Origin: Geomonas paludis
GTDB lineage: Bacteria; Desulfobacterota; Desulfuromonadia; Geobacterales; Geobacteraceae
Direction: 5' to 3'
Assembly (NCBI RefSeq): GCF_014193585.1
Contig: NZ_BLXY01000016.1
Coordinates: forward strand, 1 to 64,000
Length of the DNA: 64,000 nucleotides
This document shows positions 1-64,000 of this stretch, piece after piece (the first letter of the stretch is position 1; each line of letters starts with the position of its first letter). The translations under genes and the position numbers were made by a program. The notes below the pieces were generated by a model, which was not told the origin of the DNA, ran no database searches, and worked only from the letters and a program-made list of their open reading frames with translations.

Positions 1-100
1 TCGGGCTGTGAAGAAGAGGACATGGCGTTTTACGCTTTGCGACGGGCTCGAACCCAAGACGCGAACAAACTGCCATGTCCCGGAACAGAAAATCTAGCTG

Positions 101-180
101 CTTGATCGTAAACATACAAGACGCAAAGACTGACCGGCAGAACCTTTACTTTCTTTGCGTCCTGGCGTCTTGGCGTGACA
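101..180. repeat. Snap-back intergenic repeat, family E (partial)
   Basis: The motif GACGCAAAGA near 119 is answered about 40 bases later by TCTTTGCGTC and then CTGGCGTCTTGGCG, so the stretch can fold back on itself. The same vocabulary (CGCCAAGGCGC, CGCAAAG) recurs at 44472-44733. It lies just beyond the stop codon of the first gene and may act as its transcription end. Bases 1-100 show nothing else I can support. Confidence 0.55.
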
Positions 181-186
181 ATGGTT

Positions 187-2643
187 TTAAGCCCCCGCGC
201 CTTTTGCCCGTCGTGCCAACCAAACCTCGCGCCCAAGGAACAGGGCGAAGACGGCGAAGGAGACCAGGGTGAGGTACTTGCCGATTTTGAACGGCGTCGG
301 ATCGAAAACCATCTCGACCTTGTGCATGCCCGGGGTCAGGTATATTCCGCGCAGCACGTGATTGACCGGATAAATCTCGGCGACCTTGCCGTCGACGGTC
401 GCTTTCCACCCCTTGTAGTACTTCTCCCCCAGAACCAGCATCGAGTTCATCGCCACCGCGGCATCGAGATCGATCTTCTCGGCCTCGTACTTGTTGACGC
501 GCACCTGCCCGGGGCCGGTAGCCGGCACCGTGGCACCGGGACCCAACATCGGGATGGGCGGAGGCGACTCGACGATGGCAATGACATCGGCCTGGAACTG
601 CGGGTTCTGCAGCGCACCCAAAACGTCGGCCGGATTCTTAACCTGCACCGCCACCGGCGCGAGCCACGCCTTGGGCAGCACGGTCTTGTTCTCCAGCACC
701 ACCATGGCGCCATTGGGAGAATAAAAGACCGGGACGTACTTGCCGGCAAGAGCCGCCTTGTCCTGCTCGTACTGCTCCTTGGTCGCCACCACGTAGCGCA
801 CGTTCAGGATGTCGGGCATGCTGGAGCCAAGGTTGAAGTTGTCCAAAAACTCCTGCCAGCGCCGCTGCTGCACCGCGTTGGATGTGAACATGACCGGAAT
901 GCCGGCCGCGGCATACGGCATCGGGTCGCCGTTCAGCGGCAGGGTGCGGAACTCCTTAGGCTGTTTTGCCAGGAACGCAATATCAGGCGACTGGGTCGCG
1001 GCAGCCTTGTGCGGCTCATCCACCAGGAACAGGAACTTCGCGTTGACCCTGCCGGTATCCACCAGGAACAGCCCGATCAGCACGAAGGGGAGCAGCTTGG
1101 CCGTCAGCTTGCCGCGCTGGTACATCGCGAAAACCACGGCGAAGATGGCGGCAAGCCCCGCGGCGATCCAAGTCTCGTTGACCAGGTTGGTCCAACGCTG
1201 CAGCACGAGTTTCTCGCTCTGCGGTTCGTAGCGGGTCGGTTGGGCGATGATGTCGATGAACTTGTTCACCCAGAAGTTGCCGGTGGTCACCTCCACGCCG
1301 ACCAGCACCAGCAACAGCACCGGAAGCGCGACCACACCGATGAGGTAGCGCTTGAAGGCACGGCTGGCACGGACCGCCGGATCGAGCAGCAGGTCGATGC
1401 CGAGCGCGGAAAGAACCCCAAGCCCGAGCACCGGGATGAACATGATCATCTTCGGCACACGGAAACGGTTGATGCCGGGGAAGTAGTCAAAGAGCAGGTT
1501 GTAGAAGGGCGTGTATTTCCCCATGGAGAAGAAGATCCCCACCACGACCGCCGAGAGCGCCAGCCACGTGTAGCGGTCGCGCCGGAAGATGAGCGGCAGC
1601 GGGAGCAGCAGCCACGGGAGCAGCCCCATGTAGCTCACGGTCTGGGTGAAGTTCATCCGCCCCCAGTAGTACGAACCGATGTTGCCGGGATTGGGGCCTG
1701 CCTCCTGGCGCGAGAACCCGAACATGCCCGGGATGATGAAAGCCGCCGTCTCCTCGGGCGGCAGGGACCAGGACATCGCCTCTTCCCGTGCGAGTCCTCC
1801 CTTCGCCTCGCTCTGGCCTGCCGAAGCGGTGACGTTGGCCCCGCTGTTCACACCGCGGTTGGTCTCCTTGGACCAGTTGGCCAAGGGAACCAGCGACATG
1901 GCGACGGTGGTGAGGAAGAAAACCAGCAGGGTCAGGTTCAACGCCAGCAGGCGGCCGAACTCCTTCTTGCCCCCCTCGTCGGCCAAAACGATGCACAAGG
2001 AGCGCGCGACGCCGTAGACGCCGATGGCAAGGCAGGTGTAGTAGGCGACCTGCCAGTGCCCGTGGAAAAACTGCACCGCCAGGATGAAGGCCGTGCTCAG
2101 GAAGAAGATGACCCGCCGCGACCGGAACCCTTTTTCCAGAAAGTAAAAGGCCCAGGGGGTGATCGAGATGGTGGCGATCTTCATGACGTGCCCGGCGTTG
2201 ATCAGCGAGGCGTTTTCCGGAGCGATGGCGAACACCAGGCCCGCCAGGAAAGACCCGATCTGGCTGCAGCCGATGGTGCGACAGAACCAGTAGGTGCCGG
2301 CAGCGCCGACGAAGAGGTGGAAGAGGATATACCAGGCCACGCTGGCCGGCGGCGGGAAGAGCCAGAAGATCAGCTTCTGGGTGAACAGGAACTGGCCGGC
2401 AGCTCCGCCCCCCTCGTTGGTGAAGCCGGAGTTGATGTACATGTCCCAACCGGCGCTGGAGAGGTTTATGTCGAAGAGCTTCCAAAACGGCTGCGATCCG
2501 AGATGTTTCACACCCCAGTAGAACTCGTTGATGATGTCCGGCGCGCGGATGATCTTGTCCGTGAAAAGGATCTTGGAAAAAAGCAGGATGAGCAGCGCAA
2601 GCAGTGCGCCCTGAAACAGCAATTCCTTCTTACGATCTGTCAT
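187..2643 (-). CDS. YfhO-like polytopic membrane protein (GT-C type)
   Basis: This 818-residue protein has many hydrophobic segments from about residue 10 to 500 and a soluble C-terminal part. That part contains YYKGWKATVDGK followed by HVLRGIYLTPGMHKVE, the arrangement typical of the YfhO family (Bacillus YfhO is linked to lipoteichoic acid glycosylation). Such proteins are thought to be lipid-phosphate-sugar-dependent glycosyltransferases acting outside the membrane. I chose the ATG at 2643 because GGAG lies 7 bases upstream; a start 27 bases earlier lacks a ribosome site. It is the last gene of the polysaccharide operon, about 140 bases after a GT4 gene, so it probably decorates the same glycan. 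Substrate unknown. Confidence 0.75.
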   Translation of the reverse strand: MTDRKKELLFQGALLALLILLFSKILFTDKIIRAPDIINEFYWGVKHLGSQPFWKLFDINLSSAGWDMYINSGFTNEGGGAAGQFLFTQKLIFWLFPPPASVAWYILFHLFVGAAGTYWFCRTIGCSQIGSFLAGLVFAIAPENASLINAGHVMKIATISITPWAFYFLEKGFRSRRVIFFLSTAFILAVQFFHGHWQVAYYTCLAIGVYGVARSLCIVLADEGGKKEFGRLLALNLTLLVFFLTTVAMSLVPLANWSKETNRGVNSGANVTASAGQSEAKGGLAREEAMSWSLPPEETAAFIIPGMFGFSRQEAGPNPGNIGSYYWGRMNFTQTVSYMGLLPWLLLPLPLIFRRDRYTWLALSAVVVGIFFSMGKYTPFYNLLFDYFPGINRFRVPKMIMFIPVLGLGVLSALGIDLLLDPAVRASRAFKRYLIGVVALPVLLLVLVGVEVTTGNFWVNKFIDIIAQPTRYEPQSEKLVLQRWTNLVNETWIAAGLAAIFAVVFAMYQRGKLTAKLLPFVLIGLFLVDTGRVNAKFLFLVDEPHKAAATQSPDIAFLAKQPKEFRTLPLNGDPMPYAAAGIPVMFTSNAVQQRRWQEFLDNFNLGSSMPDILNVRYVVATKEQYEQDKAALAGKYVPVFYSPNGAMVVLENKTVLPKAWLAPVAVQVKNPADVLGALQNPQFQADVIAIVESPPPIPMLGPGATVPATGPGQVRVNKYEAEKIDLDAAVAMNSMLVLGEKYYKGWKATVDGKVAEIYPVNHVLRGIYLTPGMHKVEMVFDPTPFKIGKYLTLVSFAVFALFLGREVWLARRAKGAGA

Positions 2644-2783
2644 ACATGCTCTCCGGAAAAAACCCCACACGGTCTGCTGCAGCGTGATTTCATTTGGTCG
2701 AGGTGAAGTGAAGCCGATGGGCGGGCACCTTCGGGGATTCCAACAGCGGCCTTGGCAGCGGGGAAACCAACGGGACCTTGCGG

Positions 2784-3971
2784 CTAATCGGATATTTTAT
2801 AAAACAATTCAAGTTTCTCGGCAAACATATTCCACCGGAACTGCTCCAGCAGGTAGCGCCGGCCCTCCTTGCCGAGGGCCTCGCGAGGGACCGGATCGTT
2901 GAGAAGCTCCACGGTCCGCTCCACCATCCCCTGCCAGTCGTCCGGGTCGCACAACACTCCGCCGCGCTCCGGCACGATGTACTCCTTGATCTGGCCTACG
3001 GCATCGGCAACGACCGGCACGCCGGCGCGCAACAGCTCGGTCAGCTTTGCCGGGCACTTGCAGCGGTTCAGGAGGGTGTCGGCAAAAGGGTAGATGGCGA
3101 GGTCGGCTGCGGCCAGGTAATCGGGCAGTTCCATCGGTTCGATCCAGCCGGCCATTACCAGCGCATCCTCAAAACCGTCGGCCTTGGCCGCCTGCAAAAG
3201 CTCCGCTTCCTCCCCCTGCCTCCCCTTCCCCACCACCAGGAACCTGACGCCAGGCACGCGGCGCCGGGCTTCGGCGAAGATGAGATGCAGCTTCTCCTGG
3301 CTGAACTCGAAGAAGCGGGTGTAGAGCAGCAGCACCGGTGCCTCGGGCGCGATGCCGAGCCGGCGCCGGATCTTATCGCCGTCACCGGCGGGACTGTCAT
3401 CGACACAGTTGGGGAGGTAGAGCAGTCGCTCCCGCGCAATGCCCATCTGCAGGTGCAGCTCCTCCAGCATGCGGCTCGCCACGGTCACCCCGCGCACGCG
3501 CTGCGGCAGCCACTGCTCTTGGAAAGCGTACAGCTGCCTCTCGGCCGCTGAGTACTGCAGTTGGTCATTCATCCCCCCCTTCCCTTCCCAATCGTCGGTG
3601 TCGAGGAAAAGGGGCGGCATGCGGATGCCGAGTCGCTCACTGCAAAGCTGCAGCATGGCGCTCAGCCCGCCGTACCCCTTGGGTTTAAAGAGGTGCACCA
3701 GGTCCGGCTTTTCGTCGAGTGCCGCCCGGAACAGGCGCCAGGCCAGGAAGGGCGCGGCCAGAGCCTTGTGTTTCGGCCCCAGCACGATGTTCTTCACCGG
3801 TACACCGCGCACGACCTCGGTGGTGCCGGAGCTTTCCGGGTTGGTGTACGGAGGCGCCACGATGACCACTTCGTGGCCGCGCTGCTGCAGTCCCACGGCC
3901 AGCGGAATCATGCGGGCGAGTACCGTCCCCTTGGGGCGCAGGCCAAACGGTGCCATCAGGACGATTTTCAC
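2784..3971 (-). CDS. Glycosyltransferase family 4 (GT-B fold)
   Basis: This 395-residue protein starts with a Rossmann-like strand and loop (MKIVLMAPFG) and has a C-terminal donor-binding half containing FLVVGKG, LAAADLAIYPF and KLTELLRAGVPVVA, the usual GT4 layout. It would transfer a sugar from a nucleotide donor to a lipid-linked glycan at the cytoplasmic face of the inner membrane. The start overlaps the upstream gene's stop by 4 bases (ATGA), which points to translational coupling. Donor and acceptor cannot be told from sequence. Confidence 0.85.
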   Translation of the reverse strand: MKIVLMAPFGLRPKGTVLARMIPLAVGLQQRGHEVVIVAPPYTNPESSGTTEVVRGVPVKNIVLGPKHKALAAPFLAWRLFRAALDEKPDLVHLFKPKGYGGLSAMLQLCSERLGIRMPPLFLDTDDWEGKGGMNDQLQYSAAERQLYAFQEQWLPQRVRGVTVASRMLEELHLQMGIARERLLYLPNCVDDSPAGDGDKIRRRLGIAPEAPVLLLYTRFFEFSQEKLHLIFAEARRRVPGVRFLVVGKGRQGEEAELLQAAKADGFEDALVMAGWIEPMELPDYLAAADLAIYPFADTLLNRCKCPAKLTELLRAGVPVVADAVGQIKEYIVPERGGVLCDPDDWQGMVERTVELLNDPVPREALGKEGRRYLLEQFRWNMFAEKLELFYKISD

Positions 3972-4942
3972 GCGCTCCCTCCCTTGGCGGGACGCTTCCC
4001 CTTAACGACCCGGTCGTACAGCTGTTGCGCCGCCACCAGCAGCCCCGAGCCCAAAAGCCCGGCAGCGAGACCGAAGGCGACGAAAATCTTACGGTGCGGG
4101 AAGGAGACACGCACCGCCTCGCGGATCAGTGCCCGACCTTCCCTGCACCGCCCCGCCAGCACGAGAATCCTGCCGTAATCCGCTTTGTGAAAGGCGACCA
4201 GCCCCCGGGCATCAACCGAGCGCCGCGCCAACTCTTCGGCGAATTCCTCCACGACCCCCTCTGCGACCCGCAGCTTCGCCTCGAACATCTTCACCTGATC
4301 GCCGATGGTGTTGCCGGGATGCAGCCGGACCTTGGCGTGCAGCCGGTCCTGAAAGCCGAACCTGGCGCCGGTGAGCGCGAGGCGCAGCAGGAACTCCCAG
4401 TCCTCGTAGCGGTTGCGCGCCGGATCGAAGCCGCCGGCGCGCTCGGCCGCATCGCGTCGGATGAGCGGCGAGTGGATGGTGATGAAGTTGCCGTACAACA
4501 ACTCCGCCACGATGTCGCCGCTGGGAGTCCTGCGCTGCGGCGTGAAGCTGGAGCCGTCCTCGTCATTGAAATAGCTGACCCGGGAGTAGGCGACGTCGTA
4601 GTGGGGATGCTGCGCCAGGAAGGCCGCCTGCTCGGCCAACTTCTCCGGTGCCAAGAGGTCGTCGGCGTCGAGGAACGAAATCAGATCCCCGCTTGCCTCA
4701 CGCATGCCGTTATTGCGCGCGGCGGAGCGCTCCGCGTTCTCCTGGTACAGGTAGCGCACCCGGCTGCCGTACCCCCTCACGATGTCGGCGGTCCCGTCGG
4801 TGGAGCCGTCATCGACCACGATGCACTCGACGCAGGGATGGCTCTGCGCCAGGACGCTGTCAATCGCCTGGGCGATGTACCTTTCCGCGTTGTAGGCCGC
4901 GATGATCACGGAAACCGTGGCGACAGTTTGCCTCTCGGTCAT
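3968..4942 (-). CDS. Glycosyltransferase family 2
   Basis: The 324-residue protein shows the GT2 (GT-A fold) signature: SVIIAAYNAERYIAQAIDS at the N-terminus, VVDDGSTDGT near residue 42, and the metal-binding LDADD near residue 92. RYEDWEFLLRLAL further on is a typical acceptor-side motif. A hydrophobic stretch near residues 290-310 may anchor the C-terminus in the membrane. It overlaps both neighbours by 4 bases within the polysaccharide operon. The transferred sugar is unknown. Confidence 0.87.
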   Translation of the reverse strand: MTERQTVATVSVIIAAYNAERYIAQAIDSVLAQSHPCVECIVVDDGSTDGTADIVRGYGSRVRYLYQENAERSAARNNGMREASGDLISFLDADDLLAPEKLAEQAAFLAQHPHYDVAYSRVSYFNDEDGSSFTPQRRTPSGDIVAELLYGNFITIHSPLIRRDAAERAGGFDPARNRYEDWEFLLRLALTGARFGFQDRLHAKVRLHPGNTIGDQVKMFEAKLRVAEGVVEEFAEELARRSVDARGLVAFHKADYGRILVLAGRCREGRALIREAVRVSFPHRKIFVAFGLAAGLLGSGLLVAAQQLYDRVVKGKRPAKGGSA

Positions 4943-6024
4943 CCCTTGACTCCCTTGATGCGCTTCAGCAGTTCGTCCGCCTTGATCTTCGCCTTCTTGA
5001 TGCCCAGGAACAGCCGACCGGCGATGTCATCGCTCACAAAGCTGGTGATGGGGACGTCGCGGTCGGTCCACTCGTACTTGTACTCCTCGGGGCCGATGCA
5101 GAAGTCGAAGAGCTCCACACCCTGCTCGAAGCAGTGCCGGATCAGGTAATAGGTCAGCACGCGACCGGGAGAGTACTTGCCGTAGCGGTGGTCGTAGGTC
5201 GGCATCACGAAGTAGAGCCGGTTCTTGTAGAGGTAACCCAGGTGCGTCGCGATGACCTCGCCGTTCAGCGTCAGGCAGCAGAGGTGAACATTGGGGTTAC
5301 GGCGCACCTCCTCCCGGTAGAACTCCTCGTAGCCGGGCTTGAACAGCACCCCGTGCACGCCCGAAACCTGGAAGCGCCAGCGCTTCTGCTCCAGGAACGC
5401 TTCCAGCACCTCTTGGGAGCGCGGCTCCACGCCCGGCACTATGGTGAAGGCAAGCTCGCCCAACTCCTCCAGCCGCTTGATCTGGCGCAGCGTGTCCGAT
5501 TTCTGCTTCTTGCGGAACCGCTTCAGCGAATCGAGATAGGCCTCGAAGCCCCCTTGCAGTTCGATGAAGGGCGCGACATCGCCGCGGAAGAACCTGAACT
5601 CGCGGTTGAAATACGGGTAGGCCAGCGCGTCGTGGCGCATGTTGTGGAAGTAACCGACGTGATAGCCACACTCTTTCTTGAGCAGGCGCAAAGCCTCGCG
5701 CAGGAACTCCGCGACCGGCGCGGAACAAGCCGGGTCGATGAGCACGTCGCCGTAGTCCACGATGAAGAAGCCGCCCAGCCAGGTCAGGATGCGCACGCCC
5801 CCCTTGGCGATGATGCAACCGGGGAAGACGGCGCGCAGTTCACCCGCCTCGCGACCGACCACCACTGCCGGGACCGCCCCGCTCGCCTTGCCAGCGCACA
5901 GGTACCAGTCCGCCAGCAGGCGGTGGTTTTGGAACAGGTGCACCGGCGATCTCCGCTCCAGCGCCTCCCACTCCGGCCCCAGTTCAAGGAGCCCATTCTC
6001 GTTGTCGATCACTTCAAGCTGCAT
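4939..6024 (-). CDS. GNAT/FemAB-like acyltransferase (CelD/BcsL type)
   Basis: The 361-residue protein matches the Acetyltransf_6 pattern seen in polysaccharide clusters. A central segment (FEAYLDSLKRFRKKQKSDT, then RQIKRLEELGEL) is followed by a GNAT-like half with ATHLGYLYKNRLYFVMPTYD and SPGRVLTYYLIRHC, which recalls acyl-CoA binding in this family. A role in N-acylating an amino sugar of the glycan would fit the aminotransferase gene next to it. It overlaps that gene by 11 bases and the GT2 gene by 4 bases. The acyl donor and acceptor are inferred. Confidence 0.72.
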   Translation of the reverse strand: MQLEVIDNENGLLELGPEWEALERRSPVHLFQNHRLLADWYLCAGKASGAVPAVVVGREAGELRAVFPGCIIAKGGVRILTWLGGFFIVDYGDVLIDPACSAPVAEFLREALRLLKKECGYHVGYFHNMRHDALAYPYFNREFRFFRGDVAPFIELQGGFEAYLDSLKRFRKKQKSDTLRQIKRLEELGELAFTIVPGVEPRSQEVLEAFLEQKRWRFQVSGVHGVLFKPGYEEFYREEVRRNPNVHLCCLTLNGEVIATHLGYLYKNRLYFVMPTYDHRYGKYSPGRVLTYYLIRHCFEQGVELFDFCIGPEEYKYEWTDRDVPITSFVSDDIAGRLFLGIKKAKIKADELLKRIKGVKG

Positions 6025-7093
6025 CGAGCACCTTTTGCAGTAGCGGCAGATAGCTCTCCGGCTCCAGCCCCTGGTGCAGCGGGAGGTAGAGCATCCGCCT
6101 CCACAAGTCGGCAGCGCCGCATATATCGTGGTCCAGCACCGCCCCCGGGAGCGAGGGCCAAGTATGGAGGTCGAGGCCGTGCCGGCGGGCCCGGTGCAGT
6201 AGATCGAGCCAGGCGCGGTGATCCCTGGTGACGACGGGCAGCACCAGCGGCGAGTTACCCTCGCGCAAGAGCCGGGGGACAGGCAGCATCTCTTTGCAGC
6301 CGCTCCCCAGGAGGAACAGCTCCACTGCCTGGTACAGCCGGCGCCGGTGCATCCGGATGGAGTCCTGATCGCTCGCAGCCAGCTGCCTCAATGCCAGCAG
6401 ATCGGCCTGATGCGCCTTCATGTCGTCATCGCCAAAGCCGCGGGGGTCGGAGAAGTCCGGCAGTGCGCGCAGCCGTATGCCGAGAGTTCGCAAGCCGGCA
6501 GCGGCCACGAAGCGCTGGCGCGACTCCGGCGGCGCAGCCCCGTTCAACTGGTCCAGTTCCCTCTTGAGCGGCAGAAAGCGGTCGCTGTTGATCCTGACCC
6601 GGGCGCCGTTGACGGACCCGAGCACCTTCCGGAAGGAGGTGAAGGAGAAGTCGCCGAACTCTTCCAGAGGTGTGCCCCCAAGCGAGCTGGCGAAGCCGTG
6701 GGCGTTGTCGTTGAGCCAGATCAGGCCGTTCCTGGTGCAGTACTCGGCGATGGCGGGAAAGTCCTGGCTCACCCCGAAGTAGCTCACGGAGATGAAGGCG
6801 CGGCTACCGGGCTGCACCTCGACGCTGTCCCAATCCACCTGGAAATCCGGCGTCACGCGGTAGTAGACCGGTTCGATCCCCAGTTCGGCCAGCGGCAGCA
6901 GCACCACGTCGCAGATGTAGGCGGGGAGCAGAATGCGGTCGCCGCGCCCCATCCCGAGCACCTTGAGCAGGTTCAAAAGCGCGAAGCGGGCGTAGCCGGT
7001 GTAACTGGTCCGCTCATCGCTCGTGCAGGCTGCGCTGCTCAGAAATAGCTGCACCAGTCCCGGCAGCTTTATTTCAGGAGTCCGTTTGATCAA
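6014..7093 (-). CDS. DegT/DnrJ/EryC1-family aminotransferase
   Basis: This 359-residue PLP-dependent sugar aminotransferase-like protein has the DegT order of motifs: an N-terminal glycine-bearing segment (SYTGYARFALLNLLK), a PLP-contacting Asp in WLNDNAHGF, and FTSFRKVLGSVNGA, whose lysine sits where the Schiff-base lysine is expected. The family makes amino sugars from nucleotide-keto-sugars. It is more divergent than the LegC enzyme at 21571-22755, so it probably serves a second amino sugar. It overlaps the deacetylase gene by 4 bases. Confidence 0.78.
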   Translation of the reverse strand: MIKRTPEIKLPGLVQLFLSSAACTSDERTSYTGYARFALLNLLKVLGMGRGDRILLPAYICDVVLLPLAELGIEPVYYRVTPDFQVDWDSVEVQPGSRAFISVSYFGVSQDFPAIAEYCTRNGLIWLNDNAHGFASSLGGTPLEEFGDFSFTSFRKVLGSVNGARVRINSDRFLPLKRELDQLNGAAPPESRQRFVAAAGLRTLGIRLRALPDFSDPRGFGDDDMKAHQADLLALRQLAASDQDSIRMHRRRLYQAVELFLLGSGCKEMLPVPRLLREGNSPLVLPVVTRDHRAWLDLLHRARRHGLDLHTWPSLPGAVLDHDICGAADLWRRMLYLPLHQGLEPESYLPLLQKVLDAA

Positions 7094-8109
7094 TAGGTGA
7101 CGACCTTTCTGAACCCGTTGGTGGCGGCGCTGTACATCCCGGACAGGAAGATCTCGCTCAGCTTGCCGTTCTTCCCCCCCTCGTAGAGCGGGATGCGGGG
7201 GAGCATGAGCAGGTGATCCCGGTGCCCGGCGTGAAGATTGCCGACCCGCGTTGTGACGGCGCTTGCAAAACCTGCCTCCCGCGCCAGCTCCTCTTCCCGT
7301 GCACCGGCGTCCACCGCCTTGCCGTAAGGATAGGCGAGGTGCCGCACCGGACGGCCCACTTCACGCTCAAGCTCCGCACGCGAGTTGAGGAGCTCCCGCC
7401 AGGCCTCCTCTCGCGGCAGGGGGGCGAGGCTGCGGTGGCTCACCGTGTGGCAGCCGACAGTGCAAAACTTGTCCGCGGCCAACTCCCGCACTTCATCCCA
7501 GGTCATGGCCAGTCGCTCCTGTGCCGCGGCGAGCGGGTAACGCTCCTGCAGCCGCGCCATCAGCTCTGCCTGCTCCTGCGCCGGCAGAGGCTGGTAGATT
7601 GCCTTGAAGGCAATGAACGCGGCCTTGGGATCGGCAAGATCCAGCGCGGCACGCTGTGCGCCGCACTCCAACTCGATGCGGCGGTGCGCCAGGAGCATCT
7701 CTTCGAGGGTGTACCACCAGAAATCAGCCGTACCCGCGGGAAAAGAGTTGGCGACATAAACGATGAAGGGGACTTCGTGGCTACCGAAAACGAGCCGGGC
7801 ATGGTCGAAGTTGTCACGATAACCGTCGTCCAGCGTGAATACCATGTTGCGGCCATGCGCCACGCAGTCGTCGAAGTCCTGCACCAGGTGGTCCAGTGAA
7901 ATAAAGCGCCAGCCGGCCTTTTTCCTGCCGGAGATGAAGGCGTCCAGGAATTCCGGCGTCACCTTCAGGTTGTCCGACGGGAGCCCCCGCTGCGGACCGG
8001 GCAACACCCGGTGCAGCAGCAGCACCGAGGTATGGCCGCCGTAAAAGGGGGCGAAGAGCCGGTGCAGGCGGCTAGCGTGCACCATGTCGACCAGCAGCTT
8101 TACCGTCAT
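7090..8109 (-). CDS. Polysaccharide deacetylase (NodB domain, CE4)
   Basis: The 339-residue protein carries the NodB metal-binding signatures: FTLDDGYRDN (usual form TFDDG) near residue 94 and GCHTVSH near residue 219, plus the late LAYPYGK motif. CE4 enzymes remove acetyl groups from N- or O-acetylated sugars using a divalent metal. No signal peptide is visible, so it probably acts on a lipid-linked intermediate in the cytoplasm. Its start overlaps the GT2 stop by 4 bases. CE4 membership is clear; the substrate is not. Confidence 0.85.
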   Translation of the reverse strand: MTVKLLVDMVHASRLHRLFAPFYGGHTSVLLLHRVLPGPQRGLPSDNLKVTPEFLDAFISGRKKAGWRFISLDHLVQDFDDCVAHGRNMVFTLDDGYRDNFDHARLVFGSHEVPFIVYVANSFPAGTADFWWYTLEEMLLAHRRIELECGAQRAALDLADPKAAFIAFKAIYQPLPAQEQAELMARLQERYPLAAAQERLAMTWDEVRELAADKFCTVGCHTVSHRSLAPLPREEAWRELLNSRAELEREVGRPVRHLAYPYGKAVDAGAREEELAREAGFASAVTTRVGNLHAGHRDHLLMLPRIPLYEGGKNGKLSEIFLSGMYSAATNGFRKVVTY

Positions 8110-9050
8110 GACAGAAGAGTTCTCACCAGCTTCGTATAGGCCTTGAGGCAGAGCGGATCCACCCGCATCGCCTCCCAGTGCATCTGCAGCGCCTCCGCCT
8201 TGGCGCCGGCTCCGGCCAGGGCGCGCCCCAGCGTCGCCAGGTGCTCCGCCTTCTTGCGGCGGTACATGCGGTCCAGGAATGCGGGTTTGCAGGTCCCGTC
8301 GCCGCGCAGCAGTTCCAGGTGGTAGCTCACCACGTTGAAGATGTTGCGGTGGTGGTACGCGATCTTCTGGGTGATGCTCCCTTCCACGCGGTGATACTCG
8401 CCCAGCACCTCGGGGACATGCGTGAAGCGGGCGCCGGCGCGGGCCAGCCGCAGCCAGAACTCGTAATCCTCGGCGCTGTTGAAGTCGAGGTTTTCGGAGA
8501 AGCCGCCGATGGCTTGCGCCAGTTCCCGACGCACCACGGTCGCCGACGTGGAAAGGCGGTTGCCGCGAAAGAGCAGGTCCTGGTAGGCCGGCGCGCGCAC
8601 TTCGTCGTAGGAAAGCGGACGCCTCGTCCCGTCCGAGGCCACCTCGATCTCGTCATGGTAGGCGACGTCGATCAGCGGCTTTTGGGCCAGCAGCGCGGCC
8701 ATGCGCTCCAGCTTGGTCGGATGCCAGAAATCGTCCGCGTCCAAGAAGGCGATGAAGCTCCCGGTGGAGCGGAATATGCCGTTGTTGCGCGCGCCGCCGA
8801 TCCCCTTGTTCTGCTGGCTGGCGAGCTTTACCGGGTAGTCCGGGTAGCGCCGGGCGTACTCCTCGATCACCTGCACCGTCTCGTCCTTCGACCCGTCGTT
8901 GGTGATCACCACTTCGTAATCGGTCAGAGTCTGGGCGCGAACGGAATCGAGCGCCTTGGTGATGAAGGGGGCAGAATTGTAGGCCGGAATCACGACACTG
9001 AAGAGTACTTCTTGCTGCTGATCCGCGTCGTTACCTGATGAGTTTTGCAT
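8106..9050 (-). CDS. Glycosyltransferase family 2
   Basis: This 314-residue GT2 protein has FSVVIPAYNSAPFITKALDS, TNDGSKDET and the DXD-containing LDADDFW near residue 100. NSAEDYEFWLRLA matches the acceptor-site ED motif. The end, roughly residues 255-314, is rich in Ala, Lys and Arg. It is a second GT2 paralogue of the one at 3968-4942. The start overlaps the preceding GT4 gene by 20 bases. Confidence 0.87.
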   Translation of the reverse strand: MQNSSGNDADQQQEVLFSVVIPAYNSAPFITKALDSVRAQTLTDYEVVITNDGSKDETVQVIEEYARRYPDYPVKLASQQNKGIGGARNNGIFRSTGSFIAFLDADDFWHPTKLERMAALLAQKPLIDVAYHDEIEVASDGTRRPLSYDEVRAPAYQDLLFRGNRLSTSATVVRRELAQAIGGFSENLDFNSAEDYEFWLRLARAGARFTHVPEVLGEYHRVEGSITQKIAYHHRNIFNVVSYHLELLRGDGTCKPAFLDRMYRRKKAEHLATLGRALAGAGAKAEALQMHWEAMRVDPLCLKAYTKLVRTLLS

Positions 9051-10245
9051 ATTCCTCTGTCATCCTTTGCGCAGTAAAAAGTCTGCGGTAACGTTCGTAC
9101 CCCTTGCGCCCCTGCTCGGCGTACAGCTCCTTGTCGAGGAGCAGTTGCACCATCTGGCCGGCGTAGCCGTCGACGTCGTCCTTCTCGAAGGTGAAGCCGC
9201 CGTCGCCATCCTGCACCACCTCGGGAAGTCCCCCGACCCTGGTCGCCAGCACCGGGACGCGCTTGGCCATCGCCTCGACGCAGGTGAGGCCGAAGGACTC
9301 GAACTCCTGTGATCCCACCAGGAGCAGGTTGGCCTGCTGCAGGATCTGCATGGCATCCGAGCGGAAGTCGAGGACGTGCACGTTGCCCGTGATATCGAGC
9401 TCCTGCACCATACCCTTTACCGCGTCGATTTCCTCCGCGCTGCCGTGTCCGCAGATGAGGAACCGCGCCTGCGGCACCCGCTGCAGTGTCTTCTTGAACG
9501 CCCGGAGCAGGAAGCTGTGCCCCTTTCGGGCCTCGTAGGTCCCGAGCATCAGGCACAGCGGCGTGTCCGGAGCAAGACCAAGCTCCCCTCGGATGTCGAG
9601 TCCTGGTGCTTGGTCACCGGCAAAATCGAGGCCGTTGTAGACGAAGCGGACCTTGCTGCGGTCTGCGTAGATCTGCGGCCGGACCGAGAGTGATTCAGCC
9701 GCCGCACGCGATACCGTCACGAAAGCCTTGGTGTGGCGAGCCAGGAGCGCATCGACCCGGTCCTCCTGGAGTCTCGCGCAGCGGGAGGCCGCGGTGCCCA
9801 GGTTGTGGAAGTTTTGAATGCTCTGCGGCTTGCCGGAGTAGAGCCCCCAGGCGATACCTGCGGCGCGGCAGGTATCAGCGCCGGGGTAGCCGCCGTTCAC
9901 CACCATGAGCCGGTCGCAGTTCTCGCGCAGCAGGATTTCCTTCAGTCTGCGCGTCGCCGAAGCGATGAAGAGGTAGCGCGACAAAGGCGAGGAGCAGACC
10001 CGGAAGGTGTCCAGGATCTTGTTGCCGCGGGTCTTCTCCGCCCAACGCGCATAGGTCGGGATCCGGTGCGTCACCACCTTGCAGGGGCGCTGCAGCCGCT
10101 GACGGATCACGGCCAAGCCCGGGTAGTCCTCGTTGCAGACCAGCACGAACTCGTCCCCCGCCTCCGGCCAATGATTGATCAGCGTGGCGATGAAGGTGTC
10201 TATGCCACCCCGGTTATAGGTCTCGGTGTACAGCATTATCTTCAT
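9031..10245 (-). CDS. Glycosyltransferase family 4 (GT-B fold)
   Basis: The 404-residue protein has an N-terminal YTETYNRGGIDTF acceptor-half motif and a C-terminal donor half containing LMLGTYEARKG, FLICGHG and the ESFGLTCVEAMAKRVPVLA segment. The latter is the EX7E motif of retaining GT4 enzymes. It would add one sugar to the lipid-linked unit. It begins 57 bases after the hexapeptide acyltransferase gene and overlaps the next gene by 20 bases. Confidence 0.88.
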   Translation of the reverse strand: MKIMLYTETYNRGGIDTFIATLINHWPEAGDEFVLVCNEDYPGLAVIRQRLQRPCKVVTHRIPTYARWAEKTRGNKILDTFRVCSSPLSRYLFIASATRRLKEILLRENCDRLMVVNGGYPGADTCRAAGIAWGLYSGKPQSIQNFHNLGTAASRCARLQEDRVDALLARHTKAFVTVSRAAAESLSVRPQIYADRSKVRFVYNGLDFAGDQAPGLDIRGELGLAPDTPLCLMLGTYEARKGHSFLLRAFKKTLQRVPQARFLICGHGSAEEIDAVKGMVQELDITGNVHVLDFRSDAMQILQQANLLLVGSQEFESFGLTCVEAMAKRVPVLATRVGGLPEVVQDGDGGFTFEKDDVDGYAGQMVQLLLDKELYAEQGRKGYERYRRLFTAQRMTEEYAKLIR

Positions 10246-10302
10246 GATGCTAGCTTGTGACCTCTGGTGCGGTTATTCGCGGCATGCGTGCTACGGCTCA
10301 AG

Positions 10303-10848
10303 TCACTGCACTCCCTTTGTATCTCTGATCTTTCGTGCCGGGACCCCGCCCCAAAGCTCATTTGCCGGAACCTGTTTTGCGACCACCGCCCCTGCAGCGA
10401 TCACGGCATCTTTGCCAATCTCAGCGCCCGGAGAGAGTACCGCCCGTGCACCGATCCAAACGCCACTGCCAATGATGATAGGGAGGGATTGCTCCCCTGT
10501 CTCAGTGTGATTCACATTTTCGAAGCAGCAAAACGGTCCGATCTGGCAGTGGTCGCCGATTACTGTGCGGGCGGTCCCTTCGAAGCGGCAGCCCATATTG
10601 ATGAAAATGCCGTTGCCGAAGCTGATCCCGCGCAGATCAGAACACCAAAGCGGGGAACGGATGTAAGCATTGAAAATGTCGATCTCTGCTCCCCCGAACC
10701 GGAGCAGCAAGTTGCGCAAAGGTGATAGAGAAAGGAAATCAGGAACGAGGTTGAAAAAAAACAAAAAGAACCTCGGCCTGAAAAAGTGCAGGTCATGTTT
10801 GACCATGCCCGGGACGCGTGTAGTTAGATACCTTAGCAACCTTCCCAC
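10303..10848 (-). CDS. Left-handed beta-helix acyltransferase (WcaF/MAT-like)
   Basis: This 181-residue protein is dominated by hexapeptide repeats (IGDHCQIGP, IIIGSGVWIGARAVLSP, GAEIGKDAVIAAGAVV) and ends with the usual VPANELWGGVPARKI. It probably O-acetylates a sugar of the glycan with acetyl-CoA. Translation most likely starts at the GTG at 10848, since AAAGGAG lies 6 bases upstream, shortly after the flippase stop. Acceptor unknown. Confidence 0.85.
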   Translation of the reverse strand: MGRLLRYLTTRVPGMVKHDLHFFRPRFFLFFFNLVPDFLSLSPLRNLLLRFGGAEIDIFNAYIRSPLWCSDLRGISFGNGIFINMGCRFEGTARTVIGDHCQIGPFCCFENVNHTETGEQSLPIIIGSGVWIGARAVLSPGAEIGKDAVIAAGAVVAKQVPANELWGGVPARKIRDTKGVQ

Positions 10849-10866
10849 TCCGAACTCCTTTCAGCC

Positions 10867-12456
10867 TCACTTGCGGACCAACTGGAAGCGCCCCAGCTTG
10901 ATCTCTTCCCGGGATAGACCCGCAATGCCAGGCACCAGCAAAAGCAACAACGCAACGGCAATGAGATAGACAATCCCCGACAGTATCAGTCTGGCGCACA
11001 GGGTCACAACCGCCTCGCTCAAAGGAGGCAACGGCACCATTTGCACCAATGCCGAGATGTTGCAGGTAGCAGTGGCGAGGCGCGAACCATAGGCTAAAGC
11101 ATAAACTGTGGTTATCAGAGCGATCTGGATGCCAATCCATTTGGTGAACCGGATCCCGAGGTACCTTGTGTTGCAATAAAGTTGAACGTTGGTGCCGACG
11201 AACTGCCAGATCAGCATCTTGAGCGCCAGACCAGAAGCCCCAAGCGCCAGGCCGGGGACGGGGTAGGACGCCGGAGCTATGCAGACATAGGTTATAGGGA
11301 GGCTCACCACCATCATGATGATCCCGATCCTGGCGTAAAGCCAAGTCTGTCCAGTCGCCACCATAAGGGATCCGCTGAGTTGCCCGAAAGTCTGGTGTAT
11401 GGGGTAAAGCGCCATCAGGGCGATAGGGACAACTGCACCGCTGAATTTTGTCCCGCCGACCAGGGCAACTATGGTCTCACTCTGAACGGAGAGGAAACAG
11501 CTGGTCACCGTGGCGATAAAAAGGAATAGCCTGATGCGCTCAAAAAGCCCCAGCAGTCTTCCCCGATCTTGCTCCTCGTGTGCCAGGGCGAACTCTCTGG
11601 TAAGCAGCGGAGTCATAGCACTTGTGAATATGAACGCAATCTGTCCAAGCCTGTCAGAAAGACCGAAGAATCCCTGTTGCGCCGAACCGCCGATAAGTTG
11701 CAAAAACCAACGGTCGAAATACAAAAACAGAAAACCGCTGAGCATGAGAAGCGTGAGCGGACGGGCGTATTCAAGGACAAATTGGAGATACCGTTTCACC
11801 TCTTCCCTGGGGAACTCCCATGGTTTCAGTGCGGGCGCCCGCCATGCGCCCTGCCGGTTGAGCCATAGTGCGGACAGGACCACAGTTCCGCCTACAACAA
11901 CGACTTGAGCCCAGAAGTACGCATGAAGGCTCATCATCCCGAACAGCACCAAGCTGACTAGGACCAGGCACTTTAGCACGTTTTGCAACAGACGGATCTT
12001 CTCGAGCCCTACCGTAAGCGACTTTCCATCGGAAAGGTACACAAGGAATTGGTAGAGGAAAACCGTCACGGTAAAGGCAAAGGCATCCCACAGATAAACA
12101 GGTGGTACCTGTGGCCAAAGCAAGGTATTGACACCCGCAACCTCCGTTACCGCTATAAAAAGACCAAAAAGCAGAGTGATGCCCAGGGAAAAGTAGAGCG
12201 TGACTCCGGAGGAAAGGTCCGTGTCTTCCTTGTGTCCTTTTCTGGAGACCCAGTTGAAGTAAGCGACCGGGACCTGAAGGGCAAGCGTGTCAAAGATCAG
12301 CTTGAAGTTGTTGGTGATGAACTCAAATCTTCCGAATTGCTCAGGGCCCAGGGCACGGGGTACAAAGGCCATGGTGACGACCCCCAGGAGGACGCCGATG
12401 ACATTTGCTACCAGTTTGAAACCGAAACGTTTTTTAAGTGAAGCGGCCGTGGTCAA
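10867..12456 (-). CDS. Polysaccharide flippase (Wzx/MATE-like)
   Basis: The 529-residue protein is almost entirely hydrophobic, with about 12-14 predicted membrane segments. It starts with a basic N-terminus and GVVTMAFVPRALGPEQFGRFEF, the characteristic opening of the Wzx/PST flippase family. It would move the lipid-linked repeat unit across the inner membrane. The start appears to be a TTG, with AGAAGGGA about 6 bases upstream. No polymerase (Wzy) or ligase was recognised beside it. Confidence 0.85.
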   Translation of the reverse strand: MTTAASLKKRFGFKLVANVIGVLLGVVTMAFVPRALGPEQFGRFEFITNNFKLIFDTLALQVPVAYFNWVSRKGHKEDTDLSSGVTLYFSLGITLLFGLFIAVTEVAGVNTLLWPQVPPVYLWDAFAFTVTVFLYQFLVYLSDGKSLTVGLEKIRLLQNVLKCLVLVSLVLFGMMSLHAYFWAQVVVVGGTVVLSALWLNRQGAWRAPALKPWEFPREEVKRYLQFVLEYARPLTLLMLSGFLFLYFDRWFLQLIGGSAQQGFFGLSDRLGQIAFIFTSAMTPLLTREFALAHEEQDRGRLLGLFERIRLFLFIATVTSCFLSVQSETIVALVGGTKFSGAVVPIALMALYPIHQTFGQLSGSLMVATGQTWLYARIGIIMMVVSLPITYVCIAPASYPVPGLALGASGLALKMLIWQFVGTNVQLYCNTRYLGIRFTKWIGIQIALITTVYALAYGSRLATATCNISALVQMVPLPPLSEAVVTLCARLILSGIVYLIAVALLLLLVPGIAGLSREEIKLGRFQLVRK

Positions 12457-12477
12457 AGCAATCCCTTCTGGTCGTAC

Positions 12478-13623
12478 TTACGCGGTAATGGCATCGAAAA
12501 AGATGTCCCGCGTCACCCGGTGCTCCGACTCGGGGGTGGTCAGGTAGTTGTACTTATAAAGATCGTAGCGTTCAATGTCTGGCTGCCGAACCTCGATCTC
12601 CCCCGGTGTCACGACATGGTCAATGTTGTAAAGAGGCTGGTGCAGATATTCAGCGAAATCTGCTATCCAGCCCACAATCGTGTTGCGGTAAATGCGCTCC
12701 ATCTCGTCGCTGTAACAAAATATGAGCGGCTTGCGGCCAAGAACCGCATAGCTTATCGCCGTGCTGTGGTGTGAGATAACGAACTCCGCATCGCGGACAA
12801 GTTCGGCGGTGACCCCTTTGAAAGCACGCCGATTAAAATAGCTGTCCCCGTATTCTGCCTTCGGGTGAGCCGCAATGACAACGTGAATTCCGTATCTTTC
12901 TTCGACCATGTCGAAGAACCGCTCGAGAGAAGTAGCGTAGATGGCGGGGTCGATGTAGTCCCACCCGACAAGTTTTATGTCTGACTGGAACGCAAGGTTG
13001 ATGTCCAGAAAAATGCAGTATGGCTCGGCTACCAGCCGGCCTTGTTTTCTGTCCGTGATCTTGTAGTTGTCGTAATCACACAAGTTGACCGGAATCTTGA
13101 TCCCTGCTTTGGGGTGCATCGCAATCGAGGCATACCCGGCTGCGAAAACGACGTCAAAGGGCTTCACAGGGAAGAGCCTTGATGCTACGGCACCTCGAAC
13201 CTTTGTCCCAACTTCGCGAATCAGCTTCAGTGGGTTACGCAGCAAAGCACCAAGTTTTCTAGCCCTACCCCTGTCCTTTATTGGGAAATTTCCCCACTCA
13301 AAGAAGAAGAGCCGGCAATCAAAGCGGTTGAGCACACGAAAGAGCCGGTTAAACCGTCGCTCGTAGTTGACAATCATCACGAAATTGGTGAGGGCAGAAT
13401 CTGTAGCAGCAAGCAGTTGCTCTAGATGCTGGTAGCTTTCGACTTTCACCCGGTAATCACGTGATTGCCCTTCAGTCTTACCGTCCCCCATCAGCAGACC
13501 CGTGACGTCCCAGTATGCTACCGGCACTCCATGCTCCCGGAGATAGCTGATGTACCAGTCCCGCTCGACCTTTTCGCTTAGCGGCATCCAGGATATGTAG
13601 ACGACCTTTTTCACAGCGCCCAT
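12478..13623 (-). CDS. Unannotated GT-B-like protein, candidate CMP-nonulosonate transferase
   Basis: I do not recognise a named family for this 381-residue protein. Two features stand out: an HP motif in VVIAAHPKAEY (residues 253-254) and a downstream VISHHSTAISYAVLGRKPL segment with Ser-Thr at 287-288. Bacterial sialyltransferases and some Kdo and capsule transferases use HP and S(S/T) motifs to bind CMP-sugars. It sits in an operon that appears to make a CMP-activated nonulosonic acid but has no other obvious CMP-sugar transferase. It overlaps the SDR gene by 13 bases, or by 4 (GTGA) if the GTG at 13614 is the start. Function inferred, not shown. Confidence 0.5.
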   Translation of the reverse strand: MGAVKKVVYISWMPLSEKVERDWYISYLREHGVPVAYWDVTGLLMGDGKTEGQSRDYRVKVESYQHLEQLLAATDSALTNFVMIVNYERRFNRLFRVLNRFDCRLFFFEWGNFPIKDRGRARKLGALLRNPLKLIREVGTKVRGAVASRLFPVKPFDVVFAAGYASIAMHPKAGIKIPVNLCDYDNYKITDRKQGRLVAEPYCIFLDINLAFQSDIKLVGWDYIDPAIYATSLERFFDMVEERYGIHVVIAAHPKAEYGDSYFNRRAFKGVTAELVRDAEFVISHHSTAISYAVLGRKPLIFCYSDEMERIYRNTIVGWIADFAEYLHQPLYNIDHVVTPGEIEVRQPDIERYDLYKYNYLTTPESEHRVTRDIFFDAITA

Positions 13624-14387
13624 CCATCATCGACCACGATGTTCTGACCGTTCACGAATTTGGACATGTCGCTCAACAGGTACAGCAGCGTCCCGGTGAG
13701 GTCCTGCGGGTCGAGCATCCCTTTTGAAAGCGAGAAGGCACGATACTTATCCAGGAATTCCACAGGTTGGGCATCGAGGATGCCACCGGGACTGATGCAG
13801 TTGACCCTGATGTTGGAGCCCTTGAAGTACTTGGCCAGATACTTCGTGAGATGTATGACTGCGGACTTTATAGCGGCGTACTCCACCGGCATGGTCATCC
13901 GCGTTCCCTCGTAAACCTCGAACCGTGGGGCGACCACCCCATAGATCGACGCCATGTTGACGATGTTCCCGTAGCCCTGTTTTTGAAAGTGCAGTCCGAA
14001 CTGCTGCGAGGTCAGGAAATAACCGCCCAAATGGGTGCCGACATTGTCGCAGAAGTCTTCGTACGTCACATCCTCCAGCCGGGCACCGTAGCGCTTGTTG
14101 CGAGGATAGGCATTGTTGACCAGGGCATCCACCCTGCCATAGCGCTCCGTCAGCACAGTTATCAGCCGCTGCACTGATTCTTTGGACGTGATGTCCAGCA
14201 ACTCGAAATCTGCTTTGCCCGAATTTGCTATGATCTCATCAGCCAGCTTCCTGCCATTTTCTTCAGAAGTGTCTGCAATGACCGCGACCGCTCCGGCTGC
14301 CGCAACGGCACGGGCGTATTCGCTGCCTATGCGCCCGGCGGCACCGGTAATCACCACCACTTTATTGTCAATATCCACACCGTTCAT
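13611..14387 (-). CDS. Short-chain dehydrogenase/reductase
   Basis: This 258-residue SDR has the NAD(P)-binding TGAAGRIG, the NNAY segment, the catalytic Ser in NMASIYG and YAAIK (YXXXK). RVNCISPGGI and a C-terminal VDDGWAL complete the classical layout. SDRs of this kind (for example PtmA of Campylobacter) occur in legionaminic acid loci, so a role in making or modifying the nonulosonate precursor is plausible. That link is inference from context. Confidence 0.83.
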   Translation of the reverse strand: MNGVDIDNKVVVITGAAGRIGSEYARAVAAAGAVAVIADTSEENGRKLADEIIANSGKADFELLDITSKESVQRLITVLTERYGRVDALVNNAYPRNKRYGARLEDVTYEDFCDNVGTHLGGYFLTSQQFGLHFQKQGYGNIVNMASIYGVVAPRFEVYEGTRMTMPVEYAAIKSAVIHLTKYLAKYFKGSNIRVNCISPGGILDAQPVEFLDKYRAFSLSKGMLDPQDLTGTLLYLLSDMSKFVNGQNIVVDDGWAL

Positions 14388-14414
14388 ATCTGCCTCCGCC
14401 TCTGCAAATCGTGA

Positions 14415-15488
14415 TCAGGCTGCAGCAGGTTCAGTCAAAGACTCAGCCGGTGCAGGGGCTTCATCTTTTGCAAACCGATGCTTCAGGGACAAGAAGGGCA
14501 TCTCGATGAAACGGAACGAGAGCTCTGTTACGACCAGTGAAGCTGCCGCGCATGCCAACAATACAGGGATGTTCTTAGGGTTTGTCACGTTCAATATCCA
14601 GTAATGCCAAAGATAGAGACCGTATGATCTTTTCCCGAAGTACACCAGCGGCTTCGTGGAAAGGATCGATTTGCTTATGTTGAATCCAGGCTTGACGGCG
14701 AGGTATATCAGGCCGCAGGTTAGTACCGGTATTATGAAGATTGGTCCGCTGAAGAAGCCGGGATCAGCGGTAAAAGCATCCCTTCGCAGCATGAACAAAG
14801 CGATACCTCCAAACGACAGCAAGGGAAGGACCGCCTCCAAAGGTTTGGGCAAAACGACACGGTGATTCCAAAAGTGAAAAGCTATCGCAAGGCAGCAGCC
14901 GAAGAGGAGGGTGAAAGCGCGAGTGTCAAAGCCGTAGTACAGTCGCCACCAAGGCACTGATGTTGACATAATAAAAGTCTCTGACATGGAAAGCAGCGTC
15001 AGGGTCAAGCTGGTAACCAGAAGCCCTTTCCCGCCCCACTTCTTCACCACCGCGTACAGAATGATGGGCCAGAGGAAATAGAACTGTTCCTCAACCGAAA
15101 GAGACCACGTGTGCCCCAGTTCGCCAGGGCGGTTCAAGCCGGCGGCACCAGCCCAATTTGCGACGTAAAAGAACACCAACGCGATATCGCCGAAATGCCG
15201 ACTGAGGTTTTTCCCGAAGAGGGTGACCAATGTTCCGTACACGATCAGCAGGCAGAAAAGAGCAGGGAATAATCGCAGTAACCGACGAATGTAGAAGTTA
15301 CGGAAACCGATATCGCCGCTACGGGAATACTCACCCAGAAGGATAGAAGTGATCAAGAACCCGCTCAAGGTAAAGAAGACATCAACGCCGAATCCACCGC
15401 GCTGGAGGATGGGAAGCCCGTAATGGGCAAGACACACGGTGACAATCGCAATGCCGCGAATGCCATCAAGGGCGGCTGTGTATCTCAT
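14415..15488 (-). CDS. Acyltransferase 3 family membrane protein (OafA/YrhL type)
   Basis: The 357-residue protein has about ten membrane helices and the Acyl_transf_3 signatures LDGIRGIAIVTVCLAHYG, with the catalytic-type His, and FFTLSGFLIT near the N-terminus. SVEEQFYFLWP lies further on. These proteins O-acetylate surface sugars across the membrane. It ends in a short Ala/Glu/Pro-rich tail. It overlaps the hexapeptide acyltransferase gene by 4 bases. Confidence 0.87.
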   Translation of the reverse strand: MRYTAALDGIRGIAIVTVCLAHYGLPILQRGGFGVDVFFTLSGFLITSILLGEYSRSGDIGFRNFYIRRLLRLFPALFCLLIVYGTLVTLFGKNLSRHFGDIALVFFYVANWAGAAGLNRPGELGHTWSLSVEEQFYFLWPIILYAVVKKWGGKGLLVTSLTLTLLSMSETFIMSTSVPWWRLYYGFDTRAFTLLFGCCLAIAFHFWNHRVVLPKPLEAVLPLLSFGGIALFMLRRDAFTADPGFFSGPIFIIPVLTCGLIYLAVKPGFNISKSILSTKPLVYFGKRSYGLYLWHYWILNVTNPKNIPVLLACAAASLVVTELSFRFIEMPFLSLKHRFAKDEAPAPAESLTEPAAA

Positions 15489-16048
15489 GGTCTTTGATCT
15501 CCGATGTTTCTGATAACCCTGGCTGGGTTGCCCGCGGCAAGAACACCTGCCGGGACTGACTTGGTGACGAGGCTACCGGCGCCGACCACGGAGTTATCCC
15601 CGATAGTGACGCCCGGGAGCACAATGACGTTCGCTCCCAACCAGCATCCCCTTTTAAGGACCACCGGTTCGGAGACGTAGTGGCCCTGATCGATGATCGG
15701 GATGTCGGGGCTGTCGAACCGGTGGTTATTCACATACAGATGAACGCCGGATCCCATCATGACGTCATCCTCGATAGTGATACCGGCTCCCCCATCGCGA
15801 GGGTCGGCAAAGAACATGGTCGTGGGGCGGACCACCACCCTCTTCCCAATGGAGATCTTGGAGCAGCAGATGGCATATGCGCCTGGCCTGAAGTCGGCAC
15901 TGTCATCGAAATGCAGGAACTTCTCTTTGCAAAGACGCAGCATAGTCGACCTGAAATGCAGTCGCCAGTGAGTGTAAGGGATGTCCGGCCCGAGGCGGTC
16001 CGCTGCTTTCCAAAACCGTATCCGTTGCAGCAATTCAGAAAGAAACAT
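15485..16048 (-). CDS. Hexapeptide-repeat O-acetyltransferase
   Basis: About 187 residues with a C-terminal left-handed beta helix: GITIEDDVMMGSGVHLYVNNH, then LKRGCWLGANVIVLPGVTIGDNSVVGAGS, ending in the maltose-O-acetyltransferase-like VLAAGNPARVI. It probably acetylates a glycan sugar. I prefer the ATG at 16048 because AAGGAG stands 6 bases before it; a TTG one codon earlier is possible. The preceding cytidylyltransferase stop (TAG) lies just upstream. Confidence 0.84.
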   Translation of the reverse strand: MFLSELLQRIRFWKAADRLGPDIPYTHWRLHFRSTMLRLCKEKFLHFDDSADFRPGAYAICCSKISIGKRVVVRPTTMFFADPRDGGAGITIEDDVMMGSGVHLYVNNHRFDSPDIPIIDQGHYVSEPVVLKRGCWLGANVIVLPGVTIGDNSVVGAGSLVTKSVPAGVLAAGNPARVIRNIGDQRP

Positions 16049-16051
16049 CAA

Positions 16052-16759
16052 CTACTCCTTCCCCCGCGTCTTCATAAGGAACTCGACAAACTGAAAATCC
16101 AGTTCGGAGTCGATGTCGATGGAGCGGTCCTCGGGCATTTCGTAAAGAAGCGTGTCGGCGTTGAAGACCGAGTCGCTCTCAAACATGCAGTCACGGCGCC
16201 AAACGTAGACTGAGGCGTTCATGTCGTAACATTTCGGGCCATCCTGACGGCGCACCACCGGAGTCTCCAGTTTCTTGGCGAGACGCACGAACCCGTTTGC
16301 ATCGGCTTCGACCAAGTTGAAGTAGGGCGAGCGCCGCGAGTTCATTCCGGTGATGACGTTCGATACTCCTCGCGTCTCCAGAAGGTTTACCGCCCCTATG
16401 ATGTCTTCCGCAAAACGCAGGGGAGAAGTCGCGTCAAGATCAACCAGCGTGGTGAAGGTATCGCCAGTGATTCGCTCCACCTCCCGAACGCAATGCCTGA
16501 TGGCCGGGATCTTCGCCGCCTGGTCCGTGGCAAGTTCATCGGGCCGCTTGATCAGATGCTGCGCACCCCACCTACCGGCGATATCAAGGATCTCATCGGA
16601 ATCGCTGCTGACGGCAATGGTGCGGAACAGACCGGACTCGATGGCCTGCTGAAGGCTGTACGCGATGAGGGGCTTGCCGAGCAGTTCCCGGATGTTCTTG
16701 TTCTTGACGCCCTTCGACCCGCCTCGCGCACAGATCGTACAGAGCCTGTTTACTTCCAT
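16052..16759 (-). CDS. legF: CMP-nonulosonate cytidylyltransferase (LegF/NeuA-like)
   Basis: The 235-residue protein has the CMP-NeuAc-synthetase signature CTICARGGSKGVKNKNIREL at the N-terminus, then VSSDSDEIL and VDLDATSPLR. It would activate a nonulosonic acid with CTP to the CMP-sugar. The neighbouring LegB, LegC, NeuC-like, NeuB-like and PtmE-like genes suggest the sugar is a legionaminic acid. I chose the ATG at 16759, which has AGGAG 6 bases upstream; the ATG at 16765 abuts the ribosome site. The symbol rests on context, since LegF, NeuA and PseF are hard to tell apart by eye. Confidence 0.82.
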   Translation of the reverse strand: MEVNRLCTICARGGSKGVKNKNIRELLGKPLIAYSLQQAIESGLFRTIAVSSDSDEILDIAGRWGAQHLIKRPDELATDQAAKIPAIRHCVREVERITGDTFTTLVDLDATSPLRFAEDIIGAVNLLETRGVSNVITGMNSRRSPYFNLVEADANGFVRLAKKLETPVVRRQDGPKCYDMNASVYVWRRDCMFESDSVFNADTLLYEMPEDRSIDIDSELDFQFVEFLMKTRGKE

Positions 16760-17661
16760 ACCCATCTCCTTTCAGTCACAGCCCGCTCGGCAGCGGCCAC
16801 CATTCCTACCACGTCAATGCCTTCTTCAAGGGTGCAGAGAAAATCAGCTTGCCCTTCAACGACAGCGCGGTGCATCTCACGGTAGGTATGATCCCTCTCA
16901 GCAGTAACGTGCTGCCGCACATCGTCGACCACGAGCTCACCGGTTATGAAATTGATGCCAATGGTGTGCTGCTGCGTGTTGATCACCAGCTCACGCCGGG
17001 TAAGCCGGTCCAGGTAATTCAACTGCACAGTGACCACCGGGCAGCGTACGGTAGTCAGCATCACGGCGAACACATCATCGCTGCTGATCTCCAACGCGCT
17101 GTAGTGTCCCCCAAGGGCGGTCAACTGCCGCCACCCCCCCAAGAGCCAGTTAAGGTAATCGAGTTCGTGGCTTAAATCGCGCAGCACGCCACCACCGGCG
17201 CCGCCGTTGGCAGAGTACCCATCCCGGTAATCCCGGCCCGGCCGCCAACCAGGCAAGTATTGACCGACGTAGGCCTGTACAGAAACAACGGTCTCAACTT
17301 CCAGCAAATGGCGCAACTTCTGTAGCAGGGGATGGAACCTGAGGTTATAGGCAACGTACACGCTCTGAAAGCGGTGTTGCGGCATCTGTCTCGGTTCGTG
17401 GAAGAGGGGCTTTTCCACAAGCACGCGCCCTGCGAAGCCGGCCTCTGCCAATTCGCACAGCCCGGCATGATGCTTCGCTGTCTCGCTGGCCAGGACCACG
17501 TAATCCGGCTGGAAACCTGAGATGGATTCCGGTATTGTGCTGAACCTGGGATAATCGGTAGTAGGGCGCGAAGTGACCAGGGCCACTTCGCAACCGAGTT
17601 CAGCCAGAATGCGCGCATGGCGGCTCCCTATCGACCCATACCCGACTACCAGTGCCTTCAT
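16750..17661 (-). CDS. Gfo/Idh/MocA-family oxidoreductase
   Basis: This 303-residue protein starts with the dinucleotide-binding VVGYGSIGSRHARIL and contains VLVEKPLFHE, the EKP motif of the Gfo/Idh/MocA family. It also has the later GGGVLRDLSHELDYLNWLLG, where catalytic Asp/His residues usually lie. It is probably an NAD(P)-dependent sugar oxidoreductase. Homologues occur in legionaminic acid loci next to PtmE-like genes. The exact step is unknown. It overlaps both neighbours (4 and 10 bases). Confidence 0.84.
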   Translation of the reverse strand: MKALVVGYGSIGSRHARILAELGCEVALVTSRPTTDYPRFSTIPESISGFQPDYVVLASETAKHHAGLCELAEAGFAGRVLVEKPLFHEPRQMPQHRFQSVYVAYNLRFHPLLQKLRHLLEVETVVSVQAYVGQYLPGWRPGRDYRDGYSANGGAGGGVLRDLSHELDYLNWLLGGWRQLTALGGHYSALEISSDDVFAVMLTTVRCPVVTVQLNYLDRLTRRELVINTQQHTIGINFITGELVVDDVRQHVTAERDHTYREMHRAVVEGQADFLCTLEEGIDVVGMVAAAERAVTERRWVWK

Positions 17662-18707
17662 TCGAACACCTTGCCGAACTCGCCCTCGGCCCGCTGAAAA
17701 TCGTCCATCCTCCCTATATCCAGCCAGTACTCGCGAATGGGGAAAACCGCTGTCTCCTTCTGCTGGCTGACCACTTTTTCAAACAGCGTGGGCATGTCGA
17801 AAAAGGTGTCCTTAGGAATCAGGTCCAGAGCCTCAGGTTCCAGGACATAGATGCCGGCGTTGACAAAGAAGCGTTGTACCGGCTTCTCCTCGATGTTCAG
17901 GATCCTGTGATTGTCGACGGTGACAACACCGTAAGGGACCTGGAAGTCGTACTCGCGCACGCACATGGTGGCCAGGGCCCGGTGCTCCCGGTGGAACTCC
18001 AGCAGCTGCTGGAAATTCACCTTGGTTAACACGTCCCCGTTCATGACCAGCACGGGAAGGCTGGGGCGCTCGGGCAGAAGTCCCAATGCACCGGCGGTGC
18101 CGAGCTTCTTGTCCTCGCGAAGGTACTCGATGTGCGCGCCCCAGCGGGCCCCATCGCCGAAGTAATCCTCTATCAGCTCCCCTTTGTAATTGACCGATAT
18201 CCGGAAGTTGGTGAAGCCGTAATGAATAAAGTTCTCAAGGATCGTCTCCAGTATCGGCTTGCCGCCTACCTTGAGCAGCGGCTTCGGAGTGTCATCGGTG
18301 AGGGGCTTGAGGCGTGACCCCAACCCTCCTGCCATCAGGACCACGCAGTTGTCGTACTGAGGTGTCTCCAGGATCCGCTCTACTATTTCAAGCCCCACCA
18401 CCCTGCCGGCACCATCTATGACAGGTATCTGGTACACCTGCTTCAGTCTCATCAGCGCGAGGATCTGGTCCTTCGCTTCGTTCTGAGCGGCAACAGTCGG
18501 TGTCCTGTTCAGGACCTGCTGCACGCTGTCTTCGAGGGAGCACCCCCGTAAGATACCGCGTCGGATATCGCCATCACTGACGGTGCCAAGCAGCCTTTGA
18601 TCAGCATCGACCACGAGGGCAATCCTGAGAGCGCCACTGTCGATGACACGGATGGTTTCTCGCAGCGTCGTCTCTGCACCTATAAGGGTTTTTCTCCAGT
18701 CTTTCAT
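17658..18707 (-). CDS. CBS-pair nucleotidyltransferase (PtmE-like)
   Basis: The 349-residue protein joins an N-terminal CBS pair (about residues 5-115, with GTVSDGDIRRGIL) to a nucleotidyltransferase domain beginning LMAGGLGSRLKPLTDDTPKP near residue 125. This fusion is that of PtmE in Campylobacter, a glucosamine-1-phosphate guanylyltransferase that supplies the GDP-linked precursor for legionaminic acid. The family match is confident from domain order; use of GTP and GlcN-1-P is inferred. It overlaps the NeuD-like gene by 4 bases. Confidence 0.8.
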   Translation of the reverse strand: MKDWRKTLIGAETTLRETIRVIDSGALRIALVVDADQRLLGTVSDGDIRRGILRGCSLEDSVQQVLNRTPTVAAQNEAKDQILALMRLKQVYQIPVIDGAGRVVGLEIVERILETPQYDNCVVLMAGGLGSRLKPLTDDTPKPLLKVGGKPILETILENFIHYGFTNFRISVNYKGELIEDYFGDGARWGAHIEYLREDKKLGTAGALGLLPERPSLPVLVMNGDVLTKVNFQQLLEFHREHRALATMCVREYDFQVPYGVVTVDNHRILNIEEKPVQRFFVNAGIYVLEPEALDLIPKDTFFDMPTLFEKVVSQQKETAVFPIREYWLDIGRMDDFQRAEGEFGKVFE

Positions 18708-19342
18708 CGCACCACCACCTTGGCCGGAACGCCAACCACTGTCACTCCCGCCTTAACGTCTTTGGTAACAACTGCGCCAGCGCCAACTACGCTCCCGTCA
18801 CCTATTCGGACCCCCTGGATGACAGTTGCACCCGTCCCGACGTGGCAACCGGATCCCACCGTGACGCCGCCTGAAAGGGTTACGCCAGGAGCCAGATGGC
18901 TATGATCCCCCACCGTGCAGTCGTGATCCACAGAGGCGCGCGTGTTGATGATGACGTTACTCCCGATATGACATCCCGGCTGGAGCACTGCACCTGCCAT
19001 GATTTGGACTCCTGTGCCAAGTTCTACATCGGAGGCTACCACGGCGGAAGGATGAACGACTGTGGCGAAACGATACCCGCGCGCTGTGAACCTGTCGAAG
19101 ATCGACTTTCGCACATCAGGCAGCCCGACAGAACCGATGCCGTTCACCAACTGCACGGCATCCATGGGGAAGTCTTCAGCCGTATTGTCATCGCCGATGA
19201 CCGGCACCCCGAGCAAGCTGTCTCCCAGTCGAGCCGGGTCCGCATCCAGGATGCCTGCGATCAATGCGCCATCGGCCAGAAGTGCCTCTACGAGAACCTT
19301 TGCGTGTCCTCCCGCCCCAAGGATCAGTACCGGATCACTCAT
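18704..19342 (-). CDS. NeuD/PglD-type sugar acyltransferase
   Basis: The 212-residue protein has a Rossmann-like N-terminal part (LILGAGGHAKVLVEALL) followed by a left-handed beta helix with about eight hexapeptide turns (VELGTGVQIMAGAVLQPG, HSHLAPGVTLSGGVTVG). It ends with the common GVPAKVV. This is the NeuD/PglD architecture. In a legionaminic pathway it could be the LegH N-acetyltransferase acting on the 4-amino group, but an O-acetyltransferase role cannot be excluded. It overlaps neuB by 4 bases. Confidence 0.82.
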   Translation of the reverse strand: MSDPVLILGAGGHAKVLVEALLADGALIAGILDADPARLGDSLLGVPVIGDDNTAEDFPMDAVQLVNGIGSVGLPDVRKSIFDRFTARGYRFATVVHPSAVVASDVELGTGVQIMAGAVLQPGCHIGSNVIINTRASVDHDCTVGDHSHLAPGVTLSGGVTVGSGCHVGTGATVIQGVRIGDGSVVGAGAVVTKDVKAGVTVVGVPAKVVVR

Positions 19343-20430
19343 AGATCAACCACCTCGTCCTTCGCATAGTTCCTGTCGGCAGGTCGCCCCACCACCTCCC
19401 AGTACCGCAACGGCGAGACACCGCCCCCCGGACGTTTGATGCAGAGGTTATCGCTGGAAAAAATTTCGCCTGCCCGGATGTCGGACGCGGCTACGATGCT
19501 CTTCCGTGCGACGGCGGCGTTTTTGACCTCAGATGGTGCAGGGACTTTCCTGCCCGAGCCAAGGGCGACCTCAACCTGGCGAATCGCCTGCACCATCTGG
19601 CACAGGTCCCCGGGTTCCAGTGACGCCTTGTGATCGGGGCCGGGCAGGGCGCGATCGAGAGTAAAATGCTTTTCGATAATGACAGCTCCCCGGGCGACGG
19701 CGGCAACAGGAATGGCTATCCCTTCTGTATGATCAGAGAATCCCACCGCGAGACCGAATGCCGACGCCAGCGTATCCATAGCACGCAGGTTCACCTCTGC
19801 AAAAGGAGCGGGATACTCAGTCGTGCAGTGCAGCAAGGTCACCTTTTCACGCAACGCTTGCTGTCCTTCGGCGGACGCATAAGCCTCTTGAAAGCGGGTG
19901 ACACCGGGATCTGCCTGCGGGCAGGTAAAGCCAAAGGCAAGCACACCAAGTGCGGCTTCCACATCGGCCAGCGTGCACATGCCGGTGGACATGATCACCG
20001 GCTTGCCCAGACGCGCGATCTTCAGTAGCAACGGTGCATTAGTTATCTCCCCGGAAGGGATCTTGATGGTCGGCAGGTCAAGCGTTGTCCCTAGAAGCTC
20101 TACGCTCTCGGCATCAAAGGGGGTAGACAGGAACTGGATGCCATGCACCTGGCAGTGGCGGATCAACTCGGCATGCGCCTCTTCCCCCAACTCAAGCCGC
20201 TTCAGCATGGCGTACTGCGACTCGTCGGCGCCGGAAGAGATTTTCTGGTACTCGGCTTTCGGGGCAGTGCCGCTCACCAACCGGTCCGCACGGAAGGTCT
20301 GGAATTTGACCGCGTCGGCACCAGCCTTGGCGGCTACCTCGACAAGCTCCTTGGCCATGTCCAAAGATCCGTTGTGATTCACCCCCGCCTCTGCAATGAC
20401 ATAAACCTTGTTCATAGCTGTCCCGTTCAC
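19339..20430 (-). CDS. legI: Nonulosonate synthase (NeuB/LegI-like)
   Basis: This 363-residue protein has the NeuB barrel opening VIAEAGVNHNGSLDMAKEL, IKIPSGEITNAPLL and VGFSDHTEGI. A C-terminal SAF (antifreeze-like) domain follows, starting near VARKSIVAASDIRAGE. It condenses a 6-carbon N-acyl sugar with phosphoenolpyruvate to a nonulosonic acid. The GTG at 20430 overlaps the epimerase stop as GTGA and has GAGG 7 bases upstream; an ATG 15 bases later is the alternative. LegI rather than NeuB is inferred from the LegB and LegC neighbours. Confidence 0.86.
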   Translation of the reverse strand: MNGTAMNKVYVIAEAGVNHNGSLDMAKELVEVAAKAGADAVKFQTFRADRLVSGTAPKAEYQKISSGADESQYAMLKRLELGEEAHAELIRHCQVHGIQFLSTPFDAESVELLGTTLDLPTIKIPSGEITNAPLLLKIARLGKPVIMSTGMCTLADVEAALGVLAFGFTCPQADPGVTRFQEAYASAEGQQALREKVTLLHCTTEYPAPFAEVNLRAMDTLASAFGLAVGFSDHTEGIAIPVAAVARGAVIIEKHFTLDRALPGPDHKASLEPGDLCQMVQAIRQVEVALGSGRKVPAPSEVKNAAVARKSIVAASDIRAGEIFSSDNLCIKRPGGGVSPLRYWEVVGRPADRNYAKDEVVDL

Positions 20431-21584
20431 AGAGCCACCTCATGGAAGTGCTTTTTGAGCAGCGCCTTCGGGTCAGGAAGCTGCTTCAGGAGAGAAACGA
20501 TGCGCTCCACGCTGTGACCATCGCCATAGGGGTTCACCGTCCCGGAGCAGTCGCGTTGCAATGCCTGACCGATAGCATCCCGGATTTCGCCGGCGACCGC
20601 CTCACAGTTGACCACCGACGAGGCCTGTAGCCGTCCTTTCTGGCGGTCGCCGATGTTGACCGTAGGCTTTCCGAAGGAAGGGGCTTCGTATAGGCCGCTG
20701 GAAGAATTCCCGACTACCGCATCCACCTGAGCCATGGTGCTCAAGTAGCGGATTTGCCCCAGCGAGGTGTAGGCCCGGGTGTTGGGGCGCGTCGCGACGT
20801 AGGCATCGGTCATGGCGATGATGTCCCGCCCGTCGGTATCAGCATTAGGCTTCGTGAAAATAATGCCTGTTCCGCTGCCCAGCTGGTCCAACGCATTCAG
20901 CAACTCTTGAAACTGCTGCTGCGCCGGGATGTGCTCGAGCGTCACCGGATGAAAGGTAACCAGCAGGTTCTTTGCCATGAAGTCGAAACCCAGATCCTGC
21001 GCCAGTTCCTGACGCGAGAGCAACTTCAGGGACCTTATCTGGTCAATACCTGGGCTACCCACCACGTGAATGTGGTCCGGATTTTCACCAAGCTGCCTTA
21101 CCCTTTTGGCTGCCCCTTCATTTGTGACCAAATGCAAATGGGCCATCTTAGTAATGCTGTGCCGGATCGCCTCGTCAAACGCACCTTCCGTCGTATCACC
21201 ACCTGCTATGTGGGCAATCGGGATCCGTGCAACGAGCGCGGCTTGTGCCGCCGCCAAAATTTCGAAGCGGTCTCCAAGCAATAGAAGAATATCCGGCTTC
21301 AGACGGTCGAAGGCGTCGGCGCACCCCATGGTGCCAAGGCCGATGGACTTGGCGATGCCGACAGGGGAATCGCTGGAAAGCAGCATCTCGACCTTGGCAT
21401 CGATCGCGAACCCATCACCCTCTATGGCACGCCACGTAAGCCCGAACTCCGGAGAGAGGTGCATCCCTGTCGCGACCACTTGCAGTTGGAAATCTGGATC
21501 CTGCTGTATCGCTCTCATCACCCCCGACAGAAGCCCGTATTCCGCGCGACTGCCGGTGACCACGCATACGCTACGCTTTGCCAT
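20427..21584 (-). CDS. legG: Hydrolysing nucleotide-sugar 2-epimerase (NeuC/LegG-like)
   Basis: The 385-residue protein has the family opening VVTGSRAEYGLLSGVMRAI, then LLLGDRFEILAAAQAAL and GGDTTEGAFDEAIRHSITK. VVGNSSSGLYEAPSFGKPTVNIGDRQ is the nucleotide-binding signature. It would release the 2-epimerised sugar from its nucleotide, giving the substrate for the NeuB-like synthase encoded next. It overlaps the aminotransferase gene by 14 bases. Confidence 0.87.
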   Translation of the reverse strand: MAKRSVCVVTGSRAEYGLLSGVMRAIQQDPDFQLQVVATGMHLSPEFGLTWRAIEGDGFAIDAKVEMLLSSDSPVGIAKSIGLGTMGCADAFDRLKPDILLLLGDRFEILAAAQAALVARIPIAHIAGGDTTEGAFDEAIRHSITKMAHLHLVTNEGAAKRVRQLGENPDHIHVVGSPGIDQIRSLKLLSRQELAQDLGFDFMAKNLLVTFHPVTLEHIPAQQQFQELLNALDQLGSGTGIIFTKPNADTDGRDIIAMTDAYVATRPNTRAYTSLGQIRYLSTMAQVDAVVGNSSSGLYEAPSFGKPTVNIGDRQKGRLQASSVVNCEAVAGEIRDAIGQALQRDCSGTVNPYGDGHSVERIVSLLKQLPDPKALLKKHFHEVAL

Positions 21585-22755
21585 CGCCGTCTCCTAGAAA
21601 CGCGCTGCTCGGAATGTTGATGATCCTTCGCTCCAGGCTCTCCGCAACCTGAAGGTCCATACGTGGACACTGCTCAAACATGGCGAGTTTGTGCATCAGC
21701 ATCCAAGCCGGGCGGGTCATGACACCAACGTCGTTGGTACGGGCCAAAAGGGCATCTCTTTCGGCGGCATTTTTCTCATCCAGAAGCAGGACGTTCAACC
21801 AATAGTTGCTGCGAGCAAAGGCCTGCTCCTCGAAGAAAGACACCCCTTCGAGATCGGCCAAGGCCTCTTTGTAGCGCTGTGCCAGTGACCGCTTTCTCTC
21901 AAGGAATCCCTCTAACTGCTCGAGTTGGGCACAACCAAGAGCAGCATTGAGGTTGGGCATACGGTAATTGAACCCGATCATGTCATGGCAAAAATTCCAG
22001 CGGTGGGGTACTTTGGCCGTTGTGGTGAGGTGTTTTGCCAGCCGCCCGAGTTCTTCATCATTGGTGAGAATGGCGCCCCCGCCACCAGTGGTTATCAGCT
22101 TGTTGCCGTTGAAACTGACTGCAGAGACGCGCCCCCAGTTGCCAGTGTGGCGCCCTTTGTAAAACGAGCCGAGCGACTCTGCGGCATCCTCGACAAGTTC
22201 CAGGTGGAACCGGTGACAGACCTCCAGCAGTGGGTCAAGATCGACAGGGTGCCCGAAGGCATGCATCGGCACCACTGCTTTGATGCGACGCCCGGTGCTC
22301 TTGTTGAAACACTGCCCAGCCCGGATTTCCGTTGCATTTTCCAGGTAGGTGCGTAGACGAACCGGATCAAGCCCCAGGGTGGCCTCCTCACTGTCGACAA
22401 AGTGAGGCACAGCGCCGCAATAGCTCACCGCATTTGCAGTTGCAATAAACGTGAGAGCAGGCATCAGCACCTCGTCTCCCTGCTCGACGCCGACAAGCAA
22501 GAGACATACGTGAAGAGCGGCAGTACCGTTCACGACCGCAACGGCTCTTCGGGCACCCGTGTACTCGGCCAATTGCTCCTCGAACCGGTCAACGAACTTA
22601 CCGACCGAAGAGACCCACCCGGTATCCAGGCACTCCTTGACATAGCCCCACTCATTCCCGGCGAAACAAGGCTCGTGCAAGCCTATGAAATCACGCGCCG
22701 GAAGCACCGAGCGAATCGCACTGACGACTTTGTCTATCTCCATTGCACCACTCAT
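21571..22755 (-). CDS. legC: LegC-type nucleotide-sugar aminotransferase
   Basis: This 394-residue DegT-fold enzyme has GTAALHVCLLLVGV, PLP-phosphate contacts in EDAAESLGSFYKG and the Schiff-base lysine in SFNGNKLITTGGGGAI. The motif set matches the LegC subgroup, which transaminates C4 of the 4-keto sugar made by LegB. ATGA overlap with legB shows coupling. It is clearly distinct from the divergent DegT protein at 6014-7093. Confidence 0.87.
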   Translation of the reverse strand: MSGAMEIDKVVSAIRSVLPARDFIGLHEPCFAGNEWGYVKECLDTGWVSSVGKFVDRFEEQLAEYTGARRAVAVVNGTAALHVCLLLVGVEQGDEVLMPALTFIATANAVSYCGAVPHFVDSEEATLGLDPVRLRTYLENATEIRAGQCFNKSTGRRIKAVVPMHAFGHPVDLDPLLEVCHRFHLELVEDAAESLGSFYKGRHTGNWGRVSAVSFNGNKLITTGGGGAILTNDEELGRLAKHLTTTAKVPHRWNFCHDMIGFNYRMPNLNAALGCAQLEQLEGFLERKRSLAQRYKEALADLEGVSFFEEQAFARSNYWLNVLLLDEKNAAERDALLARTNDVGVMTRPAWMLMHKLAMFEQCPRMDLQVAESLERRIINIPSSAFLGDGDGKA

Positions 22756-23753
22756 ATGTTGTAGATGTCGCTCTTATACCCTTTGAGATTCTCGGGATTC
22801 AGAAACCAAGCCACCGTCTCGGCGAGTCCCCGCTTCAGCCCCTCTTTGCCGGCAAACTCGGGCTGCCAACCCAACAGCTCTTTAGCCTTTGCGTTCGAGG
22901 CCCAGAGCCTTTCCACTTCACTATTGTCCGGGCGCAGTCGGGCCTGCTCTGTTTCAATTTCGATATCGACGCCCATGACGTCCGCGATCATTTGAACCGT
23001 CTCTCCAATGGAGATCTCGTAATTACTACCGATGTTAATCACTTCTCCAATGCCGCGGTCCGATTCCAATTCGGCGATGAAGCCGTTCACAGTATCGGAA
23101 ACGTAGTTGAAATCGCGGGTGGGGTGCAGAGCTCCGAGCTTTATGCGACGTTTTCCCGATGCAATTTGAGTAATAATGGTGGGGATAATGGCCCGGGCAG
23201 ATTGACGGGGCCCATAGGTGTTGAACGGGCGAACTACAGCCACCGGCATATCGAACGAAGACTGGAAGGCAAGTGCCATCTGGTCTGAGCCAATCTTGGA
23301 AGCAGAATAGGGAGACTGTCCCTGTAGCGGGTGTTCTTCTGTGATGGGTACAAAACGAGCCGTCCCGTACACTTCACTCGTGGAAGTCTGGACGATCTTC
23401 TGTACACCGAGCTCGCGTCCAGCCTGCAAAATGTTGAGTGTCCCCTTGATGTTGGTATCAACGTAAGTGTCGGGGGAATGGTAAGAATAAGGAATGGCTA
23501 TCAAAGCAGCCAGATGCAGCACCGCATCACATCCTTTCATGGCCTGTTTGACACCGTGCGGATCCCGCACATCGCCGGAAAATACATCAAGGTTTTTCTT
23601 CACATCTGCAGGAGCCTGTTCCAGCCACCCCCACGAATTGAAGGAGTTGTAGAGAACGAAAGCCCTTACATCATATCCCCTGCGCACCAGTTCTTCTGTC
23701 AGGTGAGAGCCGATAAAGCCGTCAGCTCCAGTCACTAAGATTTTTTTCGTCAC
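22752..23753 (-). CDS. legB: NAD-dependent sugar 4,6-dehydratase (LegB-like)
   Basis: The 333-residue extended SDR has TGADGFIGSHL at the N-terminus, TSTSEVYGTARF, catalytic YSASKIGSD (YXXXK) and RPFNTYGPRQSARAIIPTII. The spacing is that of the LegB branch, which converts a nucleotide-GlcNAc to the 4-keto-6-deoxy sugar and so opens the pathway. The start is a GTG at 23753 with AAAGGAG 6 bases upstream. A 63-base gap separates it from the PseG-like gene. Confidence 0.86.
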   Translation of the reverse strand: MTKKILVTGADGFIGSHLTEELVRRGYDVRAFVLYNSFNSWGWLEQAPADVKKNLDVFSGDVRDPHGVKQAMKGCDAVLHLAALIAIPYSYHSPDTYVDTNIKGTLNILQAGRELGVQKIVQTSTSEVYGTARFVPITEEHPLQGQSPYSASKIGSDQMALAFQSSFDMPVAVVRPFNTYGPRQSARAIIPTIITQIASGKRRIKLGALHPTRDFNYVSDTVNGFIAELESDRGIGEVINIGSNYEISIGETVQMIADVMGVDIEIETEQARLRPDNSEVERLWASNAKAKELLGWQPEFAGKEGLKRGLAETVAWFLNPENLKGYKSDIYNI

Positions 23754-23816
23754 CGCAATCTCCTTTGCTGCGTTTTCTTGCTCAGTGCATAAGCAGAATA
23801 ACCCACTCTTCTACTC

Positions 23817-24938
23817 TCACCATACCTTTGCGTTAGTGCTTGAGATCTCGAGGAGCCTATCTGTTATCAGGGCAGTCCCCGTTGAGGCTGCATCACCCAT
23901 AAGGGCGAAGCCGCGTGCCGTCATCTCCTGCAATGCCTTCGGATCACTCAGCACCCGTCTTATCATTCCCGCCAAAGTTGCCGCGTCGATGTCCTCATAC
24001 CATCCCACGTTGAGTGTCGCGCCCTGCACACCCACTGCAGTGGTGGTCGCGGCCTGGTTGTCGGCGACGATGAGGGTGATGGAGGGAAGACCGAGAAAGC
24101 ATCTCTCCCAGGTGGTGCTGCCGCCGGCGCCGATGGCAAGATCGGCTTCGGCCATCATCTGGGCCATGTTGTTCACGTTGCAGTGGAACGAGACGTTGGG
24201 GAGGTCTGCGCATAACTGCTGCAACTGCTCGCGGTGCGGATTGCCCCCACCGACAACGACGTCGACCGCAATATCATCGCGGCCTACCATACGCCATGCC
24301 TCCAGGGCCTTCGCGGTCTCGTTGCTGGCATCGCCGCCGCCAAAGGTGATCAGGATGCGCTTCACGGAACCATCTCTCTCCCGCAAAGAGCGGCGCGCCT
24401 GTACAAATTCGTCACGTAACAAGGCGTAGCGTGGACCGAGAAACTTGGTGCAATGCTCCGGCACGAGGTCGTCGTAGCGTGATTCCATGTTCTCGTAGAG
24501 GTTCTGGTCGAGGAGGAGATCACAGTCATGGCGGCGATTGGCGACATCATCGATCACCATCATTTTACCGACCAGCGCGCGCAAGGGTGTCTCCCAGGTG
24601 ACGTCAACGCCGTAATGGTCAATGACCAGCCAGTCGACATCCTGCTCATGCCGCAGGATCTCGGCCGTCCGGGCAATGTCCGCCGGTACATCGAGGGCAA
24701 AGGGAACATCTGGAGTAGGATTCTTCTCCACTGGAATGCGGAACACGGGATAACCGGCGGCCTCGACATTGGCGGAGATGTTCCCGGGGAGATCACGGCT
24801 TATGAAAGAGACCGCACACCCGCGCTCGCGCAATGCGGCTGCCAGGGTGAGGCAGCGCATGACGTGACCGGCACCGATGTCCACTGAGGCATCAGCCCTG
24901 AAGATAACCTTCAAGCTTTTGCTTAATGCGCCGGACAT
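23817..24938 (-). CDS. pseG: PseG-like nucleotide-sugar hydrolase
   Basis: The 373-residue protein fits PseG (UDP-2,4-diacetamido-2,4,6-trideoxy-altropyranose hydrolase): GAGHVMRCLTLA with the active-site His, VIDHYGVD, VIDDVANRRHDCDLLLDQN, FGGGDASNETAKAL and GAGGSTTWERCFLGLPS. PseG normally belongs to pseudaminic acid synthesis, yet PseB, PseC and PseH are not recognised here. The ATG at 24938 follows the regulator's stop by one base and has GGCGGAG upstream, so it is preferred to any earlier start. It may work on another activated sugar or be a relic. Confidence 0.8.
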   Translation of the reverse strand: MSGALSKSLKVIFRADASVDIGAGHVMRCLTLAAALRERGCAVSFISRDLPGNISANVEAAGYPVFRIPVEKNPTPDVPFALDVPADIARTAEILRHEQDVDWLVIDHYGVDVTWETPLRALVGKMMVIDDVANRRHDCDLLLDQNLYENMESRYDDLVPEHCTKFLGPRYALLRDEFVQARRSLRERDGSVKRILITFGGGDASNETAKALEAWRMVGRDDIAVDVVVGGGNPHREQLQQLCADLPNVSFHCNVNNMAQMMAEADLAIGAGGSTTWERCFLGLPSITLIVADNQAATTTAVGVQGATLNVGWYEDIDAATLAGMIRRVLSDPKALQEMTARGFALMGDAASTGTALITDRLLEISSTNAKVW

Positions 24939-24939
24939 A

Positions 24940-25545
24940 TCAGCTCCGCCCCGCCTGGTGGATACGCTCGGGGTCCACGCCCATGCGCAGCAGTTCATCG
25001 CGCAGAGCATCGCCGCGCTTCATGGAAGTGATCACGATGTTGTGGTTGCCGGACAAGAGACCGATGGCCGGAGTCACCACCGACTTATCGAAGAACTTCC
25101 GCCCGGCCGCCTCGGCGTCCATCGCCACCGTCAGTTCCATTCCTGCTTCTTTCAAGGAGAGATAGGCGATCTCGGCGACTTCGTCGATACCGCAGAAGGC
25201 AACCTGCTTGACGCCGTGCGCCGACATGGACTTGAACAGCTTGAGGTAATCCTGGCGCGCGACGGTGTAGAGGCCGGAAAAGTAGCTCAGGTGCTGATAG
25301 GCAAGGCGGCTTTTTTCGGCGAAGCCTTTGGGCGTGAGGAGGTAGGCGTAGCGGTTCTTGGGGAAGTTATTGACCCGGACGAAGCCCTTGGCTACCAGGT
25401 TCTTCAGGTAGGAGTTGACCAGACCCAAGGCGATGCCGAGGCGTTTCGCCAGCTCCCGTTGCGAGAGTTGCTGGTCCCCGGAGATCTCCGAGAGGAGGAG
25501 AAAAGAGCGATAAGTATCTAAAACCTTTTCGTCGTCACCGTTCAT
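24940..25545 (-). CDS. Winged-helix transcriptional regulator with C-terminal Rossmann-like domain
   Basis: The 201-residue protein has an N-terminal winged helix (about residues 20-80, with LSQRELAKRLGIALGLVNSYLKNLVAKGFV) and a C-terminal alpha/beta half including KQVAFCGIDEVAEIAYLSL. That half recalls a nucleotide- or sugar-binding fold. It is the first gene of the polysaccharide operon and probably controls it. No strong ribosome site precedes the ATG at 25545. Ligand unknown. Confidence 0.72.
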   Translation of the reverse strand: MNGDDEKVLDTYRSFLLLSEISGDQQLSQRELAKRLGIALGLVNSYLKNLVAKGFVRVNNFPKNRYAYLLTPKGFAEKSRLAYQHLSYFSGLYTVARQDYLKLFKSMSAHGVKQVAFCGIDEVAEIAYLSLKEAGMELTVAMDAEAAGRKFFDKSVVTPAIGLLSGNHNIVITSMKRGDALRDELLRMGVDPERIHQAGRS

Positions 25546-25557
25546 GAAGTGAACAGT

Positions 25558-25587
25558 AGTATAAACTCACATAATTTTCAACTACAA
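25558..25587 (-). promoter_or_regulatory. Candidate sigma-70 promoter of the polysaccharide operon
   Basis: On the minus strand TTGTAG (25587-25582) is followed after 18 bases by TATACT (25563-25558). It would start transcription only a few bases before the regulator's ATG, giving an almost leaderless message, which agrees with the lack of a ribosome site there. It lies directly outside the left arm of the repeat element at 25593. Confidence 0.4.
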
Positions 25588-25592
25588 ACAGC

Positions 25593-26158
25593 AAACCATT
25601 AACAAGGAGAAAATCTGAGGACATCTGAGAAAAGACAGAAACGGTGAAAACCTAAATTTTTTTCTTGGGAGAAACAAAAGCTAGAGCTGAAGACGCCGGA
25701 TGCCCTTCGTCAATAGCAAGGTGTTGAAGTTGATTAACAGACCTACGTGATATCCGCCTAGCTTCATGTAGGTTAAGAGCTGAGCTTCAAATACAGGGTC
25801 GTGATGCTCCACACTTTTCAGCTCCACCACCACTGTATCTTCCACAAGCAGGTCAACCCTATAGTCACCTACGTGTTCGCCTTTGTATTGCACTGGGAGT
25901 TGTTTTTGCCGATGGAAGTGGAGCCCCCGATTGAACAGTTCCACCGTTAGTGCACCCTCGTAGACGCTCTCCAGCAGCCCAGGCCCCAATTCCCTATGCA
26001 CCTCTACCGCGCAGGCGATGATCCGTTCCGTTAAGGCACTTAAAATCATCAGGCAGACCTCCCGTCGAAAGTCTACAAGACTAGCACAGAAGACAGCTTT
26101 TCTCAGCTTTCCTCAGATTTTCTCAGATTTTCTCAGATTTTCTCCCTGTGAGAGGTTT
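25593..26158. mobile_element. Inverted-repeat-bounded element carrying a GxxExxY gene (family A)
   Basis: The left arm begins AAACCATTAACAAGGAGA with AATCTGAG units (25593-25634). The right arm is its inverse, with CTCAGATTTT units and CCCTGTGAGAGGTTT ending at 26158. The GxxExxY gene occupies the middle. Three gene-less elements in this window (33905-34049, 39632-39766, 41234-41361) have the same arms about 130-145 bases apart. I infer a small mobile element with internally deleted derivatives; no target-site duplication could be settled by eye. Confidence 0.5.
25681..26049 (-). CDS. GxxExxY protein (PD-(D/E)XK nuclease-like)
   Basis: The 122-residue protein carries the defining GLLESVY (GxxExxY) at residues 24-30. 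It also has a PD-(D/E)XK-like core in which an Asp in YRVDLLVED is followed by VVVELKSVE (ExK), then LLTYMKLGGYHVGLLINFN. The length (about 125) is normal for the family. It is thought to be nuclease-related from fold only; its biological role is unknown. It lies between inverted repeat arms and is unrelated to the glycan genes on both sides, which suggests an insertion. Confidence 0.9.
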   Translation of the reverse strand: MILSALTERIIACAVEVHRELGPGLLESVYEGALTVELFNRGLHFHRQKQLPVQYKGEHVGDYRVDLLVEDTVVVELKSVEHHDPVFEAQLLTYMKLGGYHVGLLINFNTLLLTKGIRRLQL

Positions 26159-26163
26159 GTGGT

Positions 26164-27342
26164 TTAACGGGGTTTGATGAGGTGGCGGTAAATGCGGGTG
26201 AGGTCTTGCCCCCGGGCTTGCCAGGAGTGCAGTTGGACCGCTCGCTCGCGGCCTTCAGCGCCAAGCTCCTCGCGCAATTCGCGGTCGCCGGCCAGCCGGC
26301 CGATGGCTCCGGCCAGATCTGCGGCATCGCCGAACTTCGCGTACAGCGCGGCGTCTCCTAGGATCTCGCGGTTGACGGGGGTGTCGAATACGACGGTGGG
26401 GAGACCGCAGGCAATGTAGTTGAAGAGCTTGCCGTTGGCTTCGGTGAGGGAAACTTTGGGGGAGACGGCAAGATCGCCGGCACTCAGATACAACGGTGCC
26501 TCGTCGTACGGGATCCTGCCAGTGAAGGTGATGATGTCGGCAATCCCCATCGCCTCGGCCTTCTCACGATAGGCCGTGTCTGGGAATCCCATTATTAAAT
26601 AGTGGATCTTCGCCCCCTGCCCTTTCAGATAGGCGGCGGCTTCGAGCAAAAGATCCACCCCCTGATAGCTGTTCATCAGACCGAGGTAGGCGACGACGGG
26701 GCGCTTCTCGGGAAGTCCCAAACGCGCCCGGATCTCTGCTTTGGGCTGGGGAGCGAAAACGTCGGTGTCGACGCCGTCGATGAGGGCGCGCACCCGGTCC
26801 TTCGGCACGCCGTCTTTCAACAGCAAATCAACGGTAGGAGTGGCGCTGGTGACGATGAAGTCGGAACTGCGGTTGATCCAGCGCTCCAGGGTGGCGAAGA
26901 AGCGCTGCAACAGGGAGCCGGGCTTGACGAAGCCGTGGTCGGTGATCTCGGCGGTGAGACTTCCTTGGCAGTCGAACAGCATGGGAACGCGGATCAGCAT
27001 CTTGAGGAAGGCACCGAAGAAGGCGCCTTCGTGGAGATGTGCGTGAATGACGTGCGGTTTGAACTCGCGCGCGACCTGGAAGGCCTTGAGGAGGAGCTGC
27101 ACGTCGAGGAAAGGCTTCACCCAGGAAGGGCCGGCCTCCAGCTTTTTGTACCAGGAGAAGCCGGCGATCCTTTCGGTACGCACACCGGGAACGTCGCGCC
27201 CGATGTGGTAGGTGACCAGGCGGACATCCGCCCCGCAGGCAATGGCCGCCTTCGCCTCCTCCAAAATCCGGACGTGGCAGCCGCGATCCGCGAAGAACGG
27301 TGTCGGCGCCAGCACCAGTACGCGCAGCGCAGTGTCAGACAA
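26164..27342 (-). CDS. Glycosyltransferase family 4 (GT-B fold)
   Basis: The protein starts LSDTALRVLVLAPTPFFADRG and includes HAHLHEGAFFGAFLKML, VAYLGLMNSYQGVDLLLEAA and VSLTEANGKLFNYIACGLPTVVFD near the end, where the usual donor-binding EX7E motif is modified. I prefer the TTG at 27342 (392 residues), overlapping the GT2 stop by 8 bases; an ATG at 27390 would add 16 low-complexity residues. Its stop codon abuts the right arm of the family A repeat. Confidence 0.83.
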   Translation of the reverse strand: MSDTALRVLVLAPTPFFADRGCHVRILEEAKAAIACGADVRLVTYHIGRDVPGVRTERIAGFSWYKKLEAGPSWVKPFLDVQLLLKAFQVAREFKPHVIHAHLHEGAFFGAFLKMLIRVPMLFDCQGSLTAEITDHGFVKPGSLLQRFFATLERWINRSSDFIVTSATPTVDLLLKDGVPKDRVRALIDGVDTDVFAPQPKAEIRARLGLPEKRPVVAYLGLMNSYQGVDLLLEAAAYLKGQGAKIHYLIMGFPDTAYREKAEAMGIADIITFTGRIPYDEAPLYLSAGDLAVSPKVSLTEANGKLFNYIACGLPTVVFDTPVNREILGDAALYAKFGDAADLAGAIGRLAGDRELREELGAEGRERAVQLHSWQARGQDLTRIYRHLIKPR

Positions 27343-28285
27343 AGTTGATCTTTTCCTTGATGTTGTAGATCGGTTTCCCCTGCGCCTCATAGTAGGTGCG
27401 GGCGCTCAGTTCCGCCAGAAGTCCCAGCACGATGAACTGGACCCCCATGAAGAGCAGGAACGCGGTCAGGATCAACAACGGGTTGCGGTTCATGCTGGTG
27501 TTCTCGAAGAACTTCATGTACACGGTGACGGCGCCGCTCAGGAAACCCGCACACAGGGTGTAGATACCCCAGCGGCCGAAGAGCTGGATCGGCTTGGTCG
27601 AGTAGCTCAGCAGGAACTTAACGGTCATCAGGTCGAGGATCACCTTCATGGTGCGGGAGATGCCGTACTTGCTCTTGCCGTGCAGCCTTTCGTGGTGACG
27701 GACCGGCATCTCGGTGACCCGGGCGCCGACCTGGTGGGCGAGCGCCGGGACGAAGCGGTGCATCTCGCCGTACAGGTTGACGTCGTCGAGCACCTCGCGC
27801 CGGTAGGCTTTCAAGGTGCAGCCGTAGTCGTGCAGGTGTACGCCGGTCATCTTGGAGATGATGGAGTTGGCCAGGATGGAGGGGAGCTTGCGGTTCACGA
27901 AGGTGTCCTTGCGGTCCTTGCGCCACCCGGACACGACGTCGTACCCCTCGTCGATGCGCTTCAAAAGCAGCGGGATGTCGAGCGGGTCGTTCTGCAGGTC
28001 GCCGTCCATGGGGATCACCACGCGACCGCTGGCGGAATCAAAGCCGGCGGCCATGGCGGCGGTCTGGCCGAAGTTGCGGCGCAGGCGGATGACCTTGACC
28101 CGGTCATCCTTCGAGGAGAGACGCTTCAACGCCGGGTAGGAGTTGTCGGAGGAACCGTCATCAACCAGGATCAGCTCGTACTCCAGCCCGGTGTCTATCA
28201 GCGCATCGCTGATCCGCTCGTGCAGGATCGGGATGTTCTCTTCCTCGTTGTAAATGGGAACTACTATGCTCAGGTCCACTTTCAT
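27335..28285 (-). CDS. Membrane-bound GT2 (DPM1/ArnC-like, polyprenyl-phosphate type)
   Basis: The 316-residue protein has a GT2 catalytic part (VPIYNEEENIPILHE, LVDDGSSDNSY, MDGDLQNDP, RKDRKDTFVNR) and two C-terminal membrane helices at about residues 235-255 and 270-290. This layout is typical of enzymes that load a sugar onto undecaprenyl phosphate. It could supply donors to GT-C enzymes such as the YfhO-like protein at the operon end. Sugar unknown. Confidence 0.87.
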   Translation of the reverse strand: MKVDLSIVVPIYNEEENIPILHERISDALIDTGLEYELILVDDGSSDNSYPALKRLSSKDDRVKVIRLRRNFGQTAAMAAGFDSASGRVVIPMDGDLQNDPLDIPLLLKRIDEGYDVVSGWRKDRKDTFVNRKLPSILANSIISKMTGVHLHDYGCTLKAYRREVLDDVNLYGEMHRFVPALAHQVGARVTEMPVRHHERLHGKSKYGISRTMKVILDLMTVKFLLSYSTKPIQLFGRWGIYTLCAGFLSGAVTVYMKFFENTSMNRNPLLILTAFLLFMGVQFIVLGLLAELSARTYYEAQGKPIYNIKEKINFV

Positions 28286-28300
28286 CTCCCCTTAAAAAAA

Positions 28301-28517
28301 CGTTCAACGTTCAACGTTCAACGTTTAAACACATTACATGTCTTCGCAATAACAGCCGTTCAACGTTCAATGTTCAACGTTCGACACGGTCAACCGTCTT
28401 CGCTTCAATTGCTCGGCAACGGCTAGATCATCAACCCGTTACTTAGGGGCCGCGCCGCCGGGGTGCCCATCCGAAATCGGAGGATTGCCGTTAACGTTGA
28501 ACGTTGAACGTTGAACG
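28301..28517. repeat. Snap-back intergenic repeat, family B (GTTCAAC units)
   Basis: Runs of GTTCAACGTTCAACGTT at 28301-28326 and 28356-28383 are answered by inverse runs GTTGAACGTTGAACG at 28490-28517. The right-hand arm lies inside the 3' end of the neighbouring glycosyltransferase gene. The design, short tandem units in inverted orientation at each end, is the same as in family A. Confidence 0.75.
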
Positions 28518-29476
28518 GCTTCACCCAAAGGTTTGACCCGTCGCACCTCGACGTCCCAGTGGGTCTGTTTGCCGCCGCGGTAGCGGGGGCTGATCAGGCC
28601 GCGGATTACACCGGCTCCGTAGACCAGGTGCAGCGTCGGGTACACCAGCAACAACCGGGGGAAGAGCGCAGCATCCTTACCGGCCAGACTCCCCTGCATC
28701 GACGCCAGCACCACGATTGCCAGGTACACCAACAGCGGCAAGGCCGAGACGCCGAGCAACGGTATCAGCAACGGCACCAGCAACGCGTACACCAGGAACA
28801 GCGACGGCGCCAGCGTGATGGGTTTCAGCTTTCCGGCAATCAGGGTTTGCTCGCCGCGGCCGCGTCCGTAGCCGTACATCTGCCGGACATAGGCGCGGTA
28901 GGTGCGGCGCTGGCTGCGCTGGACCGCCAACTCGGGATCGTGCACCAACAGGTGCCCTTCCTGCTGCAGCCGGTCCATCAGCTCGTTTTCCTCGTTGGGA
29001 TAGAGCCGCTCGTCCAACCCCTCGTGCGCCAGAAAGATCTCGCGCCGAAAACTCAGGTTGCACAGGATCAATTCGCTGTCGCTGCTGTAGCGCGCCGCGC
29101 CGAACTTCCGGTAGCGATTGCGCACCCCGCCGCCGCCTACCGCGGAGGAAAACGCGATCCCGATGGCGCGCTGCAGGGGGGAATCGGTAGCGGGGGTAAG
29201 CGACGGACCGCCCACGGCGGCGACGTTCTGCTCCCGGTAGTGCGCTGCGGCACGGTCGAGGAAGTCGGGCGCCACGGCGGAATCGTCATCCAGGAAATAG
29301 AGGATCTCACCCTTGGCCTCACGTGCCGCAGTGTTCCTTTGCACGCTCGGCTGGCAGCCGTAGGCCACCAGCACCTCGAAGAGGTCGGCGGGATAGGTCA
29401 CCCTCGAGAGCCCCGCGAGCGCACGCACCTCGCCCCCCGGCTTGACCGGGATTATGACGGAAAATTTCGGCTGCAT
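28439..29476 (-). CDS. Glycosyltransferase family 2 with C-terminal membrane segments
   Basis: The 345-residue protein has FSVIIPVKPGGEVRALAGL, YFLDDDSAVAPDFLDRA with the Asp cluster, CNLSFRREIFL and LYPNEENELMDRLQQ. Hydrophobic helices lie near residues 225-275. The final 25 or so residues (from AVQRSTFNVNG) are encoded by a copy of the family B repeat, so the native end was probably near VKPLGE. It follows the cytochrome gene after a 63-base gap. Confidence 0.83.
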   Translation of the reverse strand: MQPKFSVIIPVKPGGEVRALAGLSRVTYPADLFEVLVAYGCQPSVQRNTAAREAKGEILYFLDDDSAVAPDFLDRAAAHYREQNVAAVGGPSLTPATDSPLQRAIGIAFSSAVGGGGVRNRYRKFGAARYSSDSELILCNLSFRREIFLAHEGLDERLYPNEENELMDRLQQEGHLLVHDPELAVQRSQRRTYRAYVRQMYGYGRGRGEQTLIAGKLKPITLAPSLFLVYALLVPLLIPLLGVSALPLLVYLAIVVLASMQGSLAGKDAALFPRLLLVYPTLHLVYGAGVIRGLISPRYRGGKQTHWDVEVRRVKPLGEAVQRSTFNVNGNPPISDGHPGGAAPK

Positions 29477-29539
29477 CAGGGAACCTGTACGTGGACAGAA
29501 AGGGCGGCGAGGCCTGGGTGGGGAGGCGTCGGAGGTTGG

Positions 29540-30541
29540 CTACTGCTGTTCAATGGCTTTCACCCTGTCGTAGCGCAAGGTCCTGTGGCAGCCCACGGAA
29601 CAGCCGCCGCCGGTAGCGGTGGCATCGAAACGTATCGGGATCTCCCAGGTTCCAAAACCTTCCGTCTTGGGATAGATCAGGCGCTCCTGCACTTCCGCAT
29701 GGGGATTGTGACAGATCCTGCAGGAGCGGGCCTTGGTCTTGTTAACGTGAACCGCGTGCAGGTTGCGATCGCCGTTTCTGAACTTGGTGAACCGGTCCGT
29801 CTTCTCCGCCGCGGCGAGCTTGGGGTCGTGGCAGCGGAAACAGATCGGGAACGCGTCGTAGCTGAAAGGCTTGTACAGGACGGTCGGGTAATCGTCCTTG
29901 AGGAGCTTCCGATAGGGACCGCCGTGGATCTGGTGGCAGTTGACGCAGTCGCCGTTGCGCACCGGCTGGTGCACCGACTTGCCCATGGCGATCTTGCGGT
30001 CATGGCACATGAAGCAGAGTTCGGAACCGGGCTTTCTGAGCAGGGACTTGCTTTCGGACTGGTGCGCATCGTGGCAGGCGAGGCAGTCGCCGTCGGCAAC
30101 GGGTTTGTGCGTGAAGGCACCGGTAAAGTGGTCTTGGGGATGGCAGCGGAAACAGAGCGCGGGGGAAGGGTCCTTCAGAAGCGACTTCACCTCGGCGCTA
30201 TGCGCCATGTGGCAGTTGGTGCACTGCCCAAGCCCCACCGGCTTGTGCAGCACCGGCTTCTGGACCAGGTGGCCGTGGCAGGTGGCGCAGAGTTTGTCCT
30301 TTTGGACCTTGAACCCCATGCTGTCCTTGCCCATGGGGTGATTGTCGTTGAACTGCTGGTGGCAGTCCAGGCAGCGCCCGGATGCGACCGGCTTATGCGG
30401 CACACTCCCACGGATCAGATCCTTGTGACAGATGCTGCACTTGAACGGCTCGGCGAGGGCGTCACCCGGAGTAAGGGTGACGCCGACGCAGAGCAGATAC
30501 AAAGCTACTGCCAAAGGAAAGACCACGAGGGAGTGTCGCAT
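29540..30541 (-). CDS. Multiheme c-type cytochrome (10 CXXCH plus one CX3CH)
   Basis: The 333-residue protein has an N-terminal signal peptide (hydrophobic residues 5-22, cleavage near DALA) and ten CXXCH motifs: CSICH, CLDCH, CATCH, CTNCH, CFRCH, CLACH, CFMCH, CVNCH, CFRCH and CRICH. A CSVGCH near the C-terminus is a possible eleventh site with unusual CX3CH spacing. Repeated HKPV and HQPV segments point to a doubled-heme modular fold. It is probably periplasmic or exported and involved in electron transfer. Its gene follows the CcsA gene after 24 bases, so it may be the dedicated client of that maturation pair. Confidence 0.9.
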   Translation of the reverse strand: MRHSLVVFPLAVALYLLCVGVTLTPGDALAEPFKCSICHKDLIRGSVPHKPVASGRCLDCHQQFNDNHPMGKDSMGFKVQKDKLCATCHGHLVQKPVLHKPVGLGQCTNCHMAHSAEVKSLLKDPSPALCFRCHPQDHFTGAFTHKPVADGDCLACHDAHQSESKSLLRKPGSELCFMCHDRKIAMGKSVHQPVRNGDCVNCHQIHGGPYRKLLKDDYPTVLYKPFSYDAFPICFRCHDPKLAAAEKTDRFTKFRNGDRNLHAVHVNKTKARSCRICHNPHAEVQERLIYPKTEGFGTWEIPIRFDATATGGGCSVGCHRTLRYDRVKAIEQQ

Positions 30542-30565
30542 CGATCAGATTACCTTTTCAGGGGA

Positions 30566-31414
30566 CTACTTCCCGTAGCTGTGCAGGCCGGAAAGGAAGA
30601 GGTTGACCCCCAGGTAGCAGAAGATGGTGGCGGCGAAGCCGATCACGGAAAGGATGGCCGCACGGCGCCCGACCCAGCCGCGGGTGATGCGGGCGTGGAG
30701 GAAGGCCGCGTAGACGAACCACACGATCAGCGACCAGGTCTCCTTCGGGTCCCAGCTCCAGTAGGTGCCCCAGGCATAGTTGGCCCAGGCGGCGCCGGTG
30801 ATGATGCCGAGGGAGAGCAGCGGGAAGCCGATCATGATCGCCTTGTAGTTCAGGTCGTCCAGGATCCTGATGGACGGGAACATGGAGAGCAGCCCGCCCG
30901 CCTGGACGTTGCCCCCCCCTTTTTCCATGGACTCGCGGATCAGGTACATGATCGAGATGCCGCAGGCGACCGCGAAGGCGGCATAGCCCAGGAAGCAGGT
31001 GACGACGTGGTAGGTGAGCCAGTTACTCTGCAGCGCGGGGACCAGCGGCTCGATGTTGCTGTCCAGGCTCAACTGCGCCCATGCCATGCCGAACAGCGCG
31101 AAGGGCATGACGAAGAAGCCGATGGCGCGGTACTTGTACTTGAAGTCGATGATGAGGAAGATCATGACGATGGTCCAGGCGAAGAAGACCACCGACTCGA
31201 ACAGGTTGGACAGCGGCGCGTGGCCGTGCCCCATGTCGTAGGATTCCTTCCAGCGCAGCCCGATGGCGGCTGTCTGAATCAGGAAACCGACAAGAGCGGC
31301 ATAGGTACCGGCAAGCCCCACGGCCTTGCTGCGCGAGGCGAGGAATGCAAAGAATATGCAGGTGGAAACCATGTAGATGACCATGGTTGCGTTGAAAAGC
31401 ATAGAACTGGACAT
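30566..31414 (-). CDS. ccsA: Cytochrome c biogenesis protein CcsA/ResC
   Basis: The 282-residue membrane protein has about eight hydrophobic segments and the WWD haem-handling motif WGTYWSWDPKETWSLIVW, plus conserved histidines (YHVVTCFLG, FLHARI). With ResB it transports haem and ligates it to apocytochromes on the outer side of the membrane. I chose the ATG at 31414 because GGAGGG lies upstream; an in-frame start 45 bases earlier has no ribosome site. It is encoded 68 bases after resB. Confidence 0.88.
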   Translation of the reverse strand: MSSSMLFNATMVIYMVSTCIFFAFLASRSKAVGLAGTYAALVGFLIQTAAIGLRWKESYDMGHGHAPLSNLFESVVFFAWTIVMIFLIIDFKYKYRAIGFFVMPFALFGMAWAQLSLDSNIEPLVPALQSNWLTYHVVTCFLGYAAFAVACGISIMYLIRESMEKGGGNVQAGGLLSMFPSIRILDDLNYKAIMIGFPLLSLGIITGAAWANYAWGTYWSWDPKETWSLIVWFVYAAFLHARITRGWVGRRAAILSVIGFAATIFCYLGVNLFLSGLHSYGK

Positions 31415-31482
31415 ATCGATATTACCCTCCGGACGTTCAGTTAGAGCGGCATGGGGCAAGCCCCGTTATGGTTTTTATCCTG

Positions 31483-32844
31483 TTAAGCCTTGCCGATTTT
31501 CTCGACCAGGTCGTCAAAACAGATCTCAAAGCCTGCCGGGTTCTTGCTGGCGGAACCGCCCAGGGTGACCCCGGAATCGGTAACGCGCGCCCACACCCGC
31601 TTGTGGGACATGAAGAACGCCATGCAGATACCAACGACCATCAGGAAGCAGCCGAACCACACCACCCAGACACCCGGATCGTGCGCCACCTGCAGACCGG
31701 TGTAGAACTTCTGGTCCATACCGTCGAAGGTGATCAGCAGGTCGCCGCCGTGCTGCGCGTTGAAGGACTCGTACTTGTCGGAGAGGATCACGAACGGCTG
31801 CGGGTTGCCGCCGGCCGGGGTGAACTCGACCTGGGCGCCCGGGCCGTCGAAGCCCCTCATGAAGGGACGCACGTCCATGGTCGCTTCCATGACGGAGAGG
31901 AAGGCGCCGCCGGGAAGCGCCACGCGCTCGCCCTGACGGGCGTTCAGCTTGACCGGTGCGCCGCCCTTGCGGTCACGCACGGTGATGTGGTAGAGCGACC
32001 CCTCGTCGGCCTGCCCGAAGCTGGACTGGTAGAAGGTGATCCCCTTGTAGGTAAGCGGGTCGTTGACGATGATCGGGCGGCTCTGGAAGCCCGGCACGGG
32101 CTGCCCGTTCTCCAGCACGGTCAGGATGCTCTTGAATTCCTTCGGCGCGCCGGTGTCGTAATAGGCAACGGAGAATTTCTCGCAGCGGACCTCGAAGCCG
32201 AGCGGGATCATCTTGCCGCTCTGGGTCTGCACCTGGGAAACGCCGCCCCCTTCCGGGATGTTGGTGTACGCCTTGTAACCGAAGAAGGAGCCGATCAGGG
32301 CCCCGATGAAGATGACGATGATGGAGAGGTGCACCACGTAGACGCCGAGACGGCACCAGGGGCTCTTCTGGGCGAAGAGGTGGTACTCGCCGTTGCTCTC
32401 GGTGATCACCGGTGCGGCGAACTCGCTCCTGAGGAAGGAAGCCATGCGCTCCTTGAGCTCTTCCTTGGACCCCTTGAGCTTGAGGTCCTTGACGTTGGCC
32501 AGCGACTTCTCGAAGCTGTCGTCCATGACCAGCACCGGCTCGGAAACCACCTTCCAGACGCGCGGCAGCCTCTTGATGGAGCAGCAGATCAGGTTCAGGG
32601 TAAGCAGGTAGAGCAGGAGGATGAACCACCAGGAGTGGTACATGTCGAAGAAGCCCAGGGCGCTGTAGAGGCGAATCTTGGTCTCCGAGAGAGTCGCCAG
32701 GTATTCACGCTGCGGCCCCTGCTGGATGACGGTGCCGATGATCGATACCAGCGCCAGGCCGATCAGCAGGAAAATGGAAAGTTTCAAGGAACAGAAAAAA
32801 TCCCAAACCTCTTGTGCAAATCCTCGTTTGTTCGTCGTAGTCAA
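31483..32844 (-). CDS. resB: Cytochrome c biogenesis protein ResB/Ccs1
   Basis: The 453-residue protein shows the ResB order: two N-terminal membrane segments (about residues 20-40 and 70-90), a third near 165-185, a large extracytoplasmic domain (LYHITVRDRKGG, FTPAGGNPQPFVIL) and a final membrane segment near 400. It pairs with CcsA. Translation most likely starts at the TTG at 32844, with GGGAG about 7 bases upstream. A second, shorter ResB is encoded at 59324-60466. Confidence 0.88.
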   Translation of the reverse strand: MTTTNKRGFAQEVWDFFCSLKLSIFLLIGLALVSIIGTVIQQGPQREYLATLSETKIRLYSALGFFDMYHSWWFILLLYLLTLNLICCSIKRLPRVWKVVSEPVLVMDDSFEKSLANVKDLKLKGSKEELKERMASFLRSEFAAPVITESNGEYHLFAQKSPWCRLGVYVVHLSIIVIFIGALIGSFFGYKAYTNIPEGGGVSQVQTQSGKMIPLGFEVRCEKFSVAYYDTGAPKEFKSILTVLENGQPVPGFQSRPIIVNDPLTYKGITFYQSSFGQADEGSLYHITVRDRKGGAPVKLNARQGERVALPGGAFLSVMEATMDVRPFMRGFDGPGAQVEFTPAGGNPQPFVILSDKYESFNAQHGGDLLITFDGMDQKFYTGLQVAHDPGVWVVWFGCFLMVVGICMAFFMSHKRVWARVTDSGVTLGGSASKNPAGFEICFDDLVEKIGKA

Positions 32845-32947
32845 GGCCGTCTCCCGGTAAGGTTATGTACAGCTGTCGTAGCAGGTTTGCCATTATAGAC
32901 AAATTGTCAATAAGCGCAAAACAAAAATTACGAATACACAAGGTAAC

Positions 32948-32981
32948 AAAAAAAAGGGGTAACAGGCGAACCTGTTACCCC
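32948..32981 (-). terminator. Rho-independent terminator
   Basis: Read on the minus strand, GGGGTAACAGG, a TTCG loop and CCTGTTACCCC form a perfect 11-base-pair stem followed by eight T. It lies about 30 bases past the stop of the triheme cytochrome and separates that gene from resB. Confidence 0.92.
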
Positions 32982-33013
32982 TAACACTGCAATTTGATTC
33001 CCGTAAGGGCAGA

Positions 33014-33283
33014 TTACTTCTTGTGGCAGTCGCCACACTTGGTCGGGCCGCCCTTGGCAGCGTGGCACTCTTTGCAGGCTTTGCCGTGAGCGGCATCCTT
33101 GTTGATAGCGATCTTGGCCGGAGCAGCGTCGCCGTGGCAGACTTTGCACTCGTTCTTGGAGGAGTGAGCCTTGTGGTTGAAGGTGACGTTGCCGTTCTTA
33201 GCCGGGTAAACGACGGAATCAGCGGCCATTGCGGTAACGGCAAAGGCGAGGGTCAGAGCTACTGCAGCGAAAACTTTTTTCAT
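33014..33283 (-). CDS. PpcA-family triheme cytochrome c7
   Basis: The 89-residue precursor has a signal peptide (MKKVFAAVALTLAFAVTAMA) and a mature part of about 69 residues with CKVCH, CKECH and CGDCH plus the axial His of FNHKAH and AAHGKAC. It ends in CGDCHKK, as PpcA does. This family shuttles electrons through the periplasm in Geobacter. The ATG at 33283 has GGAGGG 7 bases upstream, so earlier in-frame starts are rejected. Its own promoter and terminator show it is monocistronic. Which of PpcA-E it matches cannot be fixed by eye. Confidence 0.93.
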   Translation of the reverse strand: MKKVFAAVALTLAFAVTAMAADSVVYPAKNGNVTFNHKAHSSKNECKVCHGDAAPAKIAINKDAAHGKACKECHAAKGGPTKCGDCHKK

Positions 33284-33323
33284 GAGTGTTCCCTCCATAA
33301 TTTTTGGATCTGAAAACGGGCCG

Positions 33324-33352
33324 AAGGTATACAAACCGGGGCTCATTGTCAA
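33324..33352 (-). promoter_or_regulatory. Promoter of the triheme cytochrome gene
   Basis: On the minus strand there is a consensus TTGACA (33352-33347), then TATACC after 15 bases (33331-33326) or TACCTT after 17 (33329-33324). It ends about 40 bases before the ATG at 33283. The -35 box is perfect, while the -10 choice is uncertain. Confidence 0.6.
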
Positions 33353-33375
33353 GTAAAATCAACTGCAAACGGGCG

Positions 33376-33882
33376 TCACTTCTGGAGTGCTGCCTGCAAC
33401 GCCTGGTCCTTTTCTTCCACCTCTTCAGCCATGCGCGTCTTATAGGCGACGAACTTGGTGCGCAGTTCGGGGCAGGACAGGGAGAGCATCTGCACCGCGA
33501 GCAGTCCGGCGTTCTTGGCGCCTGCCTTGCCGATGGCCATGGTGGCTACCGGCATGCCGCCCGGCATCTGCACCATGGCGTAGAGTGCGTCGACGCCGTT
33601 GAGTGCCCCGCCCGGCATGGGGACGGCGATGACCGGCAGCGGGGTTTCCGCGGCGACGACGCCGGCCAGGTGGGCCGCCATGCCGGCGGCGGCGATGATG
33701 ACCTGGATGCCGCGCCCTTCGGCCTCGCGGGTGAGCTTCGAGGTCTTGGCGGGGGAGCGGTGTGCCGAGGAAACGTGCATCTCGTAGGGGACGCCGAATT
33801 CGGTAAGAACCCTGGCCGTCTCCTCCATGGTGGTCAGGTCGGAGTCGCTTCCCATCAGAATCAAAACGGTCGGATCAGACAT
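33376..33882 (-). CDS. purE: N5-carboxyaminoimidazole ribonucleotide mutase
   Basis: The 168-residue protein has the PurE signatures PTVLILMGSDSDLTTM, SSAHRSPAKT, IIAAAGMAAHLAGVVAA and PVIAVPMPGGALNGVDALYA. It rearranges N5-CAIR to CAIR in purine synthesis. AAGGAG is 6 bases before the ATG. No PurK gene is seen nearby. It lies downstream of purD but is separated from it by a family A repeat. Confidence 0.95.
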   Translation of the reverse strand: MSDPTVLILMGSDSDLTTMEETARVLTEFGVPYEMHVSSAHRSPAKTSKLTREAEGRGIQVIIAAAGMAAHLAGVVAAETPLPVIAVPMPGGALNGVDALYAMVQMPGGMPVATMAIGKAGAKNAGLLAVQMLSLSCPELRTKFVAYKTRMAEEVEEKDQALQAALQK

Positions 33883-33904
33883 AAAATCTCCTTAAAAGCT
33901 GAGA

Positions 33905-34049
33905 AAACCTTTCACAAGGAGAAAATCTGAGAAAATCTGAGACAAAGCGGAGAAAAGCACTGCTTTTGTTTTAGAACATAAAATCTTAAGGTTCTCTCCG
34001 CTTTTGCTTTTCCTCAGATGTCCTCAGATTTCCTCCTTGTTAAGGGTTT
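33905..34049. repeat. Snap-back intergenic repeat, family A
   Basis: The left arm AAACCTTTCACAAGGAG with AATCTGAG units is inverted at the right end (CCTCAGATTTCCTCCTTG, GGGTTT). The core of about 60 bases has no coding capacity. It lies between purD and purE, right after the purD stop, and can fold into one long hairpin. Confidence 0.85.
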
Positions 34050-34061
34050 GGTTTTTTGGGT

Positions 34062-35333
34062 TTAACGGTTCATGGCCTTGGCGCCGATGTCTTTTCTGTG
34101 GTGCATGCCGGGCCAGGTGATGAGCCTGACACCGCTGTAGGCGCGATCGATGGCTTCCTTGACGGTGGCGCCGAGAGCGGTGACGCCGAGCACGCGGCCG
34201 CCGTTGGTGACGATGGCGTCGCCACTGGCCTTGGTGCCGGCGTGGAATACGACCAGGTCCTCAACTTTACCGGCCTCTGCGAGCCCCTCGATCACGTCCC
34301 CCTTCCTGTAGTCGGCAGGATACCCTTCCGCCGCCAGCACCACGCAGACCGCAGCCTTGTCGTGCCACTCGATCTCGACCCCTTCCAGGCTGCCGGAGGC
34401 GACGGCCATCAGGATGGGGACGATGTCGGACTTCATGCGCATCAAAAGCGGCTGGCATTCCGGGTCGCCGAAGCGGGCGTTGAACTCGAGGGTCTTCACG
34501 GAGTCGCCGTCGATCATGAGGCCGGCGTAGAGAACCCCCTGGTACCGCCGCCCTTCCGCTTTCATGCCGTCAACCGTACGGCGCATGACTTCGGCCATGG
34601 CCTTCTCGTGGATGGGGGGGGTGACTACCGGAGCCGGGGAGTAAGCGCCCATGCCGCCGGTGTTGGGGCCCTTGTCGCCGTCGTAGACGGCCTTGTGGTC
34701 CTGGGCGGACGCAAGCGGGATGATGCGCTCGCCGTCGGTGAAGGCGAGGAAGGAGGCCTCCTCACCTTTGAGGAACTCCTCGATGACCACGCGGGAACCG
34801 GCGGCGCCGAAGGCGTTGCCGGAAAGCATGTCGGTGACGGCTTCCACCGCCTCGTCGCGGGTCTGGGCGATGATCACCCCTTTGCCCGCGGCCAGACCGT
34901 CGGCCTTGATCACGATGGGAATCCCCGTCTTGTCGATGAAGTCGATGGCGGCCGGCACCTCGGTGAAGACGCCGTAAGCCGCGGTGGGGACGTTGTACTT
35001 CTGCATCAGGTCCTTGGAGAACGCCTTGGATGCCTCGATGATGGCGGCGTTCTTGCGGGCGCCGAAGGCCTTCAGGCCGTTCTCCTCGAAGAGGTCGACG
35101 AGCCCCAGGGAAAGCGGCAGTTCCGGGCCGACCACGGTCAGCTCCACCCCTTCCTTCTGGGCGAAATCGAGCAACCCCTGGAGGTTGTCCACGGCGATAT
35201 CCACGTTTTCAGCCAGCGTGGCGGTGCCCGGGTTGCCCGGAGCGCAGAACACCTTGGTGACCAGCGGGGACTGGGCGATCTTCCAGACCAGCGCGTGCTC
35301 GCGCCCGCCGCTGCCTACTACTAAAACCTTCAT
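34062..35333 (-). CDS. purD: Phosphoribosylamine--glycine ligase
   Basis: The 423-residue ATP-grasp enzyme opens with KVLVVGSGGREHALVWKIA and has GNPGTATLAENVDI, IVIKADGLAAGKGVIIAQ, VVIEEFLKGEEASFLAFTDG, GAYSPAPVVT and FNARFGDPECQ. It makes glycinamide ribonucleotide. The length is standard. The ribosome site AAGGAG stands 6 bases before the ATG. The stop codon lies directly beside the family A repeat. Confidence 0.96.
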   Translation of the reverse strand: MKVLVVGSGGREHALVWKIAQSPLVTKVFCAPGNPGTATLAENVDIAVDNLQGLLDFAQKEGVELTVVGPELPLSLGLVDLFEENGLKAFGARKNAAIIEASKAFSKDLMQKYNVPTAAYGVFTEVPAAIDFIDKTGIPIVIKADGLAAGKGVIIAQTRDEAVEAVTDMLSGNAFGAAGSRVVIEEFLKGEEASFLAFTDGERIIPLASAQDHKAVYDGDKGPNTGGMGAYSPAPVVTPPIHEKAMAEVMRRTVDGMKAEGRRYQGVLYAGLMIDGDSVKTLEFNARFGDPECQPLLMRMKSDIVPILMAVASGSLEGVEIEWHDKAAVCVVLAAEGYPADYRKGDVIEGLAEAGKVEDLVVFHAGTKASGDAIVTNGGRVLGVTALGATVKEAIDRAYSGVRLITWPGMHHRKDIGAKAMNR

Positions 35334-35350
35334 ACAAACTCCTTACCCCG

Positions 35351-35504
35351 CAATTGACAATGGACAATTGACAATTGACGATGTACCCCGCACTGGGCAA
35401 CCAGTCGAGGGTGCGCTGTTGCGATGTAAAAATGATGGCAACAGAAATGACAATGGACAAAGACAGTGCAGCGTTGTCAATTGTCCATTGTCAATTATCC
35501 ATTG
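35351..35504. repeat. Snap-back intergenic repeat, family C (CAATTGAC units)
   Basis: CAATTGACAATGGACAATTG at 35351-35370 continues to 35379 and is answered by inverse units (TTGTCAATTGTCCATTGTC) at 35475-35504. A core of about 95 bases separates the arms. It lies between purH and purD. Units differ from families A and B, but the architecture is the same. Confidence 0.8.
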
Positions 35505-35508
35505 GTGT

Positions 35509-37071
35509 TTAGTGCCTGAAGTGCCTCATCCCGGTGAAGACCATGGCGATGTTGTGCTCGTCGGCGGCGGCGATGACTTCGGCGTCGCGCATGGAGCCGC
35601 CCGGCTGGATCACGGCGGTGACGCCGACGCTGGCGGCGTTGTCCAGACCGTCACGGAACGGGAAAAAGGCGTCGGAGGCCATGACGGCTCCCTGGACCGG
35701 GATCCCGGCGTGCTCGGCCTTGATGGCGGCGATGCGGGCGGAGTTGACGCGGCTCATCTGGCCGGCGCCCACGCCGACGGTGGCGTTGCTGCGGCCGTAG
35801 ACGATGGCGTTGGACTTGACGAACTTGGCGACGCGCCAGGTGAAGAGGAGGTCTTCCATCTCCTGGTCGGTCGGAGCGCGCTTGGTCACCACCTTCAGTT
35901 CGGCGAACAGGTCGAGGTCGGCGTCCTGCACCAGCATGCCGCCGTTGACGCGTTTGAAGTCGTAACGGGCAGCGGGCTGCTCCGGCCAGAACCCGCACTC
36001 CATGAGACGGACGTTCTTCTTGGCGGCGACGATCTCGCTGGCGGCCTCGGTGACCTTGGGAGCGATGATCACCTCGACGAACTGGCGCTCCACGATGGCG
36101 CGCGCGGTGGTCTCGTCGAGCTCGCGGTTGAAGGCGATGATGCCGCCGAAGGCGGACTCGGGATCGGTCTTGTAGGCGAGGTCGTAGGCTTCCATGATGT
36201 TGCCGGCAACGGCGACGCCGCAGGGGTTGGCGTGCTTCACGATGACGCAGGCGGGCTGGTCGAACTGCTTCACGCACTCGAGCGCCGCGTCGGTGTCACC
36301 GATGTTGTTGTAGGAGAGTTCCTTGCCCTGGATCTGGCGCGCGGTGGAGATGGAAGCCTCCTTGCCCCCCTTCTCGACGTAGAAGGCGCCGGACTGGTGC
36401 GGGTTCTCGCCGTAACGCATCCCCTGGGCCAGCTGGTACTGCAGGGTCAGGGTGTCCGGATACTTGGCGACGCCTTCGCCAGTGCGGGCGCCCAGCCAGT
36501 TGGAGATGGCGCCGTCGTAGGCGGCGGTGTGCTGGTACACCTTGACCGCGAGGCGGAAATTGGTCTCACGGGAGACGCTGCCGCCGCTTGCTTTCATCTC
36601 GTCCAGCACCAACTGGTAGTCAGCGCAGTCGACGATGACGGTGACGTCGCGGTTGTTCTTGGCTGCGGAGCGGAGCATGGTCGGGCCGCCGATGTCGATG
36701 TTCTCGATGGCGTCTTCCATGGTGCAGTCTTCCTTGGCCACGGTCGCCTCGAACGGGTAGAGGTTCACCACTACCATGTCGATCGGCTCGATGCCGTGCT
36801 CCTGCATCTTGGCCACGTGCGCCGGGTTTTCCCTCATGCCGAGGATGCCGCCGTGCACCTTCGGGTGCAGCGTCTTGACCCTGCCGTCCAGCATCTCGGG
36901 GAAACCGGTGAACTCGGAGACGTCCTTCACCGGGATGCCTGCCTCACGCAGCAGTTTCGCGGTGCCGCCGGTGGAGAGGATCTCCACGCCGTAGCCGGCC
37001 AACGCCCGGGAAAATTCCACCACTCCAGTCTTCTCCGACACGCTTACCAGCGCGCGCCCAATCTTTGCCAT
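35509..37071 (-). CDS. purH: Bifunctional AICAR formyltransferase/IMP cyclohydrolase
   Basis: The 520-residue protein has an N-terminal MGS-like cyclohydrolase domain (about 1-190; [34 protein letters not shown]) and a C-terminal formyltransferase domain ([55 protein letters not shown]). It completes the last two steps of IMP synthesis. The length is standard, and AAGGAG is well placed upstream of the ATG. Confidence 0.96.
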
Positions 37072-37145
37072 TTGCCCACTCCTTTTTGTTGCTGCTCTTT
37101 GATGGTGATTAGATATTTAAAGCATAACCACAGAGGTCACAGGAA

Positions 37146-37317
37146 GGGGACTGGCTCCGCCAGGTGCCTGTCCCCCTTTACTTCAAAAAAGCATATCCAC
37201 AAAGGACACAGAGGATCACTGAGGACACAGAGAAAAATTCGAGGGTGAAAAACCTCAACGTCTTATGCCTTTCCTCCAACCTGTCAAGGGGACAGGCACC
37301 TGGCGGAGCCAGTCCCC
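37146..37317. repeat. BIME-like pair of inverted 30-base palindromic units
   Basis: The 30-base unit at 37146-37175 (starting GGGGACTGGCTCCGCC) is a perfect reverse complement of that at 37288-37317 (starting GGGGACAGGCACCTGG). Each unit is itself nearly palindromic. Between them are CACAGAGGACACAGAG-type runs (37199-37235), another common simple repeat. It lies between purH and the ASKHA gene and reaches the latter's stop codon. No REP-associated transposase gene is in the window. Confidence 0.85.
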
Positions 37318-37318
37318 A

Positions 37319-38581
37319 TCAGGCTTCTGTTTTTTTCGGGAAATCTATATTTGCCAGGAAGTGCTTTTCGAAGAGCGGAGTGCCGGAAAGGGGGATGACC
37401 CGGACCATTTGCGCCAGGGCCTCCATCTGTTCGCGGCCGTCCGTGGCAAGCAGTACACGCTCCACGCCGGCCAGCGCCCCTTCCTTGATAAATCCGGTGA
37501 TTCTTACCATTTTTTCGTTGAAAATTCCAACCTTTTTTAGCACATCCGGCGAGAGCACGGCGCCAAAGGAACCTGTCAGCACCACCCGCGAAACGTCGTC
37601 CATGGACAGGTTCGCCTTCCCCAGCAGGATCTCCATGCCGCCGCGCATCGCCCCCTTGGCGAGTTGCAGCGCCCGGATGTCCTCCTGGTCGAGATAGACC
37701 AGGCTTTTTGCGTCCCGGTGCAGAATGAAGGCGGGCATGCCGTTCACCTCCTGCACCCGGTTGCCCAGGTTCGACTCGATCTCGGCGGCCGGGAGGAGCC
37801 TGCCGGTCGGGTCGATGACGCCCTGCTCCAAAAGGGCGGCCACCGTGTCCAGGACGCCCGTACCGCAAATGCCGCGAGGGGGAGCGCCGGCGATGGTGGA
37901 TAAAAGTAGCCTGTCCCCTTTTATTTCGACGCCACTCACGGCGCCGGGGAGCGCGGCCATGCCGCACTTCAAGTTGCCTCCTTCGAAGGCGGGGCCGGCG
38001 GCGGCCGAAGTGGCGAGGTAACGCTCGCCGTCGAAAAGGGCGATCTCGGCGTTGGTGCCGACATCGAGGAAGAGGGTCGCGGCCGCGGGCGCCTCAGGCA
38101 GGCCGAAGAGAAAGGCAAGCAGGTCGCCCCCGACGAAGCCGCCCGGAAGCGGCAGCAGGTAGCAGGGATAGTCGCGGCTCCAGCCGAGGTCGAGGGTGGT
38201 TACGGATTTTCCGGTGGAGAAAAGGGGGCGAAACGGAGGATGGGCCAGCGAGTCGACCGGCAGGGCCAGGGCGATGGTTTCCATGGAAGGGTTGCCGGCG
38301 ATGGCCACCTGCGTGAGATCCGCGGGCGACGCCCCGGCCTGGTCCAACAGCACGCCGGTCATGCGCTCCATCTCGGCGGCCAGGGCCGCCTGCATTTCCC
38401 GCAGTGTTTCAGGATCTCCCCCGGCGGTGAGGCGGGCGAGGACGTCGGTTCCCCAGCGGCGCTGGGGATTCATGGCGCCGGTGACGGCGAGCCGCGTTCC
38501 TGTGGCCGGATCGACAAGCGACGCAGCTATGGTGGTGGTGCCAAGGTCGAAAGCGGCGGCGAGCCCCTTAGACGAAGACAA
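37319..38581 (-). CDS. ASKHA-domain protein (DUF4445, RACo C-terminal type)
   Basis: The protein opens with the ATPase phosphate-1 motif [16 protein letters not shown]. Further on it has [28 protein letters not shown] and [11 protein letters not shown], which match the ASKHA domain of RACo-type reductive activators of corrinoid proteins. Those normally carry an N-terminal 2Fe-2S ferredoxin domain, which is missing here. The likely start is the TTG at 38581 (GGGGAG 7 bases upstream), giving 420 residues and a 14-base overlap with selD. No corrinoid methyltransferase was recognised nearby, so the partner is unknown. Confidence 0.75.
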
Positions 38582-39599
38582 TAGTGCTCTCCCCGGCGGG
38601 CTCGACCGCACCGATCGCCACGGCGAAGAGGCCGGACTGTTCTGCGCGGGCAAGGAATTCACGGGCGTCGTCGGGGGCAAATGAAATGAGGAGCCCCCCG
38701 GAGGTCTGCGGATCGAAGAGCGGCAGTAGCGCATCGCCGCCGGAGCCGGTTACGTGGGATTGGTAATGCTGGCGGTTTCGATAGCAGCCGGCGGGGACCA
38801 TGCCGTCGTCGATGAGGGCCGGTACGCCGGACATGACCGGTACGCGCGAGAGTTCGATGCGGAAGGTCACCTTGGCGCCCAGCGCCATCTCGCAGGCGTG
38901 GCCGATGAAACCGAAGCCGGTCACGTCGGTGGCGGCGGTAGCGTTGCAGGCCACCATCAGTTCACACGCCTTGGCGTTGAGCGTGGTCATCCAGCCGATC
39001 GCTTCCTGTGCCAGGGCGTCATCGATCATCTCGGCCTTGATGGCGGTGGAGACGATGCCGGTCCCGAGCGGCTTGGTGAGGATGAGGACATCGCCGGGGC
39101 GGGCGGTGCAGTTTCTCACGATGCGGGAGGGATCGATGAGGCCGGTAACCGCCAAGCCGAACTTGAGCTCGTCGTCCTCGACGGTGTGCCCTCCGACCAG
39201 GCAGGCACCGGCCTCCTTGAGCGCGTCGGAGCCGCCGGCGAGGATGGCGGCCAGCACCGCGGTGGGGAGCGAGCAGGCCGGGAAGAAGGCGAGGTTCATC
39301 GCCGTCACCGGTTTGCCCCCCATGGCGTAGACGTCGGAGAGCGCGTTGGCCGCGGCGATGCGGCCGAAGGTGAAGGGATCGTCCACCAGCGGCGTGATGA
39401 TGTCCGTGGTCTCCACCAGGGCAAGGCTCTCCCCTATGCGGTAGATCCCCGCATCCTCGGCGCCCTCGACACCGACGATGAGGTTGGGGTCGTCCGAGCG
39501 GGTTATGTCGCGGATGGCATCTTCCAGGCCCGCCGGGCCCAGTTTGGCAGCTCAACCCGCCGCCTGCACCATCGTTGTAAGCCGTACCTTGTCAGTCAT
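38568..39599 (-). CDS. selD: Selenophosphate synthase, selenocysteine-containing
   Basis: The reading frame extends upstream of the apparent ATG at 39416 through one in-frame TGA (39554-39552) to an ATG at 39599 with AGGGG 5 bases upstream. Read with Sec at the TGA, the 343-residue product begins [16 protein letters not shown] and continues [13 protein letters not shown]. Sec16 and Lys19 align with catalytic Cys17 and Lys20 of E. coli SelD. The rest shows [50 protein letters not shown] and [18 protein letters not shown]. It makes selenophosphate from selenide and ATP. A gene-calling tool would truncate it at the TGA. Confidence 0.93.
39527..39539 (-). promoter_or_regulatory. Candidate bacterial SECIS hairpin in selD
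   Basis: Twelve bases after the TGA the minus strand reads GGCCC, GGC, GGGCC: a five-pair G+C stem with a three-base loop that starts with G, as bacterial SECIS elements require. It lies in the coding sequence. Stem spacing from the Sec codon fits bacterial SECIS rules, but folding was judged by eye. Confidence 0.55.
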
Positions 39600-39631
39600 A
39601 AAAACCCCTGAAAAACCTGAAATCAAACCGG

Positions 39632-39766
39632 AAACCTTTCACAGGGAGAAAATCTGAGGAAATCTGAGAACTGCACTTCCTGAGGAAATCAAAAGACTTT
39701 GGGGTTAAACCAAAAGCTCTTTAGGTTTTCTCAGATGTTCTCAGATTTTCTCCCTGTGAAAGGTTT
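39632..39766. repeat. Snap-back intergenic repeat, family A
   Basis: The left arm AAACCTTTCACAGGGAGA with AATCTGAG units is matched by the inverse right arm (CTCAGATTTTCTCCCTGTG, AAAGGTTT). The first 19 arm bases are a perfect inverted match. It lies between alr and selD, upstream of the selD start. Confidence 0.87.
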
Positions 39767-39786
39767 TAGGTTTTTCTTCTCGTGTT

Positions 39787-40926
39787 TTATCCGATGTACA
39801 CCCTGCGCACGCGGCGGGTGGCGATGCCGCACATGATCTCGTAGGGGATGGTGCCGGCTTTCTCGGCCAACTCCTCGGCACTGATACGGTCGCCCATGGG
39901 GTCGGGTCCCAACAGGGTCACCTCGTCACCCACGGCAACACCCTCGATGTCGGTCACGTCCAGCATGATCCAGTCCATGCAGACGGTGCCGGCAACGCGA
40001 GCCCGCTGGCCCCGGATCAGTGCCTCACCCTTGTTGGTGAGACTGCGACAATAACCGTCGGCATACCCCACGGGAACGCTGGCGATGAGGGCACGCTTGT
40101 CGGCTACGTAACGCCTGCCGTAGCTGATGCTGGTGCCCGGTTCCACCCACTTGAGCATCGCCACCCGGCTCTTCAGCTTCATGACGGGCAGCGACGCCTG
40201 CTCGTCCACGAAATCCCGGGACGGGGCGGCACCGTAGAGGATGATCCCCGGCCGCACCAGGTTGCAGAAGGGAAGGTCGGCGGCGAGGATGGCGGCGCTG
40301 TTGGCGACATGAACGTAAGCCGGGTCGAATCCCTGGCGGCGGGCCTCGGTGACGGCGGCGTTGAAGCGCTCAGCCTGCAGCCTGGTGAAGGCAAGGCCGT
40401 CCGGGTCGAGTTCGTCGGCGCTGGCAAAGTGGGAGAAGATCCCTTCCATTTCGAGGTTCTTGAACTGCTTCAGCTGCTCGAGGAACTCGGGCACCTTGTC
40501 CCAGGTGACGCCGAGGCGCCCCATGCCGGTATCGACCTTCAGGTGGATCTTGGCCTTGCGGTAGCACTTGATCTCAAGGGCCGCCCGGTCCAGCGCCGCG
40601 GCCTGCTCCAGCGAGTAGAGCGCGGTCGAGATGTTGAGGCCGATGCAGCGCCTCTCCTCGCCGGGATAGATGCCGCCCAGGATCAGCACCGGCCGGTAGA
40701 TGCCGCTCATACGCAGTTGCACCCCCTCGGCGAGGAAGGCCACCGCGAAGGCGTCCACTCCGAGCTTTTCCAGTTCCTCGGAGACGTACTGGAAACCGTG
40801 GCCGTAGGCATCGGCTTTGACCACGGCCAGGATGCCGCACCCCTGCGGCACTTTCTTCTTTACCAGCCCGAAGTTGTGCCTGAGTGCGGCGAGATCTATC
40901 TCAACCACCGTAGGACGACTGTCCAT
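39787..40926 (-). CDS. alr: Alanine racemase
   Basis: The 379-residue PLP enzyme has [11 protein letters not shown], the PLP-lysine motif [11 protein letters not shown] (Lys37), [10 protein letters not shown], and the second catalytic tyrosine region [13 protein letters not shown]. It interconverts L- and D-alanine for peptidoglycan. I chose the ATG at 40926, which gives the usual length and has GGGA 8 bases upstream; an ATG 48 bases earlier is too close to its ribosome site. It is followed by selD, with a repeat between. Confidence 0.94.
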
Positions 40927-41037
40927 CGCGAAAATCCCGTTTCGGTATATCTGAATGAAATCAGGCCGGGACATTCCCGGCCAGAGAATTTTCTACCACT
41001 TTAGGTCATGAGTGTAAAGGCAAAAACCCGAAAGCGA

Positions 41038-41066
41038 TTGACTTTGCAAGAGGATTCCATTATGTT
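41038..41066 (+). promoter_or_regulatory. Sigma-70 promoter of the thiamine operon
   Basis: TTGACT (41038-41043) and TATGTT (41061-41066) are 17 bases apart. Transcription would start near 41073, about a dozen bases before the TPP riboswitch. Confidence 0.68.
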
Positions 41067-41084
41067 TACGCCTTCAGCAAAAAG

Positions 41085-41175
41085 CCAGCTAGGGGAGTTC
41101 GTCAGAACTGAGACAGGGCGATCCTGAACCCTTTGAACCTGATCCGGGTAGTACCGGCGTAGGGAAGCGGCGCGT
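41085..41175 (+). promoter_or_regulatory. TPP riboswitch (THI element)
   Basis: The plus strand has AGGGGAG, then CTGAGA (41109-41114), CCCTTTGAACCTGATC (41130-41145), GGGTAGTACCGGCGTAGGGA. These are the thi-box core motifs in the right order and spacing. It lies upstream of thiE-thiD and thiC and should repress them when thiamine pyrophosphate is bound. Confidence 0.93.
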
Positions 41176-41195
41176 ACTCCGACCTTTTCATCGTG

Positions 41196-41226
41196 AGCCG
41201 TGACCCCGTCGCGGCTTTTTGTTTTT
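41196..41226 (+). terminator. Riboswitch-linked intrinsic terminator
   Basis: AGCCGTGAC, CCC, GTCGCGGCT forms a nine-pair stem (one G-T pair) followed by TTTTTGTTTTT. It is 20 bases past the TPP aptamer and is very likely its expression platform. Confidence 0.85.
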
Positions 41227-41233
41227 AAACATC

Positions 41234-41361
41234 AGAACCCTTCACAAGGAGGAAATCTGAGAAAATCTGAGAAAGCAAGGTTCTGGTTTAACCCAAAAGC
41301 CTGGTTTTCTCCCGTTTCTGCTTTCTCAGATGTCCTCAGATTTTCTCCTTGTTAGTGGTTT
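41234..41361. repeat. Snap-back intergenic repeat, family A, inside the thiamine leader
   Basis: The left arm GAACCCTTCACAAGGAGG with AATCTGAG units is inverted at the right end (TCAGATTTTCTCCTTGTTAG). It lies between the riboswitch terminator and the first thiamine gene, so it is transcribed in their leader. It could fold into a second hairpin after the terminator. Confidence 0.83.
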
Positions 41362-41388
41362 TGCTTTTAGGTTTTTAAGAGGTGCATC

Positions 41389-42846
41389 TTGTTAAGACTC
41401 GTGGTCGACCATAGCGGGAAGGAGCGGCGTGTAGCGGGACTGTACCTGATCACGGACCAGGGCGAACGCCTGGTGCCGCGGGTGCGGGAGGCGCTCGGGA
41501 GCGGCGGGGTCGCCCTGCTGCAGTACCGCGACAAGCTGCGCAGCTTCGAGGAGCGCCTGTCGCTCGGCAACGACCTGAAACACCTCTGCACCGAGTTCCA
41601 GGTCAAGTTCATCGTCAACGACGACCTGGAGCTCGCGCTCGCCCTGGACGCCGACGGACTGCACCTGGGCCAGGAGGACGGCGACCCGGCGGCGGCCCGC
41701 GCGGCGCTGGGCCCCAAGAAACTGATCGGCATCTCCACCCACTCCATGGAAGAAGCGCTCGCCGCACAGGAGGCGGGTGCCGACTACATTGGCTTCGGCT
41801 CCCTCTACCCCACCGAGAGCAAGGAAGTCGAGCACCTGCAGAGCCCGGAAGCGCTGGCCCAGTTGAGGGAAAAGGTACAGATCCCCATCGTGGCCATCGG
41901 CGGCATCAACCGCGACAACGCCTGCGCGGTGATCGACGCCGGCGCGGATGCCGTCGCGGTCATCTCGGCCGTCCTCGCCGCCCGCTCGCCCGGCCTCGCC
42001 GCGACGGAACTCTCCCTGTTGTTCAACCGCACCCTGACGCAGCCGCGCGGTTCGGTGCTCACCATCGCCGGCAGCGATTCCGGCGGCGGCGCGGGGATCC
42101 AGGCCGACCTGAAGACCATCACCCTGCTGGGGAGCTACGGCGCCTCGGCCATCACCGCCCTCACCGCCCAGAACACCCGGGGCGTCACCGGGATCCATTC
42201 TTCTCCGCCGGCCTTCCTGGCGGAACAGATCGACGCGGTGCTGTCGGACATCCCCATCGACGTGGTGAAGATCGGCATGCTGTCATCTCCGGAGAACGCG
42301 GAGATCGTCGCCGACAAGCTGACCGCCTACGAGATGAGGATGGTGGTGCTCGACCCGGTGATGAGCGCCAAGGGGGGCGTGGCGCTCCTCGAGGACGAGG
42401 CGCTCTCGGTGCTGAAAAAAAGGCTGGTGCCGCTGAGCTACCTGGTCACCCCCAACATCCCGGAGGCCGAGGCCCTTACCGGTCTCACCATCACCGACAG
42501 CGCCGGCATGGAGCTGGCTGCGCGCGCCCTGCATCTCATGGGGGCCAAACACGTGCTGGTCAAGGGGGGGCACCTGACCGAAGGGGTGGTCACCGACATA
42601 CTCTTCGACGGCAACGGCTTCACCCGCTTCAGTGCGCCCCGCGTGCTCACCCGCAACACCCACGGCACCGGCTGCACGTTGGCATCTGCCATCGCGACCA
42701 ACCTGGCCCAGGGCGAGCCGCTGCCGAGCGCCGTCCTGAGGGCGAAGCTGTTCGTCACCCGCGCCATCAAGTTTTCCCAGCCTCTGGGGAAGGGGCACGG
42801 GCCGGTGAACCATTTCCTGGCAGCACGGGAGCAAGCGGACAGCTAA
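41389..42846 (+). CDS. thiED: ThiE-ThiD fusion: thiamine-phosphate synthase / HMP(-P) kinase
   Basis: The 485-residue protein fuses ThiE (about residues 15-205; LLQYRDK, VNDDLELALALDADGLHLGQ, GADYIGFGSLYPT, IPIVAIGGIN) to ThiD (about 222-480; VLTIAGSDSGGGAGIQADLK, VVLDPVMSAKGG, LVTPNIPEAEAL, NTHGTGCTLASAIA). It phosphorylates the pyrimidine and joins it to the thiazole. The start is a TTG at 41389 with AGAGG 7 bases upstream; a GTG at 41401 is an alternative. It is TPP-riboswitch controlled. Confidence 0.93.
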   Translation: MLRLVVDHSGKERRVAGLYLITDQGERLVPRVREALGSGGVALLQYRDKLRSFEERLSLGNDLKHLCTEFQVKFIVNDDLELALALDADGLHLGQEDGDPAAARAALGPKKLIGISTHSMEEALAAQEAGADYIGFGSLYPTESKEVEHLQSPEALAQLREKVQIPIVAIGGINRDNACAVIDAGADAVAVISAVLAARSPGLAATELSLLFNRTLTQPRGSVLTIAGSDSGGGAGIQADLKTITLLGSYGASAITALTAQNTRGVTGIHSSPPAFLAEQIDAVLSDIPIDVVKIGMLSSPENAEIVADKLTAYEMRMVVLDPVMSAKGGVALLEDEALSVLKKRLVPLSYLVTPNIPEAEALTGLTITDSAGMELAARALHLMGAKHVLVKGGHLTEGVVTDILFDGNGFTRFSAPRVLTRNTHGTGCTLASAIATNLAQGEPLPSAVLRAKLFVTRAIKFSQPLGKGHGPVNHFLAAREQADS

Positions 42847-42851
42847 AGCCT

Positions 42852-42964
42852 GCGCCCCCTCTCCCTCTGGGAGAGGGTTGGGGTGAGGGCCTCCAAGGTA
42901 AACATCGCAGCCGGCACCATCCCTCACCCGGCCTTCGGCCACCCTCTCCCGGAGGGAGAGGGGA
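42852..42964. repeat. Snap-back intergenic repeat, family D (CCCTCTCCC units)
   Basis: CCCCTCTCCCTCTGGGAGAG and GGGTGAGGG at the left are answered by CCCTCACCC and CCACCCTCTCCCGGAGGGAG at the right. Further copies lie at about 56040-56135 and 56345-56435. It separates thiE-thiD from thiC. Confidence 0.8.
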
Positions 42965-42981
42965 GAAAAAACCGAAAAGGC

Positions 42982-43001
42982 GGGCGAATAATCATTCGCC
43001 C
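42982..43001. repeat. Palindromic unit GGGCGAATAATCATTCGCCC, copy 1
   Basis: An almost perfect 20-base palindrome 51 bases before the thiC start. The second copy is just past the thiC stop (44392-44413), so thiC sits between them. Confidence 0.85.
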
Positions 43002-43052
43002 TGTTTTCACAATAATTACATGGCGCAGCAACCGCCTTAAAAGGAGCAATTC

Positions 43053-44363
43053 ATGACCCAGCTGGAATACGCCCGCAAGGGGATCATCACCGACAAGATG
43101 AAGACGGCAGCCCTCGCCGAGGGGGTCGACGCCGAGTTCATCCGCGCCGGGATCGCCGCCGGGAACATCATCATCTGCCATAACAACAAGCACGTGAACG
43201 GCACCCCGCTCGCCGTGGGCAAGGGCCTGAGAACCAAGGTCAACGCCAACATCGGCAGCTCCGCCGACGACCTCAACATCGACAAGGAACTGGAGAAGGC
43301 GCGCGTTGCCGTCGCCAGCGGCGCCGACGCCATCATGGACCTCTCCACCGGCGGCCCGGTCGACGAAATCCGCCGCGCCGTGATCGCCGAAACCCCGGCC
43401 TGCATCGGCACCGTGCCGCTGTACCAGGCCGCGCTCGACGCGGTGAGAAAGCACAAGAAGGCGATCGTCGAGATGACCGTGGAAGACATCTTCCAGGGTG
43501 TCATCAAGCACGCCGAGGACGGCGTCGACTTCATCACGGTCCACTGCGGCGTGACCCGCTCCACCGTGGAGCGCATGCGCAAGGAAGGGCGCATCATGGA
43601 CGTGGTCTCCCGCGGCGGCGCCTTCACCATCGAGTGGATGGCGCACAACAACGCGGAGAACCCGCTCTACGAGCACTTCGACCGCCTGCTCGAAATCACC
43701 AAGGCCTACGACATGACCCTGTCCTTGGGCGACGGTTTCCGTCCCGGCTGCCTGGCCGACGCCACCGACCGCGCCCAGATCCACGAGCTGATCATCCTGG
43801 GCGAGCTCACCCAGCGCGCCCAGGAGTACGGCGTGCAGGTGATGATCGAGGGGCCCGGCCACATGCCGCTGAACCAGATCGAGGCCAACATCCTCTTGCA
43901 GAAGCGGCTGTGCCACGGCGCGCCCTTCTATGTGCTGGGGCCGCTGGTCACCGACATCGCCCCGGGCTACGACCACATCACCTCCGCCATCGGCGGGACC
44001 ATTGCCGCCGCGGCCGGCGCCGACTTCCTCTGCTACGTGACGCCGTCCGAGCACCTGAAACTCCCGAGCGTCGAGGACGTGCGTGAAGGGGTGATGGCGT
44101 CGCGTATCGCGGCGCACGCCGCCGACATCGTCAAGGGGGTCAAAGGGGCCATCGAGAAGGACAACCAGATGGCGCGTTGCCGCAAGAAGCTGGATTGGGA
44201 AGGTCAGTTCGCGCTGGCCATCGACCCGGTCAAGGCGCGCCGCCTGCGCGAGGAGTCCGGCGTTGCCGACCACGGTGCCTGCACCATGTGTGGCGAGTTC
44301 TGCGCTTACAAGGTGATGGACGACGCCACCGAGCGCGAGCGCGCCAACGCCGCCTGCGCATAG
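43053..44363 (+). CDS. thiC: Phosphomethylpyrimidine synthase
   Basis: The 436-residue radical SAM enzyme turns aminoimidazole ribotide into HMP-P for thiamine. It has [70 protein letters not shown] and [19 protein letters not shown]. The C-terminal cluster motif is CTMCGEFC, with CX2CX3C spacing as in short-form ThiC proteins. AAGGAG is 7 bases before the ATG. Confidence 0.96.
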
Positions 44364-44391
44364 CAACGCCGAGGTTTCCGAAACACCTGTA

Positions 44392-44413
44392 GGGGCGAAT
44401 AATCATTCGCCCC
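44392..44413. repeat. Palindromic unit GGGGCGAATAATCATTCGCC, copy 2
   Basis: A 22-base near-palindrome 28 bases past the thiC stop, with the same core as 42982-43001. Confidence 0.85.
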
Positions 44414-44426
44414 CTGCGCTCCACGA

Positions 44427-44469
44427 AAAAGCCGCTGCCCCCTTCAAGGGCCAGCGGCTTTTGTTTTTT
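44427..44469 (+). terminator. Rho-independent terminator of thiC
   Basis: AAAGCCGCTG and AGCGGCTTT pair, with an inner CCCTT/AAGGG stem, followed by a T-rich run (TTTTGTTTTTT). It ends the thiamine operon. Confidence 0.85.
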
Positions 44470-44471
44470 AA

Positions 44472-44733
44472 AACCTTCAACGCCAAGGCGCCAAGGCGCG
44501 GAGGCGCAAAAACAGAAACAAAAGACAAAGCATGATGGGTTTAACAATACTCATGCTTTTCTTCGCGACTCTGCGGCTCTGCGACTTTGCGGCTTTGCGT
44601 TTCAATAGCTTTGGTCTTTGAATCTTTAACGCAAAGGCGCCAAGGCGCAAAGTTAACAACAAAACGAGTAATGACAAAAGCACTAAGGTTTAACTGGATC
44701 CTGCTTTTCTTTGCGCCTTCGCGTTGAGGCTTC
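44472..44733. repeat. Two tandem snap-back repeats, family E (CGCCAAGGCGC/CGCAAAG units)
   Basis: Element 1 (44472-44606) has CGCCAAGGCGCCAAGGCGCG at the left and GCGGCTCTGCGACTTTGCGG-type inverse units at the right. Element 2 (44624-44733) has CGCAAAGGCGCCAAGGCGCA at the left and CTTTGCGCCTTCGCG at the right. Together they fill the space between the thiC terminator and the giant cytochrome's stop codon. I see nothing else in this gap. Confidence 0.8.
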
Positions 44734-44735
44734 TG

Positions 44736-47700
44736 TTACGGACTTACCACGATACTGAAGGAGTGGTCCGTGTAGGAAGCGCCCCTGGTCACCCTGAGGG
44801 TCACGGGCCTGGTCCCGACGTAGGTGGCGGTCGGGGTCCAGCTGATAACGCCGGAGGTGTTCACTGTCATCGCCGTCGTCGGACGCGTGATGAACGTGTA
44901 GGTGAACGTCCCCCCCCCAGGCATGGTCGCAGTTACGGGGTAGCTGTAGGCGACGCCTACTTTGGCAGTCGTCACCGGCGTCGAGGTGATGGTGATGGGC
45001 GAGGCCGCAACGACGATGGTGAAACTCTGCCGCTTCAGATACCCACCACCTGACACCTGGAGCACCACCGGGAAGGAGCCGGTCTGCGTCGAGGTCGGGG
45101 TCCAACTGATCACCCCTGCGCTGTTGACCGTCATCCCGGTGGGCTTGGTGATCAGGGAGTAGCTGAACGTCGTCACCCCGGCGAGGGTCGCCGTTATGGG
45201 ATAGCTGTAGGCGACCTGGGTGCTCGCAGAGGTGCCGGGAGTGGACGTTATCGCGATCGGCGACGGTGCTACCTGCACGTCGAAGCTCTGCGTCGCCTGG
45301 TATGCCCCGGAGGTGGCGGTCACGGTAACGGGATAGCTCGCGCCGGCCTGTGCCTCGGTGGGGGTCCAACTGATGGCGCCCGTGCTGGACGTGATGGTCA
45401 TCCCTGTTGGCGGGCTCGACAGCGCGTAGCTGACGGCGGGCATGCCGCTGGCCACAGCCGCCCGGGCCGTGTAGCTGTAGGCTTTCAGCTCGGTGGCGGT
45501 GGTGACCGGTGCGGAGGTGAAGGTGACTTGGGGCTCCTGGGCCGTCACGGTAAACTGCTGCTCCGCTGCGAGCAGGTTGCCGCTCGCGACGCTCGCGACC
45601 ACGAGCCGGACCGGCGTGGGACCGAGCTGGTCCTGGCGGGGCGCCCAGGTGATCACCCCGGAGCCCGAGACGGTCATCCCTTCGGGGGCGGTCGGCAGGG
45701 AATAGGTGAGCGCGCCGCCGCCGGGCTCGGAAGCCTGAACCGTGTAGGTGTAGGTGTACCCCGGGGCGGCCAGGATGGGCGGGGTGGAGGTTATGCTGGG
45801 GATATGGTTGGCCGCCGCCGCGGCATCGGGGCAGGAGCCGCCGTAACCGTTGTGGCAGCGCTCGCAGTCCATGGCGACGCCTCCCTTGTACGGGGTGCCC
45901 CACGTGACGTTGGTGCGCAGCAGGTGACAGGCGACGTTGGAGCAGGTCTTCGTGCCGGTGTCGTAGCTGGCGTAGGTGAGCTTCTGCCCGGACCAGGTGC
46001 TGCCGTAGGGGTAGTCGATGGTCGGCACCGCCACCTGCTTCTCGAAGGCGACATCCTTCTTCCCGTTCACGTGGGCGGCGAAGTTGTCGATCGGTACATC
46101 GCTCATGGTCGAGAAGATCCCGGAGGCGTTTTCGGTCCTCGTGTAGCTCCCCTTCTGCTTCACGGTGTCGTTGTGGCAGTACAGACACGCCAGCGGCTCG
46201 GAGTCCCCGGTCTCGAAGTACATGTTGTTCTTGTGCAGGAAGTCGACCGGGCCATAGCCGAAATCGTCGCTGCGCCAAACGTGGCTGTCGCCGGCGCCGC
46301 CGCCGTTCTCCGGGTACCGGGTCTCGGGCGGGTTGGCGTGGCAACCGGTGCAGGCAAGCGGACCGCTCTCCCAGGTGACGTTGCGGTAGTTGGTGGTGGT
46401 GACCAGATCCGCCGGTATCGGCGGCGTGCAGGTGGTCGCGTAGGACGGAACGTCGCTCGGGGTGGTCCAGGAGGTGTAGCTGTGGCAGTAGACGTTGCTG
46501 CAGGTCCCCTGGGTGTAGGTGAGTCCCCTGTCATCCTGGAACATGGTGCTCCCCGCAGCGTAGGAGGCGAATGCCGGATTCTTCGCCTTCAGCGACCCGG
46601 CGGGGGCCTGCGGGTTGTAGAGTTCCACCTCCACCGTGCCGTTGCCGTGCTTCAGGCCGTCCATCGGATGGCAGTTCCCGCAGTTCATCACGTAGGCCGC
46701 AGAGGTCGCCCCCAGGTCCTGGGCGATGCCGGTGGAACCGTAGGCCGCCTGCGCCACGGTCCCGCCGTAGTGCTTCAGGTGCGAGGGGGTCGCCGGCGGC
46801 GCACCGTGGCAGCCATCGCAGCCGAGCGACCCGCCCCAGGTGGCACTGCCGTTGTTGTGGCAGCTGATGGAACTGCAGGTACTCCCCCCGGCCTTGTAGC
46901 TGTAGCTGAAGGTCCGCCCGGGCCCGGGCTCCACGTCGGTCTGGCCGTTTATGTGGGTGACGTTGGCCGGCCACAGCGCCCGTCCGGTGGTGGTGGTTTC
47001 GTGGCAGTCACCGCAGCCAAAGCCGCTGGCGAGATGGGCGCTGTGGCTCCCGGAGGTGTTGGCGTGACAGCTCGTGCAGCCGGTGCCGGACTGGTAAGCC
47101 TTCATCCCGTCGGACTGCTGCGGGGTGATCTTCTGCTGTGCCACGAGGTGGTTGAGAGCGCTCTCCAGCGAGCCGGTGACCGCGCCGTTGTAGAGGTAAT
47201 CGATGGAATCCGAGATGAGCTTTCTGGCGTAGGCGGAGTTGTGCGCGTAGGCGCCGGGCTCGCGCAGCAGCATCACGTAGTTGAACGCAGCCCCCATGGT
47301 ATCGGCGCCGCCCTGGCCGCTCCCCCAGTTCAGATCGGTGAAGTACGGGTAGGCCTCCCGGTAGACGAGCCCCTTGTCGGCGAGCATCGCCTTCAGCACC
47401 TCGAGCCCGTTAACATAGGCGTCCCGGCTTGCGGCGAGCGATGCCGCCGTAAGCGAGGTGCCGTGGCAGTTGGCGCAGGGGGACCCTGCCGCAGCAATGA
47501 AGCTGTGACCGCCTTGCTCGCTCTTGTGGCAGGCGATGCAGGGGCCGCTGCTGCCGGTGGAGCTGCGGTCGCCGATGCCGATGCCGCGGTGGCTGTTGCT
47601 GGAGTAGAAGGCGTACCCGGAGAAGTTGTACCCTCCCCTGCCGTGCAGCACACCGCCGGCCGCGAGGTAGTGCGGGGCGACGAAGGGGGTGCTGCCGAAG

Positions 47701-49514
47701 TCGGCGCCTGCAGCGACTTTCACCGCGATGCTCGTACCGTTGTTCGCGCCGCTGTGGCAGGACATGCAGACGTTGGATGTGCCGGTGTCGCGGTTGAGGT
47801 AGGCGTCGTCGGGGTAAGGATGTACCGGTGCCAGCGTGCGCACCACGCCGTTGGGGACGTCCTTGTGGCAGCCGATGCAGGTGAGGACCTCCTTGGTCTT
47901 ATCCGAGGCGACGCCCCAGGCGGCCACCACCTTGCCCGTCGAGTAGGCGATGAAACCTGTGGTGGTGTGGCATTGCGCGCAACCGGTGCGGGTCTTGAAG
48001 TCGAACGTCGTCCATGCCGCAGCGTTGACCCGCGCGTGACCGGAGCTGTACCACTGGTGACGCACCGCCGCGTTGGCGGTGCTGTCGAAATGGCAGTCCG
48101 AGCAGTTCGCCCGCGAGGTGACGTAGGATGCGGGGTATCCGGCGCTGGTCACGTTGTTGTAGTGCACAAGCCCCAGCGGCCCCGGCATGGCGCCGCTCGT
48201 GGCACCGGGGTTGTGCTTGTTGTGGCAGGTGGTGCAGTCGGTGGCCCCCATCGGGAAGGGATGCCCGACTACCTGGCCCGACGCGTCGATATGACAGCCG
48301 TTGCAGGCGGTGACGGAGGCGGCCGGGTCGTGGGGCGCCTGGATGTGGCAGGAGGTGCAGGTGACCCCGGACCTGCTGTGCAGCGACGCGCCGTAGTCGG
48401 TCACAATCTGGGGGGTGTGACAGGTGGCGCAGAAGTTCCCCCCCACGGTGCCGGCGCTCGCCGCGGTAATGACAAAGGTGCTGCGGTTGACCGAGGCGGA
48501 GTTGACCGGCGTCGGCATAGCGCCGCTGGTGTGGCAGGAAACGCAGGATACCGCCACCGCCTTGTGAGCCGAAGCGGACCAGCGCGTGAACACCAGGGGG
48601 GCGGGATAGATGCCGGCAGCGCCGTGGCACCCCATGCAGTCGTTCCTCATGCTGTCGGCGAGGGAACCGACCACGGTGACAGTGGTTACGGCCGAGGCGA
48701 CCGGGGTGCTGCCCAGGAACTTGGTGAGCTTGAACTGGTAGGTCCCGGTGGCGGTCGGGGTGAAGGTCGGGCGGAGCGTGCCGGCACCGGCGAGGGTGAC
48801 CGCGGGGCCGCCGGTCTGGCTCCAGAGTTGGCTGTCCCCTCCGGTTCCGGCGCTGCCGTCGAGGGTAACCAGGGTGTTGACCAGGACGCGCTGCTCGGGG
48901 CCCGCATCGGCCCGCACCGTGGTATAGGTCGCCACCACGCTCCCGGGACCGGTCACGTTGCTGACCGTGATCTTCACCGGCTCCCCAAAAGGCAAGGTGA
49001 CCGGGCGCCCGGCGAGGTCGGTCAGGGTGCCGCCGGTGGCGGCCACCAGGAAGGTTCCGGCTCCCCCCGGGCTGGCGGTAAATACACCCGTCCCGCCGGA
49101 GGATACCGCCATACTGGCCGGTGTTATGGTGCCGAAACCGATCACCGTCGCCGTCACCGTGTACTTCTGGATCGCGAACTTGGCCACCAGCGACTGCAGG
49201 GCGCCGCCGCTTTTCTGGAAGGTGGTGGAATAATGCGAGGTGTAATTGCCGATGGGGATAGTGGCGCCGTTTCTGGTCAAGCCGCTGATGTTGTAGCCGG
49301 CATTGGCGGTCACGGTCACCGGTACTGCCGCAGAGGTGGTGAAGTTGGCGTAGAAAACGGTCCCCACCGCGGTCTGGGTGGGATTGTTGCGGACCTTGAT
49401 GGTCCCCCCTGCCGTCGACAGCTTCGTTTGCAACTGCCAAGAAGTTGCCGCCCAGGCCCCCAGCGCATAGATCGTGATCAGACAAACCAGTGCAGCCAAT
49501 ACCCTTTTGAGCAT
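44736..49514 (-). CDS. Giant multiheme cytochrome c (19 CXXCH + 3 CX4CH) with Ig-like C-terminus
   Basis: The 1592-residue secreted protein has a signal peptide (residues 1-22), beta-rich N-terminal modules to about residue 285, a haem region of about 290-1215 and four C-terminal Ig-like (He_PIG type) repeats, each starting ITSTP or similar and ending WTPT or WAPR. I count 19 CXXCH (CMGCH, CVSCH, CATCH, CTSCH and so on) and three CX4CH (CSSISCH, CSNVYCH, CSNVACH), the latter typical of Geobacter CXXXXCH...CXXCH domains. No lipobox is seen. It is probably an outer-surface or extracellular electron carrier. No porin-cytochrome partner gene lies adjacent. Confidence 0.92.
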   Translation of the reverse strand: MLKRVLAALVCLITIYALGAWAATSWQLQTKLSTAGGTIKVRNNPTQTAVGTVFYANFTTSAAVPVTVTANAGYNISGLTRNGATIPIGNYTSHYSTTFQKSGGALQSLVAKFAIQKYTVTATVIGFGTITPASMAVSSGGTGVFTASPGGAGTFLVAATGGTLTDLAGRPVTLPFGEPVKITVSNVTGPGSVVATYTTVRADAGPEQRVLVNTLVTLDGSAGTGGDSQLWSQTGGPAVTLAGAGTLRPTFTPTATGTYQFKLTKFLGSTPVASAVTTVTVVGSLADSMRNDCMGCHGAAGIYPAPLVFTRWSASAHKAVAVSCVSCHTSGAMPTPVNSASVNRSTFVITAASAGTVGGNFCATCHTPQIVTDYGASLHSRSGVTCTSCHIQAPHDPAASVTACNGCHIDASGQVVGHPFPMGATDCTTCHNKHNPGATSGAMPGPLGLVHYNNVTSAGYPASYVTSRANCSDCHFDSTANAAVRHQWYSSGHARVNAAAWTTFDFKTRTGCAQCHTTTGFIAYSTGKVVAAWGVASDKTKEVLTCIGCHKDVPNGVVRTLAPVHPYPDDAYLNRDTGTSNVCMSCHSGANNGTSIAVKVAAGADFGSTPFVAPHYLAAGGVLHGRGGYNFSGYAFYSSNSHRGIGIGDRSSTGSSGPCIACHKSEQGGHSFIAAAGSPCANCHGTSLTAASLAASRDAYVNGLEVLKAMLADKGLVYREAYPYFTDLNWGSGQGGADTMGAAFNYVMLLREPGAYAHNSAYARKLISDSIDYLYNGAVTGSLESALNHLVAQQKITPQQSDGMKAYQSGTGCTSCHANTSGSHSAHLASGFGCGDCHETTTTGRALWPANVTHINGQTDVEPGPGRTFSYSYKAGGSTCSSISCHNNGSATWGGSLGCDGCHGAPPATPSHLKHYGGTVAQAAYGSTGIAQDLGATSAAYVMNCGNCHPMDGLKHGNGTVEVELYNPQAPAGSLKAKNPAFASYAAGSTMFQDDRGLTYTQGTCSNVYCHSYTSWTTPSDVPSYATTCTPPIPADLVTTTNYRNVTWESGPLACTGCHANPPETRYPENGGGAGDSHVWRSDDFGYGPVDFLHKNNMYFETGDSEPLACLYCHNDTVKQKGSYTRTENASGIFSTMSDVPIDNFAAHVNGKKDVAFEKQVAVPTIDYPYGSTWSGQKLTYASYDTGTKTCSNVACHLLRTNVTWGTPYKGGVAMDCERCHNGYGGSCPDAAAAANHIPSITSTPPILAAPGYTYTYTVQASEPGGGALTYSLPTAPEGMTVSGSGVITWAPRQDQLGPTPVRLVVASVASGNLLAAEQQFTVTAQEPQVTFTSAPVTTATELKAYSYTARAAVASGMPAVSYALSSPPTGMTITSSTGAISWTPTEAQAGASYPVTVTATSGAYQATQSFDVQVAPSPIAITSTPGTSASTQVAYSYPITATLAGVTTFSYSLITKPTGMTVNSAGVISWTPTSTQTGSFPVVLQVSGGGYLKRQSFTIVVAASPITITSTPVTTAKVGVAYSYPVTATMPGGGTFTYTFITRPTTAMTVNTSGVISWTPTATYVGTRPVTLRVTRGASYTDHSFSIVVSP

Positions 49515-50083
49515 TTGACCCCCCCCCAGTTTTTGCCATCGCGCTGAGCTAACCTGCGCTTATAGTTGCACGTTAATTAGCAAATTTTGTACCGCAAAAC
49601 ACCCATTCCACCCGGGTGAACTCAAAACCGCGACAGGTGCGGGACACGGCCCACATGAAGAGACAGACCGGGTATGAGTTGGAGGTGAACCGGCAGGATA
49701 AATTATTTTACGCCAATATGTTAGAGCACATTCAGGGAAGCGGTTCGGCTTGCCCGGCAGGGCGTCGAATGACGGGTTCGGGGCGCTGAATGACGGGTTC
49801 GGTGCGTTGAATGGCGCTGCTAAAAAATGGAGGACGGCCCGTGCCCTGGCCGCCCTCCGGAAAAGGCGCCTCAAAGAGGAGGAGAGAGGCGCCCTGCCGG
49901 GATGCTACCCATGAAATAAGGAAGAAATGTGGAGCAAATGTGAAAGTCGGCACCGGGATCGACCTGGCCAGAGCAGAGAAGACCGCCGCCCTTCATTCGG
50001 GAGCATTGCCGCGACAACCTCGCGCAGAGGGGGCTGGAGGTGGAAGCGGGATGGCGCGGGCGCCATCCCTGGCGGGCAACGAG
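49515..50083. other. Non-coding gap with tandem repeat and hairpins
   Basis: No convincing gene. A unit like GAATGACGGGTTCGG is repeated imperfectly about three times at 49764-49813. Bases 49865-49893 form a GGCGCCTC/GAGGCGCC hairpin. Bases 50048-50069 form a ten-pair hairpin (GGGATGGCGC/GCGCCATCCC) just past the kinase stop, which may terminate that operon although it lacks a T run. The giant cytochrome's promoter must lie here; I could not fix its boxes. Confidence 0.5.
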
Positions 50084-51541
50084 TCAGCAGATGTCCTGGG
50101 AACCGGCGTGGGTCACCGAGGGATGCTGCGGAAAGTGGAGGGTGACGGTGGTCCCGTGCCCCGGGCGGCTCCAGGCGGAGACGTCACCGTTGTGCATCTC
50201 CATGATCGCCTTCACTATGGCGAGCCCGAGGCCCGTGCCGCTGTGCTGGGAACCGGATTTGACCCGGTAGAACCGGTCGAAAAGGAAGGGAAGGTGTTCG
50301 GAGTAGATGCCGCACCCGGTGTCGGCGACGGCTATCTCGACGGCGCCGTCACTTCCCATGGACGAGGAAACGACGATGTCCCCTCCTGCCGGGGTATAGG
50401 CGATGGCGTTGCTGATCAGGTTGCTGAGGGCGCGGCGGAACAGGGTCCGGTCCCCCCAGAAGGAGGCGTCGCCGCGGCAGACGAGAGAAATTCCCGCAGC
50501 GCTCGCCTCGTCGGAGAAGTAGTCCAACACCTCCTCGACCTCGGCCCCGGCATCGAGCTTCTCGAACATCAGGTCGTTTTTCTCGTTGTCGGCGCGGGCC
50601 AGAAAGAGCAGCTTGTCGATCACCGCGGCCAGCCGCTCGTACTCGGTAAGACTGGAGGCGATGATCTCCTGGTACTCATCCGCCGTGCGATCCTGGGAGA
50701 GGGCGATTTCCGCCTCGAGCATCAGGTTGTTGATCGGGGTGCGCAGCTCGTGGGCGAGGTTCCCCGAGTAGTGCGACAGCCTCTGGAATGAACTCTCCAG
50801 ACGGGCCATCATGGAGTTCACCGACTCGACCACGGGATGCATCTCGTTCGGGAAGCGGGCCGCCTCCAACCTGGTGTTGAGGCGGCTGCCGGTGATGGTC
50901 TTGATGGAGCAGCTGAACTCATCCAGGGGCCTGAGCCCGCGTCTGACGACGATGTAGGAACTGGGAATCGCGAATAGGAAGGCGCCGAAGCCAAAGAGAA
51001 TGAGATAGGTGCGGTAGACCCGGGCCAGTTGGTCATGCTCGTTCAGGTCTATACCTATCTGCAGGCGCCACCCCCCCGCCTCGGACACCGGGTCGGTGAG
51101 CTTCACGCTCCTCAGCAGGTAGTTGCCGTCATCGTGCTGGTATTTTTTAGCCCTGGTGTCACCCGGCGGCGGAAAGGCCGAGGGCGGCAGTATGCCCCTC
51201 ATGCTGGGGCAGTCGACGATGACCTTCCCCTCCCGGTCCACGATGCGCATCAGGATGCAGTTGGTGCCGGCATCCTCCCCCCGCTCTTCCGCATCCATCA
51301 TCTGCCGCAGTGCGTTGAGCCCGGCGTGGGTGCCGACCAGGGCGCGCACCGAGGTGATCTCCGCCTGCAACTGCTCGCCCCCGGAATCGTGGATGTGCTG
51401 CACCAGCTTGAAGTACAGCAGCAGCGCGCACATGGTGAAGCCGATGAGGATGGAGATGATGTACAGCATGGCCAGGTTGTGGGCCATGGACCGCGTCTTC
51501 CGTGCAGGTGTTTCTTCTGCGGAAGCGGGGCAATCACTCAT
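50084..51541 (-). CDS. Sensor histidine kinase (OmpR-partner type)
   Basis: The 485-residue kinase has a membrane segment at about 24-46, a periplasmic sensor domain of about 115 residues, a second segment near 178-200, a HAMP linker, HisKA with HYSGNLAHELRTPINNL (phospho-His), the N box LISNAIAYTP, DTGCGI and GTGLGLAIVKA. It is a CusS-like layout. It overlaps the regulator gene by 8 bases. The signal is not evident. Confidence 0.92.
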   Translation of the reverse strand: MSDCPASAEETPARKTRSMAHNLAMLYIISILIGFTMCALLLYFKLVQHIHDSGGEQLQAEITSVRALVGTHAGLNALRQMMDAEERGEDAGTNCILMRIVDREGKVIVDCPSMRGILPPSAFPPPGDTRAKKYQHDDGNYLLRSVKLTDPVSEAGGWRLQIGIDLNEHDQLARVYRTYLILFGFGAFLFAIPSSYIVVRRGLRPLDEFSCSIKTITGSRLNTRLEAARFPNEMHPVVESVNSMMARLESSFQRLSHYSGNLAHELRTPINNLMLEAEIALSQDRTADEYQEIIASSLTEYERLAAVIDKLLFLARADNEKNDLMFEKLDAGAEVEEVLDYFSDEASAAGISLVCRGDASFWGDRTLFRRALSNLISNAIAYTPAGGDIVVSSSMGSDGAVEIAVADTGCGIYSEHLPFLFDRFYRVKSGSQHSGTGLGLAIVKAIMEMHNGDVSAWSRPGHGTTVTLHFPQHPSVTHAGSQDIC

Positions 51542-52211
51542 CGCGGTCCTCGAGCACGTAGCCTACCCCGCGCACGGTGTGGATCAGCTTCTTGTCGAAA
51601 GGACCGTCCACCTTGGCCCTGAGCCCGGCCAGCTTCACGTCCACGATCTTCAGGTTGGCGTCGAAACCTAAGTTCCAGACCGCCTCGGCGATGCGCAGAC
51701 GTGACTGCACCTCGCCGGCGCGGCGTATCAGCATGGAGAGGAGCGCGAACTCCTTGGGGGTCAGCTCCAGGTGCTTGCCGGAGCGGGTCGCCTTGCGGGC
51801 GAAGAAGTTCACGGTGAGATCGGCCACCTGCACCTCGTCCTGCTGCAGCACCTGGCCGCGCCGCAACAGCGCCTGGATGCGGGCGCAGAGCTCGCCGAAG
51901 GAGAACGGCTTGACCAGGTAGTCGTCCGCGCCGGACTGCAGGCCGCAGATCCGGTCGTGCACCTCGTCGCGCGCGGTGAGCATGATCACCGGCGTGCTCT
52001 TCCCCGCCTGGCGCAGCCGCTTCACCACCTCGAAGCCGTCTATCCCCGGCAGCATGAGGTCGAGGATGATCAGCTCGTACGCCTTCTCCTTCGCCATGGT
52101 GAGCCCTTTCAGGCCGTCGCCGGCGATGTCGGCGTTGATGCTCACCTCCGCCAAACCTTTGCGCAGCTGTTCCGCGGTTTTCTCGGAATCTTCAATGATC
52201 AGGAAATTCAT
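51534..52211 (-). CDS. OmpR-family response regulator
   Basis: The 225-residue protein has a receiver domain with phospho-acceptor Asp in LILDLMLPGIDGFEV and the conserved Lys in YLVKPFSFGEL. Its OmpR winged-helix output domain has ELTPKEFALLSMLIRRAG and HTVRGVGYVL. It is the partner of the adjacent kinase. Both lie 34 bases downstream of a small membrane protein and a radical SAM gene, so they may be co-transcribed with them. Confidence 0.93.
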   Translation of the reverse strand: MNFLIIEDSEKTAEQLRKGLAEVSINADIAGDGLKGLTMAKEKAYELIILDLMLPGIDGFEVVKRLRQAGKSTPVIMLTARDEVHDRICGLQSGADDYLVKPFSFGELCARIQALLRRGQVLQQDEVQVADLTVNFFARKATRSGKHLELTPKEFALLSMLIRRAGEVQSRLRIAEAVWNLGFDANLKIVDVKLAGLRAKVDGPFDKKLIHTVRGVGYVLEDRDE

Positions 52212-52245
52212 GCCAGACCCTTTCCAAGGCTGAGCCCGGAGTTCA

Positions 52246-52599
52246 TCAACTGAACGCCGTGCGGTACCCCCAATAACTCCCTCCGCCTATCACGACGAAG
52301 AGCACCACATGCTTGATCACCAGCATCTTGCGCCTGGTCTTCTCGGTCTCGGCGCCGTAGAAGTTGTCCACGTAGGTGAAGCTGCGCATACCGCCGGTGG
52401 CGAAGATGACCACGGCCGCCCCGACGCTGTTCCAGAAGAAGAAGCGCTCGATCTGCGCCAGTGTCGCGGCGACCGGCGGCGCCTCCAGGCGGAAGCCGTG
52501 CAGAAGATGTATGGCGATCAGCGCGGACAGCCAGTACCCGGTCATGAAATCGTGCACGAAGCCGTTCAGTACCACGGCGATCTTTTTCACTTTGTCCAT
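52246..52599 (-). CDS. Small three-helix membrane protein, unknown function
   Basis: I do not recognise this 117-residue protein. It has about three membrane segments (roughly 18-32, 50-67 and 95-112). Several histidines lie at helix ends (FVHDFMTG, AIHLLHGF, VIKHVV), which would allow haem or metal binding. The ATG at 52599 has GAGG 6 bases upstream and follows the radical SAM stop by 13 bases, so it is preferred to a start 57 bases earlier inside that gene. Confidence 0.7.
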   Translation of the reverse strand: MDKVKKIAVVLNGFVHDFMTGYWLSALIAIHLLHGFRLEAPPVAATLAQIERFFFWNSVGAAVVIFATGGMRSFTYVDNFYGAETEKTRRKMLVIKHVVLFVVIGGGSYWGYRTAFS

Positions 52600-52612
52600 T
52601 GCGGCCTCTGCG

Positions 52613-54136
52613 TCAGGGAATCGGGGCGAAGGTATGGGGGTGCGACTGCGCTTCATCCTGCCCGCGCTGCATTCCCTTCACGCTCCTGACCAGCGCCTGC
52701 ACCTCGGGCGGCATCTGCCCGCCCTGCTTCATCATGGCCCGCATCTGGCCGGCCAGATACGAGTTGTTGATCAGGATGTCGAAGACAGCCAGCATGAACT
52801 CCTGTTTCCAGGGGGAAAGCTCGCGCAGGTTCTGGAACTTGTGCATGAAGAACTTCTGGCTCGCCCTGCCCAGCTCGCGCTCCAGTTCCTCCAGCGTCAT
52901 GTTTTTCGGCTTGATCACCGGCTCGACCAGGTTGTACTTGCGGAAATCCGTGGTGGCCACGTACTGCTCCAGCTCCGGGTAGAGCTCGGCGTAGGGCCAG
53001 GGTGCAATGGCCAGGAAGAAGGCCATGTCCGGGTTGTAGTGCTTGGCGAGCTCGATGGTTTTCGCGATGCTCTCCGGGGTGTCATCCGGCATCCCGAGCA
53101 CGAACGAGGTTTCCGAGACGATGTCCGCGTTGTTGATGATGTCGATGGCCGCCTTGGACTGCTCGACCTTGGTGTTCTTGTTGAAGAGGTCCAGGGTCTC
53201 CTGGTCGCCCGCCTCGACGCCGACGTAGATGTGCTCAACGCCCGCCTCGCGGTACTTGTCCATGATGTCCGCGTCGCGCAGGATGTCGTCCACGCGGGTT
53301 TCCATGAGGAGCTTCACCCCCACCTTGCGCTCGATCATCAGGTCGAGGATGCGCACCCAGCGCTCGCGGTCAAAGGTGGGGATCTCGTCGGAGAGCATGG
53401 CGACTTCGACGCCGTAGCTGTCGCGCAGAAGCTCCAGCTCCGCCACGAAGTTCTCGGCGCTTCTCGCGCGCCAGGAACGCTCCCAGAAGAGCTGCTGCGA
53501 GCAGAACGAGCACTTCTCCATGCAGCCGCGCGACGAGGAGACGATGGCAAGCCGGGCGTTGTTCTTGGCGCGGTAGCGGTAGATGGGCCACTCGACCAGG
53601 TCCCACGCCATGGGGAGTGAGTCGAGGTCGGCGATGGGCGCCGCCTTCGGGGTGGCGACCACGGCGCCGTCGCGCCAGAAGGAAAGCCCGGGCACGGTGG
53701 CAGGGTCGCCGCCGGCGTTCAGACAGTCCAGCAGCTTGACCAGGGTCACTTCCCCCTCGCCGCGCACGACGAAGTCGACGGTGTTGTGCTCCGCCTTGAG
53801 GATGTCGTCGTAGCAGAAGGTCGCGTGGACGTTGCCGTGCACGGTGACCACCTGCGGGTTGATCTTCTTCGCCAATGCGGTCAACTCCAGCGCGTGGGCG
53901 ATGGAGGCGGTGAAGGAGGTGGTAGCGACCACGTCGGGAGCGAAGGCGCGCAGACGCTCCTCGATCTCCGGCCACTTGTGCCACAGGCTCATTGCATCGT
54001 AGTAGTCAACTTCATATCCGGCGGCGCGCAGCGAGCCGGCTATGTAGACGAAGCCGACGTTAAGCCAGGTCCCCGCAGATTCCACGACACCGGAGTGGTA
54101 CGGCGGCGTGACCAGGGCTACTCTTTTTATGCTCAT
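52613..54136 (-). CDS. B12-binding-domain radical SAM protein (BchE-like class)
   Basis: The 507-residue protein has an N-terminal cobalamin-binding-like domain (about 1-145, VDYYDAMSLWHKW, VRGEGEVTLVKLLDCL) and a radical SAM core with RGCMEKCSFC, the CX3CX2C cluster at Cys205, Cys209 and Cys212. EHIYVGVEAGDQETLDLFNKN and SFVLGMPDDTPESI are SAM-binding strands. The canonical DXHXXG is not clear. It may methylate or rearrange a carbon centre; the substrate is unknown. It is divergent from the LuxE-like gene. Confidence 0.85.
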   Translation of the reverse strand: MSIKRVALVTPPYHSGVVESAGTWLNVGFVYIAGSLRAAGYEVDYYDAMSLWHKWPEIEERLRAFAPDVVATTSFTASIAHALELTALAKKINPQVVTVHGNVHATFCYDDILKAEHNTVDFVVRGEGEVTLVKLLDCLNAGGDPATVPGLSFWRDGAVVATPKAAPIADLDSLPMAWDLVEWPIYRYRAKNNARLAIVSSSRGCMEKCSFCSQQLFWERSWRARSAENFVAELELLRDSYGVEVAMLSDEIPTFDRERWVRILDLMIERKVGVKLLMETRVDDILRDADIMDKYREAGVEHIYVGVEAGDQETLDLFNKNTKVEQSKAAIDIINNADIVSETSFVLGMPDDTPESIAKTIELAKHYNPDMAFFLAIAPWPYAELYPELEQYVATTDFRKYNLVEPVIKPKNMTLEELERELGRASQKFFMHKFQNLRELSPWKQEFMLAVFDILINNSYLAGQMRAMMKQGGQMPPEVQALVRSVKGMQRGQDEAQSHPHTFAPIP

Positions 54137-54467
54137 AACCTATCCCTTGTTTATGTGAAAGCTGTAATTCAAGAAACGATTCTGCTTATTATTTCATAAC
54201 AATATGCCATAGGTCACAGGAAAATCAAAACGAAAAGGACCAACACCTATGTCATTAATTCGTCGATTACAGAAATGAAACCGACCCACGCAGAATCTGC
54301 ATAAGAATTAATCTTTCACGCTGCCAATACTGCTTAAAAAGTGAACAGAAGTCCAGTTCCAAAAAGGAAAGTTGCTTAACTAATAGTCACAATAATAGTC
54401 TTGACTGCTATACAACCAGTAGCTAGTATAGTGAAAATCGCTATAGTCCTTTTTATAGGAGTTTTTC
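54137..54467. promoter_or_regulatory. Divergent AT-rich intergenic region
   Basis: This 331-base stretch is clearly more AT-rich than its surroundings and lies between a minus-strand and a plus-strand gene, so it should hold both promoters. ATAGTC is repeated at 54383-54388 and 54395-54400, next to the -35 box of the plus-strand promoter at 54401-54429, and could bind a regulator. No promoter for the minus-strand gene was identified. Confidence 0.55.
54401..54429 (+). promoter_or_regulatory. Sigma-70 promoter of the LuxE-like gene
   Basis: TTGACT (54401-54406) and TAGTAT (54424-54429) are separated by 17 bases. Transcription would start near 54436, with AGGAG then 6 bases before the ATG at 54468. 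Confidence 0.7.
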
Positions 54468-55949
54468 ATGCCCGAGACACAGAGCCTGAGCCACCGTCTC
54501 ACCGACGAAATCGTCGCCATCATCGAAGCCGGAGTCGATGCCGAACTCAGCGAGGAAAGGTTCAACGACTACTGCATGCAACTCTTCGACCTGCAGTACC
54601 ACAGCAACGCCATCTTCCGCGAGTTCTGCGACCTGAAGAAGGTCCGCCCCGGCGACATCAGCCGCTGGCAGGACGTCCCCATGGTCTACAACGACGTCTT
54701 CAAGACCCACCTGGTGGCGTCGTTCCCGCTGGAGCAGTCGGTGATGGCCTGTCTGACCGGCGGCACCACCAGCCTGACCCAGCGCGGCCGCATCTTCCGC
54801 GACGAGGACGGCAAGAGGCTCGTCTTCGGCGCCAACAAGATGATGACCAACTCCTATCTCTTCCCGGACTTCGAGGAAGGGAAGCGCTGCCGCATCCTGA
54901 TCCTGGCGCCCAGCCCGGAGATGGCCCCGTCCATGGGGATGGCCATCGGCATGGACCAGACCCGCCAGGCCTTCGGCACGCCGGACAGCATGTTTCTTCT
55001 CGGCAAGACCGGCATCGACGTGAAGAACCTTCTGAAGGCGCTGCGTGAATCCGAGGCGAGCGGCGTGCCGGTGGCCCTCATCGGCGCAACCGCCGCCTAC
55101 GTTTATTTCTTCCAGGCCTGCCGCCGCAAGAAGATCACCTTCAAGCTTCCCGCCGGCAGCCGCGTCTGTGACGGCGGCGGCTACCGCGGCCGTTTCGGCG
55201 TGGTTACCCGCGACGACTACTACAACATGGTCCAGGAGATCCTCGACGTGCCGCGCCACTTTTGCGTGAACGTGCTGGGCGAGGCGGAGACAGCCACCAA
55301 CCTCTTCGACGACGCGCTGCGCCGCCACGTCAAGGGGCTCCCCGAGAAGAAGCTGGCCCGCCCGGTGCCGCCCTGGTCCCGCGTGCTGGCCATGAACATC
55401 GACGACCTCTCCCCGCTTCCCGACGGCGAGGTCGGCCTGCTGGCCCACTGGGACCTGGCCAACGTCCCCACCGTGCTGGCGGTCATCACCGACAACCTGG
55501 GCTACACCACCGACAACGGCAGGAGCTGCGAGATGGTTGGCCGCGCCAAGATAGAGAACGGCAAGGTTTCGCCGCTTCCCGACGAGGAGCGCACCATGGG
55601 GCCGATGGGGGACTCGGCCATCTTCCGCATGCTGGAGACCTACACCAACTTCTCCATCGACCTGAAGATGCGTCTGGCGAAGGACCCGAAGGTGGCCCCG
55701 AGCGTGCGCGAGGAGATCGAAGCCCGTCCCGGCTCCGTCGCCTCCTGTCCGCAGGTGGTGGACGAGATCCTCGTCTCGCAGGCGGACAAGGAAGCGGCCG
55801 AACTGCGTGACCGGTCGCTGGGAGCCTTCAAGGATCAGACCGAGCGCCCGCTCGACTGGTTCTTGGCCGAAGCCGAAAAGCAGAAGCTGGTCGATCACCC
55901 CGCCGGGCTCAAGTCGGAAAAGCCGGCTGCGGAGCAGAAGGCGAAGTAG
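54468..55949 (+). CDS. LuxE/PaaK-type acyl-protein synthetase-like enzyme
   Basis: The 493-residue protein resembles the LuxE family of acyl-protein synthetases: an N-terminal IFREFCDLKKVRPGDISRWQDVP segment (positioned like LuxE's phosphate-contact region), then the glycine/Thr-rich ATP loop CLTGGTTSLTQRGRIFRDED near residue 105, and CDGGGYRGRF further on. The family adenylates a carboxylic acid and moves the acyl group to a cysteine. The partner and acyl chain are unknown. It ends in a Lys/Glu/Ala-rich tail. It has its own promoter and a strong terminator. Confidence 0.62.
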   Translation: MPETQSLSHRLTDEIVAIIEAGVDAELSEERFNDYCMQLFDLQYHSNAIFREFCDLKKVRPGDISRWQDVPMVYNDVFKTHLVASFPLEQSVMACLTGGTTSLTQRGRIFRDEDGKRLVFGANKMMTNSYLFPDFEEGKRCRILILAPSPEMAPSMGMAIGMDQTRQAFGTPDSMFLLGKTGIDVKNLLKALRESEASGVPVALIGATAAYVYFFQACRRKKITFKLPAGSRVCDGGGYRGRFGVVTRDDYYNMVQEILDVPRHFCVNVLGEAETATNLFDDALRRHVKGLPEKKLARPVPPWSRVLAMNIDDLSPLPDGEVGLLAHWDLANVPTVLAVITDNLGYTTDNGRSCEMVGRAKIENGKVSPLPDEERTMGPMGDSAIFRMLETYTNFSIDLKMRLAKDPKVAPSVREEIEARPGSVASCPQVVDEILVSQADKEAAELRDRSLGAFKDQTERPLDWFLAEAEKQKLVDHPAGLKSEKPAAEQKAK

Positions 55950-55988
55950 CTTAGCACAAGACGAAGTAGCGTAATTTGAAGAGAGCAG

Positions 55989-56449
55989 CATCAGCCCCCG
56001 CAGGCGCCCAAGGCGCCGCGGGGGCTTTTTGTTGTGTTCCCTCTCCCTATGGGAGAGGGTGCCCGAAGGGCGGGTGAGGGCGTTTTTTGCCTGCTACATC
56101 CCTCACCCTGACCCTCTCCCAGAGGGAGAGGGGACGTGGACGTCCTCTCTCCTCCCGCTGGAGGGGGTGGTTCCTGGTTCCCAAGCTCCAGCTTGGGAAC
56201 CTAATCTGGCGCATAGCTCCAGTTTTGCATCCGAGATGGCTGTAGCTTCGAGGGGCTTTGCGTTCCCAAGGTGGACCTTGGGAACGAGATTAACATCAGC
56301 CCCCGCAGGCGCCCAAGGTGCCGCGGGGCTTTTTGTTGTGTTCCCTCTCCCTATGGGAGAGGGTGCCCGAAGGGCGGGTGAGGGCGTTTTTTGCCTGCTA
56401 CATCCCTCACCCTAACCCTCTCCCAGAGGGAGAGGGGACGTGGACGTCC
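55989..56449. repeat. Direct repeat of about 157 bases enclosing hairpin units
   Basis: 55989-56145 and 56294-56449 are nearly identical. Each has the CATCAGCCCCCGC terminator hairpin, a CCCTCTCCC-type family D snap-back element and GTGGACGTCC. Between them lie two inverted hairpins, GGTTCCCAAGCTCCAGCTTG (56176-56201) and CGTTCCCAAGGTGGACCTTG (56261-56286). The rest of the 562-base gap to the next stop codon shows no gene. Confidence 0.88.
55993..56030 (+). terminator. Rho-independent terminator of the LuxE-like gene
   Basis: AGCCCCCGC and GCGGGGGCT pair around an inner GGCGCC-CAA-GGCGCC stem, followed by TTTTT. It is the first part of a duplicated segment, so a near-copy exists at 56298-56334. 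Confidence 0.9.
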
Positions 56450-56511
56450 ACTCTCATCCCCCAGGAGGGGGAGGTAGGGAGGGGGAAGTTTTTCCCCTGT
56501 CCAGCCCTTCC

Positions 56512-57846
56512 CTACTTCTGCCTCTTCGCCCGCACCGACTCCCTGTTCGCCTTCCACTGCTCGAAGGCGATCTTGACGCCCTTTCGCACCGGCAGCTGCG
56601 ACATGAGCGACAGGATGTGCGCGTAAGGGAAGCCGGCCATGGGGACCTTCATCATGTGCCGCAGCACACGGGGCAGGCTCAACTGCTCCAGGAGGCTGAT
56701 GTAGAAATGCTCTTCCCTCAGCTCCGGCGTCATCATCGGATCGGGATGATCGAAGAGCGCATAGGAGCCGTTGTAGTACTCCCACCCCAGATCCTTGTAG
56801 ATGTACGGCTCGTACTCGCGGGAAAGCACCGTCCCCGGGTAAGGGACGACGAGCGACGGGTGCATGGAAACGCCCAGCCGATCCGCCACCTCGATGGCGC
56901 GCTTGAAGTCGTCGAAGGTGTCCTCGCGCGACCCCAGCATGTAGAAGAGCGAGACGTCGATGCCGTGGTCCTTCAGGGTCCTGACGGCACGCTCGCGGTC
57001 CACCCCGATCTTGCCGTTGGCCTTGTACGCCTTGAGGCTGTGCTCGGAGATGGCGTCCCACCCCACCCAGACCGACAAGAGGCCGCTCTCGCGCGCCGCG
57101 TTCAGCATGCGCGAGCCTTCCGGCGCCAGCACGGGGCCGAGGCTGCCGAAGGCCATGTACTTCTTGGGGCTTCCCTTGAGCGCGGTGAAGAGCTCGATGG
57201 CGCGCTTGGTCTCGCTGCTCCACCAGATGTTCTCGTCGCCGATCTCGTACATCTTCTCGGGGATGGCGGCCACGTCCCGCACCACGTCCTCGATGGGACG
57301 GAAGCGGATCTTGGCGCCGAAGAAAGGTTTCACCGAGCAGAAGGTGCAGTTGAAGGGGCAGCCGCGCGAGGTGTTGACGATGCGGAACTGGTGGTTGTTT
57401 TTTAGCATGCCGTAGAGCGGCGTCGGCATGTTGGTGAGCTCCAACTGCTCGCCCCGGTAGAAGGACTGCAGCGTCCCGGCCCGGAAATCCTTCAGGACCT
57501 GCGGCCAGCAGCTCTCCGCCTCGCCGATGACCACGGCGTCGCCGTGCGTCTTCGCCTCCTCGGGCATGGCGGAGGCGTGCATGCCGCCGAAGACGACCTT
57601 GATGCCGCGCGCCCTAAGCGAGTCGGCGATGTTGTAGCCGGAAACCGCGGTGGGGGTCAGGATGCTGATGGCGGCCAGGTCGCACTCGACGCTCTTGTAG
57701 GCCTCGGGGGTCGCGCTGCCGGAAATCAGCTGGATCTCGATCGAGGGGTCCGCCTGGCGGGTCAGCGCCGCCAGGTATTCCAGGATTGGGGGGGCTACCG
57801 GTGTCCAGCCGAAGGGAAGCGGCGGAAAGATGATGCAAAGTTTCAT
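56512..57846 (-). CDS. B12-binding-domain radical SAM protein
   Basis: The 444-residue protein has a cobalamin-binding-like N-terminal domain (about 1-135, VKVVFGGMHASAMPEEAK, DAVVIGEAESCWP) and a radical SAM core with SRGCPFNCTFC (Cys163, Cys167, Cys170) and VSLFYMLGSREDTFDDF. It is a distinct member of the same class as 52613-54136. AAGG lies before the ATG at 57846. It follows a secreted protein gene by 32 bases, at the end of the cytochrome-biogenesis operon. The reaction is unknown. Confidence 0.86.
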   Translation of the reverse strand: MKLCIIFPPLPFGWTPVAPPILEYLAALTRQADPSIEIQLISGSATPEAYKSVECDLAAISILTPTAVSGYNIADSLRARGIKVVFGGMHASAMPEEAKTHGDAVVIGEAESCWPQVLKDFRAGTLQSFYRGEQLELTNMPTPLYGMLKNNHQFRIVNTSRGCPFNCTFCSVKPFFGAKIRFRPIEDVVRDVAAIPEKMYEIGDENIWWSSETKRAIELFTALKGSPKKYMAFGSLGPVLAPEGSRMLNAARESGLLSVWVGWDAISEHSLKAYKANGKIGVDRERAVRTLKDHGIDVSLFYMLGSREDTFDDFKRAIEVADRLGVSMHPSLVVPYPGTVLSREYEPYIYKDLGWEYYNGSYALFDHPDPMMTPELREEHFYISLLEQLSLPRVLRHMMKVPMAGFPYAHILSLMSQLPVRKGVKIAFEQWKANRESVRAKRQK

Positions 57847-57878
57847 GTATTACCTTAGCTTGCGTTGCCCCGCCGGGA

Positions 57879-58382
57879 TTACAGGTCGAGCTTCTTGTTG
57901 GCGTAAATGGCGTCCAGAACGCTCTTGATGTCGGAAACCGGGCTGGCGCCGCTCTTGCCGTCCTTCATCACCACGGTCTTGGTGACCATGACTACGCCAT
58001 ATTCTCCGTTCGGGTAGATAACGAACTTCACCACCAATCCCTTGCTGGAGATCCCGGCCATGCGGCCCTTGACATCCAGGAGTCCAGTCGGCGCCGATCC
58101 GTAGAAGTCCACGTAGATGGTGCCCGCAGCTCCCCTCGCCTCGCGCCAATCCTTCATCTTAAAATGGCTGTACCGGTCGAAAGCCTCGCCGACCTTCATG
58201 CTGCGGTAGCCGTCCAGGGTGGCCCCCTTGATCACGTCCACCAGCCCGCGCGTCGCGAGCGGGGCGGCGGTGGTCAAGGGGCGGTGCACACCGGAGGGCG
58301 CACCTTGGGGCGGAGCTACCGCCGCCAAGGCCGCACCGCTCATCACTGCGACAAGAAGCGCCGTCACTACTAACTTTCTCAT
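57879..58382 (-). CDS. Secreted protein of unknown function
   Basis: I do not recognise this 167-residue protein. It has a clear signal peptide (LVVTALLVAVMSGAALAA), a Pro/Thr/Ala-rich linker to about residue 45, then a compact domain (VKGATLDGYRSMKVGEAFDRYSHF and IYPNGEYGVVMVTKTVVM). The ATG at 58382 has GGAGAG 7 bases upstream. It follows the CcsA gene by 18 bases. Confidence 0.72.
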   Translation of the reverse strand: MRKLVVTALLVAVMSGAALAAVAPPQGAPSGVHRPLTTAAPLATRGLVDVIKGATLDGYRSMKVGEAFDRYSHFKMKDWREARGAAGTIYVDFYGSAPTGLLDVKGRMAGISSKGLVVKFVIYPNGEYGVVMVTKTVVMKDGKSGASPVSDIKSVLDAIYANKKLDL

Positions 58383-58400
58383 CAAACAACTCTCCAAATA

Positions 58401-59228
58401 TTAAGAATGGTCGATCCGGAAACCTGAGTGGAAGGTTTCCAGCGAAAACGGGATGCCCCAGTAGCTTACGATCATTACCACCAGTGCGATCAGCGAATAC
58501 CAAGCCAGCTTGGAGCCGCGCCATCCGAAGGTCACGCGGAGATGCAGGTAGATGCCGTAGATCAACCAGGAGACCAGCGACCAAACCTCGACCGGGTCCC
58601 AGGCCCAGTAGTTCCCTTTGACGGTGTTGGACCAGTAAGCGCCCGAAACGATCATCAGGCCGTACATGATGAAGCCGCCCGCCACGAAACGGTAGCTCTG
58701 GGTGTCGAGGACCGACAATTCCGGAAGGCGGTCGGCGATCCCGGCGGAGTCCTTCTCCTTCATGAGATACATGAGCCCGAGGCCCGCCGCTATCAGGACG
58801 GAGGCGAAACCGGTCGTCGCGCCGACGATGTGCACCCAGAGCCAGGCGCTCTGCAGCGCAGGGTTGAGCGAGGTGGCCACCTCCTTGATCAGCGTCCCAG
58901 CCCACCCCAGTAGCACGAAAGAGGTTGGCATAACAAGGACACCCAGGGGCGGCACCTTCTTCACGGTCAACTGGAACACCAGGAAGAGCAAAACCGCCAT
59001 GAACACGCCAAAGGTGATCGACTCGGAGATGGTGATGAACGGCTCAACTCCGCTCGCGGCCCAGCGTAGGCCAATGCTGGCGGTGTGCGGCAGGAACCCG
59101 GCAAGGGCCGAGAGCAGACCGACGAGGTACAGCTTGTCGTACCTGGCGATCAGTCCGAAGATATAGCTGAAAGTACTAACCCCATAGAGCGCTACCGCCA
59201 GCCAGAAACAGACGAGCTCACTTTTCAT
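58401..59228 (-). CDS. ccsA: Cytochrome c biogenesis protein CcsA/ResC, second copy
   Basis: The 275-residue membrane protein has about eight hydrophobic segments, the WWD-region motif NYWAWDPVEVWSLVSW, and conserved histidines (WVHIVGA, YLHLRVTFG). It has the same fold as 30566-31414 but a clearly different sequence. The ATG at 59228 has GGAGGAGG upstream; an in-frame TTG 15 bases earlier falls within that ribosome site. It follows resB by 95 bases. Confidence 0.88.
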   Translation of the reverse strand: MKSELVCFWLAVALYGVSTFSYIFGLIARYDKLYLVGLLSALAGFLPHTASIGLRWAASGVEPFITISESITFGVFMAVLLFLVFQLTVKKVPPLGVLVMPTSFVLLGWAGTLIKEVATSLNPALQSAWLWVHIVGATTGFASVLIAAGLGLMYLMKEKDSAGIADRLPELSVLDTQSYRFVAGGFIMYGLMIVSGAYWSNTVKGNYWAWDPVEVWSLVSWLIYGIYLHLRVTFGWRGSKLAWYSLIALVVMIVSYWGIPFSLETFHSGFRIDHS

Positions 59229-59323
59229 GTGATCCTCCTCCAATGGAAATTAACAAACCGCAGTAGCATACCACAAGTGCACATTTTGAGAAGGAAAACC
59301 TGACGCCGTACGTTTTGGCCCCC

Positions 59324-60466
59324 TCAGCCTTTCCCTGCCCGTCCCTTCCTCATCCTGCCGAACGTGGTGATGATCATGCCCGCCAACCCGACCCACAGGC
59401 TCGCCAGGATCACCGGCTTGCCAGGATCGTGGCGCACATTCATGCCGACCCAGTAGCGTATCTCCTTCGCTGCCAGCGTGTGCCCGCCGGCGCTGAAGTG
59501 CTGTCCCACCGGCGCCTTCCCGGCGGCCGCAGGTTGTTCCTGTTGCGGGATTTCACCCTCGCGGTAAGGCCAGACCTGGAAGAAGACCTCGCCGCTTCGA
59601 TCCTTGACCGGGTCCGGGCGGTAGGCCACCTGCAGGCTGTACAGGGGGGAATCTTGCGGGAACGGGAAGCTCCCGGCCCCCTCCTTGGTCCCGGTCGTGT
59701 AAAGGTAGGAATTGTCCTTCTGCTTGAGACTCTGCAGCGGGACATGCGCCCCGTAAAGCTCCTTGCCCGTCTTGTCGCTGAGCACGATCAAGGCCGAATA
59801 CCCCTCCTTCTCGGGAAGGTACTTGACCCCCTTGTAGTCGAGGTTGTTGGTGATGTAGATGACCTCGCGCCGCTTGTGCCCGGGTTCGCCCACCTCCACG
59901 TCGTAGGCCGCCCGTTTGTCCTCCCCGCCGACCCGGTATCCGCGGATCATTTTCACCAGGGTGGTCTCACCCTTGAGCCGTGAGAAGCTGAAGAAACGCC
60001 CCTGCCGGTAACCGTCGTAGCTGTGCGGGTCGGAGTTTTGCAGGGTCTCCCCCTCCGTGAGCCGCAGCGACCCTTGGAAGAAGAACAAAGAGTCGTAGAC
60101 GATGGCGAGAAACATCGCGACGAAGCTCATGTGAAAAAGGATCATGCCGAAGGAGATTACCGTGATCCTGCGATGCCAGATCCTGCCAAAGAAGCAGCAG
60201 GCGACGTTGACCACAAGCAACACCAGCAGGGCGTTGAACCACAGGGTGCTGAAGATGGTGAGCCACGCCTGCGCCCCCCTGACGACGGTGACGCCGGCCA
60301 GGCAGCAGACCAGGATCGCCACCAAAAGGGCCATGGCGAGGCGGGCAGATGCAAGAAAATCGTAGATCATCCTGGGGATGCGGTGGATCGGGTGGTACCT
60401 GGGCTCGACCGGAAAGCTCTCCGTTTCCGCCACCAACTCTACTTCGTCACGCTCATTCCTGGTCAT
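59324..60466 (-). CDS. resB: Cytochrome c biogenesis protein ResB, second copy
   Basis: The 380-residue protein has N-terminal membrane segments (about 40-60, 75-95 and 110-130), an extracytoplasmic region (VIYITNNLDYKGVKYLPEKEGYSALIVL, LYSLQVAYRPDPVKDRSG) and one C-terminal segment. It is shorter than the ResB at 31483-32844. The ATG at 60466 starts one base after the lipoprotein stop with AGGA upstream. It is probably the partner of the adjacent CcsA copy. Confidence 0.87.
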   Translation of the reverse strand: MTRNERDEVELVAETESFPVEPRYHPIHRIPRMIYDFLASARLAMALLVAILVCCLAGVTVVRGAQAWLTIFSTLWFNALLVLLVVNVACCFFGRIWHRRITVISFGMILFHMSFVAMFLAIVYDSLFFFQGSLRLTEGETLQNSDPHSYDGYRQGRFFSFSRLKGETTLVKMIRGYRVGGEDKRAAYDVEVGEPGHKRREVIYITNNLDYKGVKYLPEKEGYSALIVLSDKTGKELYGAHVPLQSLKQKDNSYLYTTGTKEGAGSFPFPQDSPLYSLQVAYRPDPVKDRSGEVFFQVWPYREGEIPQQEQPAAAGKAPVGQHFSAGGHTLAAKEIRYWVGMNVRHDPGKPVILASLWVGLAGMIITTFGRMRKGRAGKG

Positions 60467-60467
60467 A

Positions 60468-61883
60468 TCAATCCTGTCCAAATCCCTTATCGTGCGAGTC
60501 CAGCGGTTCAACCTTCCACCAAAGCTCCCGGCCGCTCTTCACGCCGTACGCCACCGATTTCCCGTCAGAGGTGAAGGTGGTCTCGAAAACCATCTCGTAG
60601 GAGGGGTGCCGGCGCACGGTTCTACCTTGCAGATCGGCCACCACCACGAAACGTTTTCCCTCTTTGCGGGCGCGGTAGACCACGAACCTGCCGTCAGGCG
60701 AAAAGACCGGGCTCACCACCCTGTCGAACAGAGGACCCTCCTTGTCGTTCACCACGAGGCGCATCTCGTTGCCCGTGACCGCCACGTAGGCGTGGTCTCC
60801 GTTCGAGCTGTAGGTCAGGTCGCCGGCATCGGCATAGAGCTTGTGGCGGGACTTGCCGGCAAAACCTTCGTGCAGCAAGTAACCCGCGTTGGTGGCGAGG
60901 ATGACACCAGCCCCCTTGCGGTCGGGGCGCACGGCAGGCGCCGCCATGATCCCTCCATCGGGCAGGGGTTCTTCCTTGCCGTCCAGCACCAGCAGACGGG
61001 TGGTGCCGCGGCGCGCCAAGTAGGCCAGGGAAGCCCCGTCAGGGCTGAAGGAGAGGTCGCTGATGGCGTCGTAGTCAGCACCACGGGATACCTGGTCGGG
61101 AGCCGCGAAGCTGAAGCGGAGCACCCGGTACTTTGCCCCATCCTGCTGCACCGTGGCGATCTGGGTCAGGTTTTTACTGACCACAGTCCCAAGCATCCGC
61201 ATTTCCTTGCGGCTTTGCTGCACCAAGCCAAGGTCGCTCACCACCAGGCGGAAAAGGCCGTCCTGCTCCGTGTTCTCAATCAGCAGGATTTTGCTGCCAT
61301 CGGCGCTGAAGACCGGTTTCTGGTAATACTGCACCACCCCGTCGGATATCCTGCCGTCGACGACCACGTGCCAGTGCTTGCCGGTGAGGGCCTCATAGGC
61401 GAGGTGGCGCCCATCGGGGCTGAAGACCGGATCTCCGACCTCGTTGAAGGTCTCCCCCTCAGCACCGTTGTCGACCATGCGCCACTGCCCGCCACTAACG
61501 GCTCCGTACGCGATGCGGCGCCCGTCCCGGCTGAGGGCGACCCCGCCGACCCCCTGGTACACCTTCCCCCGGGCGCCGTTGTGTACCACGCACGCGCCCT
61601 CAGGGCCCGACGTGAGGTAGGCTTCCCCTTTGCCGAGGGAGCTGAAGAAGACGGTGAACTCGGGCGCCTGACCTGGCGAGGGGGCCGTATGCTGGGCGGT
61701 GATCCCCTGCTGCGCGACGGGGGCGTCCTGTTCTGCAATGGTTGCCAGCCGTGCGCTTTGCGCGGCGACGGTGGTGTCGACCGTACCCGAAACAGCCTGT
61801 GAATCCTGCTTTTTCCCGTTGCAACCTGCGCCTGCACAAAGGGCCAAGGTCAGCACCATAGCTGCGATTGTTTTAAAGTTCAT
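60468..61883 (-). CDS. PD40/TolB-like beta-propeller lipoprotein
   Basis: The 471-residue protein has a signal peptide with lipobox LCAGAGC (Cys21), a linker to about residue 75, and a propeller of repeats such as FSPDGRHLAYEA, FSPDGASLAYLA, FSPDGRFVVYRA and FTSDGKSVAYGV. It should sit in a periplasmic or outer-membrane leaflet and bind a partner protein. It immediately precedes resB in transcription order. Confidence 0.84.
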   Translation of the reverse strand: MNFKTIAAMVLTLALCAGAGCNGKKQDSQAVSGTVDTTVAAQSARLATIAEQDAPVAQQGITAQHTAPSPGQAPEFTVFFSSLGKGEAYLTSGPEGACVVHNGARGKVYQGVGGVALSRDGRRIAYGAVSGGQWRMVDNGAEGETFNEVGDPVFSPDGRHLAYEALTGKHWHVVVDGRISDGVVQYYQKPVFSADGSKILLIENTEQDGLFRLVVSDLGLVQQSRKEMRMLGTVVSKNLTQIATVQQDGAKYRVLRFSFAAPDQVSRGADYDAISDLSFSPDGASLAYLARRGTTRLLVLDGKEEPLPDGGIMAAPAVRPDRKGAGVILATNAGYLLHEGFAGKSRHKLYADAGDLTYSSNGDHAYVAVTGNEMRLVVNDKEGPLFDRVVSPVFSPDGRFVVYRARKEGKRFVVVADLQGRTVRRHPSYEMVFETTFTSDGKSVAYGVKSGRELWWKVEPLDSHDKGFGQD

Positions 61884-61981
61884 GTGGTACTCCGTGAAGC
61901 TGCCTTCGGTGTATCAGCTTGGCGCACCGGGCGAGGTCCGGCAGCCGGACGACTCCGGCCGCGTAGCCGCCAGATGAGGAG

Positions 61982-63364
61982 TCAGTAGATGGACCGGGCC
62001 GTTTCGACGTAAACGTCGTGACTGCCGACGCGCACCCGCTTGAAGGTGATACTGTCACCGCGGTCTCCGTCCAGGCTCACCCCGGTTCGGAGCATGATCC
62101 GACCTTCAGTCGCCGGGGTTTCCGGCGCAACGGCACTAATCATGAGACGCAACCCGGGCCCAGGCCTCAGCTCGACCGGGAAGTCAACCTCATCAGGCTC
62201 GTGCGGCTTGCGGATCGCCTCGAGCGTTTCCCTCTGGTTACGGCTGGCGAGATGGATCACCCCGGCGTAGCGCAACTGCGATAGGTCCAGGGTGCGCTGC
62301 CCGGTTATGTCAGCGGAGGCCGGTATCGTGGAGCGGTCCCGCATCAGCGTCCCCGATGCGGCGATGGTCGGGCTATCTCCGATGACCACCCCGTCCCCCA
62401 CGTAGATGTGGGACGTGCCGTTGCCGTCGCCAAGGGTCATCGGGCTCGCGTTGTCACCAACGTTGCAGCTGGTGGTGCGGTCTTTAATCCTGATCGGACC
62501 GGTAGTGGTCCCGATGTTGATCTTCTCGCAGTGGTCGCCGATCACTACGCCGTCGCTGCAGACTCCGATGCGGATGTGGTTGCTGAAATCACCGATCACG
62601 ATGTCGCCGTTGGCGTGGGCAATGTGAATGGTGCGTGTGTTGGCGCCGATCGTAATGTGGTTGCAGCCGTCGCCGATCAGGACCTCGTAGGTCATGGTGT
62701 CGTCGCCGGTGCCGACCACGATGTTGGCATGGCCGGCGCCGTTGGTCTTGCCGATCCGGACCGAAGCGATGTTTTTGGGATCGGGCGAGTTGTTGAACGG
62801 GTACAGGTCCAGGAATCCCGCCTCGAAGTTGGCGACCTCCGTGAACTTCCCTGTGGCGGGGTTGCGGCCACGCCGGTACTTGATCGCCCTCCAGTCCTCG
62901 TAAGAAGCGACGTTTTTCTGGAAGTTCTCCCGGTACACGATGCGACCCCGGTCGAACGCGGCATCGTCGAGGGCGTTCACCAACTCATAGCGGATGAGGT
63001 CCTGCGGAAAGCTCTCGGAAAGGGCGACAGGATCGAGGGAAGTGGCGGTTGCGGCCGTGACCTGCAGCACCTCCACCGGGCCGGTGTTCACCTCTTTGGT
63101 ATAGGGGATGGTGTGCCTGGTGCGAAAGTCGGAGACCCGATACCTGCGCCCCGGCTGCAGCCGCGCATGTTCGGCAAGCTCTCTGAGTTGGAGGTAGGAA
63201 ACGGTGACGATGTCTCCGGAGTCGGAAACCCCGGCCGCCCCCAGTGCGGCGGTGCCGAGCCCGCCGAATGCCTGCAGTACCAGGGCGGTGGTGAGAAGAA
63301 TAACCCGTATGAGCGCAGCGGCAGCGCGACATCTGCTGCCGCTGTCATGAAGCGGAAGTGCCAT
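61982..63364 (-). CDS. Secreted beta-helix repeat protein with a tail-fibre-like module
   Basis: The 460-residue protein has a signal peptide, then a segment LQPGRRYRVSDFRTRHTIPY that resembles a module seen in phage and Bacteroidetes tail-fibre proteins (from memory). A run of roughly residues 230-330 has repeated I.IGD/NHI.IG turns (HITIGANTRTIHIAHANGD, VIGDHCEKINIGTTTG), suggesting a beta helix. The ATG at 63364 has AAGG upstream. It lies between a multiheme cytochrome gene and a lipoprotein gene. Function unknown; adhesin or filament accessory are guesses. Confidence 0.7.
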   Translation of the reverse strand: MALPLHDSGSRCRAAAALIRVILLTTALVLQAFGGLGTAALGAAGVSDSGDIVTVSYLQLRELAEHARLQPGRRYRVSDFRTRHTIPYTKEVNTGPVEVLQVTAATATSLDPVALSESFPQDLIRYELVNALDDAAFDRGRIVYRENFQKNVASYEDWRAIKYRRGRNPATGKFTEVANFEAGFLDLYPFNNSPDPKNIASVRIGKTNGAGHANIVVGTGDDTMTYEVLIGDGCNHITIGANTRTIHIAHANGDIVIGDFSNHIRIGVCSDGVVIGDHCEKINIGTTTGPIRIKDRTTSCNVGDNASPMTLGDGNGTSHIYVGDGVVIGDSPTIAASGTLMRDRSTIPASADITGQRTLDLSQLRYAGVIHLASRNQRETLEAIRKPHEPDEVDFPVELRPGPGLRLMISAVAPETPATEGRIMLRTGVSLDGDRGDSITFKRVRVGSHDVYVETARSIY

Positions 63365-63421
63365 GTGATACCTTGTAGCGTTTCGGCGCCGAATCGCCAA
63401 GCCTGTATGCGCTCCAGCGCG

Positions 63422-63449
63422 GAGGCCTCACCGCAAGCGGTGAGGCCTC
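63422..63449 (-). terminator. Strong hairpin between cytochrome and beta-helix genes
   Basis: GAGGCCTCACCGC, AA, GCGGTGAGGCCTC is a perfect 13-pair stem 31 bases past the cytochrome stop. There is no T run on the minus strand, so it may instead stabilise the upstream mRNA or attenuate read-through. Confidence 0.6.
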
Positions 63450-63480
63450 GTGTTGTGACCGGATTTCAGCTGCGCCTTCG

Positions 63481-64000
63481 TTAGAAGGTGCCGCCGGCCG
63501 TGTAGGTCTCGGTACCCCTCGAGCAGGGGCTGACGCTGCCGCCCATGCAGGTCGGGGTGTAGGTGGAGCCGCCGATCTTCTTCGGCATGTGGTTCGGGAA
63601 GATCTGCGTGTTCCTGATGAAGGCGTAGGGACGAGCGTTTACCTGCGCCGGGGTACCCGTAGAGGTGCCCGCCCACCTGCCGGTGGAGGTGATCTGGGTG
63701 GCGTTGGTCGGCAGCACGTTGTTGCCGTGAACGTCCATCGCGCGCACCGGGCGTACCGCCGCGGTGTTGTAGGAGCTGCCGTGGCACTGGTTGCAGCCGT
63801 ACGGTATGAAGGAGCTCATCGCGCCGGAACCGCCGGAGGAGAACGCCGAACCCGTCCCGTGGTTGGTGCTGGTACCCGGGATGTGGCAGATGCGGCACAG
63901 GGTCGCAGCGGTCGTCGAGGTCGGCGAGGTGGTGCCGCTGATCGGTACGCCCGTGGTCGCGTTGGTGGCGACCGGGTAGCCCCTCAGCGTTACCGCGTTG
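63481..64000 (-). CDS. Multiheme cytochrome c, 3' part (cut by window end)
   Basis: The frame is open to base 64000, so the gene begins beyond the window. The visible 173 residues contain CRICH and CNQCH, followed by a cysteine-bearing end (TPTCMGGSVSPCSRG). FIPYGCNQCHGSS, RPVRAMDVHG and YAFIRNTQIFPNHMPK look like extracellular filament-type cytochromes (OmcE/OmcS class), but that is from memory. It is the first visible gene of a likely operon with the beta-helix protein, lipoprotein and ResB/CcsA pair. Total haem number unknown. Confidence 0.85.
   Translation of the reverse strand, partial: NAVTLRGYPVATNATTGVPISGTTSPTSTTAATLCRICHIPGTSTNHGTGSAFSSGGSGAMSSFIPYGCNQCHGSSYNTAAVRPVRAMDVHGNNVLPTNATQITSTGRWAGTSTGTPAQVNARPYAFIRNTQIFPNHMPKKIGGSTYTPTCMGGSVSPCSRGTETYTAGGTF

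Follow-up and report, generated by a model that had tools for sequence, protein, structure and literature searches.

In the window, by which we mean the whole 64,000-nucleotide stretch of Geomonas paludis DNA that was analysed, a gene for a GxxExxY protein lies between two inverted repeat arms. Together they form an element at 25593-26158, which was delimited by repeat search, profile matches and comparison with orthologues. The left arm (25593-25632, plus strand) was found by repeat search and is made up of inward-reading AATCTGAG-type units of 10 nt. The gene (25681-26049, minus strand) encodes 122 amino acids that are predicted from profiles, invariant residues and a structure model to form a PD-(D/E)XK nuclease. 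The right arm (26094-26158, minus strand), also identified by repeat search, is upstream of the gene start and carries additional tandem units; the inverted partner proper, opposite the left arm, is 26118-26158, and a tandem array of five 10-nt units at 26094-26144 is extra to this arm pair. The best ungapped pairing between the arms covers 48 nt at 83% complementarity with a spacing of 484 nt. A MarR-type regulator gene (24940-25545) flanks the element on one side and a glycosyltransferase gene (26164-27390) on the other. The earlier note on this DNA had described a GxxExxY gene bounded by inverted arms, and this description was borne out.

The profile search with the window protein gave only two matches, TIGR04256 (GxxExxY) at 147.3 bits against a cut-off of 35 and PF13366 (PDDEXK_3) at 145.5 bits against a cut-off of 22, and no HUH/Y1 or other transposase model was matched. 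The family is very common, with at least 7999 matches and all 7999 scored candidates passing in the profile search, and we know of no activity for any GxxExxY protein. Residues D66, E76, K78, Q90 and Y94 are invariant in 26 aligned sequences, the structure model of the window protein has a pLDDT of 96, and a sequence search against solved structures returned a single weak match, lmo1582 (E 0.039). The Q-x3-Y (QxxxY) motif marks the Cas4, RecB and lambda-exonuclease branch of nucleases, in which D and E-x-K are the other named motifs and in which we take SSO0001 to be Cas4. On the basis of alignment and model, the GxxExxY protein is predicted to have a PD-(D/E)XK active site of this kind, consisting of D66, E76-x-K78 and Q90-x3-Y94. 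Its predicted fold and these invariant motifs are in line with the branch; what sets it apart is that it consists of a single domain, about 120 residues long, whose gene sits within its own repeat element. No family among the PADLOC and PHROGs models was matched by three GxxExxY proteins of this genome, and a defence or phage origin was rejected for them on that ground.

Three hairpins made of the same word as the window element lie further along the window and contain no gene. The earlier note had listed these as related arms, and the repeat search found them again at 33905-34049, 39632-39766 and 41234-41361. Folded as a single DNA strand and compared with dinucleotide shuffles, they give z values, in standard deviations, of -7.1, -9.6 and -7.3 respectively. 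The first is missing at the orthologous place in several species, the orthologous flanks of the second were compared, and the slot of the third is filled by hairpins of other words in other species. Across the genome (5.11 Mb in 30 contigs) there are 64 matches to AATCTGAGNANATCTGAG with at most one mismatch, and 0 genome-wide to the same word read backwards, which served as a control. The 64 matches fall at 42 places, where plus/minus pairs within 250 nt face inward in 16 cases and outward in 0.

Other repeats are also present in the window. The heptamers AACGTTC and CGTTGAA occur in inverted arrays at 28299-28520, and at 37143-37320 there is a GC-rich 33-nt inverted repeat, 97% complementary over a spacing of 112 nt, that is unlike the word arms. 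Another inverted repeat family, with CCCTCTCCC words, occupies 42830-42969 and 56021-56475, the second of these places consisting of two 151-nt direct copies. The hairpin at 41234-41361 comes after a TPP riboswitch at 41081-41182 (RF00059, 75.6 bits).

This genome holds four GxxExxY matches, each with inverted arms of its own distinct word: AATCTGAG at L001 (arm score 56), GGGATAAAAG at L002 (score 50), an ACGGATT-type pair at L003 whose score of 26 is weak and under the cut-off adopted later, and CACAGAGGAC at L004 (score 60), where the arms surround a remnant of about 35 codons. A wider survey started from 252 locus ids, taken from relatives, from the phylum, from a genome collection (80 loci) and from 40 genomes to which these had led. 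Removal of 32 duplicates and 4 contig-end loci left 216 distinct loci, which are mostly best matches per genome or picks from match lists and not every match. At an inverted-arm score of at least 28, a cut-off that was fixed after the control distribution was seen, 172 of the 216 GxxExxY loci are arm-positive compared with 13 of 1635 displaced windows of the same loci. The positives comprise 29 of 33 loci from this genome and its relatives, 63 of 80 from the genome collection, 19 of 28 from the phylum, 42 of 55 further loci of collection genomes and 19 of 20 further loci of relatives. The 63 from the genome collection belong to 17 named phyla and include one archaeal locus (one of three archaeal loci was positive). 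The median element measures 495 nt and the median arm 34 nt.

As a control gene we used the ParE toxin of the same relatives. None of 26 ParE loci was arm-positive, the top score being 22 (30 loci were fetched and 4 left out for short flanks). A separate test for paired word units on both sides was passed by 146 of 216 loci and 3 of 1584 windows. Paired words flank at least one side of 38 of the 44 loci under the arm cut-off, compared with 150 of 1584 windows. A tandem-lag detector separated genes from windows weakly, and the arm and word-pair tests were used in its place for that reason. Shuffling gave p values of 0.02 or less at 33 of 33 loci (100 shuffles each). When left and right flanks were swapped between loci, 128 of 1402 combinations scored 28 or more because several loci have words in common. 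The earlier note had asked how often such genes lie between arms relative to chance; the enrichment is very strong, and neither of the contrary outcomes it had named, no enrichment elsewhere or arms stemming from two independent insertions, was found. The gene and its arms belong together.

Gene remnants can also be found between arms. Of 20 remnant loci fetched using a permissive E of 1, 18 were testable and 11 still lie between arms, one of the 11 (L407) having a different sort of repeat. At L401 (G032:C3:168005-173750) three tandem units of the CACGAA word occur within about 3 kb, each with a GxxExxY match between its arms; the arms are 388 nt apart and two of the units are nearly identical over 300 nt. 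The arms at L043 (G016) and L069 are unusually long (scores 95 and 106) and are not built of short words.

Read inward, the arm unit is close to C[A/G]C-N-R-A-N, repeated in tandem with a period of 8 to 10 nt, as in CACAGAGA, CGCAAAGA, CACGGATT, CACGAATT, CACGAAAA, CACGAAGG and ACAGGGAT. Labelling each locus by the last letter of its word gave labels for 158 of the 172 arm-positive loci, 155 of which are in the protein tree; the labels of L056 (A, its commonest word being GGAT), L085 (T, with arms unlike words) and L043 (a reading in the flipped sense) are doubtful. On this tree the label changes 11 times, compared with a mean of 42.3 and a minimum of 35 in 500 shuffles. The closest protein predicts the right label for 91% of rows, falling to 88% with neighbours less than 60% identical and 78% with neighbours less than 50% identical, where shuffled labels give about 55%; recall for the rare A class is 0.7 overall, 0.6 below 60% identity and 0.1 below 50%. 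Of 28 genomes with at least two labelled loci, 21 hold at least two word classes, among them G199, whose two-class status is doubtful because the label of L085 is doubtful. The host therefore does not set the word, and the arm word tracks the protein clade instead.

The same tendency is seen between phyla, where protein identity and arm similarity correlate with a rho of 0.29 over 4486 pairs from 108 loci, a value reached by 0 of 1000 permutations, with some pairs miscounted as cross-phylum because the Desulfobacterota and the three Thermodesulfobacteriota loci are one phylum. Alignment columns that follow the word include P23 and L25 in the GxxExxY loop and T93 and L97 in the helix of Q90 and Y94; these columns are confounded by descent, and we treat the residues as a lead. 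Orthologous flanks dominate the raw scores of the arms, so that a test of concerted arm evolution based on them gave no information.

To follow the elements within the genus we compared orthologous sites between Geomonas genomes. At the window site, GxxExxY elements of the same lineage are present in G006, G012 and G018, and also in G004 by flank homology, the regulator gene of G004 lying beyond the stretch compared. In G017 both arms and both gene ends are kept and the middle of the gene is lost, which is an internal deletion in place. Gene-less hairpins of the window word stand at this site in G005 and G014 and hairpins of CACGGAG-type words in G007 and G015; in G016 there are 56 nt between the flanking genes, and other species have other repeats. 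Those of G013, G008, G009, G001 and G011 (L207, L213-L216) are long direct-repeat arrays, GAATTCGTCG-like and GTCACTTC-like, with no hairpin. In G003, G006 and G012 (L204, L206 and L209) palindromic arrays resembling TGTAAC(C/G)(A/G)TTACA, an unrelated repeat family, lie beside the hairpins in the same intergenic region.

The gene-less hairpins vary in a similar way. Such a hairpin is present at the 33.9-kb site in 10 of 19 genomes; in G008 the site has a single arm and in G002 a different repeat, and no hairpin was seen within the 260 nt inspected in seven genomes (G013, G017, G011, G001, G015, G007 and G016). In G003, G012 and G006 one hairpin appears by eye to be nested in another. In the 41.2-kb slot, six species carry ACGCAAAG-type hairpins and seven carry AATCTGAG hairpins; G016 has a hairpin of GGGAT, those of G004, G015 and G007 are of CACGGAG types, and in G008 and G017 the sequence is decayed. 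Comparison of six syntenic blocks yielded 18 insertions of 60-700 nt, with both directions counted and some places repeated, of which 8 were scored as hairpins; one of these, in G002, is another repeat and one of 442 nt in G012 is doubtful. All filled/empty comparisons at 33.9 kb use the empty site of G017, and leave 1 to 9 nt unaligned against G000, G003, G010 and G012. The earlier note had suggested that target duplications be sought by comparing occupied with empty flanks; among the few clean filled/empty pairs in the six blocks, none was clear or conserved.

The gene itself mostly keeps its position. A catalogue of 42 loci from the genus resolves into eight protein clusters at ten flank-homology sites. 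Five clusters of two or more members have all, or all but one, of them at a single site, and the largest cluster is spread over two sites with different words. Exceptions to a fixed site are L379, L393 and the singletons L043 and L394, and site label 0, which joins two gene lineages by single linkage, is not read as one site. No movement of the gene within the genus was seen in this catalogue. Since the clusters are mostly at single orthologous sites, the gene mostly passes down at its own site and it is the hairpins of its word that vary. The earlier note had likened the element to an autonomous transposon with internally deleted derivatives. The deletion in place in G017 agrees with the second half of that comparison; autonomous, MITE-like mobility is not supported in the form proposed, given that most gene lineages are at stable sites, that hairpins are present in some genomes and absent in others, and that no clear duplication was seen.

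We then asked whether hairpin number depends on the gene lineage, using three words in 19 related Geomonas genomes and p values that ignore kinship. Copies of TGAG average 54.5 in the 4 genomes with the cognate lineage and 19.2 in the 15 without (p 0.004, kinship ignored), copies of GGAT 110.9 in 8 and 69.9 in 11 (p 0.014, likewise), and copies of AGAG 46.5 in 6 and 24.8 in 13 (p 0.052, likewise). The AGAG value becomes 0.11 minus the remnant of G000 and 0.20 with intact genes only. The six mismatched pairings of gene and word gave p values of 0.17 to 0.77. G004 has a gene of the TGAG lineage; the arms of this gene consist of another word, and the genome contains a single TGAG copy. It was scored as a non-carrier, and scoring it as a carrier gives a TGAG p value of 0.023. 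G010 has 58 TGAG copies, yet the TGAG-lineage gene is absent from its four matches. Genomes that carry the cognate gene lineage have more hairpins of its word, clearly so for two of the three words.

This behaviour has a parallel in REPIN/RAYT systems. According to the accessible part of one account (PMC8049555), RAYT genes are resident, mostly vertically inherited and flanked by inverted repeat copies, and REPINs are gene-less intergenic hairpins that occur in large numbers and are more numerous where a RAYT gene is present. As far as that partial account goes, GxxExxY genes are alike in being flanked by inverted copies of a genome-dispersed repeat, in vertical inheritance at a fixed site (with exceptions) amid variable hairpins, and perhaps in the larger number of hairpins in gene-carrying genomes (here p 0.004, 0.014 and 0.052, kinship ignored). 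The differences are that the GxxExxY enzyme is a PDDEXK_3 match with no hit to an HUH/Y1 transposase model, that its arms are tandem 8-10-nt words and not single REP palindromes, and that several word families and their genes occur together in one genome. GxxExxY elements therefore behave like REPIN/RAYT systems without being members, because the gene does not encode the defining HUH transposase. Like a MITE and its autonomous insertion sequence, the elements have terminal inverted arms, internal deletion derivatives and presence/absence at orthologous sites; unlike these, they match no transposase model and keep the gene mostly fixed, and no clear target duplication was seen among the few clean filled/empty pairs. 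As the gene is mostly at fixed sites, the pattern appears by analogy closer to REPIN/RAYT than to an autonomous transposon, that is, to a resident enzyme, here an unrelated one, with dispersed cognate hairpins.

Palindromic and directly repeated multicopy intergenic sequences, several per intergenic region, are described in the accessible parts of studies of Geobacter-group genomes (PMC2996986, PMC2700814, PMC3543383). They resemble the present hairpins by description only, and those parts state no link to a gene. In the open-access literature searched we found no link between GxxExxY or PF13366 and repeats.

We think it rather probable that the GxxExxY gene and its arms are one unit, in which the predicted nuclease likely recognises its own word and would cleave the hairpin once this has folded; gene-less hairpins would in this way reach new intergenic sites as copies, and the gene would stay put. 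The protein would bind its own word in the arm, where units roughly one helical turn apart could be aligned on one face of the DNA. It would then cut the hairpin, which would form while the DNA is replicated or take the shape of a cruciform. Break repair, or perhaps a template switch at the fork, would copy the hairpin elsewhere. Where the gene has been lost, leftover hairpins would decay. The proposal by the earlier note that the protein is a mobiliser or maintainer of the hairpins may be correct; that it cleaves DNA, that a hairpin or cruciform is the substrate and that cleavage drives copying are steps we infer.

Other explanations would assign the protein or the arms a different part. In one, the protein is a caretaker akin to a junction resolvase: it would likely resolve cruciforms or hairpins of its own word family, or trim them, and keep the arms symmetrical, with the hairpins multiplying through replication slippage and template switching. 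We consider this unlikely, though well above negligible. A regulatory role of the arms, as hairpins in a transcript or as operator repeats acting on the gene itself, is quite improbable, and so is a defence or toxin system that has a repeat as its operator. Both arms are indeed close to the gene (the median element measures 495 nt) and consist of repeated units, as operator sites can, but the same hairpins are also found at dozens of places that lack the gene, a downstream mirror copy is needless for an operator, and the three proteins of this genome have no PADLOC or PHROGs match.

Slightly more improbable again is that another enzyme moves the hairpins and GxxExxY genes are merely caught between arms. 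Classic MITEs are indeed moved by enzymes encoded elsewhere, but members of this one family are flanked by arms in 17 or more named phyla and their clade predicts the word, and ParE genes of the same genomes lie between arms in 0 of 26 cases. Repeats could finally be so common that small intergenic genes land between arms by chance, and 13 of 1635 displaced windows and, through shared words, 128 of 1402 left/right swaps do pass. Set against 172 of 216 loci, 0 of 26 ParE genes, the shuffles and the agreement of word with clade, chance arms were ruled out, and we regard such an artefact as having a negligible probability.

On a bolder reading, GxxExxY elements throughout the prokaryotes would form one class of hairpins that disperse, and the driver would be a single-domain nuclease of Cas4/RecB fold with an evolvable protein-to-word code; REPIN/RAYT would then have been invented twice with unrelated chemistry. 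We would give this broader proposal slightly less than an even chance. If true, it would account for CACAGAGACACAGAG-like repeats in many phyla and provide a function for a whole orphan protein family, and it would add a new enzyme fold to those able to disperse non-autonomous DNA. Word hairpins adjoin the genes of this very common family in many phyla. The tie between gene and repeat suggests a likely job for the family and offers a natural protein-DNA code for deciphering. It also explains the repeat-like N-terminal peptides in gene predictions. The earlier note had mentioned such peptides near or fused to family members, and some homologues do have repeat-like N-termini, where HRDTE is CACAGAGACACAGAG in translation. 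The predicted starts of some GxxExxY genes may be too far upstream, as in P0044, P0062 and P0076, which begin with SHRDTE or SHRVTE, the arm word in translation.
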